DNA from: Pseudomonas putida
GTDB taxonomy: Bacteria; Pseudomonadota; Gammaproteobacteria; Pseudomonadales; Pseudomonadaceae
Length of the DNA: 64,000 nt
NCBI RefSeq assembly: GCF_003228315.1
Contig: NZ_CP029693.1
Span: 2,613,501 to 2,677,500 of the forward strand
Direction of reading: 5' to 3'
Shown here: positions 1 through 64,000 of the stretch, one piece after another
Layout of the letters: each line of letters starts with the position of its first letter
Numbering within the stretch: the stretch's first letter is position 1
Translations under genes and position numbers: made by a program
Notes under the pieces: model-generated
What the model was told of the DNA's origin: nothing
Databases searched by the model: none
The model's input: only the letters and a program-made list of their open reading frames with translations

Positions 1-1185
1 AGTGGTCACGCCGGCGTGGATTTCATAGCCGCTGACTTCAGCATCTTCAAGCGCCAGTCGCCCGCGCACATTGCGCAGTTGCTTCTCTTGCTCAAGCACG
101 GTTTCGAACGCCAGCAACCCAAGACCGGCACTGGAACCCGGCGCGCCTTCCAGGCCCAGTGGGTCATGCACCTGTTCGCCGAGCATCTGCAGGCCACCGC
201 AAATACCCAGCAACTTCCCGCCATAACGCAGATGGCGAGAGATTGCGGTTTCCCAGCCGTTGGCCCGCAGATACGCGAGGTCACTGCGCACGCTTTTCGA
301 GCCGGGAAGGATGATCAGATCGGCTGCCGGGATTGCCTGGCCCGGGCCAACAAATTGCAGGTCCACTTGCGGATGCAGGCGCAGCGGATCGAAATCGGTG
401 TGGTTGCTGATGCGCGGCAACACCGGCACCACCACTTTCAGCACTTGATCGGCCTTGTCGGCCTGGCGCTGATCGATACCGTCCTCGGCCTCCAGATGCA
501 GGTCCATCACGTAAGGCAACACGCCGATCACCGGTTTGCCGGTGCGCTGTTCCAGCCAGTCCAGGCCCGGTTGCAGCAAGGCGATGTCGCCACGAAAACG
601 GTTGATGATGAAGCCCTTGATCCTCGCCTGCTCGCTCGGCGACAGCAGTTCCAGTGTGCCCACCAGATGCGCGAACACCCCGCCACGGTTGATATCGGCG
701 ATCAGCACCACCGGGCAATCCACCGCTTCGGCGAAGCCCATGTTGGCGATGTCGCCGGCGCGCAGATTGATCTCGGCCGGTGAACCCGCGCCCTCGACCA
801 TCACCAGTGGATAGGCGGCGCAGAGCCTTGCATGGGAGGCCAGCACCGCTTGCATGGCGATAGCCTTGTAGTCGTGATAGGCCACGGCGTTCATGGTCGT
901 GACCGCGCGGCCATGGATGATCACCTGGGCGCCGGTGTCGCTGTTGGGCTTGAGCAGCACCGGGTTCATGTCCGTGTGCGGTTCAAGAAAGGCAGCCTGT
1001 GCCTGCACCGCCTGGGCGCGTCCGATCTCGCCACCGTCGGCGGTCACCGCGCTGTTGAGCGCCATGTTCTGCGGCTTGAACGGCACCACGCTCACACCCT
1101 GACGCGTGGCCCAGCGACACAGCGCCGTCACCAAGGTACTTTTGCCGGCATCAGAGGTGGTGCCCTGCACCATCAGCGTGCTCAT
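1..1185 (-). CDS. cobQ: Cobyric acid synthase CobQ (3'-truncated by window edge)
   Basis: Amidates side chains b, d, e and g of adenosylcobyrinate a,c-diamide using glutamine and ATP, in the cytoplasm. The ORF stays open from 1185 to base 1, giving 395 of the roughly 485 residues usual for the family. The N-terminus carries the ATP-binding loop [10 protein letters not shown] (residues 8-17), typical of the dethiobiotin-synthetase-like domain. The glutaminase domain is visible further on, with the nucleophile in GICGG (Cys329). The start ATG overlaps the cobC stop as ATGA (1182-1185), so it is probably translationally coupled as the sixth gene of the cob operon. The missing C-terminus should contain the rest of the amidotransferase domain. 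Identity is clear from both domains and the context. Confidence 0.96.
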
Positions 1186-2174
1186 GAAATGTCCTTGGTG
1201 AAAGCTTCCAGCGCTGCGGTGAGACGCGCCCAATCAGCGTCTTCGCCCGGCAGGCCAAAACGCAGGCTGCTGGTTTGCGTGAACAATCGCAGGAGTATCC
1301 CGCGCCGCGCCATGAAGTCATGCAATTGCTCGGCGCGCTCGGTGACCAGCCACTGGAACAAGGCACAACCGCCCTGGGGCTTGAGACCGTGCTGCTCGAG
1401 CAACGACGCCAGGCGTTCACTGGCTTCTTCGGCGCGCAGCCGTTGCCGCGCATGCCCTTCGGTATCGCGCAGGCAAGCCTGGCCCAATACCCGGGTCGGC
1501 CCACTTACAGCCCAAGGCCCGACCTGTTCGGCAAGCAATTTGAGCAACTTGCGCTCGGCCAGCACGAACCCCAGTCGCACCCCGGCCAGGCCGAAAAACT
1601 TGCCGAAGGAGCGCAGCACGATCAATCCCACCTGATGGGCAAACGGCGCCACGCTCAAGTGCGGCGTGTTGTCCATGAACGCTTCATCCACCACCAGCCA
1701 GCCACCGCGCTGGGCCAGTCGCGAATGCCAGTCGAGCAAGCGCGCGGGTGTCAGGCTCAGGCCCGTGGGATTGTTCGGATTGACCACCACCAGCACATCG
1801 AGGCTGTCGAGGAAAAAGTCGACTTCCTGCTCCAGCACTTCGCGCACGATATAGCCATTGCGCCGCCAGGCTTCGGCATGTTCGGCGTAACAGGGCGAGA
1901 GCACGCCGACTTTGCCGGCCCGACGCAGGCGCGGCAGCAGCTGGATGGCCATTTGCGACCCGGCCACCGGCAACGCCTGCAGGGTGCCGTAGTAATCGCA
2001 GGCGGCCTGTTCCAGGCCGTCATCGGTTTCCGGCAAGCGTGCCCAGGCGCGCATCGGGATCTCGGGCAGCGCAAACGGCCAGGGCGCCAGGCCGCTGGAC
2101 AGATCGAGCCAGTCGGCTTCCTCGATGCCGTATTCGAGCGCCGCCTTGCGCAACCGTCCACCGTGTTCAAGCAT
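1182..2174 (-). CDS. cobC: Threonine-phosphate decarboxylase CobC
   Basis: PLP enzyme that makes (R)-1-amino-2-propanol phosphate, the linker for the lower ligand of cobalamin. It is 330 residues from the ATG at 2174 (MLEHGGRL), the start typical of Pseudomonas CobC. A start six codons earlier at 2192 is open but lies deeper in cobD and is less likely. Aminotransferase fold I motifs are present: NPNNPTG near residue 132, VVDEAF near 161, and the PLP-binding lysine in [10 protein letters not shown] (about Lys192). The start overlaps the end of cobD by 8 nt and the stop overlaps cobQ by 4 nt, so it belongs to the riboswitch-led cob operon. Pseudomonas annotation calls it cobC; the Salmonella name for this activity is CobD. 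Confidence 0.94.
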
Positions 2175-3075
2175 AAAATTCAGCTCCCACACACAGAATC
2201 AGCAGCCATAACCATACCCCGCGCTGGACCAATTGCCAGCCGCGGTCGATGGAGTCGGCGTCCGCCGGAGCGCCTTCGCCCAGTTGCGGACGCTCGTGCA
2301 GCTCGCCGTGATAAATCGCCGGCCCGCCCAGCTCGACACCCAGGGCACCGGCACCGGCGGCCATCACAGGTCCTGCGTTGGGGCTGTCCCAGGTCGGGCC
2401 CTGGGTGCGCCAGCATTTCAAGGCCAGTCGGGTTTTGCCCAGCAGCGCGTAGGTCAATGCCACCAGGCGCGCGGGAATGTAGTTGAGCACATCGTCGATC
2501 TTCGCCGCCGCCCAGCCGAAGCGCTCGAAGCGTTCGTTGCGATAGCCCCACATCGCATCCAGGGTGTTGCTCAAACGGTAGAGCACCACGCCCGGCGCAC
2601 CGGCCACGGCAAACCAGAACAAGGCGGCGAACACCGCGTCGCTGCCGTTTTCCAGCACCGACTCGGTGGCGGCACGGGCGACTGCGGTTTCATCCAGCTC
2701 GCTGGTCTTGCGGCTGACCAAGTAGCTGACACGCGTGCGTGCTTCTTCGAGATCACCGCTGCGCAAGGCCTTGGCCACGGGCTCGACATGCTCGCCCAGG
2801 CTGCGCATGCCGAGGGCGCAATACAGCGCGAGAATTTCGACGACCCAACCGACATAAGGAGCCCATGAAAATGCCGTGGCCAGCAGGGTCAGCGGCAACA
2901 CCGCAATCACCCAGGCGGTGACACCGTGACTGCGCCAGCCACGACCGCCACCGTTGAAACGTTGCTCGATGCGGTCGGCAAATCGGCCGAACGCCACCAG
3001 CGGATGCCAACGTTTAGGCTCACCCAGCAGCGCATCCAACCCCACGGCGGCGACACTCAACAAAGCCACACTCAT
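2167..3075 (-). CDS. cobD: Adenosylcobinamide-phosphate synthase CobD/CbiB
   Basis: Integral membrane enzyme that attaches aminopropanol (phosphate) to adenosylcobyric acid. The chosen ATG at 3075 ([10 protein letters not shown]) forms an ATGA overlap with the bluB stop; five upstream codons in frame are ignored. It is 302 residues. The signature [14 protein letters not shown] follows the first hydrophobic segment, and several further hydrophobic stretches occur, including [15 protein letters not shown] and a C-terminal [13 protein letters not shown]. The conserved [11 protein letters not shown] segment is present. It sits between bluB and cobC with overlapping ends, so it acts in the same late corrinoid branch. 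Called CbiB in Salmonella. Confidence 0.95.
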
Positions 3076-3722
3076 GGACGCACTCCCCAAAAATTTTCAA
3101 ATAACAGTTCGTTCAGCGGACGCGCCTGCGCCCAGCCTTCGAGCACCAGCATCGGCGCCGGATAAAACTCCTTGACCGGTCCCAGGCACAAAATGGCCAA
3201 TGGCTTGGCGCCGGCAGGCAGGCCCAAAAGATCCGCCAATGCCTGCGGCTCGAACAGCGACACCCAGCCCATCCCCAGGCCTTCGGCGCGGGACGCCAGC
3301 CACAGGTTCTGGATCGCGCAGGACAACGAAGCCATATCCATTTCCGGCAGGGTGCGCCGACCGAAGATGTGCCGTTCGCGATCGTCCATCAGCGCCGCCA
3401 CCAACAACTCGGCGCAATCGTTGATGCCTTCGACCTTGAGTTGCATGAATTCGTCACTGCGCTCGCCGAGGGCTTCGGCGGTGCGAATGCGCTCCTCTTC
3501 CACCAGATCGCGGATCTTGCCGCGCAGGTCGCGGTCGCTGATGCGAATGAAGCGCCAGGGCTGCATCAGGCCGACGCTGGGGGCTTGATGCGCGGCTTCG
3601 AGCAGGCGCTGGAGCAGTTCGGGTTCGACCGTGCCGCCGGTGAAGTGGCGCATGTCGCGGCGTTCGGCGATGGCGCGGTAGACCGCTTCGCGATCGACGT
3701 GACTGAATGCGTTGTCTGTCAT
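3072..3722 (-). CDS. bluB: 5,6-dimethylbenzimidazole synthase BluB
   Basis: Oxygen-dependent fragmentation of reduced FMN to 5,6-dimethylbenzimidazole, the lower ligand of B12. It is 216 residues and has the nitroreductase-like fold. RDMRHFTGG near the N-terminus and [13 protein letters not shown] (about residues 51-63) are family FMN-site motifs, and the C-terminal half has GMGWVSLF and the [14 protein letters not shown] block. Both ends overlap neighbours by 4 nt (ATGA with cobB upstream and with cobD downstream). Its presence inside the operon indicates that the strain makes its own DMB aerobically. The upstream overlap is unusual because the end of cobB there is derived from a REP repeat. 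Confidence 0.95.
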
Positions 3723-5119
3723 GGCCTCTTCGCGAGCAGGCTCGCTCCTACAGGAGAATACGTTTCTTCAGGCATCACATCTTCCAATGTGGGAGCGAGC
3801 CTGCTCGCGAAGGCGGTCTCACGGTCAGGCGCAAACAGCGCAGCAATCGCCGTCGGATTGGACGGAAAATAAAAATGCACATACGAAGCCGTCATCCGCC
3901 CCTCGCGATAAACCGCTTCCGCCCCTCGCCCACCGTTAGGGCTCATGCCACGGGCAATAGGCGTCAGTTCGGTCGTAGTCAGCGAATGATGGTAAGTGTG
4001 GCCACGTAACGAACCTTCCGGCAGTTCGACCGCCTGCAAGGCCAGCGCGGCAAGGCGCTTCTGCATCACCGCGTCGCCACTGAGCAAACCAACCAACTCC
4101 GCGCGCGTGCCTTCGACATCGGTCAGCGAATCGAGCAGATAGAGCATGCCGCCGCACTCGGCCAGCAGCGGTTTGCCCGCTGCATGGTGCGCGCGAATCG
4201 CGTCCAGCATCGACGTGTTTTGCGCCAGCGCCACATGGTGCAACTCCGGGTAGCCGCCCGGCAGATACAAGCTGTCGGCCTCCGGCAATTCGGTATCACG
4301 GATCGGCGAGAAGAACCGCAGATCAGCACCCATCGCCCGCAACAGATCGAGGCTGGCGCCATAGGTAAAGGCAAAGGCTTCGTCCCTGGCCACGGCAATG
4401 CGAACACCGGCGAGCAGCGGTTCAGCAATAATCACCTCGGGCGCGGCAAACTCCACCGCCGGCGGCAGCGCGACTTCACAGCTCCCGGCCAGGGCGTCGG
4501 CCGCCGCATCGAGGCGCAGGTCCAGATCGTTCAATTCACTGGCCTGCACCAGGCCCAGGTGCCGACTCGGCAATTCGATCCCGGTTTCCCTGGACAAGGC
4601 ACCGTACCAGCGCAGGCCTTCGGTCAGGCTGCCTTCGAGCAACTGGGCGTGGCGCAGGGTGCCGACGCGGTTGGCCAGCACGCCGGCAAACGGCAGGTCC
4701 GGTTGATAACGCGCCAGCCCCAGCGCGAGCGCGCCGAAAGTCTGGGCCATGGCCGTGCCGTCGATGACAGCCAGCACCGGTACACCGAAGTGCCGCGCCA
4801 GGTCAGCGCTGGACGGTGTGCCGTCGAACAGGCCCATGACGCCTTCGATCAGAATCAGGTCGGCATCACCCGCCGCTTCCCACAGCAAGCGACGGCTTTC
4901 CTGTTCGCCGACCATCCACATGTCCAGTTGATACACCGGCGCACCGCTGGCGCGCTCGAGGATCATCGGGTCGAGAAAGTCCGGACCGCATTTGAACACG
5001 CGCACCTTGCGCCCCTGATTGCGATGCAAGCGGGCCAAGGCGGCGGTGACGGTGGTCTTGCCCTGACCGGAGGCCGGCGCGGCAATCAATACCGCCGGGC
5101 AATGGCGAGGCTGGCTCAC
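3719..5119 (-). CDS. cobB: Cobyrinic acid a,c-diamide synthase CobB with REP-derived C-terminal tail
   Basis: Glutamine- and ATP-dependent amidation of the a and c carboxylates of hydrogenobyrinic or cobyrinic acid. It is 466 residues from a GTG start at 5119 that overlaps the cobO stop (GTGA). The P-loop APASGQGKTT lies at about residues 14-23 and the glutaminase nucleophile is in AECGG (Cys322). The enzyme proper appears to end near FPSNPTAIAALFAP (about residue 433). The last 30 or so residues, including ASRLAPT and VGASLLAK, are translated straight out of an inverted REP pair (3731-3810). The reading frame passes through both REP arms and stops so that bluB still starts in an ATGA overlap. 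The tail is not expected in other CobB proteins and probably does no catalytic work. Confidence 0.94.
   Translation of the reverse strand: MSQPRHCPAVLIAAPASGQGKTTVTAALARLHRNQGRKVRVFKCGPDFLDPMILERASGAPVYQLDMWMVGEQESRRLLWEAAGDADLILIEGVMGLFDGTPSSADLARHFGVPVLAVIDGTAMAQTFGALALGLARYQPDLPFAGVLANRVGTLRHAQLLEGSLTEGLRWYGALSRETGIELPSRHLGLVQASELNDLDLRLDAAADALAGSCEVALPPAVEFAAPEVIIAEPLLAGVRIAVARDEAFAFTYGASLDLLRAMGADLRFFSPIRDTELPEADSLYLPGGYPELHHVALAQNTSMLDAIRAHHAAGKPLLAECGGMLYLLDSLTDVEGTRAELVGLLSGDAVMQKRLAALALQAVELPEGSLRGHTYHHSLTTTELTPIARGMSPNGGRGAEAVYREGRMTASYVHFYFPSNPTAIAALFAPDRETAFASRLAPTLEDVMPEETYSPVGASLLAKRP
3731..3810. repeat. Inverted REP pair (BIME) inside the 3' end of cobB
   Basis: The left arm CGCGAGCAGGCTCGCTCCTA starts at 3731 and its inverted partner GAGCGAGCCTGCTCGCGA ends at 3810. 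Unlike every other copy in the window it is not intergenic: it lies within the cobB reading frame, just before bluB. Confidence 0.93.
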
Positions 5120-5727
5120 AGCTCGACGCCTTTCTGCGCCTTGATACCGGCCTGGAAGGCGTGCTTGATCATGCCCATCTCGGTGACGGTGTCGGCCAGT
5201 TCGATCATTTCCGGCTTGGCGCCGCGACCGGTGACCACCACATGCTGCATTGGCGGACGGGCCTGCAGATCGCTGAGCACCTGGTCGAGATCGAGGTAGC
5301 CGTGCTTGAGGGCGATGTTCAATTCGTCCAGCACCACCAGGCCGATGGCCGGGTCGCGCAGCAATTCCTGCGACACCGCCCAGGCCGCTTCGGCGGCGGC
5401 GATGTCACGCTGACGGTCCTGGGTTTCCCAGGTGAAGCCCTCGCCCATCACATGAAAACGCACCTGCTCGGGGAAGCGGCGGAAAAACAATTCCTCGCCG
5501 GTGCTGTTGCGGCCCTTGATGAATTGCACCACACCGCACTGCATGCCATGGCCCAGGGATCTTGCGAGCATGCCGAACGCCGAGCTGCTCTTGCCCTTGC
5601 CGTTGCCGGTCAGTACCAGCAGCAGGCCGCATTCGTTGGGGGAGTTGGCGATGCGTTCGTCGATCACGGCTTTTTTGCGCAGCATGCGCGCCAGGTGACG
5701 TTCGTCACGATCAGTGGATTCAGTCAT
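5116..5727 (-). CDS. cobO: Cob(I)yrinic acid a,c-diamide adenosyltransferase CobO
   Basis: Transfers the adenosyl group of ATP to the corrinoid cobalt. It is 203 residues from ATG 5727 (MTESTDRDER); GGAGAG sits about 7 nt upstream as ribosome binding site, whereas the longer ORF would start inside the leader. The P-loop is GNGKGKSS (41-48), followed by the CobA/CobO-type FIKG and LDELNIAL segments. It is the first gene of the leftward cob operon, 90 nt or so from the cobalamin riboswitch, and its stop overlaps the GTG of cobB. Expression should fall when adenosylcobalamin is plentiful. Confidence 0.95.
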   Translation of the reverse strand: MTESTDRDERHLARMLRKKAVIDERIANSPNECGLLLVLTGNGKGKSSSAFGMLARSLGHGMQCGVVQFIKGRNSTGEELFFRRFPEQVRFHVMGEGFTWETQDRQRDIAAAEAAWAVSQELLRDPAIGLVVLDELNIALKHGYLDLDQVLSDLQARPPMQHVVVTGRGAKPEMIELADTVTEMGMIKHAFQAGIKAQKGVEL

Positions 5728-5814
5728 GGGGAGCTCTCCGTTGAGGCGGGAATAACGGCGGGCAGGCACAAGAATAGATGGCAGGAAGCCTGGCATCGCC
5801 CACCGTGATGCCAC

Positions 5815-6026
5815 TGGGATGGATCAGGCCGGTCTCCGGGCTCATGAGCGGCGCAAGCCTGACTGCGCGCCTTCCCATGTCATCGACACAGTGGCTCAAG
5901 ACGCAGCCTTCACTCATTTACCGTTGCGGGGGCAGCGCCGGGATCGCAAGCCTCGATGCTTTGCATCGGCCACTCACCGGCTTCCCTGTTTCACTCTGTC
6001 GACCGGAGTCACAGAGCACCTGAAAC
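5815..6026 (-). promoter_or_regulatory. Cobalamin riboswitch upstream of cobO
   Basis: Read on the minus strand, the leader contains the conserved blocks of the AdoCbl riboswitch in the right order: GGTGC at the 5' side, GGGAAGCCGGTG, the core GCTGCCCCCGCAACGGTAA, and the B12 box GAGCCCGGAGACCGGCC. It lies directly before cobO and is the evident regulator of the cob operon. Boundaries are approximate because paired ends cannot be folded here. The remaining leader (5728-5814) probably holds the expression platform; I could not identify a clear terminator in it. Confidence 0.95.
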
Positions 6027-6200
6027 AAGCCGCGAAGGTTAGAGGGTTGGGGGTGGAGCGTCAATTAAAGCCGGCCCCCTGCACCTGCAATCTGCTGGAA
6101 CATCGACTGCTGCTCAATATTCTGACGTCAATCTTGTGCCACACTGTCAGCAGTGATATCAAAGCGCCATAACTCACACCACAATAAAAAGGTGAGCCCC
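6027..6200. other. Divergent spacer between cob riboswitch and an unknown gene
   Basis: About 175 nt that must hold the cob operon promoter (leftward) and the promoter of the rightward gene at 6201. The 3' half is AT-richer than its surroundings. I see no convincing -35/-10 pair that I would assign. AAGGTGAG at 6189-6196 is the ribosome binding site of the 6201 gene. Confidence 0.5.
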
Positions 6201-6785
6201 ATGCAAGGCATGATCATCAGCAACCCGAAGCTGGAATTCCTGCGCCCGGTGCTGGAGCGCTGGTTTGACTGTATCGATCGCTACAACGCCATACGCGGCG
6301 ACAGCGAAACGCCCTACTGGCTGGACGAAAAAGCCAATCTCGGGTTGCTCAGCGCTGCCGCGTGGATGGCCGAGATCATCACCCTGGAACAATCGCCCAC
6401 CCGCAAACAGATCGAGGAAGGCGAGCGCAATGGTCGCGCCGACATGTTCATCGCCACGCCTGAAGCCCGCGCGTGGCTGCAGGCCACGCAGCGCTGGCCT
6501 CGGGTCAATCAACTGAATCTGACCCAGCCGCTGCACGACATCACCAGCAGCGCCAAACGCATCAGCTACGCCAGCGATCTGAAGCTCGGCTGTCTGTTCG
6601 TGGCGCCGCAGAAGACCCAGCACAGCGCCACCCCGGAAGAATTGCAGGACATGGTCGACGACCTGCAAAAGGAGCACACCTGCGCCGTGGCCTGGTATTT
6701 CCCCTACGCCTATCGCAAGTTGCACAACGAAGCGGGCCACTATCACCCCGGCATCGCCATGCTGCTCAAGGAAGCGCGCGGCTGA
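6201..6785 (+). CDS. Conserved hypothetical protein, function unknown
   Basis: 194 residues from ATG 6201 (MQGMIISNPK), preceded by AAGGTGAG at good spacing; sixteen further in-frame codons upstream lack a ribosome binding site. The protein appears soluble: no signal peptide and no membrane segment. It is rich in Trp and Tyr with charged helices (FLRPVLERWFDCIDRYN, YWLDEKANLGLLSAAAWM), and the C-terminal part has a hydrophobic strand AVAWYFPYAY. I do not recognise a family. It reads away from the cob operon across the riboswitch leader, but nothing else ties it to B12. Codon usage matches its neighbours, so it looks like a real resident gene. Confidence 0.8.
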   Translation: MQGMIISNPKLEFLRPVLERWFDCIDRYNAIRGDSETPYWLDEKANLGLLSAAAWMAEIITLEQSPTRKQIEEGERNGRADMFIATPEARAWLQATQRWPRVNQLNLTQPLHDITSSAKRISYASDLKLGCLFVAPQKTQHSATPEELQDMVDDLQKEHTCAVAWYFPYAYRKLHNEAGHYHPGIAMLLKEARG

Positions 6786-6853
6786 CCGGTTGAACCATCG
6801 CGCGCCTGCGCTTCTCTACTGATCAGGTCACTGCATTTATAGGGAAGATCAGC

Positions 6854-8167
6854 ATGCGCAAGCTCCAGCTCGTTCTCGCCTTGGGTTTCGCCTGCGGGCT
6901 CGTCGCCTGCGGTGAAACCTCCAGCCTGCAAGTCTCCGACGGCACCGGCCCGACACCCAGGCTGCCGGAACCGAACAAGACCCTGTTTCCGACGATGAAC
7001 ATCGCCCCGGCCATCGGCTGGCCCCAAGGCGCCAAACCGGTTGCCGCCAGTGGCACCCAGGTCGCCGCCTTCGCCGATGGCCTCGATCACCCGCGCTGGC
7101 TCTACGTACTACCCAACGGCGACATCCTGGTCGCCGAAACCAACGCCCCGCCCAAACCCGACGACAACAAGGGCCTCAAGGGCTGGATCACCAAGAAAGT
7201 CATGAGCCGCGCCGGCGCCGGCACCCCGAGCCCGAACCGCATCACCTTGCTGCGCGACAGTGACCACGACGGCATCGCCGAAACCCGCACGGTGTTCCTG
7301 GAGAACCTCAATTCGCCCTTCGGCATGACACTGGTCGGCAATGACCTGTACGTCGCCGATACCGATCGCCTGTTGCGTTTTCACTATGAAAACGGCGACA
7401 CCGTCATCAAGTCACCGCCGATCAAGGTGATCGATCTGCCGGGAGGCACGCTGAATCACCACTGGACGAAAAATGTCATCGCCAGCAAGGACGGCAGCAA
7501 GTTGTACGTGACCGTTGGTTCGAACAGCAATGTCGGCGAAAACGGTCTGGATAAGGAGGAAGGTCGTGCGGCGATCTGGGAAGTGGATCGCGCCACCGGC
7601 AAGCACCGGATCTTCGCTTCCGGCATCCGCAACCCCAACGGCCTGGCCTGGGAGCCATCCAGCGGTGCACTGTGGACCGCCGTCAATGAGCGCGATGAAA
7701 TCGGCAGCGACCTGGTGCCCGACTACATCACCTCGGTGAAGGACGGCGGTTTTTATGGCTGGCCGTACAGCTACTACGGCCAGCACGTCGACGTACGGGT
7801 CGAACCGCAAAATCCGCAATTGGTGGCCAAGGCCATTGCGCCGGACTATGCGGTCGGCCCGCACACGGCATCGCTGGGCCTGAGTTTTGCCGAGGGCAAC
7901 CGCTTGCCGGCGCAATTCAAGGAAGGCGCTTTCGTCGGCCAGCACGGCTCATGGAACCGCAAGCCGCACAGTGGCTACAAAGTGATCTTCGTGCCCTTCA
8001 GCGCCGGCAAGCCAGTCGGGCCGCCGGTGGATGTGCTGAGCGGTTTCCTCAATGACAAGGAAGAAGCCATGGGCCGCCCCGTGGGTGTGGTGATTGATCA
8101 ACAAGGGGACCTGCTGGTGGCGGACGACGTGGGGAACAAGGTGTGGCGGGTGTCGGCGACGAAATAA
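6854..8167 (+). CDS. PQQ-dependent sugar (L-sorbosone-type) dehydrogenase family lipoprotein
   Basis: 437 residues. The N-terminus is a lipoprotein signal with lipobox LVAC (Cys19), so the enzyme should be anchored in the envelope. The body reads as a six-bladed beta-propeller of the sorbosone/glucose dehydrogenase family: repeated strands such as [50 protein letters not shown] and the final [16 protein letters not shown]. These proteins typically use PQQ and Ca2+ to oxidise sugars or aldehydes in the periplasm. The actual substrate cannot be read from the sequence. It stands alone, followed by a REP pair; no PQQ biosynthesis genes are in the window. Confidence 0.85.
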
Positions 8168-8180
8168 CGACACCTGACAC

Positions 8181-8270
8181 TGTAGGAGCGAGCCTGCTCG
8201 CGAAGAGGCCGGCACATTCAACATCAATTCTGCCTGACACACTGCTATCGCGAGCAGGCTCGCTCCTACA
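8181..8270. repeat. Inverted REP pair (BIME)
   Basis: Arm TGTAGGAGCGAGCCTGCTCG starts at 8181 and the inverted arm ends at 8270, between two convergent genes. The inner spacer GGCCGGCACATTCAACATCA also recurs in the copy at 51505. Confidence 0.93.
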
Positions 8271-8275
8271 GGAGG

Positions 8276-8929
8276 TCAGCGTTTACGGCAGAGTGTGAGC
8301 CCGTCACCCAACAGCAACAACGACAAGTCCACCCGCTCATCATCCTTTAACGCACGATTGAGCGTCTGGATCGCGCGGGTGTCCTCACTCTCCGGATTAT
8401 CCTCAAGCACCCGCCCGCTCCACAGGGTGTTGTCGAACACCACCAACCCGCCGGTGCGCAGCAGACGCAGCGCATGCTCGAGATAGGCCGGATAGTTGGC
8501 CTTGTCGGCATCGATGAACACCAGATCGAACTGACCCGGCTGATCCAGCTTTCCCAGGGTTTCCAGCGCCGGCGCCAGGCGCAGGTCGATGCGATCGGCC
8601 AAGCCTGCTTCCTGCCAGTAACGCCGCGCCGTGGCGTTGTAATCGCCAGCGATGTCACAACAGATCAACGAACCGCCAGCCGGCAATGCCGCCGCCATGC
8701 ACAGTGCGCTGTAACCGGTGAACGTGCCGACTTCGAGTACGCGTCTTGCGCCAGTGAGCTTGACCAGCAACGCGAGAAACTGCCCCTGTTCCGGCGCCAC
8801 CTGCCAGCGCGCGTTGGGCAAGGCCTGGGTTTCGTCGCGCAAGCGTTTGAGCAACGGCGTTTCGCGCAGGGAGACGTCCAGCAGGTACTGATAGAGCGAA
8901 TCGTCGAGATTGAGTGTGCGAGCGGTCAT
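8276..8929 (-). CDS. Class I SAM-dependent O-methyltransferase (caffeoyl-CoA/catechol OMT-like)
   Basis: 217 residues from ATG 8929, with AGGGTG 5 nt upstream; a GTG two codons earlier is possible. It belongs to the small bacterial O-methyltransferase family resembling caffeoyl-CoA OMT. SAM-binding motif I is VLEVGTFTGYSAL, and the acidic motif with metal-ligand context is DLVFIDADKANYPAYLEHAL, followed by VVFDNTLWSGRV. Likely a Mg2+-dependent cytoplasmic enzyme methylating a catechol-like hydroxyl; substrate unknown. It converges on the sorbosone dehydrogenase gene, and the REP pair ends only 6 nt from its stop. Confidence 0.87.
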   Translation of the reverse strand: MTARTLNLDDSLYQYLLDVSLRETPLLKRLRDETQALPNARWQVAPEQGQFLALLVKLTGARRVLEVGTFTGYSALCMAAALPAGGSLICCDIAGDYNATARRYWQEAGLADRIDLRLAPALETLGKLDQPGQFDLVFIDADKANYPAYLEHALRLLRTGGLVVFDNTLWSGRVLEDNPESEDTRAIQTLNRALKDDERVDLSLLLLGDGLTLCRKR

Positions 8930-8947
8930 GACCACACCCTCCGGCTA

Positions 8948-9484
8948 TCAGGGATTACGCGCCAGGTGCTCCGGTTGCAGGACGCGCTTGGCGCTCAGGT
9001 AGGCTTTCTGCCAATACGCCTTGGACAGGCTGTCCAGCTTGACCGTACCGCCCGTGGCGGGCGCGTGGACGAAGCGGCCTTCGCCGACGTAGATGCCGGC
9101 GTGGCTGACCTGCGAACCGCCATTGGTGGCGAAGAACACCAGATCACCGGTCTGCAGGCCTTCCTTGCCGACATCGGCCGCTTGCATGCTGATCATTTCC
9201 CGGGTGGTACGCGGCAGGGAAATACCGGTGACATCACGGTAGACATAGCCGATCAGGCCGCTGCAATCGAACCCGGAATCCGGCGTATTGCCGCCCCAGC
9301 GATAGGGCGTGCCGACAAGACCGAGCGCACGGAACAGCACGTCTTCCGCTTCAGGGGAAAACGCTTGCGAGGGGCCGAATACGACGGGAGGGCGTACCAC
9401 CGGCGCAGGGGGCGGTGTACGACTGGCGCACGCACTGAGCAGCGCGGCGAAGAACATGATTGCGAGGCGGGCCGACGTCGACAT
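8948..9484 (-). CDS. NlpC/P60 family lipoprotein (putative peptidoglycan endopeptidase)
   Basis: 178 residues from ATG 9484. The chosen start gives a proper lipoprotein signal with lipobox LSAC (Cys19); the longer ORF would read through a terminator hairpin. The C40 peptidase domain shows the catalytic Cys in SGFDCSGLIGYV, and the catalytic His in SQVSHAGIYVGEG followed by the FVHAP segment. It probably cleaves within peptidoglycan stem peptides from a lipid-anchored position, as Spr/MepS-type enzymes do. It lies downstream of a paralogue (9649-10296) separated by a terminator. Confidence 0.9.
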   Translation of the reverse strand: MSTSARLAIMFFAALLSACASRTPPPAPVVRPPVVFGPSQAFSPEAEDVLFRALGLVGTPYRWGGNTPDSGFDCSGLIGYVYRDVTGISLPRTTREMISMQAADVGKEGLQTGDLVFFATNGGSQVSHAGIYVGEGRFVHAPATGGTVKLDSLSKAYWQKAYLSAKRVLQPEHLARNP

Positions 9485-9532
9485 AAGCAGAGCATCCTGA
9501 TCTGGCTGCGGCTTTTTCTGCAACGACGCAGA

Positions 9533-9570
9533 AAAGAAAACCGCCTGCGCGTCACGCAGGCGGTTTGCCA
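9533..9570 (-). terminator. Rho-independent terminator between two NlpC/P60 genes
   Basis: On the minus strand the stem AACCGCCTGCG / CGCAGGCGGTT is followed by a TTTTCTTTTC tract. It ends the transcript of the upstream NlpC/P60 gene (9649-10296). Confidence 0.85.
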
Positions 9571-9648
9571 TCATTCATGGATCAGAATTCTAGCGCTTAT
9601 GCGGCAAACTTCAAGTAAGACTTTAAGTTCGCCTTACAGATTGTCCGC

Positions 9649-10296
9649 TTACTTGCGCGCGGTGACGATTTCCGGCGTCGCAGCAGGCGCCATCGCGAGT
9701 GCGCGCTTGGCTTCGATGAAGGATTTGCTCCAGTAGCTGTCGCCCAGGCTATCAATCCGCACACCACCGCTGCGGCGGCTGCTGGAATGGATGAACTGGT
9801 TGTCGCCCAGGTAGATGCCAGCATGGCTGACACGATTGCGACGGCCGGAGGTTGCGAAGAACAGCAGATCACCTGGCTTGAGCTTGTTGCGCGAAACCAG
9901 TGGTGCATCCACGTTGATCATTTCGCGGGTGGAGCGCGGCAGGTTCATGCCCGCTTCTTCACGAAACAGATAGCCGATGAAGCCGCTGCAGTCGAAACCG
10001 GCTTCTGAGGTACCGCCGAAACGGTAACGGGTACCGATCAGGGACATGCCGCGTTCGAGGATGCTGTCGGCCAGGGCCGGCAACTGGTAGGACTTGCCGT
10101 CAGCAAAAGCGGCCAGTTCTTTTTCGGTGGCCACTTCGTCCTGGTAAAGAGAGTCTTGATAACGGACGGAAGACTGGGCGGTAACAGCGTTTTGAACCTG
10201 CTGTGGCGCTTGCTGGGACACTGGCGTGTGGGCAGCGCAACCGAACAACAGGGTAACGAGTGCGAGAGGCACGAGGGGTGCGAAGCGATTTAGCAT
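9649..10296 (-). CDS. NlpC/P60 family lipoprotein, second paralogue
   Basis: 215 residues from ATG 10296, chosen because it opens a lipoprotein signal with lipobox LFGC (Cys20); the ORF extends 24 codons further upstream without a signal. A linker of about 70 residues rich in Gln, Ala and Glu precedes the C40 domain. Catalytic Cys is in EAGFDCSGFIGYLF and His in RVSHAGIYLGDNQFIHS. It matches the neighbouring paralogue closely across the domain (STREMI, LKPGDLLFFAT and LQTGDLVFFAT), so the pair arose by duplication, but they have separate terminators. Likely a peptidoglycan hydrolase of the Spr/MepS type. Confidence 0.9.
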   Translation of the reverse strand: MLNRFAPLVPLALVTLLFGCAAHTPVSQQAPQQVQNAVTAQSSVRYQDSLYQDEVATEKELAAFADGKSYQLPALADSILERGMSLIGTRYRFGGTSEAGFDCSGFIGYLFREEAGMNLPRSTREMINVDAPLVSRNKLKPGDLLFFATSGRRNRVSHAGIYLGDNQFIHSSSRRSGGVRIDSLGDSYWSKSFIEAKRALAMAPAATPEIVTARK

Positions 10297-10521
10297 GGGC
10301 ACGACCGTGGCTGATAGTTGTAAAGAAGCCGAGACTATGCCCGCTATCAAACCTATTTGCAAATTCAATCGAACTTTTTGTGACTTATCGTTTTCCCGCT
10401 GACATCTAAGCGCTTAAGCCCATTTTGATTGTTCACGCGGCCTGCACCGTGCAGGAAAGCGTGTTTTCTGGCGCCTGAAATATGCCAAACCGCGCTGCAG
10501 CCCGCGACTTACCGGGCCTGA

Positions 10522-11226
10522 CTACCAGCCCAGGGTTTCTTTCAGGAAGGGAATGGTCAACTTGCGTTGCGCTTGAAGGGAGGCCTGATCGAGGCGTTCC
10601 AGCAACTCGAACAATGCACTCATGCTGCGGGTGCCGCGGGTCAGGATAAAGTGCCCGACTTCGTCGGTCAGGTGCAGGCCGCGCCGGGATGCGCGCAATT
10701 GCAGGGCGCGCAATTTGTCTTCATCGGAAAGCGGGCGCATCTGGAAGATCAAGGCCAGGGTCAGGCGGGACTTGAGGTCCGCCAGCTTCACTGGCAACTC
10801 ACGCGGCGAGTGCGATGCGGCGATCAGCAAGCGCCGGCCGCTGTCACGCAGACGATTGAACAGATGGAACAGCGCCTCTTCCCAGTCAGCCTTCCCGGCC
10901 ACCGCCTGCAGATCATCCAGGCAAACCAGTTCGTACTGTTCCAGGTGATCGAGAATTTCCACGCCGCGATCCATCAACTCCGCCAGCGGCAGATAAACCG
11001 CCGGCTCCCCCATCTGCTCGAAACGCAGGCAAGCAGCCTGCAACAGATGCGTACGGCCTACGCCGTGTTTGCCCCAGAGGTAAATCAGGCTTTCGGTCCA
11101 GCCGGCGTCGGCTTCGCACAGTCGCTCGACATAGCCGAGTGCAGCGGCATTGGCGCCTGGGTAGTAGTTGATGAAGGTGGCGTCGTCACGCAGACGCACA
11201 CCTAGGGGCAGCTGAATTGGTTCCAT
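10522..11226 (-). CDS. hda: DnaA regulatory inactivator Hda
   Basis: AAA+ protein that, with the DNA-loaded sliding clamp, stimulates ATP hydrolysis on DnaA and so prevents re-initiation. It is 234 residues. MEPIQLPLGVRLRDDATF contains the N-terminal QLPLGV-type clamp-binding motif. The Walker A region is WGKHGVGRTHLL, Walker B is LVCLDDLQAVAG, and the sensor region is LLIAASHSP. It precedes the AI-2E-family permease and DUF2066 genes in the order usual for Pseudomonas, though each is spaced by some distance. The 225 nt between its end and the NlpC gene contain nothing I can assign. Confidence 0.93.
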   Translation of the reverse strand: MEPIQLPLGVRLRDDATFINYYPGANAAALGYVERLCEADAGWTESLIYLWGKHGVGRTHLLQAACLRFEQMGEPAVYLPLAELMDRGVEILDHLEQYELVCLDDLQAVAGKADWEEALFHLFNRLRDSGRRLLIAASHSPRELPVKLADLKSRLTLALIFQMRPLSDEDKLRALQLRASRRGLHLTDEVGHFILTRGTRSMSALFELLERLDQASLQAQRKLTIPFLKETLGW

Positions 11227-11388
11227 GCTGACTGTACAGTTCCCAAGGAACCGTTAGTGGCCTCTGTGTAAAGTTTGCGAAGTTTATACCCGTGACGCCG
11301 ACCGCACAATGCGACGCACCACAAGCAAAATCAAAGGTTTGCGTTGATGTCCCGGTTTTATGACGGTTTCTCTGGCGGTACAGGCATC

Positions 11389-11409
11389 GACCCGGCATCC
11401 CACCGGGTC
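11389..11409. other. Hairpin 3' of the AI-2E-family permease gene
   Basis: GACCCGG (11389-11395) can pair with CCGGGTC (11403-11409). It lies just after the permease stop on the minus strand but has no T tract, so it is at most a weak terminator or an mRNA 3'-end stabiliser. Confidence 0.45.
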
Positions 11410-11423
11410 GCGCATGAGCAAGC

Positions 11424-12497
11424 CTAAAGCTCCGGCTCGTCGACACCACTGTAGATTTCGGAATCCTTGTACAGGTCGTGAACATGACGCACCAGCACCA
11501 TGATCACCGCCGCCACCGGCAACGCCAGGAGGATGCCGGTAAAGCCGAACAGCTCACCACCGGCCAAGATCGCGAAAATCACCGCCACTGGATGCAGACC
11601 GATGCGATCCCCCACCAGCAACGGCGTCAACACCATGCCTTCCAGTGCCTGCCCGACCATGAACACCGCAACGATGCCAACCATCGGATACAGATCGCCA
11701 CCAAACTGAAACAGGCCGGCGATCAAGGCCGAGCCAATACCGATGACAAACCCCATGTACGGCACAATCGCTGCCAGACCGGCGATCAGACCGATCAACA
11801 AGCCCAACTCCAGCCCCACCAGCATCAGGCCCGCGGCATAGATCACGCCCAAGGCGAGCATCACCAGCAACTGCCCGCGCACGAAGGCCCCGAGCACTTC
11901 ATGACATTCGCCAGCCAGTGACACCACGCGCTCCTCGCGATCGCGAGGCAGCAAGCTGCGCAACTTGGCCATCATCACATCCCAATCCCGCAGCAAGTAG
12001 AAACTCACCACAGGGATCAGCACCAGATTCGCCAACCAGGCCATCAAGGCCAGTCCGGAAGCCGTGGCCTGGCTCAGCACCACGCCGACGATATCGGTGG
12101 TCTGCCCCATGTGCTCGCTGATGGCGGCCTTGAGCTTGTCGAACTTCCAGAACCCTTCGGACAAGCCGAATTTCGATTGCGCCCATGGCAACGCCGTGTG
12201 CTGCAGCCAGTCGAGCATCTGCGGTGCCAACTCATATAAGCGAAAGAGTTGCTTGGCCAGCATCGGCACCAGGACCAGCAGCAGCGCGGTGAAGATCAGG
12301 GTGAACAGCGCGAACACCGTGACGACGCCCAGTGTGCGAGACAGCCCGGCCCTCTCCAGCCGATCCACCAGGGGATCGAACAGATAAGCCAGCAAGAGCG
12401 CCACCAGGAACGGCGACAGGATCGGATGCAACAGCCAGATGAACCCGCAGAGCAGAACCACCCCACCCAACCAGAACCAACGCCGTGTATCAGCCAT
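11424..12497 (-). CDS. AI-2E family transporter (PerM/YdiK-like permease)
   Basis: 357 residues and very hydrophobic, with about eight membrane segments in the typical layout: an N-terminal cluster (WFWLGGVVLLCGFIWLL, FLVALLLAYLFDPLVDRL), a less hydrophobic central part, and a C-terminal cluster (LLIGLIAGLAAIVPYMGFVI and LLALPVAAVIMVLV). The FDPLVDRLER, PYMGF and LTPLLVGDRIGLHP motifs are family signatures. Members export or move small molecules; the AI-2 link holds only for a few and the role here is unknown. It is upstream of hda on the same strand, with about 200 nt between them. Confidence 0.9.
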   Translation of the reverse strand: MADTRRWFWLGGVVLLCGFIWLLHPILSPFLVALLLAYLFDPLVDRLERAGLSRTLGVVTVFALFTLIFTALLLVLVPMLAKQLFRLYELAPQMLDWLQHTALPWAQSKFGLSEGFWKFDKLKAAISEHMGQTTDIVGVVLSQATASGLALMAWLANLVLIPVVSFYLLRDWDVMMAKLRSLLPRDREERVVSLAGECHEVLGAFVRGQLLVMLALGVIYAAGLMLVGLELGLLIGLIAGLAAIVPYMGFVIGIGSALIAGLFQFGGDLYPMVGIVAVFMVGQALEGMVLTPLLVGDRIGLHPVAVIFAILAGGELFGFTGILLALPVAAVIMVLVRHVHDLYKDSEIYSGVDEPEL

Positions 12498-12533
12498 GAA
12501 CCACTCCCTTGCTTCTATATATAGAAAGAAAAA

Positions 12534-13595
12534 CTACCAGCGAAAATGCAGCGCAGGCGTAGCTGCCGGGGCCGGTGCTGGCGCTGCGGCAGGGGCTTGG
12601 CCGTCGGCCGTCGGTGCAGCAGGCGGCAGGTTGGCCGGAGCCGGTGCCGACACCTCCTGCAACTTCGCCAGCGACAACTGCGCCCGCAACTGCTCGGTAC
12701 TGCCATTGACCCGATACAGGATCTTGTCGCCATCCACACTTTGCGGCCGTCCGTTGAAGGGCTCCAGCAAGCGCCCAAGGGTCGCATAGCGCTCAAGGTT
12801 CATGCCTTGAACTTCCAGTAGTTGCGCAGTGGATGCCCCAGCCTTGGCGACGAAACGCGGCGCCAGTCGCTGGTTGACCGCCAGCATCACCGCGTCCGCG
12901 ACGGCCGCTTGATCGCCCCCCGTGACGGTGCCCGCTTCCTTTTGATCCCCCAGCCACAAACGCCAGTTGGCTTGCCATTGCCCTCCCTCTTCGTGAGCAT
13001 GCACTGCCAGCAGGGCGTCAGCGTTGTAGCGCTCCGAAGCGTTGCGCAAAGGTGCCGGGTCGGTACCTTCCAGGTTGGGCGCGGTGGCAACAAGCTGTTC
13101 ATTCAGATCCGCCAACGGCAAGCGCAGCGGTAAACCGCGATGTTGCGCGGCACGTCGCAATGGGGCTGCGCTGGCCTGCCCATCACCCACAAGGCTTGCT
13201 CCTTCGGTTGTGTCGTTCAACCACCAACCGAGAATCGACGGACGATTGGCGCCCCACGTGGCCAGTCCGGCGCGGCGCAATGCTTGTTCAGTGGTGCCTG
13301 GATCGAAATCGACTTTCAATACTTCCGGCGGCCCGGCGTCGTAACCGAACTGGCTGATGATTTGCTGCGGATCCTTGCGGATCGCCGCCAGCCCCGGGCT
13401 TTGCGCGGCCTTGGGGTCGCCGGTCAGGCGCAGCACCAGCGTATCGAGGGCGCGCTGGGTCGCTTGATCGCGCTCTTCCGGTGACTGGCCGTTGACCGGC
13501 TCGCGCACCTGATAAAGACCTTTGACGGTTTCGGCCTGGCTGACCAGGCTGATCAATGACAGACAACCCACAAACAAGAATTTACAAAAACGCAT
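12534..13595 (-). CDS. DUF2066 domain-containing exported protein
   Basis: 353 residues from ATG 13595 (MRFCKFLFVG), which begins a signal peptide ending near VSQA; AGGA lies about 8 nt upstream. The longer ORF (to 13778) lacks a signal and covers the promoter region. The mature part starts TVKGLYQVREPVNGQ and carries the conserved YDAGPPEVLKVDFD and GWWLNDT segments of DUF2066. The tail is a low-complexity Pro/Ala linker. Function is unknown; it is likely periplasmic. It diverges from purM, the arrangement usual in Pseudomonas. Confidence 0.87.
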   Translation of the reverse strand: MRFCKFLFVGCLSLISLVSQAETVKGLYQVREPVNGQSPEERDQATQRALDTLVLRLTGDPKAAQSPGLAAIRKDPQQIISQFGYDAGPPEVLKVDFDPGTTEQALRRAGLATWGANRPSILGWWLNDTTEGASLVGDGQASAAPLRRAAQHRGLPLRLPLADLNEQLVATAPNLEGTDPAPLRNASERYNADALLAVHAHEEGGQWQANWRLWLGDQKEAGTVTGGDQAAVADAVMLAVNQRLAPRFVAKAGASTAQLLEVQGMNLERYATLGRLLEPFNGRPQSVDGDKILYRVNGSTEQLRAQLSLAKLQEVSAPAPANLPPAAPTADGQAPAAAPAPAPAATPALHFRW

Positions 13596-13979
13596 GGAGG
13601 ATTCCTGACGACAAGAGCGGCTGGAACAGGCCGCATGAAGACGTTCGAGCAAGGCTGTGACCATGACCGGACGCAAAACATTCACACGGGCTGGGTAAGT
13701 TTTCGCACTGTCATAACGATAGACGCTTAACGGCGATACTTTACGCAGGCCGCAAGGATGCCACCATCGAGCGCGCATGACGGTTTTTTTAAGCCGATAT
13801 GCCCCTGCCGTCGGCGTGAGGATGGCCGCTGCCCTTCAAGCCTGATAAAATCGCGCGCCTTCGCAGACCGGCAACAGCCGGGCACTTTCGAAATTCGCGT
13901 GAGGCAATCGCCCGCTTCGATTTCGGCAGCCCCGCTGAACTCGGTCGTTACCCAGAAATTCCCCCTAAAGGCCTGGATC
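13596..13979. other. Divergent intergenic region between DUF2066 gene and purM
   Basis: A 384-nt stretch without a gene. It should carry both divergent promoters. A -10-like TGATAAAAT occurs at 13843-13851 upstream of purM, but without a good -35 at the right distance. No repeat or RNA element was recognised. Confidence 0.45.
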
Positions 13980-15038
13980 ATGAGCAAGCAACCCTCCCTG
14001 AGCTACAAGGACGCCGGTGTAGACATCGACGCCGGTGAAGCATTGGTCGAACGCATCAAGAGCGTCGCCAAGCGCACTGCGCGCCCGGAAGTCATGGGCG
14101 GCCTGGGCGGTTTTGGCGCCCTCTGCGAAATCCCGGCCGGCTACAAGCAACCAGTCCTGGTTTCCGGCACTGACGGCGTCGGCACCAAGCTGCGCCTGGC
14201 ACTGAACCTGAACAAGCACGACAGCATCGGTATCGACCTGGTCGCCATGTGCGTCAACGACCTGGTGGTGTGCGGCGCCGAGCCGCTGTTCTTCCTCGAC
14301 TACTACGCCACCGGCAAACTGAACGTCGACACCGCCGCTCAGGTCGTGACCGGCATCGGCGCGGGCTGCGAGCTGTCCGGCTGCTCCCTGGTCGGTGGCG
14401 AAACCGCTGAAATGCCTGGCATGTACGAAGGCGAAGACTACGACCTGGCCGGCTTCTGCGTCGGCGTCGTGGAAAAATCCGAAATCATCGACGGTTCCAA
14501 GGTTGCTGCCGGCGATGCCCTGCTCGCCCTGCCATCTTCCGGCCCGCACTCCAACGGTTACTCGCTGATCCGCAAGATCATCGAAGTGTCCGGTGCCGAC
14601 ATCGAAAACACCCAGCTCGACGGCAAACCGCTGACCGACCTGCTGATGGCCCCGACCCGTATCTACGTCAAGCCGCTGCTCAAGCTGATCAAGGAAACCG
14701 GCGCTGTCAAAGCCATGGCCCACATCACCGGTGGCGGCCTGCTGGACAACATCCCGCGCGTCTTGCCAAAAGGCGCCCAGGCGGTGGTCGACGTGGCGAG
14801 CTGGACCCGCCCGGCGGTGTTCGACTGGCTGCAAGAGAAAGGCAACGTCGACGAAAACGAAATGCACCGCGTCTTGAACTGCGGCGTCGGCATGGTCATC
14901 TGCGTGGCTCAGGAGCACGTTGAAGCCTCCCTCAAAGTGCTGCGCGACGCTGGCGAGCAGCCATGGGTCATCGGCCAGATCTCCACCGCTGCCGAAGGCG
15001 CGGCCCAGGTCGAACTGAAGAACCTCAAGGCTCATTGA
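13980..15038 (+). CDS. purM: Phosphoribosylformylglycinamidine cyclo-ligase PurM
   Basis: Closes the imidazole ring to give AIR in de novo purine synthesis, using ATP. It is 352 residues from ATG 13980 ([15 protein letters not shown]), the standard PurM N-terminus; 74 codons open upstream are ignored. Motifs include [26 protein letters not shown], the [17 protein letters not shown] loop and the C-terminal [16 protein letters not shown]. The stop overlaps the purN start by one base (TGATG), so the two are translationally coupled. Confidence 0.97.
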
Positions 15039-15688
15039 TGAGCCAGACCTGTGATGTGGTGGTGCTGTTGTCCGGCACCGGCAGTAACTTGCAGGCCCTG
15101 ATCGACAGCACGCGGACCGGCGACAGCCCGGTCCGCATCGCTGCGGTGATTTCCAACCGCGCCGACGCCTACGGCCTGCAACGCGCCAGGGATGCGGGTA
15201 TCGACACCCGCGCCCTGGATCACAAGGCTTTCGATGGCCGCGAAGCCTTCGATGCCGCGCTGATCGAACTGATCGACGCGTTCAACCCCAAACTCGTGGT
15301 ACTGGCTGGCTTCATGCGCATTCTCAGCGCGGATTTCGTGCGCCACTATCAGGGTCGCCTGCTCAATATCCATCCCTCGCTGCTGCCCAAATACAAAGGG
15401 CTGCACACGCATCAGCGCGCGCTGGAAGCTGGCGATGTGGAACATGGCTGTTCCGTGCACTTCGTCACCGAGGAACTCGATGGCGGACCACTGGTCGTAC
15501 AGGCAGTAATACCGGTAGAGTTGCACGACTCGCCGCAAAGCCTGGCGCAGCGAGTCCATGTTCAGGAACACTTGATCTACCCGATGGCCGTCCGCTGGTT
15601 TGCCGAAGGCCGGTTATCACTTGGCGACCAAGGTGCTTTACTGGATGGACAGTTACTCGCGGCCAGCGGCCACTTGATACGAACCTAG
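15038..15688 (+). CDS. purN: Phosphoribosylglycinamide formyltransferase PurN
   Basis: Folate-dependent formylation of GAR, the third step of purine synthesis. It is 216 residues, with VVLLSGTGSNLQALID at the N-terminus and the catalytic block LAGFMRIL followed by LLNIHPSLLPKYKGLHTHQRA (Asn, His). The Asp of the catalytic triad is in VTEELDGGPLVVQA. It starts within the purM stop and is followed 8 nt later by the DUF3108 gene, so the three probably form one transcript that ends at the terminator near 16440. Confidence 0.97.
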   Translation: MSQTCDVVVLLSGTGSNLQALIDSTRTGDSPVRIAAVISNRADAYGLQRARDAGIDTRALDHKAFDGREAFDAALIELIDAFNPKLVVLAGFMRILSADFVRHYQGRLLNIHPSLLPKYKGLHTHQRALEAGDVEHGCSVHFVTEELDGGPLVVQAVIPVELHDSPQSLAQRVHVQEHLIYPMAVRWFAEGRLSLGDQGALLDGQLLAASGHLIRT

Positions 15689-15696
15689 GAGATTTT

Positions 15697-16410
15697 ATGC
15701 GTCGTGCCCTGCTCTTCGCTTGCGCGCTGCTCGCCCTGCCCTTCGCACAGGCGGCAGACCTTCAACCCTTCTCCGCCAGCTACACCGCCGACTGGAAGCA
15801 GCTGCCCATGAGCGGCACTGCCGAACGCAGCCTGACCAAGGACGCCAACGGCACCTGGAAGCTCAGCTTCAAGGCGTCGATGATGATCGCCAGCCTGACC
15901 GAAGAAAGCACCCTGACGGTCGACAAGGACACCCTGCTGCCGCAGTCCTACCATTTCGAGCGGGGTGGCCTGGGCAAAGCCAAGAAAGCCGACCTGGACT
16001 TCGACTGGGCCGCCAAGAAGGTGACCGGCACCGACCGTGGCGACGCGGTGAACATTCCACTCAACCGCGGCATGGTCGACAAATCCACCTACCAGCTCGC
16101 GCTTCAGCATGACGTGGCCGCCGGCAAGAAAAGCATGAGCTACCAGGTGGTCGATGGTGGTGAAGTCGATACCTATGACTTCCGCGTGCTGGGCTCCGAG
16201 AAAGTCGACACCAAGGCCGGCCAGATCGATGCAGTCAAGGTCGAGCGCGTGCGCGATCCGACACAAAGCAAGCGCACCACCGTGCTGTGGTTCGCCAAGG
16301 ACTGGGACTACCTGCTGGTCCGCCTGCAACAGGTCGAAACCGACGGCAAGGAGTACAACATCATGCTCCTGGACGGCAAGGTGAACGGCAAGACGGTCAA
16401 AGGCAGTTGA
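15697..16410 (+). CDS. DUF3108 domain-containing periplasmic protein
   Basis: 237 residues with a clear signal peptide (MRRALLFACALLALPFAQA). The mature protein is beta-rich: LQPFSASYTADWKQLPMSGTAERSL, then YHFERGGLGKAKKADLDFDW, LALQHDVAAGKKSMSYQVVDG and LWFAKDWDYLLVRLQQVE are characteristic DUF3108 strands. Function is not established. It is the last gene of the purMN transcript, which is conserved in Pseudomonas, but the reason for linkage to purine synthesis is unknown. Confidence 0.88.
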   Translation: MRRALLFACALLALPFAQAADLQPFSASYTADWKQLPMSGTAERSLTKDANGTWKLSFKASMMIASLTEESTLTVDKDTLLPQSYHFERGGLGKAKKADLDFDWAAKKVTGTDRGDAVNIPLNRGMVDKSTYQLALQHDVAAGKKSMSYQVVDGGEVDTYDFRVLGSEKVDTKAGQIDAVKVERVRDPTQSKRTTVLWFAKDWDYLLVRLQQVETDGKEYNIMLLDGKVNGKTVKGS

Positions 16411-16422
16411 TCCAGCGACACG

Positions 16423-16456
16423 ACAAAGCCCCGCAATTGCGGGGCTTTTTTTTTGC
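16423..16456 (+). terminator. Rho-independent terminator after the purM-purN-DUF3108 unit
   Basis: Stem AAGCCCCGCAATTGCGGGGCTT followed by nine or more T residues. Confidence 0.93.
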
Positions 16457-16464
16457 GCGCTGAT

Positions 16465-16515
16465 GTGGGAGCGAGCCTGCTCGCGATGGACGTGAACGAT
16501 AACGCGCACCGCCTG
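16465..16515. repeat. Single REP arm with partial BIME spacer
   Basis: GTGGGAGCGAGCCTGCTCGC at 16465, followed by the internal BIME-type sequence GATGGACGTGAACGATAACG. The inverted second arm is missing, so this looks like a truncated pair. Confidence 0.85.
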
Positions 16516-16620
16516 CGTGAACACGCCCACAAAATTGGAACGACAGATCAGCGTGATGGCTCTATACCTTCAGCGTTCTTTTTGATCGAATGACTTTTCC
16601 TGATGCCAGCGAGGTTTCCC

Positions 16621-17037
16621 ATGACCGTTACCGTCAACACCGTCTCCGCCGAAGGTTTTCGTCACAGCGTGCAAATCGATGACCACGAACTCTTTGCCGA
16701 CGTACCCGCCACGGCTGGCGGTGAAGGTTCTGCACCGGAACCACACGATTACTTCGATGCTGCGCTGGGCGCCTGCAAAGCCCTGACCTTGAAGCTGTAT
16801 GCCAAGAAGAAAGACATTCCCCTGACCGGCGTTGGCGTCGAGGTCAAACGCGACAACAGCCAGGAGCAAAAGGGCAAATACGCCCTGCACGTCAAACTGA
16901 CTCTCAAAGGCGTGCTCACCGACGCCCAGCGTGACGAACTGCACCGCGTAGCCGACCGCTGCCCGATCCACAAGCTGATGACCACCAGCGAAGTCAGCAT
17001 CGAAACCCATCTTTCCGAAGGCGCGTTCAGCCAATAG
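16621..17037 (+). CDS. OsmC family protein (YhfA-like)
   Basis: 138 residues from ATG 16621 (MTVTVNTVSAEGF), with GAGG 7 nt upstream; a start six codons earlier is less likely. OsmC/Ohr-fold motifs are present: PEPHDYFDAALGACKALTLKLYAKKK with the first Cys, and ADRCPIHKLMTT with the second. This two-cysteine arrangement supports thiol-dependent peroxide reduction, but the YhfA branch has no proven substrate. Cytoplasmic. It is 63 nt upstream of the pirin gene on the same strand and may be co-transcribed. Confidence 0.88.
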   Translation: MTVTVNTVSAEGFRHSVQIDDHELFADVPATAGGEGSAPEPHDYFDAALGACKALTLKLYAKKKDIPLTGVGVEVKRDNSQEQKGKYALHVKLTLKGVLTDAQRDELHRVADRCPIHKLMTTSEVSIETHLSEGAFSQ

Positions 17038-17099
17038 CGGCAACGATGGCGCAAGCGGGTTATGCTCGATCGCATCACCCGCTCAGCCTGGAACGCACC

Positions 17100-17960
17100 A
17101 TGAACACTCCGCTCGTGATCCGCCCCCGCGCCGAAGACGTCGAGGGCCAGCCGATTCTTCGCCCGCTACCCTCAGCCAAATGCCGCAATGTCGGGCCCTT
17201 CGTGTTTTTCGATCACATGCTGCAAACCCGCTACGCCGCGGGAGACGGCATGAACATCCGCCAGCATCCGCATATCGGTCTGTCCACGCTGACCTACCTC
17301 TTCGAGGGACAGCTCCAACACAAGGACAGCTTGGGCTCGGATCAGGTGGTCAGCCCCGGGGATGTCAGCTGGATGACCGCCGGCAGCGCCATCGCCCACG
17401 TCGAGCGCACCCCCGAAGCCCTCAAAGGCCGCGAATTCACGATGCACGGCCTGCAAATCTGGCTGGCCTCACCCAAGGACCAGGAACAAGGTCCCGGCTA
17501 CTACAGCCATCATCCTGCCTCCACATTGCCGGTCAGCGAGAACCTTGGGGTGAAGATCCGGATGATCGCCGGGTCAGGCTTTTGCCTGGAATCGCCGGTA
17601 CCGGTGCTTTCTCCTACGCTGTACGCCGAATTGCACCTGCAAACGGCAACGACCCTGCTGATTCCCACCGAACATGAAGAACGTGCGCTGTATGTGCTCA
17701 GTGGCGAGGTACTGCTCAATGGCGAGCCGGTCGAACCTCACGATCTGGTGGTATTGCCGACCGGGGAAGAGATGACATTGTCCGCTGACAGCGACAGTCA
17801 TGCGGTGCTGTTTGGTGGCGCACCGCTGGACGGCCCAAGGCGGATCAACTGGAATTTTGTCTCGAGCGATCCGGCGAAGATCGACGAAGCGCGCAGGCGC
17901 TGGGCGGCCGGGGATTGGCCGAAGGTGCCGGGGGAAGTTGAGCGGATCGAGCTGCCTTAA
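17100..17960 (+). CDS. Pirin family protein (bicupin)
   Basis: 286 residues from ATG 17100 (MNTPLVIRPRAEDV). The N-terminal cupin has the metal-ligand signature HPHIGLSTLTYLFEGQLQHKDS, followed by GDVSWMTAGSAIAHVERTPE and HGLQIWL, all typical of pirins. The C-terminal cupin is more degenerate (ERALYVLSGEVLLNG). Pirins bind Fe or Ni; some act as quercetin dioxygenases or modulate enzymes, and the role here cannot be told. It follows osmC on the same strand. A REP pair lies downstream. Confidence 0.92.
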   Translation: MNTPLVIRPRAEDVEGQPILRPLPSAKCRNVGPFVFFDHMLQTRYAAGDGMNIRQHPHIGLSTLTYLFEGQLQHKDSLGSDQVVSPGDVSWMTAGSAIAHVERTPEALKGREFTMHGLQIWLASPKDQEQGPGYYSHHPASTLPVSENLGVKIRMIAGSGFCLESPVPVLSPTLYAELHLQTATTLLIPTEHEERALYVLSGEVLLNGEPVEPHDLVVLPTGEEMTLSADSDSHAVLFGGAPLDGPRRINWNFVSSDPAKIDEARRRWAAGDWPKVPGEVERIELP

Positions 17961-17987
17961 CTTTGCCGTCGTCAGTTACACCGTCTT

Positions 17988-18048
17988 CGCGAGCAGGCTC
18001 GCTCCTACAGGGAAACGCATTCCATTGTAGGAGCGAGCCTGCTCGCGA
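17988..18048. repeat. Inverted REP pair (BIME), short spacer
   Basis: Inverted arm CGCGAGCAGGCTCGCTCCTA from 17988 and direct arm TGTAGGAGCGAGCCTGCTCG from 18026. The spacer is only about 16 nt and the two genes here converge. Confidence 0.93.
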
Positions 18049-18092
18049 TGAGGCCGGCACTAGCGAAGACAAATGCACGGCATAAGCTGCAA

Positions 18093-18821
18093 TCAGCCCT
18101 TGAACACTTCATCCAGCAGGTTGTGCATCGACGTAAACGCCCGTGCGGCAACCTTGGCGTCATACATCATCATCCCCGGCACCTTGGCGTGCGGGTCAGT
18201 GAACGAGTGAAACGCACCGCCGTAGCTGAGCAACTGCCAATCCACACCGGCGGCATTCATTTCATCCTCGAATGCCGGCAACTGCTCCTTCGGCACCAAT
18301 GGATCGGATGCGCCGTGCAGGACCAGCACCTTGCCCTTGATGTTGTTCGCATCGGCCGGATTCGGGGTATCGAGGGTGCCGTGGAACGAGACCGCCGCCT
18401 TCACCGGAGCACCGGTACGCGCAAGTTCCAGCGCACAGCAACCACCAAAACAGAAACCGAAGGTCGCCAGCTTCGAGGTATCGACGGCAGCCTCACCCTG
18501 TTTCTGCAATTGCTCGAAAGCCGCCTGCATGCGCTTGCGCAGCAACGCGCGGTCATTCTTCAGCGGCATCATTGCCGCGCCCGCCTCGTCGTTGTTCTGC
18601 GGACGCACCGACTGCCCATAAATGTCGGCGATCAACACCACGTAGCCCTTGGCAGCAACCGACTTGGCGATCTCTTCAGCACCCGCGCCGACACCCATCC
18701 AGTTTGGTGCCATCAGCAAGCCCGGACGCGCGCCCTTGTGCTCGGCGTCGAACGCCAGGCGACTTTCATAGGGCTGGCCGTCAATCTGGTAGGCCACGGA
18801 ACGTACAGTGATTTGGCTCAT
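18093..18821 (-). CDS. Dienelactone hydrolase family protein
   Basis: 242 residues from ATG 18821 (MSQITVRSVAYQ). Alpha/beta-hydrolase fold with the dienelactone-hydrolase type Cys nucleophile in FGFCFGGCC, Asp in LHGASDPLVP and His in YGGAFHSFTDP. So it is a cysteine rather than a serine hydrolase. Members open lactones or act on small esters; no aromatic degradation genes are near, so the substrate is unknown. It lies just past the htpG terminator on the same strand. Confidence 0.9.
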   Translation of the reverse strand: MSQITVRSVAYQIDGQPYESRLAFDAEHKGARPGLLMAPNWMGVGAGAEEIAKSVAAKGYVVLIADIYGQSVRPQNNDEAGAAMMPLKNDRALLRKRMQAAFEQLQKQGEAAVDTSKLATFGFCFGGCCALELARTGAPVKAAVSFHGTLDTPNPADANNIKGKVLVLHGASDPLVPKEQLPAFEDEMNAAGVDWQLLSYGGAFHSFTDPHAKVPGMMMYDAKVAARAFTSMHNLLDEVFKG

Positions 18822-18851
18822 TTCTGACTCCTGATTTTTTGAACACCAGAA

Positions 18852-18882
18852 TGAAAAAACCCGCCGAAGCGGGTTTTTCTGC
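18852..18882 (-). terminator. Rho-independent terminator of htpG
   Basis: On the minus strand the stem AACCCGC-TTCG-GCGGGTT is followed by a T run. It starts a few bases after the htpG stop. Confidence 0.92.
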
Positions 18883-18889
18883 AACACAG

Positions 18890-20794
18890 TTAAGCCGACA
18901 ACTCGACCAACAGCTTGTTCAGGCGACGAACATAGGCCGCCGGGTCCTTCAGGCTGTCGCCGGCCGCCAGGGCCGCCTGATCGAACAGGATGTGCGACAG
19001 GTCGCCGAAGCGCTCGTCACTCTGCTCGTTGTCGAGCTTCTCGATCAGCGGGTGAGCCGGGTTGAATTCGAAAATCGGCTTCGAATCCGGCACCTTCTGC
19101 CCGCTGGCTTCCAGGATCTGACGCATTTGCAGGCCCAGGTCCTGCTCACCAATGGCCAGGATCGCCGGCGAATCGGTCAGGCGATGGGAAACCCGTACTT
19201 CGGCAACGGATTCGCCCAGTGCGGTCTTGAGACGCTCCACCAGACCTTCCTTGGACTTGGCGACTTCTTCAGCGGCCTTCTTGTCCTCTTCCGAATCCAG
19301 GTTGCCCAAGTCCAGGTCACCGCGCGCCACGTCGACAAAGCTCTTGCCGTCGAATTCACTGAGGTAGCTCATCAGCCACTCGTCGATGCGGTCGGTCAGC
19401 AGCAGCACTTCGATGCCTTTCTTGCGGAAGACTTCCAGGTGCGGGCTGTTCTTGACCTGGGCGTAGGTTTCACCGGTCAGGTAGTAGATCTTGTCCTGGC
19501 CTTCCTTGGCGCGGGCCAGGTACTCGGCCAGGCCAACCACTTGCTCGCCGTCATCACCGTGGGTGGATGCGAACCGCAGCAGGCCGGCAATTTTTTCCTT
19601 GTTGGCGAAGTCTTCCGCCGGGCCTTCTTTCATGACTTGGCCGAAGTTCTTCCAGAAGCCCTTGTATTGCTCAGGCTCGTTCTTCGCCAGCTTCTCCAGC
19701 ATGTCCAGCACGCGCTTGGTCAGTGCCGACTTCATGGAGTCGATGATCGGGTCTTTCTGCAGGATTTCCCGCGACACGTTCAGCGACAGGTCGTTGGAAT
19801 CGACCACACCCTTGATGAAGCGCAGGTACAGCGGCAGGAACGACTCGGCCTGATCCATGACGAATACGCGCTGCACGTAGAGCTTCAGGCCTTTCGGCGC
19901 TTCGCGCTGGTACAGGTCGAACGGTGCACGGGCCGGTACGTACAGCAGCGAGCTGTATTCCAGCTTGCCTTCGACCTTGTTGTGGCTCCAGCTCAGCGGG
20001 TTCTCGAAGTCGTGGGCGATGTGCTTGTAGAACTCCTGGTATTCCTCGTCCTTCACTTCAGTGCGCGGACGGGTCCACAGGGCGCTGGCGCGGTTGACGG
20101 TTTCCCATTCAACGGCTGGCTTCTCTTCGCCCTCGGCGGCTGCCGCTTCTTTCGGCAACTCGATCGGCAAGGCGATGTGGTCGGAATACTTTTTGATGAT
20201 GTTGCGCAGGCGCCAGCCGTCGGCGAACTCGTCTTCACCGGACTTCAGGTGCAGCACGATACGAGTGCCGCGGTCGGCCTTGTCGATAGTGGCAACTTCG
20301 AACTCGCCCTCGCCCTTGGACGACCAGTGCACGCCTTCGCTGGCCGGGCTACCGGCACGGCGGCTGAACACGTCGACCTTGTCGGCAACGATGAACGCGG
20401 AGTAGAAGCCCACGCCGAACTGACCGATCAGGTGCGAATCCTTCTTCTGGTCGCCCGACAGGTTTTTCATGAAGTCGGCGGTGCCGGACTTGGCGATGGT
20501 CCCCAGGTGGGTGATCACATCTTCACGGCTCATGCCGATGCCGTTGTCTTCGAGGGTGACGGTCTTGGCGTCCTTGTCGAAGCTCACACGGATTTTCAGT
20601 TCCGCGCCACCTTCCAGCAATTCAGGCTTGGCGAGGGCTTCGAAACGTAATTTGTCTACAGCGTCAGAGGCGTTCGAGATCAGTTCGCGAAGGAAGATTT
20701 CCTTGTTGGAATACAGCGAATGGATCATGAGGTGCAGCAGCTGCTTTACCTCGGTCTGGAAGCCCAGGGTTTCCTTTTGAGTTTCCACACTCAT
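18890..20794 (-). CDS. htpG: Molecular chaperone HtpG (Hsp90)
   Basis: ATP-dependent cytoplasmic chaperone. It is 634 residues from ATG 20794 ([13 protein letters not shown]), the family length and start for Pseudomonas; an ATG two codons upstream is an alternative. GHKL ATPase motifs: [25 protein letters not shown], and [16 protein letters not shown], plus GTRIVLHLK. The middle domain carries the catalytic Arg loop LNVSREILQ. It is followed by a strong terminator. Confidence 0.97.
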
Positions 20795-20875
20795 GGTCAT
20801 CAAACTCCAATCAGATGGCATAAGCCGCGACCAAGAGGGTCAGCGGCGGGTTGTCATGAGAGTTGGGGGCTGTGT

Positions 20876-21328
20876 TCAGGATTTCAAGGGTTCCTCCAGT
20901 TTGAAATGCGCCCTGGCCGTCGCGATAGGCTCAGCTTCCGTGGTTTGCCAGGCGGTAATGGCGACGTTGCCCACCCGACGCCCCTGGCGGCACACCTGGC
21001 ATCGGGCCCAGGTATCGCGAAATTGTCCGGCACGCAGGTAATCGAGGGAGAAATCGATAATTTTCGGTACCCCCGGCGATCCGGTGCTGATCAGCAGATG
21101 CAGCGCGGCGGCCAGTTCCATGAAACCGGCAATCACGCCGCCATGGATCGCGGGTAACAGGGGATTGCCGATGTTGTCCTTGTTGGCCGGCAGGCGAAAC
21201 AGCAATTCATCCCCCACCCGCGAACATTCGACGCCGATCAGCGTGGCGTAGGGGATCAGCTGCAGCAGCGTGCTGTAATCGCCCTGCTCGTGAGCCTGTT
21301 GCAATTGTTCCTGAAAGGAATCGCTCAT
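20876..21328 (-). CDS. PaaI-type hotdog thioesterase
   Basis: 150 residues from ATG 21328 (MSDSFQEQLQ); the longer ORF reads through the upstream gene in another frame. Hotdog fold with the family motif HGGVIAGFMELAAALHL and a C-terminal strand SLDYLRAGQFRDTWARC. The start overlaps the stop of the next gene upstream (ATGA), so this is a pair of paralogous thioesterases made together. Substrate is not evident; related proteins hydrolyse aromatic or medium-chain acyl-CoA. Confidence 0.85.
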   Translation of the reverse strand: MSDSFQEQLQQAHEQGDYSTLLQLIPYATLIGVECSRVGDELLFRLPANKDNIGNPLLPAIHGGVIAGFMELAAALHLLISTGSPGVPKIIDFSLDYLRAGQFRDTWARCQVCRQGRRVGNVAITAWQTTEAEPIATARAHFKLEEPLKS

Positions 21329-21801
21329 TTCGCACCTCCAGCGATGGCGCCACCAAAGCTTTTGGTGCCCTTGATGCCTTTGCCCATGCGCATGAACGTG
21401 CCCACCACATGGGCAATCGGCTGCTCGGGATCGTCCTGATAGGCAAAGCCGCGGGCGAAGATCACATCGGTGGTCACCCGGTAGCACTGGGCGAAACCGT
21501 ACACGTCCTTATGGGGCTCGGCGGCGTGCATATAGTCGATGCGCAGGTCGAGGGTCGGGCAGACTTCGAATTCCGGCAATACGCAGAGCGTGGACATGCC
21601 ACAGGCAGTGTCCATCAACGTGGTGATCGCCCCGCCATGAATCACCCCGGTTTGCGGGTTTCCTACGATCTGCTGGCTATAAGGAAGAACGACGGTCAAC
21701 CCCTCATTACTGGCACTGTGAACACGTAACCCGAGGACCTGACAATGACGCAGGGCTGACATGAATCGTATTGCGCGCTCAAAAACAGGGTTTTCAGCCA
21801 T
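21325..21801 (-). CDS. PaaI-type hotdog thioesterase, first of a pair
   Basis: 158 residues. Motif VIHGGAITTLMDTACGMSTL is the hotdog catalytic helix with the HGG and an acidic residue, followed by TLDLRIDYMHAAEPHKDV and VIFARGFAYQDD. The stop overlaps the start of the second thioesterase by 4 nt. Together they may form a heteromer or act in sequence on acyl-CoAs, but this is inference from overlap only. Confidence 0.88.
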   Translation of the reverse strand: MAENPVFERAIRFMSALRHCQVLGLRVHSASNEGLTVVLPYSQQIVGNPQTGVIHGGAITTLMDTACGMSTLCVLPEFEVCPTLDLRIDYMHAAEPHKDVYGFAQCYRVTTDVIFARGFAYQDDPEQPIAHVVGTFMRMGKGIKGTKSFGGAIAGGAK

Positions 21802-21958
21802 TGGTTAAAGCTCTTCTTGAATACCTACAGAATGAAGTAGCGGTTCGCATAAAAGTTCCGCTTTAGAACAAACTTATATATCTCAAGCATTTGTGGAACT
21901 TAACCCCTGGGCTTGTGCTCGAAAGGCCAGTAGTTATTTTCATCAGGAGAAACACCCC

Positions 21959-22204
21959 ATGCGTAAGACTTTAGCTATTGCCTTGATGTTGACCGCTTCC
22001 CTCGGTCTCGCTGCCTGCGATAAAAAATCCGAGGACAAAGCTCAAGAAGCCAACAAACATGCTGAGCAAGCTCAGCAAGACATGAGCAAAGCTCAGGATA
22101 AAGTGAACGACGCGGCGAAAGAAAACGCCGAAGCCGCCAAAGCTCAGGCTGAATCGAACGAAGCAGCGGCAAAAGAAGCCGCGCCGGAAGCACCTAAGAA
22201 CTAA
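21959..22204 (+). CDS. Small Ala/Lys/Glu-rich lipoprotein
   Basis: 81 residues from ATG 21959 (MRKTLAIALML), with AGGAGA about 8 nt upstream; the ORF opens 22 codons earlier without signal sequence. Lipobox LAAC gives a mature protein of about 62 residues, almost wholly A, K, E, Q, D and N, with quasi-heptad alternation (KAQEANKHAEQAQQDMSKAQ), so one long charged helix or coiled coil. It resembles hydrophilin or LEA-like envelope lipoproteins rather than an enzyme. It has its own upstream AT-rich promoter region and a strong terminator, so it is monocistronic. Confidence 0.85.
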   Translation: MRKTLAIALMLTASLGLAACDKKSEDKAQEANKHAEQAQQDMSKAQDKVNDAAKENAEAAKAQAESNEAAAKEAAPEAPKN

Positions 22205-22220
22205 TTCGGTTTTTAGCGTG

Positions 22221-22258
22221 AAAAAAGAAAACCCGCCAAGTGCGGGTTTTCTTTTGCC
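22221..22258. terminator. Bidirectional rho-independent terminator
   Basis: GAAAACCCGC-CAAGT-GCGGGTTTTC hairpin with an A run on one side and TTTTCTTTT on the other. It can stop the small lipoprotein transcript (rightward) and the MAPEG transcript (leftward). Confidence 0.92.
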
Positions 22259-22282
22259 TGCGATTTTGTTGGCCATCCAGTC

Positions 22283-22684
22283 TTAGAGCAAAATCGTGCG
22301 AAAAGTCGGACTAATCATCAGCAATAGTGAACAGACAAATCCCACCAGCCATACCATGCTGCGTTGCCAGGTCAGGTCTTTCCAGTAACACAGCAAATAG
22401 ATAACTCGTGCGATGACAAAGATGATGGCCAACAGATCAATGAGCCATCCCGCCGTCTGCGTGGTATGCGCCATCAATACTCCCACCGCAAACAAAATGA
22501 ACGCCTCGAAACTATTCTGGTGTGCAGCCAATGCACGGGCACCGAAACCGGTGAGTTGCCCTTGTTGTTGGCGTGGCAAGTGATTGTTGTAACCGCCCTG
22601 CTCTTTCATGGCTTTGGTAACGGGCATGCGCGCCACGTAAATCAACAGTGCACTGATAAACACACACCAGAACGGAATACTCAT
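22283..22684 (-). CDS. MAPEG family membrane protein
   Basis: 133 residues from ATG 22684, which overlaps the stop of the DUF599 gene (TGATG). Four hydrophobic helices are evident, and the region NNHLPRQQQGQLTGFGARALAAHQNSFEAF has the MAPEG-type R-x-x-x-A-x-x-N-x-x-E core. Family members include glutathione-dependent eicosanoid enzymes, but bacterial ones of this size are mostly uncharacterised. It is translationally coupled to the DUF599 membrane protein. Confidence 0.87.
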   Translation of the reverse strand: MSIPFWCVFISALLIYVARMPVTKAMKEQGGYNNHLPRQQQGQLTGFGARALAAHQNSFEAFILFAVGVLMAHTTQTAGWLIDLLAIIFVIARVIYLLCYWKDLTWQRSMVWLVGFVCSLLLMISPTFRTILL

Positions 22685-23421
22685 CAAGCGGCCTCTTTAT
22701 TCACCTCGGGCAATGGCGCCTCTGTAGGGGTATAGACCATCACGTCGAGAACGTCGGAATGAAACTCGCGGCGATACAAGACGAACACCACGCCCGCACT
22801 CATCAACATGAACAGCCAGGGGCTGACGAACCAGGCGAGCATGCTCATCCCGAAATAGTAGGACCGCAGACCAAAGTTGAACTGGTTGGCCGCCATCGAG
22901 ATGACCCGCGCCGCCCGCGAGGCAAAGGCCTTGCGCTCAAGTTCCGATACATGGCGCTCGCCGGCCATCGGCGCCGAGCCCACCAGAATCGCGGCGAAAT
23001 TGTACTGGCGCATGCACCAGCTGAAAGTAAAGAAGGCGTAGACGAACACCAGCGCCAGGCACAGCAACTTGATTTCAGACATGCCCTGTGTCGCCTGTTG
23101 CACCATGGGAATATCCGCCAGCAGCGACACCGCCCGTTCGGAGGAACCCAGCACGGTCAGGATGCCGGCCAGGATAATCAGGGTGCTGGAGGCGAAGAAG
23201 GACGCGTTGCGCTCCAGGTTGCCGATCACGCTGGCATCGGCAATGCGGTTGTCGCGCAGCAGCATGCGGCGCATCCAGTCCTCGCGATAAAGATGCAGGA
23301 CACTGGCCAGGCAGGCGGTATCGCGGCCTTTCCAGGTCGCATAGCGGGTGTAACCGCCCCAGCAGATGACAAACCAGAACGCGGCAAGGATGTGGATCAG
23401 GTTGGCTTGGATGAACGACAT
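22684..23421 (-). CDS. DUF599 domain-containing membrane protein
   Basis: 245 residues with about four membrane segments (LIHILAAFWFVICWGGYTRY, FFASSTLIILAGILTVLG, LLCLALVFVYAFFTFSWCM, LAWFVSPWLFMLMSAGVVFVLY). The segment FTFSWCMRQYNFAAILVGSAP is the DUF599 hallmark. Function is unknown. Overlaps the MAPEG gene, suggesting that the two inner-membrane proteins act together. Confidence 0.88.
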   Translation of the reverse strand: MSFIQANLIHILAAFWFVICWGGYTRYATWKGRDTACLASVLHLYREDWMRRMLLRDNRIADASVIGNLERNASFFASSTLIILAGILTVLGSSERAVSLLADIPMVQQATQGMSEIKLLCLALVFVYAFFTFSWCMRQYNFAAILVGSAPMAGERHVSELERKAFASRAARVISMAANQFNFGLRSYYFGMSMLAWFVSPWLFMLMSAGVVFVLYRREFHSDVLDVMVYTPTEAPLPEVNKEAA

Positions 23422-23460
23422 GCAGGTCCTTTTTTGATGTAGTGACGAAACGCCAAACCT

Positions 23461-23550
23461 TGTGGGAGCGAGCCTGCTCGCGATAGCGCTGGATCAATCA
23501 GCACCTCTATTGAATGTGACGCCGCTTTCGCGAGCAGGCTCGCTCCCACA
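23461..23550. repeat. Inverted REP pair (BIME)
   Basis: Arms start at 23461 (TGTGGGAGCGAGCCTGCTCG) and end at 23550. Located upstream of the DUF599 gene and downstream of brnQ. Confidence 0.93.
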
Positions 23551-23623
23551 ATAGGTCAGGAGGTCAGGAGGTCAGGCAGTGCTTCGACGTTAGCTTAAGG
23601 AAAAAGACACTGCCCCGCGCCCA

Positions 23624-23662
23624 TAAAAAATGCCCCGCATCGATTGATGCGGGGCATTTCTG
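23624..23662 (-). terminator. Rho-independent terminator of brnQ
   Basis: Minus-strand stem AATGCCCCGCATC / GATGCGGGGCATT followed by a T run. Confidence 0.93.
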
Positions 23663-23702
23663 TTTTGCTCACAAGCCCGCTTGTGACGGGCCGCAGCAGC
23701 AT

Positions 23703-25016
23703 TTAAGCCAGTGCTTCTTCGCGCTTGCCCAACAGGCGGTCGCAGACCACGGCGACGACCAAAGTCATCACCGACGGCACCAGCCACGCCAGGCCTTGAT
23801 CACTGAGCGGCAGGTGAGCCAGCTGCGCCGGCATCCAGTCCGCCAGACCGGCGCCCTTGAGCGCATCGATCAGACCGAAGAGGAACGACACCAGCATCAC
23901 CGGACCGACGATGCGGCCTTGCTCGTGCCAGAAGTCCTTGCAGAAGCTCAGGGCGACCAGGGCGATGCAAGGCGGGTAGATCGCGGTCAGTACCGGGATC
24001 GAGAACGCAATCAGCTTGGTCAGGCCCAGGTTGGACACCAGCAGGGAGAACGCAGCGAGGATGATCACCAGGGTCTTGTAGGACAGTGGCAGCACGCGGC
24101 TGAAGTACTCGGCGCAGGCACAGGTCAGGCCTACAGCGGTCACCAGGCACGCCAGGGAAATCAACACCGCGAGGAAACCGCTGCCCAGCGAACCGAAGGT
24201 GTGCTGCACGTACGCGTGCAATACCGCCGCGCCATTGGTCGCGCCGACGGCCACTTCGTGACTGCCCGAACCGAGACGAAACAGGCTGATGTACACCAGT
24301 GCCAGACCCACGCCGGCGATCAGCCCGGCAATGATTGCGTAACGGGTGATCAGCGCGGGCGATTCAACGCCGCGGGAGCGGATAGCGTTGACGATCACGA
24401 TGCCGAACACCAGTGCGCCGAGGGTATCCATGGTCAGGTAACCATTGATGAACCCCTGGGAAAACGGTGCAGCCACGTATTCAGGTGTTGCCTGACCGAT
24501 ATCACCCGCTGGCAAGGCGAATGCCGCGATACCCAATACCGCCAGGGCAATGATCTTCAGTGGCGCGAGGAAACGTCCCACAGTGTCCAGCAGGCGGCCC
24601 GGGTAGAGCGAGATGAAGAACACCAGCAGGAAATACACCGAGCTGTACAGGAACAGCGCCAACGGGCTTTCGCCGGTCAGCGGAGCCAGGCCCACTTCGA
24701 AGGACACGGTCGCGGTGCGCGGCGTGGCAAACAGAGGGCCGACGGCGAGGTAGCAGGCAGCGGCCAGCAGACCGCCCGCCAGCTTGCCGATCGGACTGCT
24801 CAGGGCATCCATCGCGCCACCGACTTTGGCCAGCGCTACAACGGTGACCACCGGCAGACCCACCGCCGTGACGAGAAAGCCCAGCGCCGCCATCCAGACA
24901 TTAGGCCCGGACTGCAAACCGACGATAGGCGGGAAGATGATGTTGCCGGCCCCGACGAACAGGGCAAACGTCATAAAACCAAGTGCCAGGATGTCCTGGC
25001 CTTTCAACACTTTCAT
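23703..25016 (-). CDS. brnQ: Branched-chain amino acid transport system II carrier protein BrnQ
   Basis: Sodium-coupled uptake of leucine, isoleucine and valine across the inner membrane. It is 437 residues with about twelve membrane segments. The N-terminal [30 protein letters not shown] block and the [17 protein letters not shown] segment are LIVCS-family signatures. Monocistronic, with a terminator 40 nt past the stop. The 5' region is long and contains a short hairpin (TTTCCCT 25058-25064 with AGGGAAA 25073-25079) close to the start, which may matter for translation. Confidence 0.95.
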
Positions 25017-25263
25017 TAAGGAAATACCACACTACTGAATCGGAATTTAGAGAGGGGTTTCCCTTATGGGTGAGGGAAATGCTGCCGGTCCGTATGGGAC
25101 TGACCCTTTAGCGCGTAGCCGCCTTGTGGGCAGCGGACGCAAAAATGGCGCGTAGCCTAACGAATTTGTCTGACAAACGCACTGTTAGAGGGCGAACTAT
25201 CCGATCTACGACATTTTCGTGTCGCGTTTTCGCATGTAAATGGTGGGTGCCTGTAAGTCCGTC

Positions 25264-25287
25264 ATCGCGAGCAAGCTCGCTCCCACA
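25264..25287. repeat. Single degenerate REP arm
   Basis: ATCGCGAGCAAGCTCGCTCC at 25264 with one change in the loop (AGCAAGCTC). No partner arm nearby. Confidence 0.8.
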
Positions 25288-25335
25288 GGATTCGTGAGCG
25301 TTGAGATCAATTGAACAAACAACACAAATCCGAAA

Positions 25336-25368
25336 ACGACAAAGGCCACCCGAAGGTGGCCTTTGCTT
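25336..25368 (-). terminator. Rho-independent terminator at the end of sucCD
   Basis: Minus-strand stem AAAGGCCACC-TTCG-GGTGGCCTTT with a moderate T-rich tail, 27 nt or so after the sucD stop. It ends the TCA operon. Confidence 0.88.
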
Positions 25369-25394
25369 GGTGAAAAGTCAGCCAAGCACGAAGC

Positions 25395-26276
25395 TTACTT
25401 GACTTCCCAACCAGTCAGCTCGGCCAGGGCCTTGCCGATGTCTGCCAGCGAACGCACGGTTTTTACGCCTGCGTCTTGCAGCGCAGCGAATTTCTCGTCT
25501 GCAGTGCCTTTGCCGCCAGAGATGATTGCGCCAGCATGGCCCATGCGCTTGCCCGGAGGAGCAGTCACACCAGCGATGTAGGAAACAACCGGCTTGGTCA
25601 CGTTTGCCTTGATGTAGGCAGCCGCTTCTTCTTCAGCCGAACCGCCGATCTCACCGATCATCACGATCGCTTCGGTCTTCGGGTCTTCCTGGAACAGCTT
25701 CAGGATGTCGATGAAGTTCGAACCCGGGATCGGGTCACCACCGATGCCGACGCAAGTCGACTGACCGAAACCGGCGTCAGTAGTCTGCTTAACAGCTTCG
25801 TAGGTCAGGGTGCCGGAACGGGAAACGATACCGACCTTGCCTGGCAAGTGAATGTGACCTGGCATGATGCCGATCTTGCATTCGCCTGGAGTGATCACGC
25901 CTGGGCAGTTAGGGCCGATCAGGGTAACACCCAGCTCGTCGCACTTAACTTTAGCGTCCAGCATGTCCAGGGTAGGAATGCCTTCGGTGATGCAGACGAT
26001 CAGCTTGATGCCGCCGAAAGCAGCTTCCAGGATCGAGTCCTTGCAGAAAGGAGCCGGAACGTAGATCACGCTGGCGGTGGCGCCAGTGGCAGCTACGGCG
26101 TCTTTCACGGTGTTGAACACTGGCAGACCCAGGTGCTCGGTACCGCCTTTGCCTGGAGTTACACCACCAACCATCTTGGTGCCATACTCGATGGCTTGCT
26201 GGGTGTGGAAACTACCTTGCGAACCGGTAATACCCTGGCAGATAACTTTGGTGTCTTTATTGATCAGGACGCTCAT
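25395..26276 (-). CDS. sucD: Succinyl-CoA synthetase alpha subunit SucD
   Basis: Forms succinyl-CoA or succinate plus nucleoside triphosphate with SucC. It is 293 residues. CoA-binding region [17 protein letters not shown] near the N-terminus; the phosphorylated His is in [10 protein letters not shown] (His247). Its ATG shares one base with the sucC stop (TAATG), so the two subunits are made in a fixed ratio. The operon ends at the terminator downstream. Confidence 0.98.
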
Positions 26277-27442
26277 TATTTGCCCTCCGCAGCTTTGACA
26301 ACTTGTTGAGCAGCGTCGGTCAGGCTGGTAGCAGCGATGATGTTCAAACCGCTTTCTGCCAGTACTTTAGCGCCCAGCTCAGCGTTGTTGCCTTCAAGGC
26401 GAACAACAACCGGGATTTTCACGCCGACTTCTTTCACTGCACCGATGATGCCTTCGGCAATCATGTCGCAACGAACGATGCCGCCGAAGATGTTAACCAG
26501 TACTGCAGCGACGTTGGTGTCGGACAGAATGATCTTGAATGCTTCGGTAACGCGTTCTTTGGTAGCACCGCCGCCCACGTCGAGGAAGTTGGCTGGCTTG
26601 CCGCCGTGCAGGTTGACGATGTCCATGGTACCCATGGCCAGGCCGGCACCGTTGACCATGCAACCGATGTTGCCTTCCAGCGCTACGTAGTTCAGTTCGA
26701 ACTTGGCAGCGTGCGCTTCGCGCGGATCGTCCTGCGACGGATCGTGGAAAGTCTTCAGCTTAGGCTGACGATACATGGCGTTGGCGTCGATGTTGATCTT
26801 CGCGTCCAGGCAGTGCAGGTCGCCGTCAGCCTTGATCACCAGCGGGTTCACTTCCAGCAGGGCCAGATCGTGATCCTGGAACAGTTTGGCCAGACCGGTG
26901 AAGATCTTGGCGAACTGGGCAACTTGCTTGCCTTCCAGACCCAGCTGGAATGCCAGCTCGCGACCCTGGAATGGCTGAGCGCCAACCAGTGGATCGATAG
27001 TGGCCTTCAGAATTTTTTCTGGAGTGTCGTGAGCGATTTTCTCGATGTCCACGCCACCTTCGGTGGAAGCCATGAACACGATGCGACGGCTCGAACGGTC
27101 AACGACAGCGCCCAGGTACAGCTCTTTAGCGATATCAGTGCACGATTCAACCAGGATCTTGGTGACTGGCTGACCATTGGCGTCAGTCTGGTAAGTCACC
27201 AGACGCTTGCCCAGCCACTGCTGTGCGAAGGCTTTGGCGTCTTCTTTGTTGCGAACCAGCTTAACGCCGCCCGCTTTACCGCGACCACCGGCGTGGACCT
27301 GGGCTTTGACAACCCACTCGGTGCCGCCGATCTTGTCGCAAGCTGCTGCTGCTTCTTCCGGGGTGTCTACCGCGTAGCCTTTGGATACTGGCAGGCCGTA
27401 CTCAGCGAACAGCTGCTTACCCTGATACTCGTGAAGATTCAT
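26276..27442 (-). CDS. sucC: Succinyl-CoA synthetase beta subunit SucC
   Basis: Nucleotide- and succinate-binding subunit of succinyl-CoA synthetase. It is 388 residues, the standard length. ATP-grasp domain with [37 protein letters not shown] and the C-terminal [17 protein letters not shown]. It is preceded by a 197-nt spacer from lpdG that is full of inverted repeats (see the sucC RNA entry), so translation or transcript level of sucCD may be set separately from the upstream genes. Confidence 0.98.
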
Positions 27443-27639
27443 GCTTTTTACCGTCTTCGTTAGGTACTGCGCATTCGGTGCTGCACTTGTTCAAGTGCCG
27501 CACCACCTGTGACTGCTGCTTGCGTAGCCTTTCCGGATACCCGGTGCAGCTACGCAAGGCTGCGTCCAGCGGACATTCCGCGGTGAGTCTTGCAGGCAAG
27601 GCTCACGACGGGCCGATACCGCCGTGGTTTCTTATTGTC
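27443..27639 (-). ncRNA. Candidate sucC RNA motif (structured 5' leader of sucC)
   Basis: The lpdG-sucC spacer contains four inverted repeats in a row, given in plus coordinates: 27583-27606 (GTGAG and CTTGC arms with one mismatch), 27564-27574 (GTCC/GGAC), 27519-27558 (CTTGCGTAGC paired with GCTACGCAAG, enclosing a CCGG-ATAC-CCGG hairpin), and 27483-27498 (GCACTTG/CAAGTGC). A conserved RNA called the sucC motif has been described upstream of sucC in Pseudomonas, and this position fits. I could not align it to the published consensus, so the identity is inferred from position and structure. Confidence 0.65.
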
Positions 27640-29076
<1,437 letters not shown>

Positions 29077-29106
29077 TCAAAAAATCCTCTTTAGCGAAAA
29101 GCTTCA

Positions 29107-29166
29107 AGCCGCGCGCTGCAAGCCAAACTGCCGTTTCTTGCAGTTTGAAGCCTGCAGCTCGCGGCT
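29107..29166. repeat. Long imperfect hairpin in the sucB-lpdG spacer
   Basis: AGCCGCGCGCTGCA (29107-29120) pairs with TGCAGCTCGCGGCT (29153-29166) in 13 of 14 positions. Inside it CAAACTG (29124-29130) pairs with CAGTTTG (29141-29147). There is no T tract. It differs from the common REP of this window, so it is either a second repeat family or an mRNA element between two co-transcribed genes. Confidence 0.75.
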
Positions 29167-29173
29167 GCTTCTA

Positions 29174-30391
29174 TCAGATATCCAGCAACAGACGAGCCGG
29201 ATCTTCCAGCAGGTTCTTGATGGTCACCAGGAAGGTTACAGCTTCTTTGCCATCGATCAGACGGTGATCGTAGGACAGTGCCAGGTACATCATCGGACGG
29301 ATAACGACCTGGCCGTTGATTGCCATAGGACGCTGGATGATGTTGTGCATGCCCAGAATAGCGGCCTGCGGCGGGTTGACGATCGGGGTCGACATCATCG
29401 AACCGAAAGTACCACCGTTGGTGATGGTGAAGGTGCCGCCGGTCATTTCTTCCATCGACAGTTTGCCGTCACGGGCTTTCTTGCCGAAAGTCGCGATGCC
29501 GCCTTCGATTTCAGCCAGGCTCATCAGTTCGGCGTTACGCAGAACCGGTACAACCAGACCGCGGTCGCTGGACACGGCAACACCGATGTCGGCGTAGCCG
29601 TGGTAAACGATGTCGGCACCGTCGATCGACGCGTTGACAGCCGGGAAACGCTTCAGCGCTTCGGTGGCCGCTTTCACGAAGAACGACATGAAGCCCAGGC
29701 GCACGCCATTGTGGGACTTCTCGAACAGATCCTTGTACTTCGAACGCAGGGCCATGACTTCGGTCATGTCGACTTCGTTGAAAGTGGTCAGCATCGCCAT
29801 GTTCGATTGAGCTTCAACCAGACGCTCGGCAACCTTGGCACGCAGGCGGGTCATTGGAACGCGCTTCTCAACGCGATCACCGGCAGCGAATACCGGAGCG
29901 GCAGCGGCAGGTGCAGCAGCCTTGGCAGGCGCGGCAGCCGGAGCGGCTTTCTTGGCGGCAACGGCTGCAACCACGTCTTCCTTGGTCACACGACCGCCTT
30001 TGCCGGTACCGGCAACGGAAGCGATGTTGATGCCGTTTTCTTCAGCCAGCTTGCGAGCAGCCGGAGCAGCAACAGGATCGTCTTCGCCATCGGCAGCAGG
30101 AGCAGCAGCCTGAGCGGCAGCTGGTGCAGCAGCAGGCGCTGCGGCGGCAGCGCCACCTTCAACGATCGAGCCCAGCACTTCGTCGGACAGAACGGTGTCG
30201 CCTTCGTTCTTGACGATAGCGCCCAGAACGCCGTCGGCAGTCGCCAACACTTCCAGTACGACCTTGTCGGTTTCGATGTCGACGATCAGATCGTCACGCT
30301 TGACGGCTTCGCCCGGCTTTTTGTGCCAGGTGGCAACGGTGCCGTCGGCAACCGATTCCGGGAAAGTGGGGGCTTTGATCTCGATAGCCAT
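29174..30391 (-). CDS. sucB: Dihydrolipoyllysine-residue succinyltransferase (E2o) SucB
   Basis: Core acyltransferase of the 2-oxoglutarate dehydrogenase complex. It is 405 residues: one lipoyl domain with Lys43 in [10 protein letters not shown]; an Ala/Pro-rich linker; the E1/E3-binding domain around residues 105-140 ([31 protein letters not shown] is split across it); a second Ala/Pro linker; and the catalytic domain from about residue 175 ending with [15 protein letters not shown] (catalytic His and Asp). It follows sucA by 42 nt. Confidence 0.98.
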
Positions 30392-30433
30392 TGTCTGTGG
30401 TTCCTTAAATTCGGTTTCAGGTGCGCGAAGGCG

Positions 30434-33265
30434 TTAAACAGTAAAGGCGGCTTGCAGCAGTTGTTCCTGCTGCTCGGCGTGCATCGATGCGTAACCACAT
30501 GCAGGTGCGGCGGAAGCCTCACGGCCCGCGTACTCGAGTACGAGAGACTTGTTGAGGTTCGCGACGCTACGACGCAAGTGGTGTTGGCTGCAGTACCACG
30601 CACCCTGGTTCATCGGCTCTTCCTGGCACCAGACGGCATGCTTGACGTTGGTATAAGGAGCCAGGACTTCTTTCAAGTCGTCCTCAGGGAATGGGTACAG
30701 CTGCTCGATACGCACGATGGCGATATCTTCGCGGCCTTCGGCACGGCGTTTTTCCAGCAGGTCGTAGTAGACCTTGCCGCTACACAGAACAATGCGCTCG
30801 ACCTTTTTCGGGTCCAGGGCATCGATTTCCGGGATAACGGTCTGGAACGAACCTTCGGCCAGATCTTCCAGCGTCGAGATAGCCAGTTTGTGACGCAACA
30901 GCGACTTCGGAGTCAGCACGACCAATGGCTTGCGCAGCGGGCGAATCACCTGACGGCGCAGCAAGTGGTAGATCTGAGCCGGGGTCGTCGGCATGCACAC
31001 CTGAATGTTGTGCTCGGCGCACAGCTGCAGGTAACGCTCAAGGCGAGCCGAGGAGTGCTCAGGGCCCTGACCTTCGTAACCGTGTGGCAGCAGCATGGTC
31101 AGACCACACAGACGGCCCCACTTGTGCTCGCCACTGGTGATGAACTGGTCGATTACGACCTGTGCACCGTTGGCGAAGTCACCGAACTGGGCTTCCCAGA
31201 TCACCAGCGCGTTTGGCGTGGTGGTCGAGTAACCGTATTCGAATGCCAGAACGGCTTCTTCCGACAGGAACGAGTCGTACAGGTCGAAACGCGGCTGACC
31301 GTCGTACAGGTTCTGCAACGGGATGTAGGTGCCCGCGTCCTTCTGGTTGTGCAATACGGCATGACGGTGCGAGAACGTACCGCGACCAATGTCCTGGCCG
31401 GTCATGCGGATCGGGTGACCTTCGAACGCCAGGGTCGCGTACGCCATGGTTTCAGCGTAACCCCAGTTGATCGGCAGGCCGCCGGCTTGCATCTTCTGAC
31501 GGTCTTCGTAGATCTTGGCAACCTGGCGCTGAACCACGAAGCCTTCCGGAACTTCCAGCAGCTTGGCGGACAGTTCCTGCAAGGTCTTGAGGTCGAAGCG
31601 AGTGTCGTGACGCGCAGTCCAGGCGTGGCCCAGATACGGACGCCAGTCCACGAACAGCTCTTTGTTCGGTTCCTTGACCAGGCTCTTCACTACGTGCAGA
31701 CCGTTGTCCAGCGCATTGCGGTACTCGTCGACTTTCGCCTGTACACGCTCTGCGTCCAGCACACCGCTCTGGGTCAGACGATCGGCATACAGCTCACGGG
31801 TGGTGCGCTGTTTGGTGATCTGCTGATACATCAGAGGCTGGGTACCGCTTGGCTCGTCGGCCTCGTTGTGGCCACGACGACGGTAGCAGACCAGGTCGAT
31901 CACCACGTCACGCTTGAACTGCATGCGGTAATCGATGGCCAGCTGAGTCACGAACAATACGGCTTCCGGATCATCACCATTTACATGGAGGATCGGCGCC
32001 TGGATCATTTTCGCGACGTCGGTGGCGTACTCGGTGGAACGCGAGTCCAGCGGGTTGCTGATGGTGAAACCGACCTGGTTGTTGACCACGATGTGCACGG
32101 TACCGCCGGTCTTGAAACCGCGGGTTTGCGACATCTGGAAGGTTTCCATCACCACGCCTTGACCGGCGAATGCCGCGTCACCGTGGATGGAGATCGGCAG
32201 AACCTTCTCACCGGTGGAATCGTTGCGACGATCCTGACGGGCACGGACCGAACCCTCGACCACTGGCGATACGATTTCCAGGTGGGACGGGTTGAAGGCC
32301 ATGGCCAGGTGAACTTCACCGCCGGTGGTCATGACGTTGGACGAGAAGCCCTGGTGATATTTAACGTCACCGGAACCCAGCTCGACCTTCTTCTTGCCTT
32401 CGAACTCGTCGAACAGCTCGCGCGGGTTCTTGCCGAAGGTGTTGACCAGCACGTTCAGACGGCCACGGTGGGCCATGCCGATGACGATTTCCTTGGTGCC
32501 GTAGGAGCCGGAACGCTGGATCAGCTCGTCGAGCATCGGAATCAGGCTTTCGCCGCCTTCCAGACCGAAACGCTTGGTGCCCGGGTATTTGGTACCCAGG
32601 TATTTTTCCAGGCCTTCCGCTGCAGTCACGCGCTCAAGCAGGTGGCCCTTGATGTCCGCCGAATAGGTCGGACGGCCACGTACGCTTTCCAGACGCTGCT
32701 GGAACCACTGGCGCTGCTCGGATTCGGTGATGTGCGTAAATTCAGCGCCGATGGTGCGGCAATATGTCTGCTGCAACGCTTCGTGAATTTCGCGTAGGCT
32801 CGCTTCCTCTTTGCCGATGAACAGGTCGCCGGCACGGAAGGTCGTATCAAGATCGGCATTGGTCAAGCCGTAATGATTGATCGACAGGTCTGCAGGTGCA
32901 GTACGCTGCCACAGCCCCAGCGGGTCAAGCTGGGCTGCCTGGTGGCCACGCATACGGTAGGCCTGGATTAATCGCAGCACTTCAACTTGCTTCTTCTCGT
33001 GCTCAGTGCTCACGCTTCCGGCGGAAACCGGCTGGGCGCGGCGCTGGTTCTTTGCCAGCAACACGAAATGATCGCGAATTGTGGAGTGCGAAACATCGGT
33101 GGCAGAGTTGCCGTCAGCTGGCAACTTCTGAAAGTAGGTGCGCCACTCTTCTGGCACAGCGTTAGGGTCGTGCAGGTAGAGCTCATAAAGCTCTTCCACA
33201 TAGGCAGCGTTACTACCGGAAAGGTAGGCGCTGTTCCACATGCGCTGCATCACGCTTTCTTGCAT
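30434..33265 (-). CDS. sucA: 2-oxoglutarate dehydrogenase E1 component SucA
   Basis: Thiamine-diphosphate-dependent decarboxylation of 2-oxoglutarate. It is 943 residues, the usual length. The N-terminus MQRMWNSAYLSGSNAAYVEELY is the E2-interacting helix region. Active-site and cofactor motifs include GMAHRGRLNVLVN, VSIHGDAAFAGQGV (GDA metal-binding), VDLVCYRRRGHNEADEP and HSSARLERYLQLC. It starts 276 nt past sdhB. That spacer contains competing hairpins and probably the sucA-II RNA motif, so expression may be tuned here relative to sdh. Confidence 0.98.
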   Translation of the reverse strand: MQESVMQRMWNSAYLSGSNAAYVEELYELYLHDPNAVPEEWRTYFQKLPADGNSATDVSHSTIRDHFVLLAKNQRRAQPVSAGSVSTEHEKKQVEVLRLIQAYRMRGHQAAQLDPLGLWQRTAPADLSINHYGLTNADLDTTFRAGDLFIGKEEASLREIHEALQQTYCRTIGAEFTHITESEQRQWFQQRLESVRGRPTYSADIKGHLLERVTAAEGLEKYLGTKYPGTKRFGLEGGESLIPMLDELIQRSGSYGTKEIVIGMAHRGRLNVLVNTFGKNPRELFDEFEGKKKVELGSGDVKYHQGFSSNVMTTGGEVHLAMAFNPSHLEIVSPVVEGSVRARQDRRNDSTGEKVLPISIHGDAAFAGQGVVMETFQMSQTRGFKTGGTVHIVVNNQVGFTISNPLDSRSTEYATDVAKMIQAPILHVNGDDPEAVLFVTQLAIDYRMQFKRDVVIDLVCYRRRGHNEADEPSGTQPLMYQQITKQRTTRELYADRLTQSGVLDAERVQAKVDEYRNALDNGLHVVKSLVKEPNKELFVDWRPYLGHAWTARHDTRFDLKTLQELSAKLLEVPEGFVVQRQVAKIYEDRQKMQAGGLPINWGYAETMAYATLAFEGHPIRMTGQDIGRGTFSHRHAVLHNQKDAGTYIPLQNLYDGQPRFDLYDSFLSEEAVLAFEYGYSTTTPNALVIWEAQFGDFANGAQVVIDQFITSGEHKWGRLCGLTMLLPHGYEGQGPEHSSARLERYLQLCAEHNIQVCMPTTPAQIYHLLRRQVIRPLRKPLVVLTPKSLLRHKLAISTLEDLAEGSFQTVIPEIDALDPKKVERIVLCSGKVYYDLLEKRRAEGREDIAIVRIEQLYPFPEDDLKEVLAPYTNVKHAVWCQEEPMNQGAWYCSQHHLRRSVANLNKSLVLEYAGREASAAPACGYASMHAEQQEQLLQAAFTV

Positions 33266-33541
33266 GCTTGGTCACCCTCGGTTAGGGGAACACCACCGGC
33301 GACGACACCGAGCAAACTTGCAGAAGTCCGAATGCAGCGACCAAAACAAGCCACTTAGGATCACGCTGATAGTCCGGGTACCAGCCCGGATGCCCCTGCT
33401 TGTCTCATTTCTTCAAAATAAGAGCGGTAGCCTTTTGGGCTGCTGCTCAGGTTAAAACTACGGCGCCGGTTGAAGCCTGCGCCGTAGCATCTACGGGTAC
33501 AGCGGTACAACATTTACAACAGCTGGGTTACAGCAGCTGAA
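33266..33541 (-). ncRNA. Structured sdhB-sucA spacer, candidate sucA-II RNA motif with terminator-like hairpin
   Basis: In minus-strand order: CCGTAG (33496-33491) can pair with CTACGG of the next segment (33487-33482), or that segment, extended to CTACGGCGC (33487-33479), can pair with GCGCCGTAG (33466-33458). The latter 9-bp hairpin is followed by TTTT, like a weak intrinsic terminator. A third hairpin, TCCGGG/CCCGGA (33390-33373), lies nearer sucA. The two first pairings exclude each other. A sucA-II RNA motif has been described upstream of sucA in Pseudomonas; assignment is by position. Confidence 0.6.
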
Positions 33542-34246
33542 TCACACGCCACTCGATAGCAGCATGTTACGGATGTGACCGATGGCCTTAGTCGGGTTCA
33601 GGCCTTTCGGACATACGTTGACGCAGTTCATGATCCCGCGGCAGCGGAATACGCTGAACGGGTCATCCAGCGAAGCCAGACGCTCGGTAGTCTTGGTGTC
33701 GCGGCTGTCTGCCAGGAAGCGGTACGCTTGCAGCAGGGCAGCTGGACCCAGGAACTTGTCCGGGTTCCACCAGAAGGATGGGCAAGAGGTCGAGCAGCAG
33801 GCGCACAGAATGCACTCGTACAGACCGTCGAGCTTTTCACGCTCTTCAGGGGACTGCAGACGCTCGATGGCCGGAGCCGGCGTGTCGTTCTGCAGGAATG
33901 GCTTAACCTTCTCGTATTGCTTGTAGAAGATGCTCATATCGACGACCAGGTCACGGATAACCGGCAAACCTGGCAGTGGACGAACGATCAACTTGTTACC
34001 TTTTACAACAGCAGACAGCGGCGTGATGCACGCCAGGCCGTTCTTGCCGTTGATGTTCATGCCGTCGGAGCCGCAAACGCCTTCACGGCAGGAACGACGA
34101 TAGGAGAAACCCTCGTCCTGCTCTTTGATCAGCGCCAGCACGTCCAGCACCATCAGGTCCTTACCACCGGTATCGACCTGGAAATCCTGCATGAACGGCG
34201 CAGCGTCCTGATCAGGGTTGTAACGATAAACACTGACTTGCAACAT
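33542..34246 (-). CDS. sdhB: Succinate dehydrogenase iron-sulfur subunit SdhB
   Basis: Carries electrons from the flavoprotein to quinone. It is 234 residues from ATG 34246 (MLQVSVYRYNPD), with AGGG 8 nt upstream; a GTG three codons earlier is also open. Three cluster motifs are intact: CREGVCGSDG with a later Cys ([2Fe-2S]), CILCACCSTSCP ([4Fe-4S]) and CRGIMNCVNVCPKGL ([3Fe-4S]). It is the last gene of sdhCDAB, 11 nt after sdhA. Confidence 0.98.
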   Translation of the reverse strand: MLQVSVYRYNPDQDAAPFMQDFQVDTGGKDLMVLDVLALIKEQDEGFSYRRSCREGVCGSDGMNINGKNGLACITPLSAVVKGNKLIVRPLPGLPVIRDLVVDMSIFYKQYEKVKPFLQNDTPAPAIERLQSPEEREKLDGLYECILCACCSTSCPSFWWNPDKFLGPAALLQAYRFLADSRDTKTTERLASLDDPFSVFRCRGIMNCVNVCPKGLNPTKAIGHIRNMLLSSGV

Positions 34247-34257
34247 GGCGGTCACCC

Positions 34258-36030
34258 TTAATAAGTCCGGACTTTAGGTTCGAAAGTCGGAACAGTCTTC
34301 GGCGAGAAGTTCACGGCACGCTTGGCAACGCGTTTCTCACCCGGGAAGTACAGGGTGTGGCACAGCCAGTTTTCGTCGTCACGGTCTTCGAAGTCTTCAC
34401 GGGCGTGAGCACCGCGGGACTCTTTACGTACTTCGGCAGCGATGGCGGTAGCTTCAGCCACTTCCAGCAGGTTTTGCAGCTCAAGAGCTTCGATACGCGC
34501 AGTGTTGAACGCCTGCGACTTGTCGTTGATCTTGACGTTGGCGATGCGCTTGCGCAGATCGGCCAACTGGGCAATACCCTTCTGCATGTATTCGCCGGTA
34601 CGGAATACACCGAAGTAGTTCTGCATGCAGCTTTGCAGCTCGCGGCGCAGGGTAGCGACGTCTTCGCCGTCGGTACGGTTGTTCAGTGCGTTCAGGCGCG
34701 ACAGGGCCGCTTCGATATCGGCTTCGGTGGCGTCATCGTATTCGATGCCGTCGGTCAGTGCTTTTTCGAGGTGCAGGCCGGCAGCACGGCCGAATACCAC
34801 CAGGTCGAGCAGCGAGTTGCCGCCCAGTCGGTTGGCACCGTGAACCGATACGCAAGCCACTTCGCCCACAGCGAACAGACCAGGAATGATCTTGTCCACG
34901 CCTTCGGCGTCCTGGGTGATCGCCTGGCCATGAATGTTGGTGGCAACGCCGCCCATCATGTAGTGGCAGGTCGGAACAACCGGAACCGGAGCAACAACCG
35001 GGTCAACGTGAGCGAAAGTCTTCGACAGTTCGCAGATGCCTGGCAGACGGCTGTGCAGCACTTCCTCGCCCAGATGGTCGAGTTTGAGCATTACGTGGTC
35101 GCCATTCGGACCGCAACCGTTGCCGGCGATGATCTCTTTAACCATCGAACGGGCAACCACGTCACGACCGGCAAGGTCTTTCGCGTTCGGAGCATAACGC
35201 TCCATGAAACGCTCGCCGTGCTTGTTGATCAGGTAACCACCTTCACCACGGCAACCTTCGGTCACCAGTACACCGGCGCCGGCGATGCCGGTCGGGTGGA
35301 ACTGCCACATTTCAATGTCTTGTACCGGTACACCGGCACGCAGCGCCATGCCAACGCCGTCACCGGTGTTGATCAGGGCGTTGGTGGTCGAAGCGTAGAT
35401 ACGACCTGCACCGCCGGTCGCCAGTACGGTGGCTTTCGAACGGATGTAGGTGGTTTCGCCGGTTTCGATGCAGATCGCGATCACACCGACGAACTCGCCT
35501 TCCTGGTTCTTCACCAGGTCGACAGCGTAGTACTCGTTCAGGAACGTGGTACCGGCTTTCAGGTTGCCCTGATAAAGGGTGTGCAGCAGTGCGTGACCGG
35601 TACGGTCGGATGCCGCGCAGGTACGGGCAGCCTGGCCGCCTTTACCGTAGTCCTTGGACTGACCGCCGAACGGACGCTGGTAGATACGGCCGGTTTCGGT
35701 ACGGGAGAACGGCAGACCCATGTGGTCCAGTTCGAAAACTGCGGCCGGGCCTTCCTGACACATATATTCGATAGCGTCCTGGTCACCGATGTAGTCGGAA
35801 CCCTTGACGGTATCGTACATGTGCCAGCGCCAGTCATCGTTCGGATCCGCCGAGGCGATGGCGCAAGTGATGCCGCCCTGTGCCGAAACGGTGTGCGAAC
35901 GGGTCGGGAACACCTTGGTGATCACGGCAGTTTTGTGACCGCCCTGTGCCAGCTGCAGCGCTGCGCGCATGCCGGCGCCGCCACCACCAATGATGATGGC
36001 GTCGAAAGAAATCGTTGGAATGTTAGCCAT
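34258..36030 (-). CDS. sdhA: Succinate dehydrogenase flavoprotein subunit SdhA
   Basis: Oxidises succinate to fumarate with covalently bound FAD. It is 590 residues. FAD motif [17 protein letters not shown]; covalent flavin His46 in [10 protein letters not shown]; active-site segment [21 protein letters not shown] with catalytic Arg; C-terminal [19 protein letters not shown]. It is followed closely by sdhB and preceded by sdhD with 3 nt between stop and start. Confidence 0.98.
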
Positions 36031-36033
36031 GAC

Positions 36034-36402
36034 TCAGATACCCCAGAGAATCTGCACACCCCAGACGAAGTAAGCGAACATCGCAACGCCGCATACTGCC
36101 TGGAAGAGGAAACGTACAGCGGTCGCGGACTTGCCGAACGCCATTGGCGTCAGGTAGTCGGTCGCGATGGTCCACATGCCGACCCAGGCGTGAGCGCCGA
36201 GGGCAACGAGGGCCAGAAGGCTGAAGATACGCATCCAGTTGTTGGCGAACAGTTCATGCCATTGGGCGTACTCGAGGCCCGGGTGGGCGACGATGTATCC
36301 GATCAGGAAAATGAAGTAAGCCGCGAGAACGACCGCAGAAACGCGTTGCGCCATCCAGTCATAGAGGCCCGAACGCGACAGGTTCGTGACGTTAGTTACC
36401 AT
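36034..36402 (-). CDS. sdhD: Succinate dehydrogenase membrane anchor SdhD
   Basis: Small subunit that anchors SdhAB and helps bind heme b and quinone. It is 122 residues from ATG 36402 (MVTNVTNLSRSGLYDW); the longer ORF would read through sdhC in another frame. Three membrane helices: VSAVVLAAYFIFLIGYIVA, IFSLLALVALGAHAWVGMW, and FLFQAVCGVAMFAYFVWG. LGAHAWVGMWTIATDYL carries the conserved His and Asp-Tyr. It overlaps sdhC by 7 nt. Confidence 0.96.
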   Translation of the reverse strand: MVTNVTNLSRSGLYDWMAQRVSAVVLAAYFIFLIGYIVAHPGLEYAQWHELFANNWMRIFSLLALVALGAHAWVGMWTIATDYLTPMAFGKSATAVRFLFQAVCGVAMFAYFVWGVQILWGI

Positions 36403-36770
36403 ATCCAAACTCCTGCCAGAACGATTACCACCACGGAAACGGCGATAACGATTTTCGAGCCCAGCTTGCCGCCTTCCAGCGTCTCGCCGATGCCCATGTC
36501 CATGATCAAATGGCGCACGCCGGCTACCAGGTGATACAGCAGAGCGGACAGGATGCCCCAAATCACTAGCTTGGCTAGCGGACTGGTCAGACACGCTTTC
36601 ACCTGACCGAAGCCTTCCTCGGAGCTCAGCGACTTGTCCAATGCATAAAGCATGATGGCAAGGCAGACAAAGAGGATGACACCGGAGATACGGTGAAGAA
36701 TGGACGTGTAAGCAGTGACTGGGAGTTTGATGGTCCTTAGGTCTAGGTTTACAGGTCGTTGGCTTTTCAC
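36396..36770 (-). CDS. sdhC: Succinate dehydrogenase cytochrome b556 subunit SdhC
   Basis: Heme- and quinone-binding membrane subunit. It is 124 residues from the GTG at 36770, giving (M)KSQRPVNLDLRTIKLP, the usual Pseudomonas N-terminus; the ORF continues 11 codons upstream to a TTG. HRISGVILF and LYHLVAGVRHLIMDMG contain the quinone-site and heme-ligand residues. It is the first gene of the TCA operon. The start codon is not ATG and I see no strong Shine-Dalgarno before it, so initiation may be weak or regulated. Confidence 0.94.
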   Translation of the reverse strand: MKSQRPVNLDLRTIKLPVTAYTSILHRISGVILFVCLAIMLYALDKSLSSEEGFGQVKACLTSPLAKLVIWGILSALLYHLVAGVRHLIMDMGIGETLEGGKLGSKIVIAVSVVVIVLAGVWIW

Positions 36771-36904
36771 GGCTTTTTTTTCACACTGAAGAGCCCCTAA
36801 CAATCAGGGCAAAGTTGTTGGGGAGTGCACTGGTCAGGTAACCACCACCCAGGGAGGCGACCCCCAATAAAGCAAGCCCAAAAGCCCTTGGCGGTCGGTG
36901 GCCG

Positions 36905-36933
36905 AGTATAGACAGTTAGGCTACTAATGACAA
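36905..36933 (-). promoter_or_regulatory. Sigma-70 promoter of sdhC
   Basis: On the minus strand TTGTCA (36933-36928), a 17-nt spacer and TATACT (36910-36905). It predicts a 5' leader of about 130 nt before sdhC. Confidence 0.8.
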
Positions 36934-37047
36934 CGGACATACCTACCCAAAACGGCTCATTGCACAACTCGCATAAAAGGCGTAAATGGCAGGCAATTTC
37001 GAGAAAAAAGTGCGGTTAAAGCCTTCTGGAGCAAGACTTTAGGCAAA

Positions 37048-37077
37048 TTGACATTCGAATTTATCTCACTATAGTGG
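37048..37077 (+). promoter_or_regulatory. Sigma-70 promoter of gltA
   Basis: TTGACA (37048-37053), 18-nt spacer and TATAGT (37072-37077), predicting a leader of about 50 nt before the gltA ATG. Confidence 0.82.
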
Positions 37078-37133
37078 TGCGGGCCCTGCGTGGGGGGTCT
37101 GTCTGATGATTTCAAGCATGAATAGGAGGCCAC

Positions 37134-38423
37134 ATGGCTGACAAAAAAGCGCAGTTGATCATCGAGGGCGCAGCCCCCGTCGAGCTGCCCATTTTAACCG
37201 GCACCGTTGGTCCCGATGTTATCGATGTTCGGAGCCTGACGGCCACGGGCCGCTTCACCTTTGACCCTGGTTTCATGTCGACCGCCTCCTGCGAGTCGAA
37301 GATTACCTATATTGATGGCGACAACGGCATCCTGCTGCATCGCGGCTACCCGATCGAGCAGCTGGCTGAAAAGTCGGACTACCTGGAAACCTGCTACCTG
37401 CTGCTCAACGGCGAACTGCCGACCGCAGAACAGAAAGCCCAGTTCGTCAGCACCGTCAAGAACCACACCATGGTTCACGAGCAACTGAAGACCTTCTTCA
37501 ACGGCTTCCGCCGCGACGCTCACCCAATGGCCGTGATGTGCGGTGTAGTCGGCGCCCTTTCGGCCTTCTACCACGACTCCCTGGACATCAATAACCCGCA
37601 GCATCGCGAAATCTCCGCGATCCGCCTGGTTGCCAAGATGCCGACCCTGGCAGCGATGGTTTACAAGTACTCCATGGGCCAACCCATGATGTACCCGCGC
37701 AACGACCTGTCGTACGCGGAAAACTTCCTGCACATGATGTTCAACACCCCGTGCGAGATCAAACCGATCAGCCCGGTACTCGCCAAGGCCATGGACCGGA
37801 TCTTCATCCTCCACGCCGACCACGAGCAGAACGCATCGACTTCCACCGTGCGCCTGGCAGGCTCCTCGGGTGCCAACCCGTTCGCCTGTATCGCCGCCGG
37901 CATCGCTGCACTGTGGGGCCCTGCCCACGGCGGCGCCAACGAAGCCGTTCTGACCATGCTCGATGAAATCGGCGATGTTTCGAACATCGACAAGTTCATC
38001 GCCAAGGCCAAGGACAAGAACGATCCGTTCAAACTGATGGGCTTCGGTCACCGTGTTTACAAAAACCGCGACCCACGCGCTACCGTCATGAAGCAGACCT
38101 GCGACGAAGTGCTGAAGGAACTGGGCATCCAGAACGATCCGCAACTCGAACTGGCCATGCGCCTGGAAGAGATCGCCCTGACCGACCCGTACTTCATCGA
38201 GCGCTCGCTGTACCCGAACGTCGACTTCTACTCGGGGATCATCCTCAAGGCGATCGGCATTCCAACCAGCATGTTCACCGTGATCTTCGCCCTGGCGCGG
38301 ACCGTCGGCTGGATTTCCCACTGGAAGGAAATGCTCTCCAGCCCGTACAAGATCGGCCGCCCGCGCCAGCTGTACACCGGCTACGAGTCGCGTGACATCA
38401 CCAAGCTGGAAGACCGCAAGTAA
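37134..38423 (+). CDS. gltA: Citrate synthase GltA (type II)
   Basis: Condenses oxaloacetate and acetyl-CoA. It is 429 residues from ATG 37134, with a perfect AGGAGG at 37124. The N-terminal beta domain ([23 protein letters not shown]) is that of the hexameric, NADH-sensitive type of Gram-negative bacteria. Catalytic His residues lie in [12 protein letters not shown] and [15 protein letters not shown], and the catalytic Asp lies in YPNVDFYSG. It is transcribed away from sdhC and ends at a strong terminator. Confidence 0.98.
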
Positions 38424-38456
38424 GACCTGTCTTGCGAAAACGTCTTAAGTTGCACC

Positions 38457-38494
38457 GAGAACGGCCTCTATATAAATAGAGGCCGTTTTTGTTT
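38457..38494 (+). terminator. Rho-independent terminator of gltA
   Basis: Stem ACGGCCTCTA / TAGAGGCCGT followed by TTTTTGTTT. Confidence 0.94.
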
Positions 38495-38537
38495 GTGCGA
38501 TGGCTTTGGGTATAGGTCACTGGCGGTTCCGCTTTCC

Positions 38538-38639
38538 TGTAGGAGCGAGCCCTGCTCGCGATGGACGTCAACGATGACGCGTGTCGCCTGAACGTCCGTG
38601 TTGTCTGGATGTTTCTCGCGAGCAACGCTCGCCCCTACA
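38538..38639. repeat. Diverged inverted REP pair (BIME)
   Basis: The left arm has an extra base (GAGCCCTGCTCGC) and the right arm is altered (CGCGAGCAACGCTCGCCCC), so both hairpins are damaged. The spacer GATGGACGTCAACGATGACG is shared with the copy at 58298. Confidence 0.88.
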
Positions 38640-38660
38640 GTTTCCGTCCGATAACCGCCC

Positions 38661-38700
38661 AATAAAAAATGCCCCGATCTCTCGACCGGGGCATCTTTTT
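38661..38700 (-). terminator. Rho-independent terminator of actP
   Basis: Minus-strand stem ATGCCCCG / CGGGGCAT with a purine-rich loop, followed by TTTTTTATT. Confidence 0.92.
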
Positions 38701-38732
38701 GAACGCTGCTATTTATATAAAAGCATCAAGCC

Positions 38733-40391
38733 TTAGTGCGAAACCGCCCCACTCGCCCCCAGACCGGTCTGCGAACGAACGAATTGCGGGAAGAACAGCG
38801 CCCGCTCATTGTCAGCCGCAGTCGACTTGTCGGTGATCGAGAAGAACCAGATACCGATGAAGGCAATGATCATCGAGAACAGCGCCGGGTACTCATACGG
38901 GAAGATAGCCTTCTCGTGATGCAGGATCTGCACCCAGATGGTCGGGCCGAGGATCATCAACCCTACCGCACTGACCAGGCCCATCCAGCCACCAATCATC
39001 GCACCACGGGTGGTCAGCTTCTTCCAGTACATGGAAAGCAGCAGGACCGGGAAGTTGCAGCTTGCCGCGATGGAGAATGCCAGGCCCACCATGAACGCGA
39101 TGTTCTGGCTTTCAAACAGAATGCCCAGGGCAATTGCCAGCACCGCCAATGCGATGGTGGTGATTTTCGAGACGCGGATCTCATCCTTCTCGTTGGCCTT
39201 GCCCTTCTTAACGACGCTGGCGTACAGGTCGTGGGACACCGCCGAGGCACCGGCCAAGGTCAGACCGGCAACCACTGCCAGAATGGTCGCGAACGCTACC
39301 GCGGAAATGAAGCCCAGGAAGATGCTGCCACCCACCGCGTTGGCCAGGTGCACCGCCGCCATGTTGTTACCACCGACCAATGCGCCAGCGGCATCCTTGA
39401 ACGCCGGGTTGGTGCTGACCAGCAGAATCGCGCCGAAACCGATGATGAAGGTCAGGATATAGAAGTAGCCGATGAAGCCGGTTGCATACAGCACGCTCTT
39501 GCGGGCTTCCTTTGCGTCATTCACGGTGAAGAAGCGCATCAGAATGTGCGGAAGGCCAGCAGTACCGAACATCAGTGCCAGACCAAGGGAGAACGCGGAG
39601 ATCGGGTCTTTCACCAGACCGCCAGGGCTCATGATCGCCTCACCTTTAGGGTGAACCTTGATCGCCTCGGAGAACAGCATATTGAAGTCGAAGTTGACGT
39701 GCTTCATCACCATCAGCGCCATGAAGGAAGCACCGGACAGCAACAGGACAGCCTTGATGATCTGCACCCAGGTGGTTGCCAGCATGCCGCCGAACAACAC
39801 GTAAAGGCACATCAGGATCCCGACCAGGATCACCGCAACGTGATAGTCCAGACCGAACAGCAACTGGATCAGCTTGCCGGCACCGACCATTTGCGCGATC
39901 AGGTAGAACGCCACCACCACCAGCGAGCCGCAGGCGGACAGCGAACGGATCTGGGTTTGCCCCAGGCGATAGGACGCCACGTCAGCAAAGGTGTATTTGC
40001 CCAGGTTACGCAGGCGCTCGGCGATCAGGAACAGAATGATCGGCCAGCCCACCAGGAAGCCGATCGAATAGATCAGGCCGTCGTAGCCGGAGGTGAACAC
40101 CAGCGCGGAAATCCCCAGGAAGGACGCCGCGGACATGTAGTCACCGGCGATTGCCAGACCGTTCTGGAAACCGGTGATCTTGCCGCCCGCCGCATAGTAG
40201 TCCGCTGCCGACTTGTTGCGCTTGGACGCCCAGTAGGTGATGCACAGGGTCGCGCCGACGAAGGCGACGAACATCAGGATCGCCGCGACGTTCAGAGGTT
40301 GTTTCTGCACCGCGCCGGTCAGGGCATCAGCGGCCCAGGCGCCAGGTGCAAAGGCTGCGATGCTCAAAAGAGCCATTAGACGCCGGATCAT
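38733..40391 (-). CDS. actP: Cation/acetate symporter ActP
   Basis: Sodium-coupled uptake of acetate and related short acids (SSS family). It is 552 residues: an N-terminal signal-like segment ([20 protein letters not shown]) and then about thirteen membrane helices. Family motifs include [26 protein letters not shown] and [15 protein letters not shown]. Its start overlaps the stop of the DUF485 gene (ATGA), the conserved yjcH-actP arrangement. No acs gene is in the window. A strong terminator follows. Confidence 0.96.
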
Positions 40392-40699
40392 TGCTGAGCC
40401 TCCTTGAGAATCGCAGTGTTCAGGTCGTCGAATTCGCCGTTGGCGCGTCGCACGTAGATGCCGGTGAGGATGAAGGCCGAGACAATCAGCCCGACACCGA
40501 TCGGGATGCCCCAGGTGATCGAGGATTCAGGGCCGATTTTCGCCCCCAAGACCTGCGGCCCGTAAGCAATCAGAAGGATGAATCCGGAGTAAAGCCCTAG
40601 CATGATCGCCGAAAGAATCCAGGCGAATCGCTCCCTCTTGCTGACCAGCTCCTTGAATCGCGGGCTGTTTTGAATCGAGAGGTAAATGCTGTCGTTCAT
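40388..40699 (-). CDS. yjcH: DUF485 membrane protein (YjcH-like) upstream of actP
   Basis: 103 residues from ATG 40699 ([15 protein letters not shown]); 15 codons further upstream are open but lack a start context. Two membrane helices ([21 protein letters not shown] and [25 protein letters not shown]) in the DUF485 pattern. It is nearly always found before actP and may help assemble or regulate the symporter; its exact role is not known. Coupled to actP by an ATGA overlap. Confidence 0.92.
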
Positions 40700-40831
40700 T
40701 GTTTTTATCCTCGCAGCACAGATTATTGTTGGAACGGTATCCACTCTATGCGGCTGCGAGCCGGGTTCCAGACGACCTTAGTCTTAGAACGCCATGACGT
40801 ATTTGCCAATTCCGAGCACACCACAAACAAC

Positions 40832-40921
40832 TGTAGGAGCGAGCCTGCTCGCGATGGCGTCATGTCAGGCAACTTCTCAGTCAACTGACAGACTGCTATC
40901 GCGAGCAGGCTCGCTCCTACA
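40832..40921. repeat. Inverted REP pair (BIME)
   Basis: Arms begin at 40832 (TGTAGGAGCGAGCCTGCTCG) and end at 40921. It lies downstream of the betaine-type binding protein gene. Confidence 0.93.
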
Positions 40922-40940
40922 GGGTCCAGCGAGGTGTCTG

Positions 40941-41786
40941 TTACTTGGTCCAGTCAGCCACGCGCTCAGGGTGCTTGGCTACCCAGTCTTTCGCGGCGGC
41001 TTCAGGCTTGGCGCCTTCCTGGATCGCCAGCATGACTTCACCGATCTCATCCTTCGACGCCCACTGGAAGTTCTTCAGGAACTTGGCCACTTCCGGCGCC
41101 TTGGTCGCCAACTCCTTGCTGCCGATGCTGTTCACGGTTTCAGCCGCGCCGTACACGCCTTTCGGGTCTTCGAGGAAGCGCAGTTTCCACTTGGCGAACA
41201 TCCAGTGCGGCACCCAACCGGTCACGGCAATGGATTCGTTTTTCTTCTCGGCACGGGTCAGCTCGGCAATCATGCCGGCGCCGGAACTGGCCTTGTTCTG
41301 ATAGCCGGTCAGGTCATAGTCCTTGATCGCCTGATCGGTCTTGATCATCACACCGGAACCGGCGTCGATGCCGACAATGCGCTTCTTGAAGCTGTCGTCG
41401 GTTTTCAGATCTTCGATGGACTTGGCCTTGACGTATTCCGGCACGATCAGGCCGATCTTCGCGTCCTTGAAGTTCGGGCCGTAGTCGACGACCTGGTCCT
41501 TGTTCTTGGCCCAGTAATCACCGTGGGTCACCGGCAGCCAGGCGGACAGCATGGCGTCGAGTTTGCCAGTGGCCACGCCCTGCCACATGATCCCGGTCGC
41601 AACGGCTTGCAGCTTCACGTCGTAATTGAGTTTCTGCTTGATCACTTCGGCGGCCACATGGGTGGTCGCGACACTGTCGGACCAGCCATCAACGTAACCG
41701 ATGGTCACTTCCTTGGCCTGGGCGAATGTGGAGCCGATCGCAAGCGCCAGAGCGGCACCTGCGCCTAAAAGTCGTCGCATCTTCAT
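40941..41786 (-). CDS. Glycine betaine-type ABC transporter substrate-binding protein (OpuAC family)
   Basis: 281 residues with signal peptide MKMRRLLGAGAALALAIGSTFAQA. The periplasmic domain is an OpuAC/ProX-like quaternary-amine binder: KEVTIGYVDGWSDSVATTHVAAEVIKQ, ATGKLDAMLSAWLPVTHGDYW and IAVTGWVPHWMFAKWKLRFL provide the tryptophans that usually form the cage for trimethylammonium groups. No permease or ATPase genes adjoin, so it is an orphan binding protein that must serve a transporter encoded elsewhere, as is known for several betaine/choline/carnitine binders in Pseudomonas. Exact ligand is not determined. Confidence 0.88.
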   Translation of the reverse strand: MKMRRLLGAGAALALAIGSTFAQAKEVTIGYVDGWSDSVATTHVAAEVIKQKLNYDVKLQAVATGIMWQGVATGKLDAMLSAWLPVTHGDYWAKNKDQVVDYGPNFKDAKIGLIVPEYVKAKSIEDLKTDDSFKKRIVGIDAGSGVMIKTDQAIKDYDLTGYQNKASSGAGMIAELTRAEKKNESIAVTGWVPHWMFAKWKLRFLEDPKGVYGAAETVNSIGSKELATKAPEVAKFLKNFQWASKDEIGEVMLAIQEGAKPEAAAKDWVAKHPERVADWTK

Positions 41787-42130
41787 CGTTACTTCCCCGA
41801 AAGTGCTGCGCCCGACGGGTGCCGAGCCGCGTCAACGTATTGTTATGGTGCACAGCGCCCCCATCACGCCCACCGCCAACTCTTTCGATCATCAGCGCGA
41901 TTTATCAACGGGGGCACTGACGCCTTCGATCATCAACCCGACCGTCATTGCGACCTGATCTGCCAGCGACCTCAAGGCATCGAGAAACGACATCAGAACG
42001 CCATTAACCCAGCGTCATATAAATGCACCGGGCAATACGCCCGAACTTTGCATGTCAAAATCATGCGAGGGCCCAAGCACGCGGTAAATGCAGGTAACAT
42101 GCGCCGCTTTGTTCCCCAGACGGCCTGATC
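41787..42130. other. Divergent intergenic region between betaine-binding protein and GH17-like gene
   Basis: 344 nt without a supported gene. Apart from a GGGAAG ribosome binding site for the binding-protein gene I can assign nothing; no REP, terminator or palindromic operator stood out. Confidence 0.5.
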
Positions 42131-43683
42131 ATGCCCGTGACTTCCCGCTTTCCTTTTCTCCCCTATCTGTTTGCTTGCCTGCTGGGGCTTTTTGCCCTTT
42201 GCGGCTTCTGGTATGGCCTTGGCAAACCGGTGATTCTGCCGGATGCCGCCACCCCGACGCACAAGCTGCAATGCGCCTCCTACACGCCTTTCGACAAGGA
42301 CCAGTCGCCGTTCGATGTACCGTTCAACTTGCGTCCGGAGCGCATGGACGCCGACCTCGCGCTGCTCGCTAAAAGCTTCCAGTGCATCCGTACCTATTCC
42401 ATGACCGGCCTCGACGCCCTGCCCGATCTGGCGCGCAAACATGGGTTGAAATTGATGATCGGTGCCTGGGTCAACAGCAACCCGGTGGACACGGAAAAGG
42501 AGGTCGACCTGCTGATCGCTTCGGCCAATGCCAATCCGGACGTAGTAACTGCGGTCATCGTCGGCAACGAAACCCTGCTGCGCAAGGAAGTGACCGGGGC
42601 GCAATTGGCCAGGCTGATCAACAAGGTCAAAAGCCAGGTCAAGCAGCCTGTCACCTATGCCGATGTCTGGGAGTTCTGGCTCAAGCATCCGGAAATCGCC
42701 CCCGCCGTGGATTTCCTGACCATCCACCTGTTGCCGTACTGGGAAGATGATCCATCGAACATCGATGCCGCCCTGCAACATGTGGCGCAGGTACGCCAGG
42801 TGTTCGGCAACAAATTCGCCCCCAAGGACGTGATGATCGGCGAAACCGGCTGGCCGAGCGAAGGCCGCCAGCGTGAAACCGCCTTGCCGAGCCGGGTCAA
42901 CGAAGCCAAATTCATTCGCGGTTTTGTCGCCATGGCCGAGCAGGAAGGTTGGCGCTACAACCTCATCGAGGCCTTCGACCAACCGTGGAAACGCGCCAGT
43001 GAAGGTGCGGTAGGCGGTTACTGGGGGCTGTTCGACGCAGACCGACAGGACAAAGGCGTGCTGGCCGGTCCGGTCACCAACGTGCCGTACTGGTCCCAGT
43101 GGCTGATGGTCGGTGGCTTGATTTTCCTCGGCACGCTGCTGCTTGGCGGTCGTGTGCGAGACACCCGCGCGGCCTTGGTATTGCCGCTGCTGGGTGCCCT
43201 GGCAGCCTGCTCGCTGGGGCATGGGGCGATCTGGCGCGAGTCACCACCAGGTTTACCAGTGAGTGGCTGTGGGTCGCGCTGCTGACGGCGTTGAATCTGC
43301 TGGTACTGGCCCACGCGGCGTTGACGTTGAGTCCCCGCACCGGTTGGCGCGGAAGGGCATTCAATGCGCTTGAGCGTCGCTCAGGCTTGCTGGTGGCTGT
43401 GGTTGGGTTTGCGGCGGCGATCATGATGCTGGAACTGGTGTTCGACCCACGCTATCGCAGCTTTCCGAGTGTCGCGTTCATCGTGCCGGCGCTGGTCTAC
43501 CTGTGCCGCCCGGTGAACGTGCCGCGCCGGGAAATCGCCCTGCTGACCTTCATCATCGGTGCCGGCATTGCGCCGCAGCTGTTTCGTGAAGGATTGGAGA
43601 ACCAGCAAGCCTGGGGTTGGGCACTGGTGAGTGTGTTGATGGTGGCGGCGTTGTGGCGCTGCTTGCGGGTTCGCAAGACTTAA
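42131..43683 (+). pseudogene. GH17-like beta-glucan synthase membrane protein, frameshifted
   Basis: The first frame (42131-43285) encodes a membrane segment, then a glycoside-hydrolase-17-like domain with both catalytic glutamates visible (IVGNETLLRKE, donor; IGETGWPSEG, nucleophile) and the start of a second membrane segment. It then runs into an unrelated tail (SPPGLPVSGCGSRC) and stops. The missing C-terminal membrane domain continues in the next frame from about 43230 to 43683 (TRFTSEWLWVALLTALNLLV to FREGLENQQAWGWALVSVLM). Related Pseudomonas proteins, described as beta-(1-6) glucan synthases, are single polypeptides of about 520 residues. One lost base near the GGGG at 43219-43229 would explain it. 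A sequencing error is possible; otherwise the GH17 domain may still be made without its C-terminal helices. Confidence 0.82.
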
Positions 43684-43704
43684 GCCTTCATTGAGCCAAG
43701 GATA

Positions 43705-43778
43705 ATCGCGAGCAGGCTCGCTCCTACAGTTGATCTCAGTGTTTACGAAATCCCTGTAGGAGCGAGCCTGCTCGCGAT
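43705..43778. repeat. Inverted REP pair (BIME)
   Basis: Inverted arm ATCGCGAGCAGGCTCGCTCC at 43705 and direct arm TGTAGGAGCGAGCCTGCTCG at 43755, between two convergent genes. Confidence 0.93.
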
Positions 43779-43787
43779 AGCCATCTA

Positions 43788-44156
43788 TCAGGCGCTACGG
43801 GAGGCCCGGACCAACCGCAACCCCGCAATCACCACCGCAAACACCGCCAGCGTCGTGTTGTACAACGCCAACGCCGGAAACCCGAGCACCAGCGCAAGCA
43901 ACGCCAGCCACCACCCTGCCCTCCCCGGCACCACGAAGCCGATCACCGCAGCGGCCAACGCGGCCCACCCCAGTACCGCGAAGTGAATCATCAACCCCAG
44001 GTTCGAACGCACCTGGCATTCCCAACGGCTCGCCTCATCGACGCAGATGCCCACCCACTGCGCATCTTCCATGAAGCCATAACGCGCGCCATAACTGGCG
44101 GCCAGCCATAACGGCAGCAAAACGAGCAGAAGAACAACGGGCAGGCGGCGGGACAT
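43788..44156 (-). CDS. Small membrane protein of unknown function
   Basis: 122 residues from ATG 44156 (MSRRLPVVLLLVL). Three to four hydrophobic segments: LPVVLLLVLLPLWLAASYGA, LMIHFAVLGWAALAAAVIGFVV, and WWLALLALVLGFPALALYNTTLAVFAVVIAGL. Between the first two lies an extracytoplasmic loop with two cysteines (VGICVDEASRWECQV) that could form a disulfide. I do not recognise the family. It sits between a REP pair and the divergent hydrolase gene. Confidence 0.75.
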   Translation of the reverse strand: MSRRLPVVLLLVLLPLWLAASYGARYGFMEDAQWVGICVDEASRWECQVRSNLGLMIHFAVLGWAALAAAVIGFVVPGRAGWWLALLALVLGFPALALYNTTLAVFAVVIAGLRLVRASRSA

Positions 44157-44378
44157 GTAACGCTCCAATCGGAAAAATCGGCGGCCAGCTTAATCGCCGG
44201 CCAGCCGTAAGCAAGCACTAACAACAGTTAACTGGTCATTCATTCTCTGCAAAGTGTATCGTCCAGCTACTATTACTCCGAATTAAGCCTGTTTGGTGCC
44301 GATGCATGGCACTTTGGCGCAAATCCAGTGGTCATAGCCTGCGAACTTCATTCGGCACCTTTTCTAAGGGATTTAGTC

Positions 44379-45677
44379 ATGCTCCGTTCCTTGCGCTTCG
44401 CCGCCCTGCTGGGTGGCCTTTTCCTGAGTGCGTCCGCACTGGCGGCTGATGTCGACGCCGCCGGTTATGGCTACCCCCTGACCAACCCGTTTGAAGCGAC
44501 CATCGCCACGACGCCACCGGATTTGCGTCCGGACCTGCCGCTGGACGACGACATCGATCAATCCGATCACACCCTCACGTTACGCCCGGAGCGTCAGTTC
44601 GAGCTGCCGGACAACTTCTGGGCCGTGAAAAAGCTCACCTATCGCATCGCTACCCAGGACAAGCCCGCCCCACTGATCTTCCTGATCGCCGGCACCGGTG
44701 CGCGCTATGACAGCAGCCTGAACGAATACCTGAAAAAGCTTTACTACAAGGCTGGCTACCATGTGGTGCAACTGTCCTCGCCCACCAGCTTCGACTTCAT
44801 GAGCGCTGCATCGCGCTTTGCCACGCCGGGTATCACCAAGGATGACGCCGAAGACATGTATCGGGTCATGCAGGCCGTGCGGGCGCAAAACCCGAAACTG
44901 CCGGTCACCGAGTACTACCTGACGGGTTATAGCCTCGGCGCCCTGGATGCGGCATTCGTCGCGCACCTGGACGAAACCCGCCGCAGTTTCAACTTCAAGA
45001 AAGTCCTGCTGCTCAACCCCCCGGTCAACCTCTACACCTCGATCACCAATCTCGACAAGCTGGTGCAGACCGAGGTCAAGGGCATCACCAACAGCACCAC
45101 CTTCTATGAACTGGTGCTGAACAAGCTGACCCGCTACTTCCAGCAGAAGGGCTACATCGATCTCAACGATGCGCTGCTCTACGACTTCCAGCAGTCCAAG
45201 CAACACCTGACCAACGAGCAGATGGCCATGTTGATCGGCACCTCGTTCCGCTTCTCGGCGGCCGACATCGCCTTTACTTCGGACCTGATCAACCGTCGCG
45301 GACTGATCACACCACCGAAAACCCCGATCACCGAAGGCACCAGCCTCACGCCGTACCTCAAGCGCGCGCTGCAGTGTGACTTCGACTGCTACATCACCGA
45401 GCAGGTCATCCCCATGTGGCGCGCCCGTACCGACGGCGGCAGCCTGCTGCAACTGATCGATCAGGTGAGCCTGTATGCCCTTGAGGATTACCTGCACAAA
45501 AGCCCGAAAATCGCGGTCATGCACAACGCCGACGACGTGATCCTCGGCCCCGGTGACCTGGGTTTCCTGCGCAAGACCTTTGGCGATCGCCTGACCGTCT
45601 ACCCGTTGGGCGGTCACTGCGGCAACCTCAACTACCGCGTCAACAGCGACGCCATGCTGGAGTTCTTCCGTGGCTAA
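44379..45677 (+). CDS. Exported alpha/beta hydrolase overlapping mlaA
   Basis: 432 residues from ATG 44379 (MLRSLRFAALLG), beginning with a signal peptide that should be cut after SASALA. The mature protein has an alpha/beta-hydrolase core: LIFLIAGTGARYDSSLNEYL (oxyanion-type strand), the nucleophile elbow YLTGYSLGALDAAF, Asp in AVMHNADDVILGPGD, and His in YPLGGHCGNLNYR. So a periplasmic serine hydrolase is likely. Its last codons overlap the GTG of mlaA by 8 nt, so the two are translationally coupled and probably act on the same envelope lipids. Substrate is not known. Confidence 0.82.
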   Translation: MLRSLRFAALLGGLFLSASALAADVDAAGYGYPLTNPFEATIATTPPDLRPDLPLDDDIDQSDHTLTLRPERQFELPDNFWAVKKLTYRIATQDKPAPLIFLIAGTGARYDSSLNEYLKKLYYKAGYHVVQLSSPTSFDFMSAASRFATPGITKDDAEDMYRVMQAVRAQNPKLPVTEYYLTGYSLGALDAAFVAHLDETRRSFNFKKVLLLNPPVNLYTSITNLDKLVQTEVKGITNSTTFYELVLNKLTRYFQQKGYIDLNDALLYDFQQSKQHLTNEQMAMLIGTSFRFSAADIAFTSDLINRRGLITPPKTPITEGTSLTPYLKRALQCDFDCYITEQVIPMWRARTDGGSLLQLIDQVSLYALEDYLHKSPKIAVMHNADDVILGPGDLGFLRKTFGDRLTVYPLGGHCGNLNYRVNSDAMLEFFRG

Positions 45678-46458
45678 ATACCTCCTGCTTATCGCCGCCT
45701 TACTCTGCGCAACCGCTGCCAATGCCGACAACAGCAAGGCCAACGCCCCCGTGGTCGTCGACAGCGATGGTTTCAAGGAGCCCTTGAGCAAGCTGAAATT
45801 CAACCCCGGGCTGGATCAGCGCGAATTCGAGCGCTCGACCCTCAGTGCGCTGAACGTCTACGACCCGCTGGAGCAGTGGAACCGCCGCGTTTACCACTTC
45901 AACTACCGTTTCGACCAATGGGTGTTCCTGCCGGTGGTCAACGGCTATCGCTACGTCACACCAAGCTTCCTGCGCACCGGCGTCAGTAACTTCTTCAACA
46001 ACCTGGGTGATGTGCCTAACCTGCTGAACAGCCTGTTGCAGTTCAAGGGCCAGCGTTCGATGGAAATCACCGGACGCCTGCTGCTCAACACCACCATCGG
46101 CATCGCCGGTTTGTGGGACCCGGCCACCGCCATGGGTCTGCCGCGCCAGAACGAAGACTTTGGCCAGACCCTGGGTTTCTATGGCGTACCGGGCGGCGCC
46201 TACTTCGTGTTGCCGATCCTCGGCCCGTCGAACCTGCGTGATACCGGCGGCCTTGTGGTGGATTTCAGCGCCGAGAACGCGATCAACTTCCTGAACGTCG
46301 CCGAAGTCAGCTCCAACCATCCGGAAGTGTGGGTGCTGCGCGGCATCGACAAGCGCTATCAGACCAGCTTCCGCTACGGCCAGCTGAACTCGCCGTTCGA
46401 GTACGAGAAGGTGCGGTACGTGTACACCGAGTCGCGCAAGTTGCAGATCGCCGAATAG
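45670..46458 (+). CDS. mlaA: MlaA (VacJ) family protein, outer membrane lipid asymmetry
   Basis: Removes mislocalised phospholipids from the outer leaflet of the outer membrane for retrograde transport by the Mla system. It is 262 residues from GTG 45670. Family segments: YDPLEQWNRRVYHFNYRFDQ, VSNFFNNLGDVPNLLNSLLQ, GLPRQNEDFGQTLGFYGVPGGAYFVLPILGPS. The signal MAKYLLLIAALLCATAANA ends in a signal-peptidase-I type site; I do not see the lipobox found in E. coli MlaA. It overlaps the hydrolase gene upstream. Confidence 0.94.
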   Translation: MAKYLLLIAALLCATAANADNSKANAPVVVDSDGFKEPLSKLKFNPGLDQREFERSTLSALNVYDPLEQWNRRVYHFNYRFDQWVFLPVVNGYRYVTPSFLRTGVSNFFNNLGDVPNLLNSLLQFKGQRSMEITGRLLLNTTIGIAGLWDPATAMGLPRQNEDFGQTLGFYGVPGGAYFVLPILGPSNLRDTGGLVVDFSAENAINFLNVAEVSSNHPEVWVLRGIDKRYQTSFRYGQLNSPFEYEKVRYVYTESRKLQIAE

Positions 46459-46478
46459 TTACAGCAATCACAAAACAC

Positions 46479-46568
46479 TGTAGGAGCGAGCCTGCTCGCG
46501 ATAGGGCCGTGCCAGTCACCTTCAAGGTCGACTGATACGCCGCCATCGCGAGCAGGCTCGTTCCTACA
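46479..46568. repeat. Inverted REP pair (BIME)
   Basis: Direct arm TGTAGGAGCGAGCCTGCTCG at 46479; the inverted arm ending at 46568 has one change (GGCTCGTTCC). Between convergent genes. Confidence 0.92.
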
Positions 46569-46586
46569 GTTTGTATGTGTGGGCAG

Positions 46587-47501
46587 TTAGCCCTTCAGCG
46601 CCTTCCAGATCCTGCCAACAACCATCACCCCCGCCAATACCACCGCCCCCGCCACAATCCCCGCCACTGCATTGAGCAACGTCGGCACGATAAACCCTGC
46701 CCCGCCCGCCCCTGCGCTGACACTCTCGATCCAGTGATGCACCACTGGCACACCGTGGGTGAGGATCCCGCCACCCACCAGGAACATCGCCGCCGTGCCA
46801 ATCACCGACAAGCTTTTCATCATGTACGGCGCCGCACGCAGTATCCCGCTGCCGATGCTCTTGGCCATCTGCCCCGGCTTTTGCGTCAGCCACAAACCCA
46901 GGTCGTCCAGTTTGACGATGCCCGCCACCAGGCCATAGACACCAATGGTCATGACAATGGCGATGCCCGACAGCACGACGACTTGCTGGGCCAGCGCCGA
47001 TTCAGCCACGACACCCAGCGTGATCGCGATGATTTCCGCCGAGAGAATGAAATCGGTACGGATCGCGCCCTTGATCTTGTCCTTCTCGAACGCCACCAGA
47101 TCCACTGCCGAGTCAGCCACAGCCTCGACCAATTCGGTATGCCCGGCCTGATCTTCAGCCTCGCTGTGCAGGAATTTGTGGGCCAGCTTCTCGACCCCTT
47201 CGAAACACAAGTAGGCGCCACCGAGCATCAGCAAGGGCGTGACCAGCCAGGGAACGAACGCGCTGATGGCCAAGGCCGACGGCACCAGGATCAGTTTGTT
47301 GATGAACGAACCCTTGGCCACCGCCCAGACCACGGGGATTTCCCGCTCGGCCCGCACGCCGCTGACCTGCTGGGCATTGAGCGCCAGATCATCACCCAAT
47401 ACGCCGGCGGTCTTCTTGGCGGCCATCTTGGTCATCAACGCGACGTCGTCCAGCACCGCCGCGATGTCGTCGATCAGCACCAGCAAACTGCTTCCTGCCA
47501 T
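46587..47501 (-). CDS. DUF808 family inner membrane protein (YedI-like)
   Basis: 304 residues from ATG 47501 ([21 protein letters not shown]), the usual start for the family; the longer ORF lacks a start context. Several membrane helices, with conserved cytoplasmic blocks [21 protein letters not shown] and [22 protein letters not shown]. Function is unknown. It diverges from the TetR regulator gene, with about 135 nt between starts. Confidence 0.9.
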
Positions 47502-47635
47502 GAATCGGGTTTCCTTCTTTAATGAATGCCGTGCAGCATAGCGCGGCCGCGCACGGCACGGAGCATTCTTGAGCGCCGCCAAAGGCCGGTGCTACCATGC
47601 GCCACCGCCAGAACAGGCAAGGAACCACCTGGTTT

Positions 47636-48241
47636 ATGAGCACAATCCGCGAGCGCAACAAACAACTGATCCTGCGTGCCGCCAGTGAAGAATTTGCCGA
47701 CAAGGGCTTCGCTGCGACCAAAACCAGCGACATCGCAGCCAAGGCGGGATTGCCCAAGCCCAACGTCTACTACTACTTCAAATCCAAGGAAAACCTCTAC
47801 CGCGAGGTCCTGGAGAGCATCATCGAGCCGATTCTGCAGGCCTCGACGCCGTTCAATCCGGACGGTGTGCCCAGTGAAGTGCTGAGCGGCTACATCCGCT
47901 CGAAAATCCGCATCTCCCGCGACCTGCCGTTTGCTTCCAAGGTATTCGCCAGCGAAATCATGCACGGCGCACCGCACCTGAGCACCGACCTGGTCGAACA
48001 GCTCAACAGCCAGGCCAAGCACAACATCGACTGCATCCAGACCTGGATCGACCGCGGCCAGATCGCCCCCATCGACCCCAACCACCTGATGTTCAGCATC
48101 TGGGCCGCGACCCAGACCTACGCCGACTTCGACTGGCAGATCACGGCCATCACCGGCAAAGAGAAGCTGGATGAGGCGGATTATGAAGCGGCGGCGCAGA
48201 CCATTACTCGGTTGGTGCTCAAGGGGTGTGAGCCGGACTGA
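47636..48241 (+). CDS. TetR family regulator (RutR/YcdC-like C-terminal domain)
   Basis: 201 residues from ATG 47636 (MSTIRERNKQLIL). TetR helix-turn-helix: FADKGFAATKTSDIAAKAGLPKPNVYYYFKSKENLYREVL. The C-terminal part (SGYIRSKIRISRDLPFASKVFASEIMHGAPHL and FSIWAATQTYADFDWQI) resembles the RutR-type ligand domain. The neighbouring gcl operon and urea transporter make control of nucleobase, glyoxylate or urea metabolism plausible. The target is not proven; it could also regulate the divergent DUF808 gene. Confidence 0.88.
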   Translation: MSTIRERNKQLILRAASEEFADKGFAATKTSDIAAKAGLPKPNVYYYFKSKENLYREVLESIIEPILQASTPFNPDGVPSEVLSGYIRSKIRISRDLPFASKVFASEIMHGAPHLSTDLVEQLNSQAKHNIDCIQTWIDRGQIAPIDPNHLMFSIWAATQTYADFDWQITAITGKEKLDEADYEAAAQTITRLVLKGCEPD

Positions 48242-48260
48242 TCGTCCGCGGCGTCCCCTT

Positions 48261-48322
48261 CGCGAGCAGGCTCGCTCCTACATATGATCGCTTTCCATTG
48301 TAGGAGCGAGCCTGCTCGCGAT
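48261..48322. repeat. Inverted REP pair (BIME) flanking the RAYT gene
   Basis: Inverted arm CGCGAGCAGGCTCGCTCCTA at 48261 and direct arm TGTAGGAGCGAGCCTGCTCG at 48299, with about 16 nt between. It lies 21 nt past the transposase stop. Confidence 0.93.
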
Positions 48323-48342
48323 CGGGGCAACACGGTTCCGGC

Positions 48343-48801
48343 TCAAACCCAAATGGCATCCCACAGCGGATAGTCACCAAGCTTCTCCACCAATCCAGCC
48401 CTCAGTGGGTTGGCTACAACATATCGAGCCAGCTTTACCAGATCCTCCTCCCGCCGCAGTGCCCGGTCATGAAAGCCTCGTTGCCAGAGACTGGTATTTC
48501 GACCAGTGGATTGCCTCACTGCTTTGGTACTCATCGACTTGGTCCTTTGCATCAGGTCACTCAAAGATCCCTGCTGCAGCTCTATCAACCAATGAAAATG
48601 ATCCGGCATGACCACCCAGGCCAATGAGGTCGCCAAGCCAGAGTTCTGCGCATTTCGAAATTCATTGACGACCAGTCTCCCCAAGGCGAAATCCTTGAAA
48701 AACGGTGTCCTGTGATGGGTATTGCTGGTTAACAGATAAATTCGATTGGCTTCGGTATGGCGCCCGATTCGCAATCGGTGTGCAGCAGGTAAATCCAGCA
48801 T
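48343..48801 (-). mobile_element. REP-associated tyrosine transposase (RAYT, IS200/IS605-like)
   Basis: 152-residue Y1-type HUH nuclease. The HUH motif is in VVMPDHFHWLIEL, and the presumed catalytic Tyr is in KLARYVVANPLRAGLV. The LWQRGFHDRALR block is also typical of RAYTs. RAYTs nick and mobilise REP hairpins but do not themselves move like IS elements. This copy is flanked on both sides by REP pairs (48261-48322 and 48896-48984), the classical RAYT-REP arrangement, and is the likely agent for the 20 or so REP loci in this window. The gene looks intact. Confidence 0.93.
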
Positions 48802-48895
48802 TCCTTTGCCTCTCAGATCAAGTCATGAGAAGGCTAGTTCTGTGGAATCAAGGGGACGGGACAAACTTCTGGCCGGATGTGTCTGGTAGATGGCT

Positions 48896-48984
48896 ATCGC
48901 GAGCAGGCTCACTCCTACAGGGGTTTGGAGTGATCAGACATTTTGTGTCAGACCACGGATCCTGTAGGAGTGAGCCTGCTCGCG
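48896..48984. repeat. Variant inverted REP pair upstream of the RAYT gene
   Basis: Arms ATCGCGAGCAGGCTCACTCC (48896) and TGTAGGAGTGAGCCTGCTCG (48963). Both carry the same substitution relative to the common REP (GAGTGAGC rather than GAGCGAGC). Confidence 0.92.
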
Positions 48985-49009
48985 ACAGCGGTGGATCAGG
49001 CAGCGAGAA

Positions 49010-49450
49010 TCAAGCCACAACCCCAGCATCCGCCCTCAACCCCAACGCCTCGATCGCATTGATCGCACACTGCTCATCCACATCCGACAGATCCCCGCTG
49101 ATCCCCACCGCCCCCAGCACAATCCCCGCCTGATCACGAATCAGCACACCGCCCGGTGCCGGCACGACGCTGCCCTGCCCCATGCTATTCAAGGCAGCGA
49201 TGAACGCTGGTCGTTGCTGGGCGTCCAGCGCCAACAGGCGCGAACCCTTGCCCAAGGCGATGGCGCCCCACGCCTTACCGATGGCCACTTGCGGGCGCAG
49301 CAGGCTGGCGCCGTCTTCGCGTTGCAGGGTGACCAGATGCCCGCCGGCATCCAGTACCGCGATGGTCAGGGGTGCGGCCGAAATGGCCCGCCCTGCGTTG
49401 ATGGCCTCATCGACCAGTTTGACTGCGACTTTCAAGGTTAAAGCGCTCAT
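49010..49450 (-). CDS. glcG: GlcG/HbpS family protein
   Basis: 146 residues from ATG 49450 (MSALTLKVAVKLVDEAI). The ORF runs 72 codons further upstream, but that part overlaps the gcl promoter region. GlcG/HbpS (DUF336) motifs: PLTIAVLDAGGHLVTLQREDGAS and APGGVLIRD followed by GAVGISGDLSDVDEQCAINAI. Members accompany glycolate or glyoxylate genes and some bind heme; the function is unsettled. It diverges from gcl over a control region with two TTGTATACAA palindromes. Confidence 0.9.
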   Translation of the reverse strand: MSALTLKVAVKLVDEAINAGRAISAAPLTIAVLDAGGHLVTLQREDGASLLRPQVAIGKAWGAIALGKGSRLLALDAQQRPAFIAALNSMGQGSVVPAPGGVLIRDQAGIVLGAVGISGDLSDVDEQCAINAIEALGLRADAGVVA

Positions 49451-49543
49451 GGTGCCGTCCTCATTTTGTTTTTCGGAAAGCCGTCGGGCTGCTTCTTTGT
49501 GTCGCAGCCACATGCAACAAATAGAACACAATGAATTATTTTT

Positions 49544-49553
49544 TTGTATACAA
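49544..49553. promoter_or_regulatory. Palindromic operator candidate TTGTATACAA (distal copy)
   Basis: Perfect 10-bp palindrome, about 94 nt upstream of the glcG start. An identical copy lies 138 nt away near gcl. GTA-TAC half sites of this type suit GntR/FadR-type repressors. Confidence 0.65.
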
Positions 49554-49681
49554 TAATTCTCGAAAAGCGCCACATGCGACGAAAAGCCACAGTGAATAGG
49601 GCTTCCGACGAATGAAACGGTCGCTTGAGAAAATGGATTGACCTGCGCCGTCCACCGTGAATACACTCAGCGCAAAGCCAC

Positions 49682-49691
49682 TTGTATACAA
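49682..49691. promoter_or_regulatory. Palindromic operator candidate TTGTATACAA (gcl-proximal copy)
   Basis: Same palindrome, 28 nt before the gcl ATG. It includes TATACA, a possible -10 box, so binding there would block gcl transcription. Both copies extend to TTGTATACAATWA. Confidence 0.68.
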
Positions 49692-49718
49692 TTACAAAAC
49701 GTAAAGAGGCACAAAACC

Positions 49719-51494
<1,776 letters not shown>

Positions 51495-51504
51495 TCGCTG
51501 TCCC

Positions 51505-51594
51505 TGTAGGAGCGAGCCTGCTCGCGATGAGGCCGGCACATTCAACATCATTGTTGACTGACATGACGCCATCGCGAGCAGGCTCACTCCTACA
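51505..51594. repeat. Inverted REP pair (BIME) in the gcl-hyi spacer
   Basis: Direct arm at 51505 (TGTAGGAGCGAGCCTGCTCG). The inverted arm at 51571-51594 carries the CACTCC variant also seen beside the RAYT gene. Located inside the operon. Confidence 0.93.
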
Positions 51595-51625
51595 GGAGAC
51601 CTACACAAATTTTCAGGAGACCACC

Positions 51626-52408
51626 ATGCCGCGTTTCGCCGCCAACCTGTCCATGCTGTTCACCGAACAGGACTTCCTCGCCCGTTTCGAAGCGGCCGCC
51701 AAGGCCGGCTTCAGTGGTGTCGAATACCTGTTCCCATACGACTTCAGCTCTGCCGAGATCAAGGCCAAGCTCGATGCCAACGGTCTGACCCAAGTGCTGT
51801 TCAACCTGCCGGCCGGTGACTGGGCAAAGGGCGAGCGCGGTATCGCTTGCCTGCCGGACCGCGTTGAAGAGTTCCGCGCCGGTGTCGATCTGGCCATCGC
51901 CTACGCACAAGTGCTGGGCAACACCCAGGTCAACTGCCTGGCCGGCATTCGTCCTCAGAACGTCGACGATGCCACCGTGGAAAAAACCTTCGTCGCCAAC
52001 CTCAAGTACGCGGCCGACAAGCTGCAGGCGGCGGGCATCAAACTGGTGATGGAAGCGATCAACACCCGCGACATCCCAGGCTTCTACCTGAACAACACGG
52101 CGCAAGCCCTGTCGATTCGCGAGCAGGTCGGCAGCGCCAATCTGTTCCTGCAATACGACATCTATCACATGCAAATCATGGAGGGCGACCTGGCCCGCAC
52201 CATGCAATCGCACCTGGGCGAGATCAACCACATCCAGTTGGCCGACAACCCGGGGCGCAACGAACCAGGCACCGGTGAAATCAACTACCGCTTCCTGTTC
52301 GAACACCTGGACCGCATCGGTTATCAGGGTTGGGTCGGCTGCGAATACAAGCCGCTGACCACCACCGAAGCAGGCCTGGGCTGGCTCAAGACCCATAACG
52401 CGATCTGA
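51626..52408 (+). CDS. hyi: Hydroxypyruvate isomerase Hyi
   Basis: Interconverts hydroxypyruvate and tartronate semialdehyde. It is 260 residues from ATG 51626 (MPRFAANLSMLFTEQDF), with AGGAGA 5 nt upstream; an ORF extension through the REP is spurious. TIM-barrel motifs: GFSGVEYLFPYDF, LVMEAINTRDIPGFYLN, LQYDIYHMQIMEGDL and DNPGRNEPGTGEINY (metal ligands Glu, Asp, His). Second gene of the glyoxylate operon, separated from gcl and glxR by REP pairs. Confidence 0.96.
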   Translation: MPRFAANLSMLFTEQDFLARFEAAAKAGFSGVEYLFPYDFSSAEIKAKLDANGLTQVLFNLPAGDWAKGERGIACLPDRVEEFRAGVDLAIAYAQVLGNTQVNCLAGIRPQNVDDATVEKTFVANLKYAADKLQAAGIKLVMEAINTRDIPGFYLNNTAQALSIREQVGSANLFLQYDIYHMQIMEGDLARTMQSHLGEINHIQLADNPGRNEPGTGEINYRFLFEHLDRIGYQGWVGCEYKPLTTTEAGLGWLKTHNAI

Positions 52409-52420
52409 AGCAATTTCCCT

Positions 52421-52510
52421 TGTGGGAGCGAGCCTGCTCGCGAATGCGGTGGTTCAGTCAACACGGATATTGAATGTTCTACCGCATTCGCGAGCAGGCT
52501 CGCTCTCACA
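52421..52510. repeat. Inverted REP pair (BIME) in the hyi-glxR spacer
   Basis: Direct arm TGTGGGAGCGAGCCTGCTCG at 52421, inverted arm ending at 52510 (GCTCTCACA variant end). It is the second of three consecutive operon spacers that carry a REP pair. Confidence 0.92.
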
Positions 52511-52563
52511 AAGAAACACCCCCTATTTGCTTGAAGCAGCAATAAAAACAAGAGGATTTTCTC

Positions 52564-53457
52564 ATGGCTAAAATCGGATTCATCGGCACCGGCATCATGG
52601 GCCACCCAATGGCGGCGAACCTGCAGAAAGCCGGTCACAGCCTGTTCCTGTCCGCACACCACGACGCTGCCCCTGCCGATCTGGTCGCCGCTGGCGCCGT
52701 CGCCCTGGCCAACCCGAAGGAAGTGGCCCAGGAAGCTGAATTCATCATCGTCATGGTGCCGGATACCCCACAGGTCGATGACGTACTGTTCCGCGCCGAC
52801 GGCGTTGCAGCCGGCATCGGCAAGGGCAAAGTCGTGATCGACATGAGCTCGATCTCGCCGACTGCCACCAAGGCCTTCGCCGCCAAGATCAACGAAAAAG
52901 GCGCGCAATACCTCGACGCGCCGGTGTCCGGCGGTGAAGTCGGCGCCAAGGCCGCGACCCTGAGCATCATGGTCGGTGGTGATGCCGATGCCTTCGAACG
53001 CGCCCTGCCGCTGTTCCAGGCCATGGGCAAGAACATCACCCTGGTCGGCGGCAACGGTGACGGTCAGACCGCGAAAGTGGCAAACCAGATCATCGTCGCG
53101 CTGAACATCCAGGCCGTGGCCGAAGCCCTGCTGTTCGCCTCGAAAAACGGTGCCGATCCGGCCAAGGTGCGTGAAGCGCTAATGGGCGGCTTCGCGTCCT
53201 CGAAGATCCTCGAAGTGCACGGCGAGCGCATGATCAAGGGCACCTTCGATCCGGGCTTCCGCATCAGCCTGCACCAGAAGGACCTGAACCTGGCCCTGCA
53301 AGGTGCCAAGGAACTGAACATCAACCTGCCCAACACCGCCAACGCCCAGCAAGTGTTCAGCACCTGTGCGGCCATCGGTGGCAGCAACTGGGACCACTCG
53401 GCACTGATCAAGGGTCTGGAGCACATGGCGAACTTCTCGATTCGCGACAAGAAGTAA
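52564..53457 (+). CDS. glxR: Tartronate semialdehyde reductase GlxR
   Basis: NAD(P)H-dependent reduction of tartronate semialdehyde to D-glycerate. It is 297 residues. Rossmann motif IGFIGTGIMGHPMAANLQKAG, substrate-binding segment DAPVSGGEVGAKAATLSIMVGG and the catalytic Lys in QTAKVANQIIVALN, as in beta-hydroxyacid dehydrogenases. An AGAGGA ribosome binding site lies just upstream. Third gene of the operon. Confidence 0.96.
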   Translation: MAKIGFIGTGIMGHPMAANLQKAGHSLFLSAHHDAAPADLVAAGAVALANPKEVAQEAEFIIVMVPDTPQVDDVLFRADGVAAGIGKGKVVIDMSSISPTATKAFAAKINEKGAQYLDAPVSGGEVGAKAATLSIMVGGDADAFERALPLFQAMGKNITLVGGNGDGQTAKVANQIIVALNIQAVAEALLFASKNGADPAKVREALMGGFASSKILEVHGERMIKGTFDPGFRISLHQKDLNLALQGAKELNINLPNTANAQQVFSTCAAIGGSNWDHSALIKGLEHMANFSIRDKK

Positions 53458-53482
53458 GCCCTGCGCAACACCGCATCAAACC

Positions 53483-53572
53483 TGTAGGAGCGAGCCTGCT
53501 CGCGATGAGTCCCTGACTATCAACATCCATGTTGACTGACACACCGCTATCGCGAGCAGGCTCGCTCCTACA
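53483..53572. repeat. Inverted REP pair (BIME) in the glxR-ttuD spacer
   Basis: Direct arm TGTAGGAGCGAGCCTGCTCG at 53483 and inverted arm ending at 53572. It is the third REP pair inside the gcl operon. Confidence 0.93.
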
Positions 53573-53618
53573 GGAACCCGAGTTGCCCTTCCAAAAACAA
53601 GAATTCCGGGAGCCCGCC

Positions 53619-54899
53619 ATGTCGGTCGATCCGCAACAATTCCTGCGCGAGCTGTTCGCCACAGCCATCGACGCGGCCCATCCGCAGCAAGTCCTCGAAG
53701 CCCATCTGCCAGCCGATCGCACCGGCCGGGTCATCGTCATCGGCGCCGGCAAGGCCGCGGCCGCCATGGCCCAGGTGGTCGAGCGCTGCTGGCAGGGTGA
53801 AGTGTCCGGTCTGGTGGTGACGCGTTACGGTCACGGCGCGCCCTGCGAAAAAATCGAAGTGGTCGAAGCCGCGCATCCGGTACCGGACGCCGCCGGCCAG
53901 GCCGTCGCCAAGCGCGTATTCGAGCTGGTCAGCAACCTGACGGAAAGCGACCGCGTGATATTCCTGCTATCCGGTGGCGGCTCGGCGCTGCTGGCCCTTC
54001 CCGCAGCCGGCATCACCCTGGCCGACAAACAGTCGATCAACAAGGCCCTGCTCAAATCCGGCGCCACCATCGGCGAGATGAACTGCGTGCGCAAGCACCT
54101 CTCGGCGATCAAGGGCGGACGCCTGGGCAAAGCCTGCTGGCCTGCCACTGTTTATACCTATGCGATTTCCGATGTACCGGGCGACCTCGCCACGGTCATC
54201 GCCTCCGGCCCCACCGTGGCCGACCCGAGCACCTCGGCCGAAGCGCTGGCGATCCTCAAGCGCTACAACATCGACGTGCCGGCCTCCGTACGCACCTGGC
54301 TGCAAAGCCCGGAATCGGAAACCGTCAAACCCGGCGATCCGAGCCTGGCCCGCAGCCACTTCCAGCTGATCGCCCGTCCGCAGCAGTCACTGGAAGCGGC
54401 AGCGGTGAAATGCCGTCAGGCCGGTTTCAGCCCGCTGATCCTCGGCGATCTGGAAGGCGAATCCCGCGAAGTGGCGAAAGTCCACGCCGGTATCGCCCGT
54501 CAGGTGGTGCAGCACGGCCAGCCGTTGGCGGCGCCCTGCGTGATTCTTTCCGGCGGCGAAACCACCGTCACCGTGCGCGGCAATGGTCGTGGCGGACGCA
54601 ACGCCGAATTCCTGCTGAGCCTGACCGACAGCCTCAAGGGTCTGCCCGGCGTCTATGCGCTGGCCGGTGACACCGATGGCATCGACGGCTCCGAAGACAA
54701 CGCCGGCGCCATCATGACTCCGGACAGCTACGCCCGCGCCGCTGCCTTGGGCCTGAGCGCCAGCGACGAGCTGGATAACAACAACGGCTACGGCTACTTC
54801 CAGGCGCTGGACGCCTTGATCGTCACCGAGCCGACCCGCACCAACGTCAACGACTTCCGCGCCATCCTGATCCTCGAGAGCACTCACCATGACGCCTGA
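53619..54899 (+). CDS. ttuD: Glycerate 2-kinase (MOFRL family; TtuD/GckA type)
   Basis: 426 residues from ATG 53619 (MSVDPQQFLRELF), with CGGGAG about 7 nt upstream; translation from within the REP pair is unlikely. Motifs: VIVIGAGKAAAAMAQVVE at the N-terminal domain, FLLSGGGSALLALP, and the C-terminal MOFRL region LSGGETTVTVRGNGRGGRNAEFLL with LAGDTDGIDG. The family has often been annotated hydroxypyruvate reductase, but the members examined phosphorylate D-glycerate to 2-phosphoglycerate, which fits this operon. It overlaps pyk by 11 nt. Confidence 0.93.
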   Translation: MSVDPQQFLRELFATAIDAAHPQQVLEAHLPADRTGRVIVIGAGKAAAAMAQVVERCWQGEVSGLVVTRYGHGAPCEKIEVVEAAHPVPDAAGQAVAKRVFELVSNLTESDRVIFLLSGGGSALLALPAAGITLADKQSINKALLKSGATIGEMNCVRKHLSAIKGGRLGKACWPATVYTYAISDVPGDLATVIASGPTVADPSTSAEALAILKRYNIDVPASVRTWLQSPESETVKPGDPSLARSHFQLIARPQQSLEAAAVKCRQAGFSPLILGDLEGESREVAKVHAGIARQVVQHGQPLAAPCVILSGGETTVTVRGNGRGGRNAEFLLSLTDSLKGLPGVYALAGDTDGIDGSEDNAGAIMTPDSYARAAALGLSASDELDNNNGYGYFQALDALIVTEPTRTNVNDFRAILILESTHHDA

Positions 54900-56304
54900 T
54901 AAAAAAGTCAAAATCCTCGCCACCCTCGGCCCGGCCATTGACGGGATCGACGACATTCGTGAGCTGGTACAGGCCGGGGTCAACATCTTTCGCCTGAACT
55001 TCAGCCACGGCGATCACGCCGACCACGCCCAGCGCTACCAGTGGATTCGTGAAGTCGAGCGCCAGCTCAATTATCCGCTGGGCATCCTGATGGACCTGCA
55101 AGGCCCGAAACTGCGGGTCGGCAAGTTCGCCGAGGGCAAGGTGCAACTGGTGCGCGGCCAGGCTTTGCGCCTGGACCTCGATACCACGCCGGGCGATGAG
55201 CGCCGGGTCAACCTGCCGCACCCGGAAATCATCGCCGCGCTCGAGCCGGGCATGGACCTGCTGCTGGACGACGGCAAACTGCGCCTGCGCGTGGTCACCA
55301 AATACGCCGATGCCATCGACACCACGGTGCTCAACGGCGGCGAGCTGTCGGACCGCAAAGGCGTGAACGTGCCGCAAGCGGTGCTCGACCTCAGCCCGCT
55401 GACCGCCAAGGATCGCCGCGATCTGAGTTTCGGTCTGGAACTGGGTGTGGACTGGGTGGCGTTGTCGTTCGTGCAGCGTCCGGACGACATCCGCGAAGCC
55501 CGCGCGCTGATCGGTGACCGGGCCTTCCTGATGGCCAAGATCGAGAAGCCATCGGCGGTGACACAACTGCGGGAAATCGCCGAGTTGAGCGACGCGATCA
55601 TGGTCGCCCGTGGCGATCTGGGCGTGGAAGTGCCGGCCGAAAGCGTGCCGCAGATTCAGAAAAACATCATCAGCACTTGCCGTCAGCTCGGCAAACCGGT
55701 GGTGGTGGCCACGCAGATGCTCGAATCGATGCGCTTCTCCCCGGCACCGACCCGCGCCGAGGTCACGGACGTGGCCAACGCCGTGGCCGAAGGCGCCGAT
55801 GCGGTGATGCTGTCGGCGGAAACCGCCTCCGGTGAATACCCGCTGGAAGCCGTGCAGATGATGAGCAAGATCATCCGTCAGGTGGAAAACGGCCCGGACT
55901 ATCAGGCCCAGCTCGACGTCAGCCGACCGAAAGCCGAAGCCACGGTGTCCGACGCGATCAGCTGCGCGATCCGCCGCATCAGCAACGTGCTGCCGGTGGC
56001 GGTGCTGGTGAACTACAGCGAATCAGGCGCCTCGAGTTTGCGCGCCGCGCGGGAACGGCCGACGGTGCCGATCCTCAACCTGACGCCGAACCTGCAGACC
56101 GCTCGCCGCCTGACCGTGGCCTGGGGCGTGCATTCGGTGGTCAATGATCGCCTGCGTCAGGTGGATGAGGTGTGTTCCACCGCGCTGGAAATCGCCCAGG
56201 CCCAGGGCATGGCCGAGCGTGGCGATACGTTATTGATCACCGCGGGTGTGCCCTTTGGGCAGCCGGGATCGACTAACTCTCTGCGTATCGAGACGTTGAT
56301 CTAG
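54889..56304 (+). CDS. pyk: Pyruvate kinase
   Basis: Transfers phosphate from PEP to ADP. It is 471 residues. Motifs: KVKILATLGPAIDGIDDI, RLNFSHGDHADH, MDLQGPKLRVG, the active-site LMAKIEKPSAV (catalytic Lys-Glu) and MVARGDLGVEVP. Its start lies inside the end of the glycerate kinase gene, so the operon can take 2-phosphoglycerate (after enolase) to pyruvate. It is probably the operon-specific isozyme; a second pyruvate kinase gene is expected elsewhere in the genome. Confidence 0.96.
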   Translation: MTPDKKVKILATLGPAIDGIDDIRELVQAGVNIFRLNFSHGDHADHAQRYQWIREVERQLNYPLGILMDLQGPKLRVGKFAEGKVQLVRGQALRLDLDTTPGDERRVNLPHPEIIAALEPGMDLLLDDGKLRLRVVTKYADAIDTTVLNGGELSDRKGVNVPQAVLDLSPLTAKDRRDLSFGLELGVDWVALSFVQRPDDIREARALIGDRAFLMAKIEKPSAVTQLREIAELSDAIMVARGDLGVEVPAESVPQIQKNIISTCRQLGKPVVVATQMLESMRFSPAPTRAEVTDVANAVAEGADAVMLSAETASGEYPLEAVQMMSKIIRQVENGPDYQAQLDVSRPKAEATVSDAISCAIRRISNVLPVAVLVNYSESGASSLRAARERPTVPILNLTPNLQTARRLTVAWGVHSVVNDRLRQVDEVCSTALEIAQAQGMAERGDTLLITAGVPFGQPGSTNSLRIETLI

Positions 56305-56323
56305 AGCGCCCATACCGGCCTCT

Positions 56324-56412
56324 TCACGAGCAGGCTCGCTCCCACATTAGATTGTGTCGATCACACATCTAATATTGAACAAAGATTCATTGTGGGAGCG
56401 AGCCTGCTCGCG
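56324..56412. repeat. Inverted REP pair (BIME)
   Basis: Inverted arm (CACGAGCAGGCTCGCTCCCA) from 56324 and direct arm TGTGGGAGCGAGCCTGCTCG at 56391. It separates pyk from the urea transporter gene. Confidence 0.92.
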
Positions 56413-56450
56413 AAGGCGGCGACACGGTTTAACTGACTTTTAGAACTGCC

Positions 56451-57365
56451 ATGCCTGCCAACCACTTCAACACCCACTGCCCCGACTGGGCCGAGGCCTT
56501 CCTCAACGGTTTCAGTCAAATATTCCTCCAGCGCCATCCGCTCTGCGGCCTGCTGTGCCTGTCCGCCATTTTGTTCACTGCGCCTGCACTGCTCGGCGGT
56601 GCCTTGCTCGGTGGCGTCGCCGGACTGCTCACCGCGCAACGGCGCAACTATGCCAAGGCCGATCGCCAGGCCGGATTGTTCAGCTACAACGGCGTGTTGC
56701 TGGGCCTGCTGCTGAGTCTGTATTTCCCCTGGTCGGCGATGATGCCGCCACTGATTCTGGCGGCCGGCGGCCTGAGTGCGATCATCACCCAGCAATGGCT
56801 CAAGCGCGCCCGCGTCAATCAGACCGTGCCCGCCTATACCGCGCCGTTCGTGGGCCTGAGCTGGTTGCTGCTGTGCTTTGCCGAACCCTCCACGGCCGCC
56901 CCGCTGATTGAATTGAACACCACGAACCTTTTGGCCGCGTTGCTCAAGGGCATCGGCCAGGTGATGTTCCTCGACCATCCGCTGGCCGGGGCGATGATTG
57001 CCACCGGTTTGCTGATCGCCGATCGCCGGGCCTTTTGCTGGGTGCTGCTGGCATCCGCCATCGGCCTGGCCTCCAGCCTGCTGCACCACGAGACCGGCTC
57101 CGCCCTGCAGGGCCTTGGCGGCTACAACGCGGTGCTGGCTGCCCTCGCCTTCAGCACGCAGCGCCAGCATCCCTGGCTGCCACTGCTCGGCATTGTCCTG
57201 GCACTGCTGCTGACGCCGCTGTTCGCCGCCGCCGGCCTGGCCACGTTGACCGCACCGTTCATTCTTGCCTGCTGGCTGATCCGCGCCGGCATCCAGATGC
57301 TCGGCACCACCACTGTCGATAACGCGCCTTGCGCTCACGGGGACAATCAACCTAGGCTGCGCTGA
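56451..57365 (+). CDS. Urea transporter (UT family)
   Basis: 304 residues with about ten hydrophobic segments. The two-fold UT layout is visible: RRNYAKADRQAGLFSYNGVLLGLLLSLYFP in the first half and GSALQGLGGYNAVLAALAFS in the second, each with the YNGVL/YNAVL loop of the pore, and TVPAYTAPFVGLSWLLL before the second repeat. It should let urea cross the inner membrane passively. It stands 146 nt after pyk with a REP pair between, so it may share the transcript. Urea and glyoxylate both arise from allantoin breakdown, which would explain the context. Confidence 0.88.
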   Translation: MPANHFNTHCPDWAEAFLNGFSQIFLQRHPLCGLLCLSAILFTAPALLGGALLGGVAGLLTAQRRNYAKADRQAGLFSYNGVLLGLLLSLYFPWSAMMPPLILAAGGLSAIITQQWLKRARVNQTVPAYTAPFVGLSWLLLCFAEPSTAAPLIELNTTNLLAALLKGIGQVMFLDHPLAGAMIATGLLIADRRAFCWVLLASAIGLASSLLHHETGSALQGLGGYNAVLAALAFSTQRQHPWLPLLGIVLALLLTPLFAAAGLATLTAPFILACWLIRAGIQMLGTTTVDNAPCAHGDNQPRLR

Positions 57366-57386
57366 TCTTCGAGTCAGGCGTTATCC

Positions 57387-58211
57387 ATGGACAGCAGCAA
57401 AAACTGGCGTGAACAGCTCTACGTCATGATTTTCCAGACCGACACCAAGGCTGGCAGGCGATTCGACGGCATTTTGCTGTTGATCATCCTCGCCAGCCTG
57501 GTGATCGTGATGCTCGACAGCATCGACACCATCCACAAGAACTACGCCGACGTGCTGGCGTACATCGAGTGGGGCTTCACGGTGATCTTCCTTGGCGAAT
57601 ACATCCTGCGCCTGTATTGCTCGCCCAAGCCCTTGCGTTATGCCTTCAGTTTCTACGGGCTGGTGGATGTGCTGGCGATCGTGCCCGGCATCCTCGCGCT
57701 CTATTACGCCGATGCCCAGTACCTACTGATCATCCGGATCATCCGGATGCTGCGGATTTTCCGCGTGCTCAAGCTCAGCCCTTACCTCAAGCAAGCCCAT
57801 TACCTGCTCGACGCCCTGCGCGGCAGCAAGCAGAAAATCCTCGTGTTCCTGCTCAGCGTCTGCACCCTGGTCACGGTGTTCGGCACGCTGATGTACGTGG
57901 TCGAAGGCCCGGAGCACGGGTTCACCAGCATTCCCAAGGGTATCTACTGGGCCATTGTGACGCTGACCACCGTCGGCTACGGCGACATCGTGCCCAGAAC
58001 GGTGCTGGGCCAGGTGATCTCGTCGATGGTCATGATCACCGGTTATTCGATCATTGCCGTACCGACCGGGATCTTCACCGCCGAACTGGCCAACACCATG
58101 CGTGGCGAGCAGCTGCAACACGACTGCCCGGTGTGCAAGAAAAACAGCCACGAACATGGCGCCGCGTTCTGCTCCCGTTGCGGCAATGCATTGTTTAAAA
58201 AACTGGAATAA
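57387..58211 (+). CDS. Voltage-gated K+ channel with C-terminal zinc ribbon
   Basis: 274 residues. Six membrane segments: S1 GRRFDGILLLIILASLVIVML, an Arg-bearing S4 IIRIIRMLRIFRVLKL, and the selectivity filter TTVGYGD between S5 and S6. S6 is VISSMVMITGYSIIAVPTGIFTAEL. The last 25 residues form a short zinc ribbon: CPVCKKNSHEHGAAFCSRCG (two CxxC pairs), a common end in bacterial Kv channels that may help tetramer assembly. It is 21 nt after the urea transporter gene. Confidence 0.9.
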   Translation: MDSSKNWREQLYVMIFQTDTKAGRRFDGILLLIILASLVIVMLDSIDTIHKNYADVLAYIEWGFTVIFLGEYILRLYCSPKPLRYAFSFYGLVDVLAIVPGILALYYADAQYLLIIRIIRMLRIFRVLKLSPYLKQAHYLLDALRGSKQKILVFLLSVCTLVTVFGTLMYVVEGPEHGFTSIPKGIYWAIVTLTTVGYGDIVPRTVLGQVISSMVMITGYSIIAVPTGIFTAELANTMRGEQLQHDCPVCKKNSHEHGAAFCSRCGNALFKKLE

Positions 58212-58297
58212 GCAAAGAGCTTTTTAGTCTTTAAACGGACTATGGGTGCCCAGTTATAGTCGCTGGCAAATTGGTATCGCCTCACACATAACCCAAC

Positions 58298-58397
58298 TGT
58301 AGGAGCGAGCCTGCTCGCGATGGACGTCAACGATGACGCGGGCTGTCTGAACGCCCGCGTTGTATTGACGTTTTTCGCGAGCAGGCTCGCTCCTACA
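58298..58397. repeat. Inverted REP pair (BIME)
   Basis: Direct arm TGTAGGAGCGAGCCTGCTCG at 58298 and inverted arm ending at 58397. The spacer GATGGACGTCAACGATGACG is shared with the copy at 38538. It ends 22 nt before the sbp start. Confidence 0.93.
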
Positions 58398-58419
58398 AAA
58401 ACAGAACAAGGAATTCGCA

Positions 58420-59415
58420 GTGAAAAAACTCTTTGGCGCCTCACTCCTGGCCGCTGGCCTGGCCCTGACCAGCATGGCCCAGGCTGCACCGACCCTGCTC
58501 AACGTTTCCTACGACGTGATGCGCGATTTCTACAAGGACTACAACACTGCGTTCCAGAAACACTGGCAAGCCGAGCACAACGAAAACATCACCCTGCAGA
58601 TGTCCTTCGGCGGCTCCAGCAAACAGGCGCGTTCGGTCATCGATGGCCTGCCGGCTGACGTGATCACCATGAACATGGCCACCGACATCAATGCCCTGGC
58701 GGACAACGGCAAGCTGGTCCCGGACAACTGGGTCACCCGCCTGCCGAACAACAGCGCGCCATTCACCTCGGCCACCGTGTTCATCGTGCGCAAGGGCAAC
58801 CCCAAGGCCCTCAAGGACTGGCCGGACCTGCTCAAGGACGGCGTGCAAGTGGTCGTGCCCAACCCGAAAACCTCGGGTAACGGTCGCTACACCTACCTGT
58901 CCGCCTGGGGCTACGTGCTGAAAAACGGCGGCGACGAGAACAAGGCCAAGGAGTTCGTCGGCAAGCTGTTCAAGCAAGCGCCGGTGCTCGACACCGGTGG
59001 CCGCGCCGCCACCACCACCTTCATGACCAACCAGATCGGCGACGTGCTGGTGACCTTCGAGAACGAAGCGGAAATGATTGCCCGCGAGTTCGGTCGCGAC
59101 CAGTTCGAAGTGATCTACCCAAGCGTCTCCGCCGAAGCCGAGCCGCCGGTGTCGGTGGTCGACAAATCGGTCGACAAGAAAGGCACCCGCGCCGCCGCCG
59201 AGGAGTACCTGAAGTACCTGTGGTCACCGGAAGGCCAGGAAATCGCCGCCGCCAACTACCTGCGTCCGCGTGATCCGGCGGTGCTGGCCAAGTACACCGA
59301 CCGCTTCCCGAAAGTCGACTTCCTGTCGGTGGAGAAGACCTTCGGCGATTGGCGCACCGTGCAGAAAACCCACTTCAATGATGGCGGGGTTTTCGATCAG
59401 ATCTACACCCAGTAA
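58420..59415 (+). CDS. sbp: Sulfate ABC transporter substrate-binding protein
   Basis: Periplasmic sulfate (thiosulfate) receptor for the CysTWA importer. It is 331 residues from GTG 58420, with AAGGAA about 7 nt upstream. Signal peptide MKKLFGASLLAAGLALTSMAQA. Family motifs: LLNVSYDVMRDFYKDYN, LQMSFGGSSKQARSVIDGLPADVITMN, PNPKTSGNGRYTYLSAWGY and LVTFENEAEM. The usual cysTWA genes do not follow; a terminator does, so it is monocistronic here. Confidence 0.95.
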   Translation: MKKLFGASLLAAGLALTSMAQAAPTLLNVSYDVMRDFYKDYNTAFQKHWQAEHNENITLQMSFGGSSKQARSVIDGLPADVITMNMATDINALADNGKLVPDNWVTRLPNNSAPFTSATVFIVRKGNPKALKDWPDLLKDGVQVVVPNPKTSGNGRYTYLSAWGYVLKNGGDENKAKEFVGKLFKQAPVLDTGGRAATTTFMTNQIGDVLVTFENEAEMIAREFGRDQFEVIYPSVSAEAEPPVSVVDKSVDKKGTRAAAEEYLKYLWSPEGQEIAAANYLRPRDPAVLAKYTDRFPKVDFLSVEKTFGDWRTVQKTHFNDGGVFDQIYTQ

Positions 59416-59425
59416 GCACTGGATG

Positions 59426-59460
59426 TGAAAAAGGCGACCTGAAGAGGTCGCCTTTTTTGT
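59426..59460 (+). terminator. Rho-independent terminator of sbp
   Basis: Stem AAGGCGACCT-GAAG-AGGTCGCCTT followed by a T run. Confidence 0.94.
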
Positions 59461-59480
59461 TGATAAAACGCCGAACTACT

Positions 59481-59579
59481 GTAGGAGCGAGCCTGCTCGC
59501 GATGGTCGTTAACGATAACGTGTGTTTTCTGAAAAAACGCGGCGTCCTCAAGTCCATCGCGAGCAGGCTCGCTCCTACA
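59481..59579. repeat. Inverted REP pair (BIME)
   Basis: Direct arm TGTAGGAGCGAGCCTGCTCG at 59481 and inverted arm ending at 59579. Between convergent genes. Confidence 0.93.
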
Positions 59580-59594
59580 GCGTTGGTGTGTATT

Positions 59595-60038
59595 TCAGCT
59601 CAGGTTGCCGCAGAAGATTGCCTGGTGCCCATCGGCCGGACTTTCCCGCACCACCAACGCATAGCCGCCCGCTCGAAGCGTCTCGAAGGAGGCCGGTGCG
59701 CTCTTCCAGAAGTACTGGTACGACGCCCCGGAATAGAACCGCGCATTCGGGCCGTCGTTCATGTCATAAGCCGGTTTGGCTCCCAGGTTTGCGCAGCTTC
59801 CGGGGTAGATGTAGGCCTGCAGACGGCCTGGCAGTGCGCTGCCCATGGATTCGCCACTGACAGCGAACCAGAACACAGTCGCATGACCATCGGCCATCAT
59901 GATGGGCCGGGCGATTTTCCCGGCATTGATGGGTGTAGCGTCAAGGGGAACGTTGGTGACCTGGCGATCAGGCACTGTAGAGCACCCGAGGATCGTCCCA
60001 ACCGCTACCACCAACGCCAGCGAAGATACGATTTTCAT
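59595..60038 (-). CDS. Lipoprotein of unknown function
   Basis: 147 residues. Lipoprotein signal with lipobox ILGC (Cys19); GGGAG about 8 nt before the ATG. The mature domain of about 125 residues is rich in beta-type strands (ATVFWFAVSGESMGSALPGRL, YALVVRESPADGHQAIFCGNL) and has two further cysteines (GSCANLG and the near-terminal FCGN) that could be bridged. I do not recognise a family. The neighbours are REP pairs on both sides, so it is an isolated transcription unit. Confidence 0.8.
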   Translation of the reverse strand: MKIVSSLALVVAVGTILGCSTVPDRQVTNVPLDATPINAGKIARPIMMADGHATVFWFAVSGESMGSALPGRLQAYIYPGSCANLGAKPAYDMNDGPNARFYSGASYQYFWKSAPASFETLRAGGYALVVRESPADGHQAIFCGNLS

Positions 60039-60139
60039 CGTGATACTCCCGCTTTGTAAGGACGCGTTGAAGTGATCCCCCAGTAGATTTTAGTCGCCAG
60101 CAAAATGCTGGCATTTCTTCGGATGGCCGGTAGGTACCC

Positions 60140-60229
60140 TGTAGGAGCGAGCCTGCTCGCGATTGCGGTATATCAGTGAACATTAATTCCGACTGACACG
60201 CCGCAATCGCGAGCAGGCTCGCTCCTACA
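60140..60229. repeat. Inverted REP pair (BIME)
   Basis: Direct arm TGTAGGAGCGAGCCTGCTCG at 60140 and inverted arm ending at 60229. It separates two leftward genes for exported proteins. Confidence 0.93.
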
Positions 60230-60246
60230 GGAATCTCGACACGCCA

Positions 60247-60876
60247 TTACATCGGGGGCGTTACCCCGTCCTTGCCGGCGGAAATCGATTGAGCCGTGAG
60301 AGTACCGTCAGCACTGCGGGTCACGAACGTGACGATCTTCACCCCCACTTTCAGCAAGCTGCGATCCCCCGACACCAGATTGACGATCGGTACGTCTTCC
60401 GGCACCAGGATTTTCTGCTGGCCGCCCTTGTAGTTCACCGTCAGCACCCGGCCATTGCTGACCACCAGATCGCCGACACTGCCATTGGTCATGCTGCTGC
60501 CCTTGACCAGATCGAAGGGCCGATGGCCGTCGCCGCTGCCCGCCAGCTCCGGAGGGAACACATGCACCTCAAGCGCCTTGAGGGTGCCATCCTCCTGAGG
60601 AATGGCCGCCGAACCGATGTAGCTGCCGGGCTTGATGTCTTCGATATTGGCCAGGGTGACGGCGCGAACCTTGGTGTTCTGGGTCAGGTTGACCACCAGG
60701 TTCTCGCCGCTGTTGGCGTGGACTTTCAGCACATCGGGGCTCACCCCGGTAATTTCGCCGCGCACGCCCATACGCGTGCCCGGTGCATCTTCAGCCTGGG
60801 CCAGCCCGGCGCTGCACAAACCAACCAGCGTGACCAGCGAAACACCGCGAACAAGGAGACGAAACATCGCATTCAT
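60247..60876 (-). CDS. Exported DUF5666-like protein
   Basis: 209 residues from ATG 60876 (MNAMFRLLVRGVSL); MFRLL at 60867 is an alternative, and the ORF extension upstream lacks a signal. Signal peptide ends near GLAQA. The mature protein reads as small beta-barrel (OB-like) units: VRGEITGVSPDVLKVHANSGENLVVNL, then IEDIKPGSYIGSAAIPQEDGTLKALEVHVFP, which is the DUF5666 pattern, and then VTFVTRSADGTLTAQSISAGKDGV. Function unknown, probably periplasmic. Confidence 0.75.
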   Translation of the reverse strand: MNAMFRLLVRGVSLVTLVGLCSAGLAQAEDAPGTRMGVRGEITGVSPDVLKVHANSGENLVVNLTQNTKVRAVTLANIEDIKPGSYIGSAAIPQEDGTLKALEVHVFPPELAGSGDGHRPFDLVKGSSMTNGSVGDLVVSNGRVLTVNYKGGQQKILVPEDVPIVNLVSGDRSLLKVGVKIVTFVTRSADGTLTAQSISAGKDGVTPPM

Positions 60877-61111
60877 GGAAAATGCCTGCCTGTGATGAAA
60901 CGGGAAAGAGAACATAAGCACGCTATCGAACAAGATGTAAGTGAATGTATCATCGACCGATGATTTTTCGACGCAACGCTCACCGGCAAACGGCACGCGC
61001 GTTCGTCACTCATTCCGCAATGGAATGACTGCTATCACCTCAATCCCTCTTCTGCCGCACCGGTCGGGCCTTTAGCCTGCACGCATTCTCTTCAGCTCAG
61101 CGAGACACGTT

Positions 61112-62317
61112 ATGAATCCAGCGACCCAAGTGCCCCACGGCACCGCGACAATGACCCGAAGCATGGTGCTGCTGTTCGCCTTCTGCTGTGGCGCAATCGT
61201 GGGCAACCTCTATTACGCGCAGCCGATCATCGGCCTGATCGCGCCGGACGTGGGCCTGAGCAACAGCCTGGCCAGTTTCATCGTCTCCCTGACCCAGATC
61301 GGTTATGCCCTGGGCCTGTTCTTCCTGGTGCCGCTGGGCGACCTGCTGGAAAACCGTCGCTTGATGATCATCACCAACCTGGTGGCGATTGCCAGCCTGA
61401 TGGGCGCGGCCTTCACGGATCAGCCGAATGTGTTTTTGCTGGTTTCGCTGCTGGTGGGTTTCAGCTCGGTGTCGGTGCAGATCCTGATTCCGTTGGCCGC
61501 ACACCTGGCACCGGAAGAGTCTCGTGGCCGGGTGGTAGGTGGAATCATGGGCGGGCTGCTGTTGGGCATTCTGTTGGCGCGACCGGTGTCCAGCGTGATC
61601 GCCGATCACTTTGGCTGGCGGGCGATGTTCATCTTCGCGGCGCTGTTGATGGTGGCGATCAGCATTGTGGTAGCGGTGACCATTCCCAAGCACAAGCCTG
61701 ATCACAGCGCGACCTATGGGCAGCTGCTCGGCTCGCTGTGGACGCTGCTGCGCAAGCAACCGGTGTTGCGTCAGCGCGCGTTTTACCAGGGTTGCATGTT
61801 CGCCACCTTCAGCCTGTTCTGGACCGCAGTGCCGCTGGAACTGGCGCGCAACCATGGCTTGTCGCAATCGCAGATCGCGATTTTCGCGCTGGTCGGGGCG
61901 ATCGGGGCCATCGCCGCGCCCATCGCCGGTCGCCTGGCCGATGCCGGCCACACTCGCATCGCGTCCCTGCTGGCATTGCTGTTCGCCAGCCTGAGCTTCC
62001 TGCCGGCCTTCATTCATCCGGCCTACAGCGTCATCGGCCTGGCCGTGACCGGCGTGGTCCTGGATTTCTGCGTGCAGATGAACATGGTCCTGGGCCAGCG
62101 CGCGGTCTACGCCCTCGACGCCAAGAGCCGCAGCCGCCTGAATGCGCTGTACATGACCAGTATCTTCATCGGTGGCGCGTTCGGCTCTTCCGTGGCCAGT
62201 GCGGTATACGAGCAGGGCGGCTGGTTGTGGATCGTGGTGGTGGGCAGTGCGTTTCCGCTGGTGGCGCTGGTGCGGTTCTTGAGTGTTTCAGAGAAGCGTT
62301 CGCTGGCGACCGCGTAG
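61112..62317 (+). CDS. Major facilitator superfamily transporter (drug-efflux-like)
   Basis: 401 residues with about twelve membrane segments. The N-terminal LLFAFCCGAIVGNLYYAQPIIGLIAPDVG and the inter-helix loop LVPLGDLLENRRLMI (motif A type) mark an MFS exporter related to YgaY/arabinose-efflux-like permeases. AGRLADAGHTR is the equivalent loop in the second half. The divergent neighbour encodes an exported protein and the next gene a LysR regulator that may control it; substrate is unknown. Confidence 0.88.
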   Translation: MNPATQVPHGTATMTRSMVLLFAFCCGAIVGNLYYAQPIIGLIAPDVGLSNSLASFIVSLTQIGYALGLFFLVPLGDLLENRRLMIITNLVAIASLMGAAFTDQPNVFLLVSLLVGFSSVSVQILIPLAAHLAPEESRGRVVGGIMGGLLLGILLARPVSSVIADHFGWRAMFIFAALLMVAISIVVAVTIPKHKPDHSATYGQLLGSLWTLLRKQPVLRQRAFYQGCMFATFSLFWTAVPLELARNHGLSQSQIAIFALVGAIGAIAAPIAGRLADAGHTRIASLLALLFASLSFLPAFIHPAYSVIGLAVTGVVLDFCVQMNMVLGQRAVYALDAKSRSRLNALYMTSIFIGGAFGSSVASAVYEQGGWLWIVVVGSAFPLVALVRFLSVSEKRSLATA

Positions 62318-62326
62318 TCCCCAAAA

Positions 62327-62460
62327 AGCATCGCGGGCAAGCCTTGCTCCCACAGGTTGTGCGCTAATCCTGTAGGAGCGAGCCTGCTCGCGATAGCGGC
62401 GTGTCAGGCACCATAGATGCTGGATGTGCCGGCCACATCGCGAGCAGGCTCGCTCCTACA
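62327..62460. repeat. REP pair preceded by a degenerate REP arm
   Basis: The regular pair spans 62371-62460. A third, decayed arm (GCATCGCGGGCAAGCCTTGC) lies at 62329 in inverted orientation. Confidence 0.88.
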
Positions 62461-62498
62461 ATGGTTGGTGAAACTTTCAGACTTTAAAAGGCCCTTCG

Positions 62499-63446
62499 AT
62501 GGATCGTCTCGCAGCAATGGAAACCTTTGTCTACGTGGTGGAAACCGGCTCGTTTTCCGCTGCTGCCAGACGCCTGAATATCGGCCAGCCCGCCGTGTCG
62601 AAAACCATTGCTCAATTGGAGGCGCGCCTGGCGGTTCGGCTGCTGTTGCGCTCGACCCGAGGCCTGACACCCACCGAAGCGGGTCTGGCGTTTTTCGAGC
62701 GGGCCAAGCGCGCCATCGAAGAGGCCGATGAGGCCGACAGCGCTGCTCGCGGCTCGGCCAGCGGCCTGAGCGGCAACCTGCGTGTCTGCGCCGCCGTGAC
62801 ATTTGGCCGGCAGCATATCGTCCCGCGCCTGGGACCGTTTCTGGAGCAGCATCCGCAACTCAACATCGACCTGATGCTCGATGATCGCCACGTCAATCTG
62901 GTGGAAGAAGGCATCGACGTTGCACTGCGCATGGGCACCTTGAGCGACTCCAGCCTCACCGCCCGCAAGATTGCCGAATGCCGGCGCGTGGTGCTGGGCA
63001 CACCCACCTATTTCGACAAGCACGGCGAACCCGACTGCCCCAACGATTTGAGTCAACACCAGGCAATCGTTTACGCACTGGGTGGCGGGGCCACCTGGTC
63101 ATTCAAGAAGACCGGCGAAGAACAATCGGTGAACGTCAGCGGCAGGATCCGCGTCAACGCCGCCGAAGGTTTGCGCGCGGCTGTGCTGGCGCATCAGGGG
63201 CTGACCATGGCGTCCGAATGGATGTTTGCGCCGGAACTGGCCAACGGTTCGGTCAGGGAAGTGATGGCCGATTGGACGCTGCCCAATCAAGACCTGTGGG
63301 CGGTGTTTCCCACGGGCCGGATGGTCAGCGCCAAGGCCCGGGCGTTTGTCGAGTATGTGCAGGCTTTGATGGCGGCCAATGCCAGCGAATACGCGATGAC
63401 ACTTCTCGCCGAACAGGCAATGGCGTTGAAGATGGGTTATGAATAA
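62499..63446 (+). CDS. LysR family transcriptional regulator
   Basis: 315 residues. N-terminal winged helix-turn-helix: METFVYVVETGSFSAAARRLNIGQPAVSKTIAQLEARLAVRLLLRSTRGLTPTEAG. The effector domain follows (LRVCAAVTFGRQHIVPRLGPFLEQHPQLNIDLMLDD), of the CrgA-like branch. LysR proteins usually control an adjacent gene, so the MFS transporter upstream is the first candidate target, although both are transcribed in the same direction with REP repeats between. Confidence 0.92.
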   Translation: MDRLAAMETFVYVVETGSFSAAARRLNIGQPAVSKTIAQLEARLAVRLLLRSTRGLTPTEAGLAFFERAKRAIEEADEADSAARGSASGLSGNLRVCAAVTFGRQHIVPRLGPFLEQHPQLNIDLMLDDRHVNLVEEGIDVALRMGTLSDSSLTARKIAECRRVVLGTPTYFDKHGEPDCPNDLSQHQAIVYALGGGATWSFKKTGEEQSVNVSGRIRVNAAEGLRAAVLAHQGLTMASEWMFAPELANGSVREVMADWTLPNQDLWAVFPTGRMVSAKARAFVEYVQALMAANASEYAMTLLAEQAMALKMGYE

Positions 63447-63458
63447 AACGCTCTGCGT

Positions 63459-64000
63459 TCAGATCGCCTGTCCATCAAACCCCACGCTGACATTCCCCGG
63501 CAGCTCCCCGCGATGCTCCATCAACCATGCATCCAACGTATGCCCCACATGGGTCAGCACCGCCGACCCGGGCTGCAATTGATCAATACACTGCAACGCC
63601 AGATTCAAATCATTGTGATTACGCGGCGCCTGCGGCTGCGGCGGCATTGAACAGTCGAGCACCAGCACATCCAGCGGCTGTCGTTGCAGAAACGCCGTGG
63701 TGTCCGCAGGCAGGCCGACAGTGTCAGTCAGGTAAGCGATGCGCCGTCCCTCACCCTCCAACAGATAGCCGAGGGTCGGCTTGGAGTGCAGCAGCGGTAA
63801 CGCCGTAACGCTCAAACTGCCGAAAAGACGGGTCTCGAAAGCCTCGAACGGCCGGCTGAAATCCAGAATCCCCGGATGCTTGTAGAGGTCTGCCAAACCT
63901 TCCGGGTCCACCGGCCCGTGCACCGGAATCACCAGACCCTGGCCCCAGCGCAGATGCAGCAAACCCTGAGCATGGTCAGCGTGGTAGTGGGTCTGGAAGA
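63459..64000 (-). CDS. phnP: Phosphoribosyl 1,2-cyclic phosphate phosphodiesterase PhnP (5'-truncated by window edge)
   Basis: Metallo-beta-lactamase-fold phosphodiesterase of phosphonate (C-P lyase) catabolism. The ORF stays open to base 64000 and gives the C-terminal 180 residues. The first visible residues are FQTHYHADHAQGL, the HxHxDH metal site. Further segments match PhnP closely: LRWGQGLVIPVHGPVDPEGLADLYKHPGILDF, PLLHSKPTLGYLLEGEGRRIAYLTDTVGLP and VLTHVGHTLDAW. The N-terminal 70 or so residues are outside. Other phn genes should lie to the right if it belongs to a phn operon. Confidence 0.9.
   Translation of the reverse strand, partial: FQTHYHADHAQGLLHLRWGQGLVIPVHGPVDPEGLADLYKHPGILDFSRPFEAFETRLFGSLSVTALPLLHSKPTLGYLLEGEGRRIAYLTDTVGLPADTTAFLQRQPLDVLVLDCSMPPQPQAPRNHNDLNLALQCIDQLQPGSAVLTHVGHTLDAWLMEHRGELPGNVSVGFDGQAI

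Follow-up and report, generated by a model that had tools for sequence, protein, structure and literature searches.

A leader RNA before sucA in Pseudomonadaceae in which one strand can either close a three-way junction or cover the Shine-Dalgarno sequence

What is the role of the spacer between sdhB and sucA in Pseudomonas putida? The original prediction, made from competing hairpins in this spacer, was an attenuator of transcription. We analysed it within the window, by which we mean the whole stretch of 64,000 nucleotides (NZ_CP029693.1, positions 2,613,501 to 2,677,500). As judged from the reading frames, the genes run sdhCDAB, sucAB and a dihydrolipoyl dehydrogenase gene, named after their protein families; from the sdhB stop to the sucA ATG, the spacer measures 276 nt (33266-33541, minus strand). 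The suggestion that it fits the sucA-II motif was borne out when the covariance model was run: cmscan matches sucA-II RNA (RF01758) at 33487-33269 (-) with 192.9 bits and an E-value of 1.5e-45, far above the gathering score of 70, over model positions 1-217 of 217, and the letters quoted in the prediction all stand at their places on the minus strand. The 3' end of the match lies 3 nt ahead of the sucA start, and a position directly upstream of sucA is the same in 131 of 131 extracted loci. Two other RNA families are matched in the window, sucC RNA (RF01759, 27513-27444 (-), 85.6 bits) in the same gene cluster and a Cobalamin riboswitch (RF00174, 6038-5810 (-), 103.5 bits); with sucA-II and sucC RNA, a single TCA gene cluster contains two leader RNAs of unexplained function.

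The sucA-II element has been known since 2010, and the Shine-Dalgarno mechanism proposed below is what we infer here from sequence. In the part of the discovery paper that we covered (PMC2864571), the family occupies a single table row, 'y, y, ?, Pseudomonadales', with 'RNA?' as the first column, and no mechanism is stated. Beyond this paper, a literature search covering mainly open-access main texts yielded no mention of 'sucA-II' or 'RF01758' and no paper on the sucA leader. A P. aeruginosa study that maps mRNA 3' ends (PMC8297930) does not mention sdh in its main text, nor the suc genes in the passages covered, and the covered portions of three further papers (PMC6321483, PMC4448311, PMC4465626) contain nothing on sucA-II.

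Read towards sucA, with all features on the minus strand, the spacer holds CCGTAG (33491..33496), the proposed antiterminator arm, which lies outside the Rfam model, and then P0 (33458..33487), a 9-bp stem with an inner 2 bp, whose arms as read from the sequence are CTACGGCGC (33487-33479) and GCGCCGTAG (33466-33458). P0 is at once the first hairpin of the Rfam family and the terminator-like hairpin of the original prediction, and TTTT (33454..33457, also read from the sequence) follows it. The second sucA-II hairpin, GAGC...GCTC (33422..33448; placed by the RF01758 match, fold z -2.03), carries the loop motif GCYCACAAAGC, which recurs with at most two mismatches in 88 of 114 loci. A three-way junction comes next, comprising the P1 5' strand AGGGGCA (33391..33397, from the match and the alignment), the P2 hairpin (33373..33390) and the long P3 hairpin (33293..33372) with outer pairs CTATC/GGTGG, the latter two placed by the match and the covariation count. 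The strand TGTTCCCCT (33284..33292) is the P1 3' strand and also a predicted anti-Shine-Dalgarno strand, whose partner in the occluded state would be the Shine-Dalgarno segment AGGGTGAC (33271..33278); from its GGTGA there are 6 nt to the sucA start codon (33263..33265, from the reading frame). Near-identical letters to this segment, AAGGGTGACC, precede sdhB (34246, -); the ATG at this place hints that sdhB begins one step inside the listed GTG frame.

The overlap at this strand constitutes a second mutually exclusive pair of structures, about 170 bases downstream of the one formed by CCGTAG and P0. The strand GU(U)CCCCU either closes the three-way junction as P1 with AGGGGCA, or covers the sucA Shine-Dalgarno sequence AGGGUGAC. 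In the consensus near the sucA start, GU-CCCC-UUACCG-AGGG-UGACCAAGC-AUG, CCCCU is the P1 3' strand, with its partner AGGGG about 100 nt upstream, and together with the preceding GU it can fold onto AGGG-U-GAC. Such an overlap is found in all 128 loci that could be anchored (of 131; L095, L099 and L111 were not), P1 having 5/5 pairs in 118 of them, and in 128 of 128 the shared strand and the Shine-Dalgarno segment can form 3-6 contiguous pairs around a loop of 3-8 nt.

Covariation speaks for the junction. On an alignment of 100 of the 131 loci (A2, which omits near-duplicates and a further seven loci of the window's type), P1 is paired in 96.0% of 698 cells; four of its seven pairs have changed on both sides, as many as in 1 of 500 shuffles, and 13 cells hold double changes against 2.0 in shuffles (0 of 500 had as many), counts that are favoured by the fitting of this alignment to the P1 structure. 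Over the whole junction, 13 of 25 pairs show double changes, in 47 cells, which none of 500 shuffles reached. As far as the aligned sequences tell, the sucA-II leader contains a conserved, covarying domain of receptor-like appearance. The cover is paired about as often, in 96.3% of 698 cells, and has a single double change (L102, G-C to A-U), a count matched by 23 of 500 shuffles, so that selection on the cover is not shown from this alignment. So little covariation would follow from a constraint imposed by the ribosome on one side of the cover, and it fits equally with an absence of selection. In one genus (g2), CUCC/GGAG in P1 was seen by eye together with AAGG in the Shine-Dalgarno segment. 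A tree of 143 loci requires no fewer than 5 changes in the P1 5' core and no fewer than 7 in the shared strand; in a test for concerted change on 141 of these loci (L139 and L144 have no states; those of L095, L099, L108, L110, L111, L132-L138, L140, L142 and L143 were assigned by hand), five independent pairs were concordant in a mean of 3.3 and never opposed, with a median p of 0.25, and the independent events that can be read from these sequences are too few for significance. For four ordinary loci, 68-99 of 200 shuffles do as well as the 5-bp P1 on its own. Two further pairings were considered and rejected: a pseudoknot of the P2-loop CUGGU with ACCAGC, 6/6 complementary in 77 of 128 loci, because the loops vary while ACCAGC is constant, and a pairing of the conserved GUCGC in P3 with GGUGAC, judged by eye, in which the exceptions L038, L054 and L101 are uncompensated.

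The most instructive loci are those that have diverged furthest. Of 398 genomes in the window's family, 377 carry a sucA-II match at E<=0.001, 344 of them above the cut-off, and across the class a match occurs in 2 of 369 genomes, both of the window's family. We examined 15 of the 21 family genomes that lack an Rfam match; 13 have sucA, and the two that lack it are both incomplete. A model of the junction and Shine-Dalgarno segment, built from 42 loci, recovers 12 of these 13 loci at E<=0.0031 (the E-values being rough), and on 28 loci outside the family gives nothing better than E 0.28. The sole exception among the 13 is L139, in which the element is lost and the sdhB-sucA spacer is 771 nt long; in L144, no good P1 was found. 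Among the loci missed by Rfam, seven of genus g277 have P1 as CAGGGAUA/UAUCUCUG and the cover as UAUCUCU/AGGGGUG, with one more pair in L138, where the cover reaches 8 bp, and two of genus g284 (L140 and L142) have P1 as GGAGCACUG/CAGUGCUUU and the cover as UGCUUU/AAGGUG. Their P1 scores are reached by few upstream shuffles out of 200, namely 2-5 in g277, 1-3 in L140 and L142, and 8 in L143. To judge from their sequences, both genera rewrote the shared strand yet kept both of its partners, and this is the strongest qualitative evidence for the two pairings. Like the family identity, the covariation of P1 and the overlap of the two pairings, the retention of both pairings after rewriting can be read from the sequences themselves.

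More distant relatives within the order offer a separate observation. In group f183, the sucA Shine-Dalgarno segment GUAUGGGG can pair with CCCCAUAC, over 8 bp in L162; L175 pairs through CCCAUA over 6 bp, and L151 with one mismatch. Possibly, this pairing represents an independent way to cover the sucA ribosome site.

Which of the two states would the leader adopt by default? In free folds of 126 loci (the 128 anchored ones without L108 and L110, whose P1 anchor was wrong), the Gs of the Shine-Dalgarno segment pair with the shared strand at a mean probability of 0.84, exceeding 0.5 in 107 loci, and P1 has a mean pairing probability of 0.02. With P1 enforced, a fraction of 0.52 of the Shine-Dalgarno hexamer is unpaired instead of 0.23, an increase seen in 120 of 126 loci, at a median cost of 4.6 kcal/mol (range 0 to 14); the same means of 0.23 and 0.52 are obtained if the P1 strands are merely reserved and their pairs not enforced. 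For L132 and L138, folding prefers the cover by 3.6 kcal/mol. L140 and L143, both of g284, have P1 in the minimum-energy fold from the outset, and genera may therefore differ in their default state. The last 40 nt of the window's own leader fold with a rival cover, GUCGCC/GGGUGAC; the stability of this stretch (z -0.99) is not out of the ordinary, nor is that of the leader as a whole (z -1.21). A background of Shine-Dalgarno pairing from 47 start sites of the window was discarded, as sucA was misplaced in it relative to its true start.

From these folds and the conservation, we think it probable that the sucA-II leader controls translation through the shared strand, being usually closed and opening when P1 is stabilised. 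Two states would compete for the one strand at 33292-33284. In the closed state, it would fold onto AGGGTGAC (33278-33271) and cover the Shine-Dalgarno sequence; in the open state, it would close P1 with AGGGGCA (33397-33391) and leave the Shine-Dalgarno sequence free. Since the closed state is usually favoured in nearest-neighbour folding, a stabiliser of the junction, for which a metabolite, a protein or a partner RNA are candidates, would switch on the translation of sucA. We infer the alternation of these states in the cell, its direction and the kind of signal behind it.

The upstream half of the spacer could serve a purpose of its own. P0 is more than chance, as the 50-nt stretch that contains it folds at -21.5 kcal/mol (z -2.58), which 5 of 200 shuffles equal or better. 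All 131 spacers contain a hairpin of 7 or more pairs, and P0 itself is in the expected place in 116 of the 131 loci with 76 different 10-nt arms, so that it is conserved as a structure; this rests on retention of the stem with varying arms rather than on pair-by-pair counting. Spacers between operon parts of very different stoichiometry are a usual place for processing and stability elements. It is a real possibility, if short of an even one, that P0 forms such an element jointly with the second hairpin and the AU-rich stretch that follows, maybe beside a translational switch: the stem would shield the 3' end of the sdhCDAB transcript, and a cut within the AU-rich stretch, which separates the second hairpin from the junction (~33421-33405), would leave sucA on an mRNA of its own. 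The retention of P0 with varying arms in 116 of 131 loci, its T-run not being kept, is consistent with this; however, mRNA processing leaves the conservation of the junction and its overlap with the Shine-Dalgarno segment unexplained.

A protein or small RNA rather than a metabolite may bind the junction, either stabilising P1 or blocking the Shine-Dalgarno sequence, though this appears somewhat unlikely. In its favour, GACCAGCAGGGGC at 33404-33392 (-) (GACAAGC... in the window) is near-invariant (94% in columns 1-7, 98% in the P1 5' strand), although its first half, ahead of AGGGGC, is mostly unpaired in the model, as a binding site would be. The range of the element within one family likewise speaks for such a binder, being narrower than that of most metabolite riboswitches. 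However, there is no candidate binder, and the P2-loop pseudoknot with ACCAGC could account for the conservation, but the exceptions in its loop are not followed. More tentatively still, and on present evidence doubtful, sucA-II could be a metabolite-sensing translational ON switch, responding for example to 2-oxoglutarate, CoA or succinyl-CoA, that sets the synthesis of 2-oxoglutarate dehydrogenase across the Pseudomonadaceae. If true, this would amount to an orphan riboswitch class, positioned at the branch point of carbon and nitrogen metabolism.

What remains of the attenuator? The original prediction held P0 to be an intrinsic terminator and CCGTAG an antiterminator arm, their choice setting sucAB output relative to sdhCDAB. 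Both pairings are indeed present in the window and exclude each other. However, the 6-bp CCGTAG/CTACGG hairpin contributes -5.9 kcal/mol where P0 alone reaches -19.0, and forcing the weaker one leaves the local region at -12.0 instead of -22.6 kcal/mol. Perfect 6-bp pairing of this kind occurs in 11 of 131 spacers, three of which have unrelated hairpins, and all eight that have it at the window's place are of the window's sequence type. Nor are the bases upstream of the P0 arm more complementary to it than shuffles: p<=0.05 was reached in 1 of 112 loci where 5.6 were expected, in a count that ignores the three bases adjoining the arm (of the 131 loci, 15 were omitted because their strongest hairpin was not clearly P0, and 4 because their upstream part was too short). 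The weak terminator seen in the window stands as far as its letters go, a 9-bp stem followed by four T, or 5/8 if the last stem base is counted; its T-run, however, is not conserved, there being 6/8 T in 3 of these 112 loci, 5/8 in 42 and no more than three in 58, and a simple terminator scan of the window does not have P0 among its 6 sites. The 45 of 112 loci with at least 5/8 T after the stem speak for attenuation, as does the g284 locus L143, in which a hairpin after sdhB is followed by seven T. Overall, we consider attenuation very unlikely, and P0, a conserved hairpin that stands apart downstream of sdhB, more likely serves mRNA processing or marks an mRNA 3' end. A terminator-like T-run is seen in a few relatives, L103 and L104 (6/8 T) and L143; in g284 (L143 and L140), the equivalent of P0 reads GCCUCUUA...UAAGAGGC followed by T-rich bases, and resembles an ordinary terminator more than do its counterparts in the window's relatives. 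Least credible of all is a short leader peptide ahead of sucA that acts by ribosome stalling. In the window, ATGAGACAAGCAGGGGCATCC... does open a short frame after GAAGAA, but the ATG and GTG codons within 16 nt upstream of the anchor fall in differing frames across 128 loci (53 loci have them in frame 2 alone, 35 in frame 1 alone, 7 in frame 0 alone and 6 in two frames, and 27 have none), and no conserved short frame emerges.

Conservation thus backs the alternative between P1 and the Shine-Dalgarno hairpin better than a choice of terminators, which points to translation. If the switch lies at the Shine-Dalgarno sequence and not at a terminator, the question reduces to a few mutants, with translation, not termination, as the readout in which to look for the signal.

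How does the leader compare with known systems? With the sucA-II family it shares the full-length match, the place directly before sucA and the three-part architecture, and the window shows no deviation from it; in the RF01758 consensus as printed by cmscan, the Shine-Dalgarno segment is unpaired, so that the covering hairpin is an addition made here. The sucA RNA of Burkholderiales is also a sucA leader, and a published passage places it upstream of sucA in Burkholderia; the three families matched in the window do not include it. Intrinsic-terminator attenuators are similar in the GC-rich stem and four T at P0, but differ in that neither the T-run nor the antiterminator is conserved there. 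Translational riboswitches that occlude the Shine-Dalgarno sequence are a general class, and the likeness of the orphan sucA-II leader to them, here predicted from sequence, consists in an aptamer-like junction whose closing strand doubles as the anti-Shine-Dalgarno strand.
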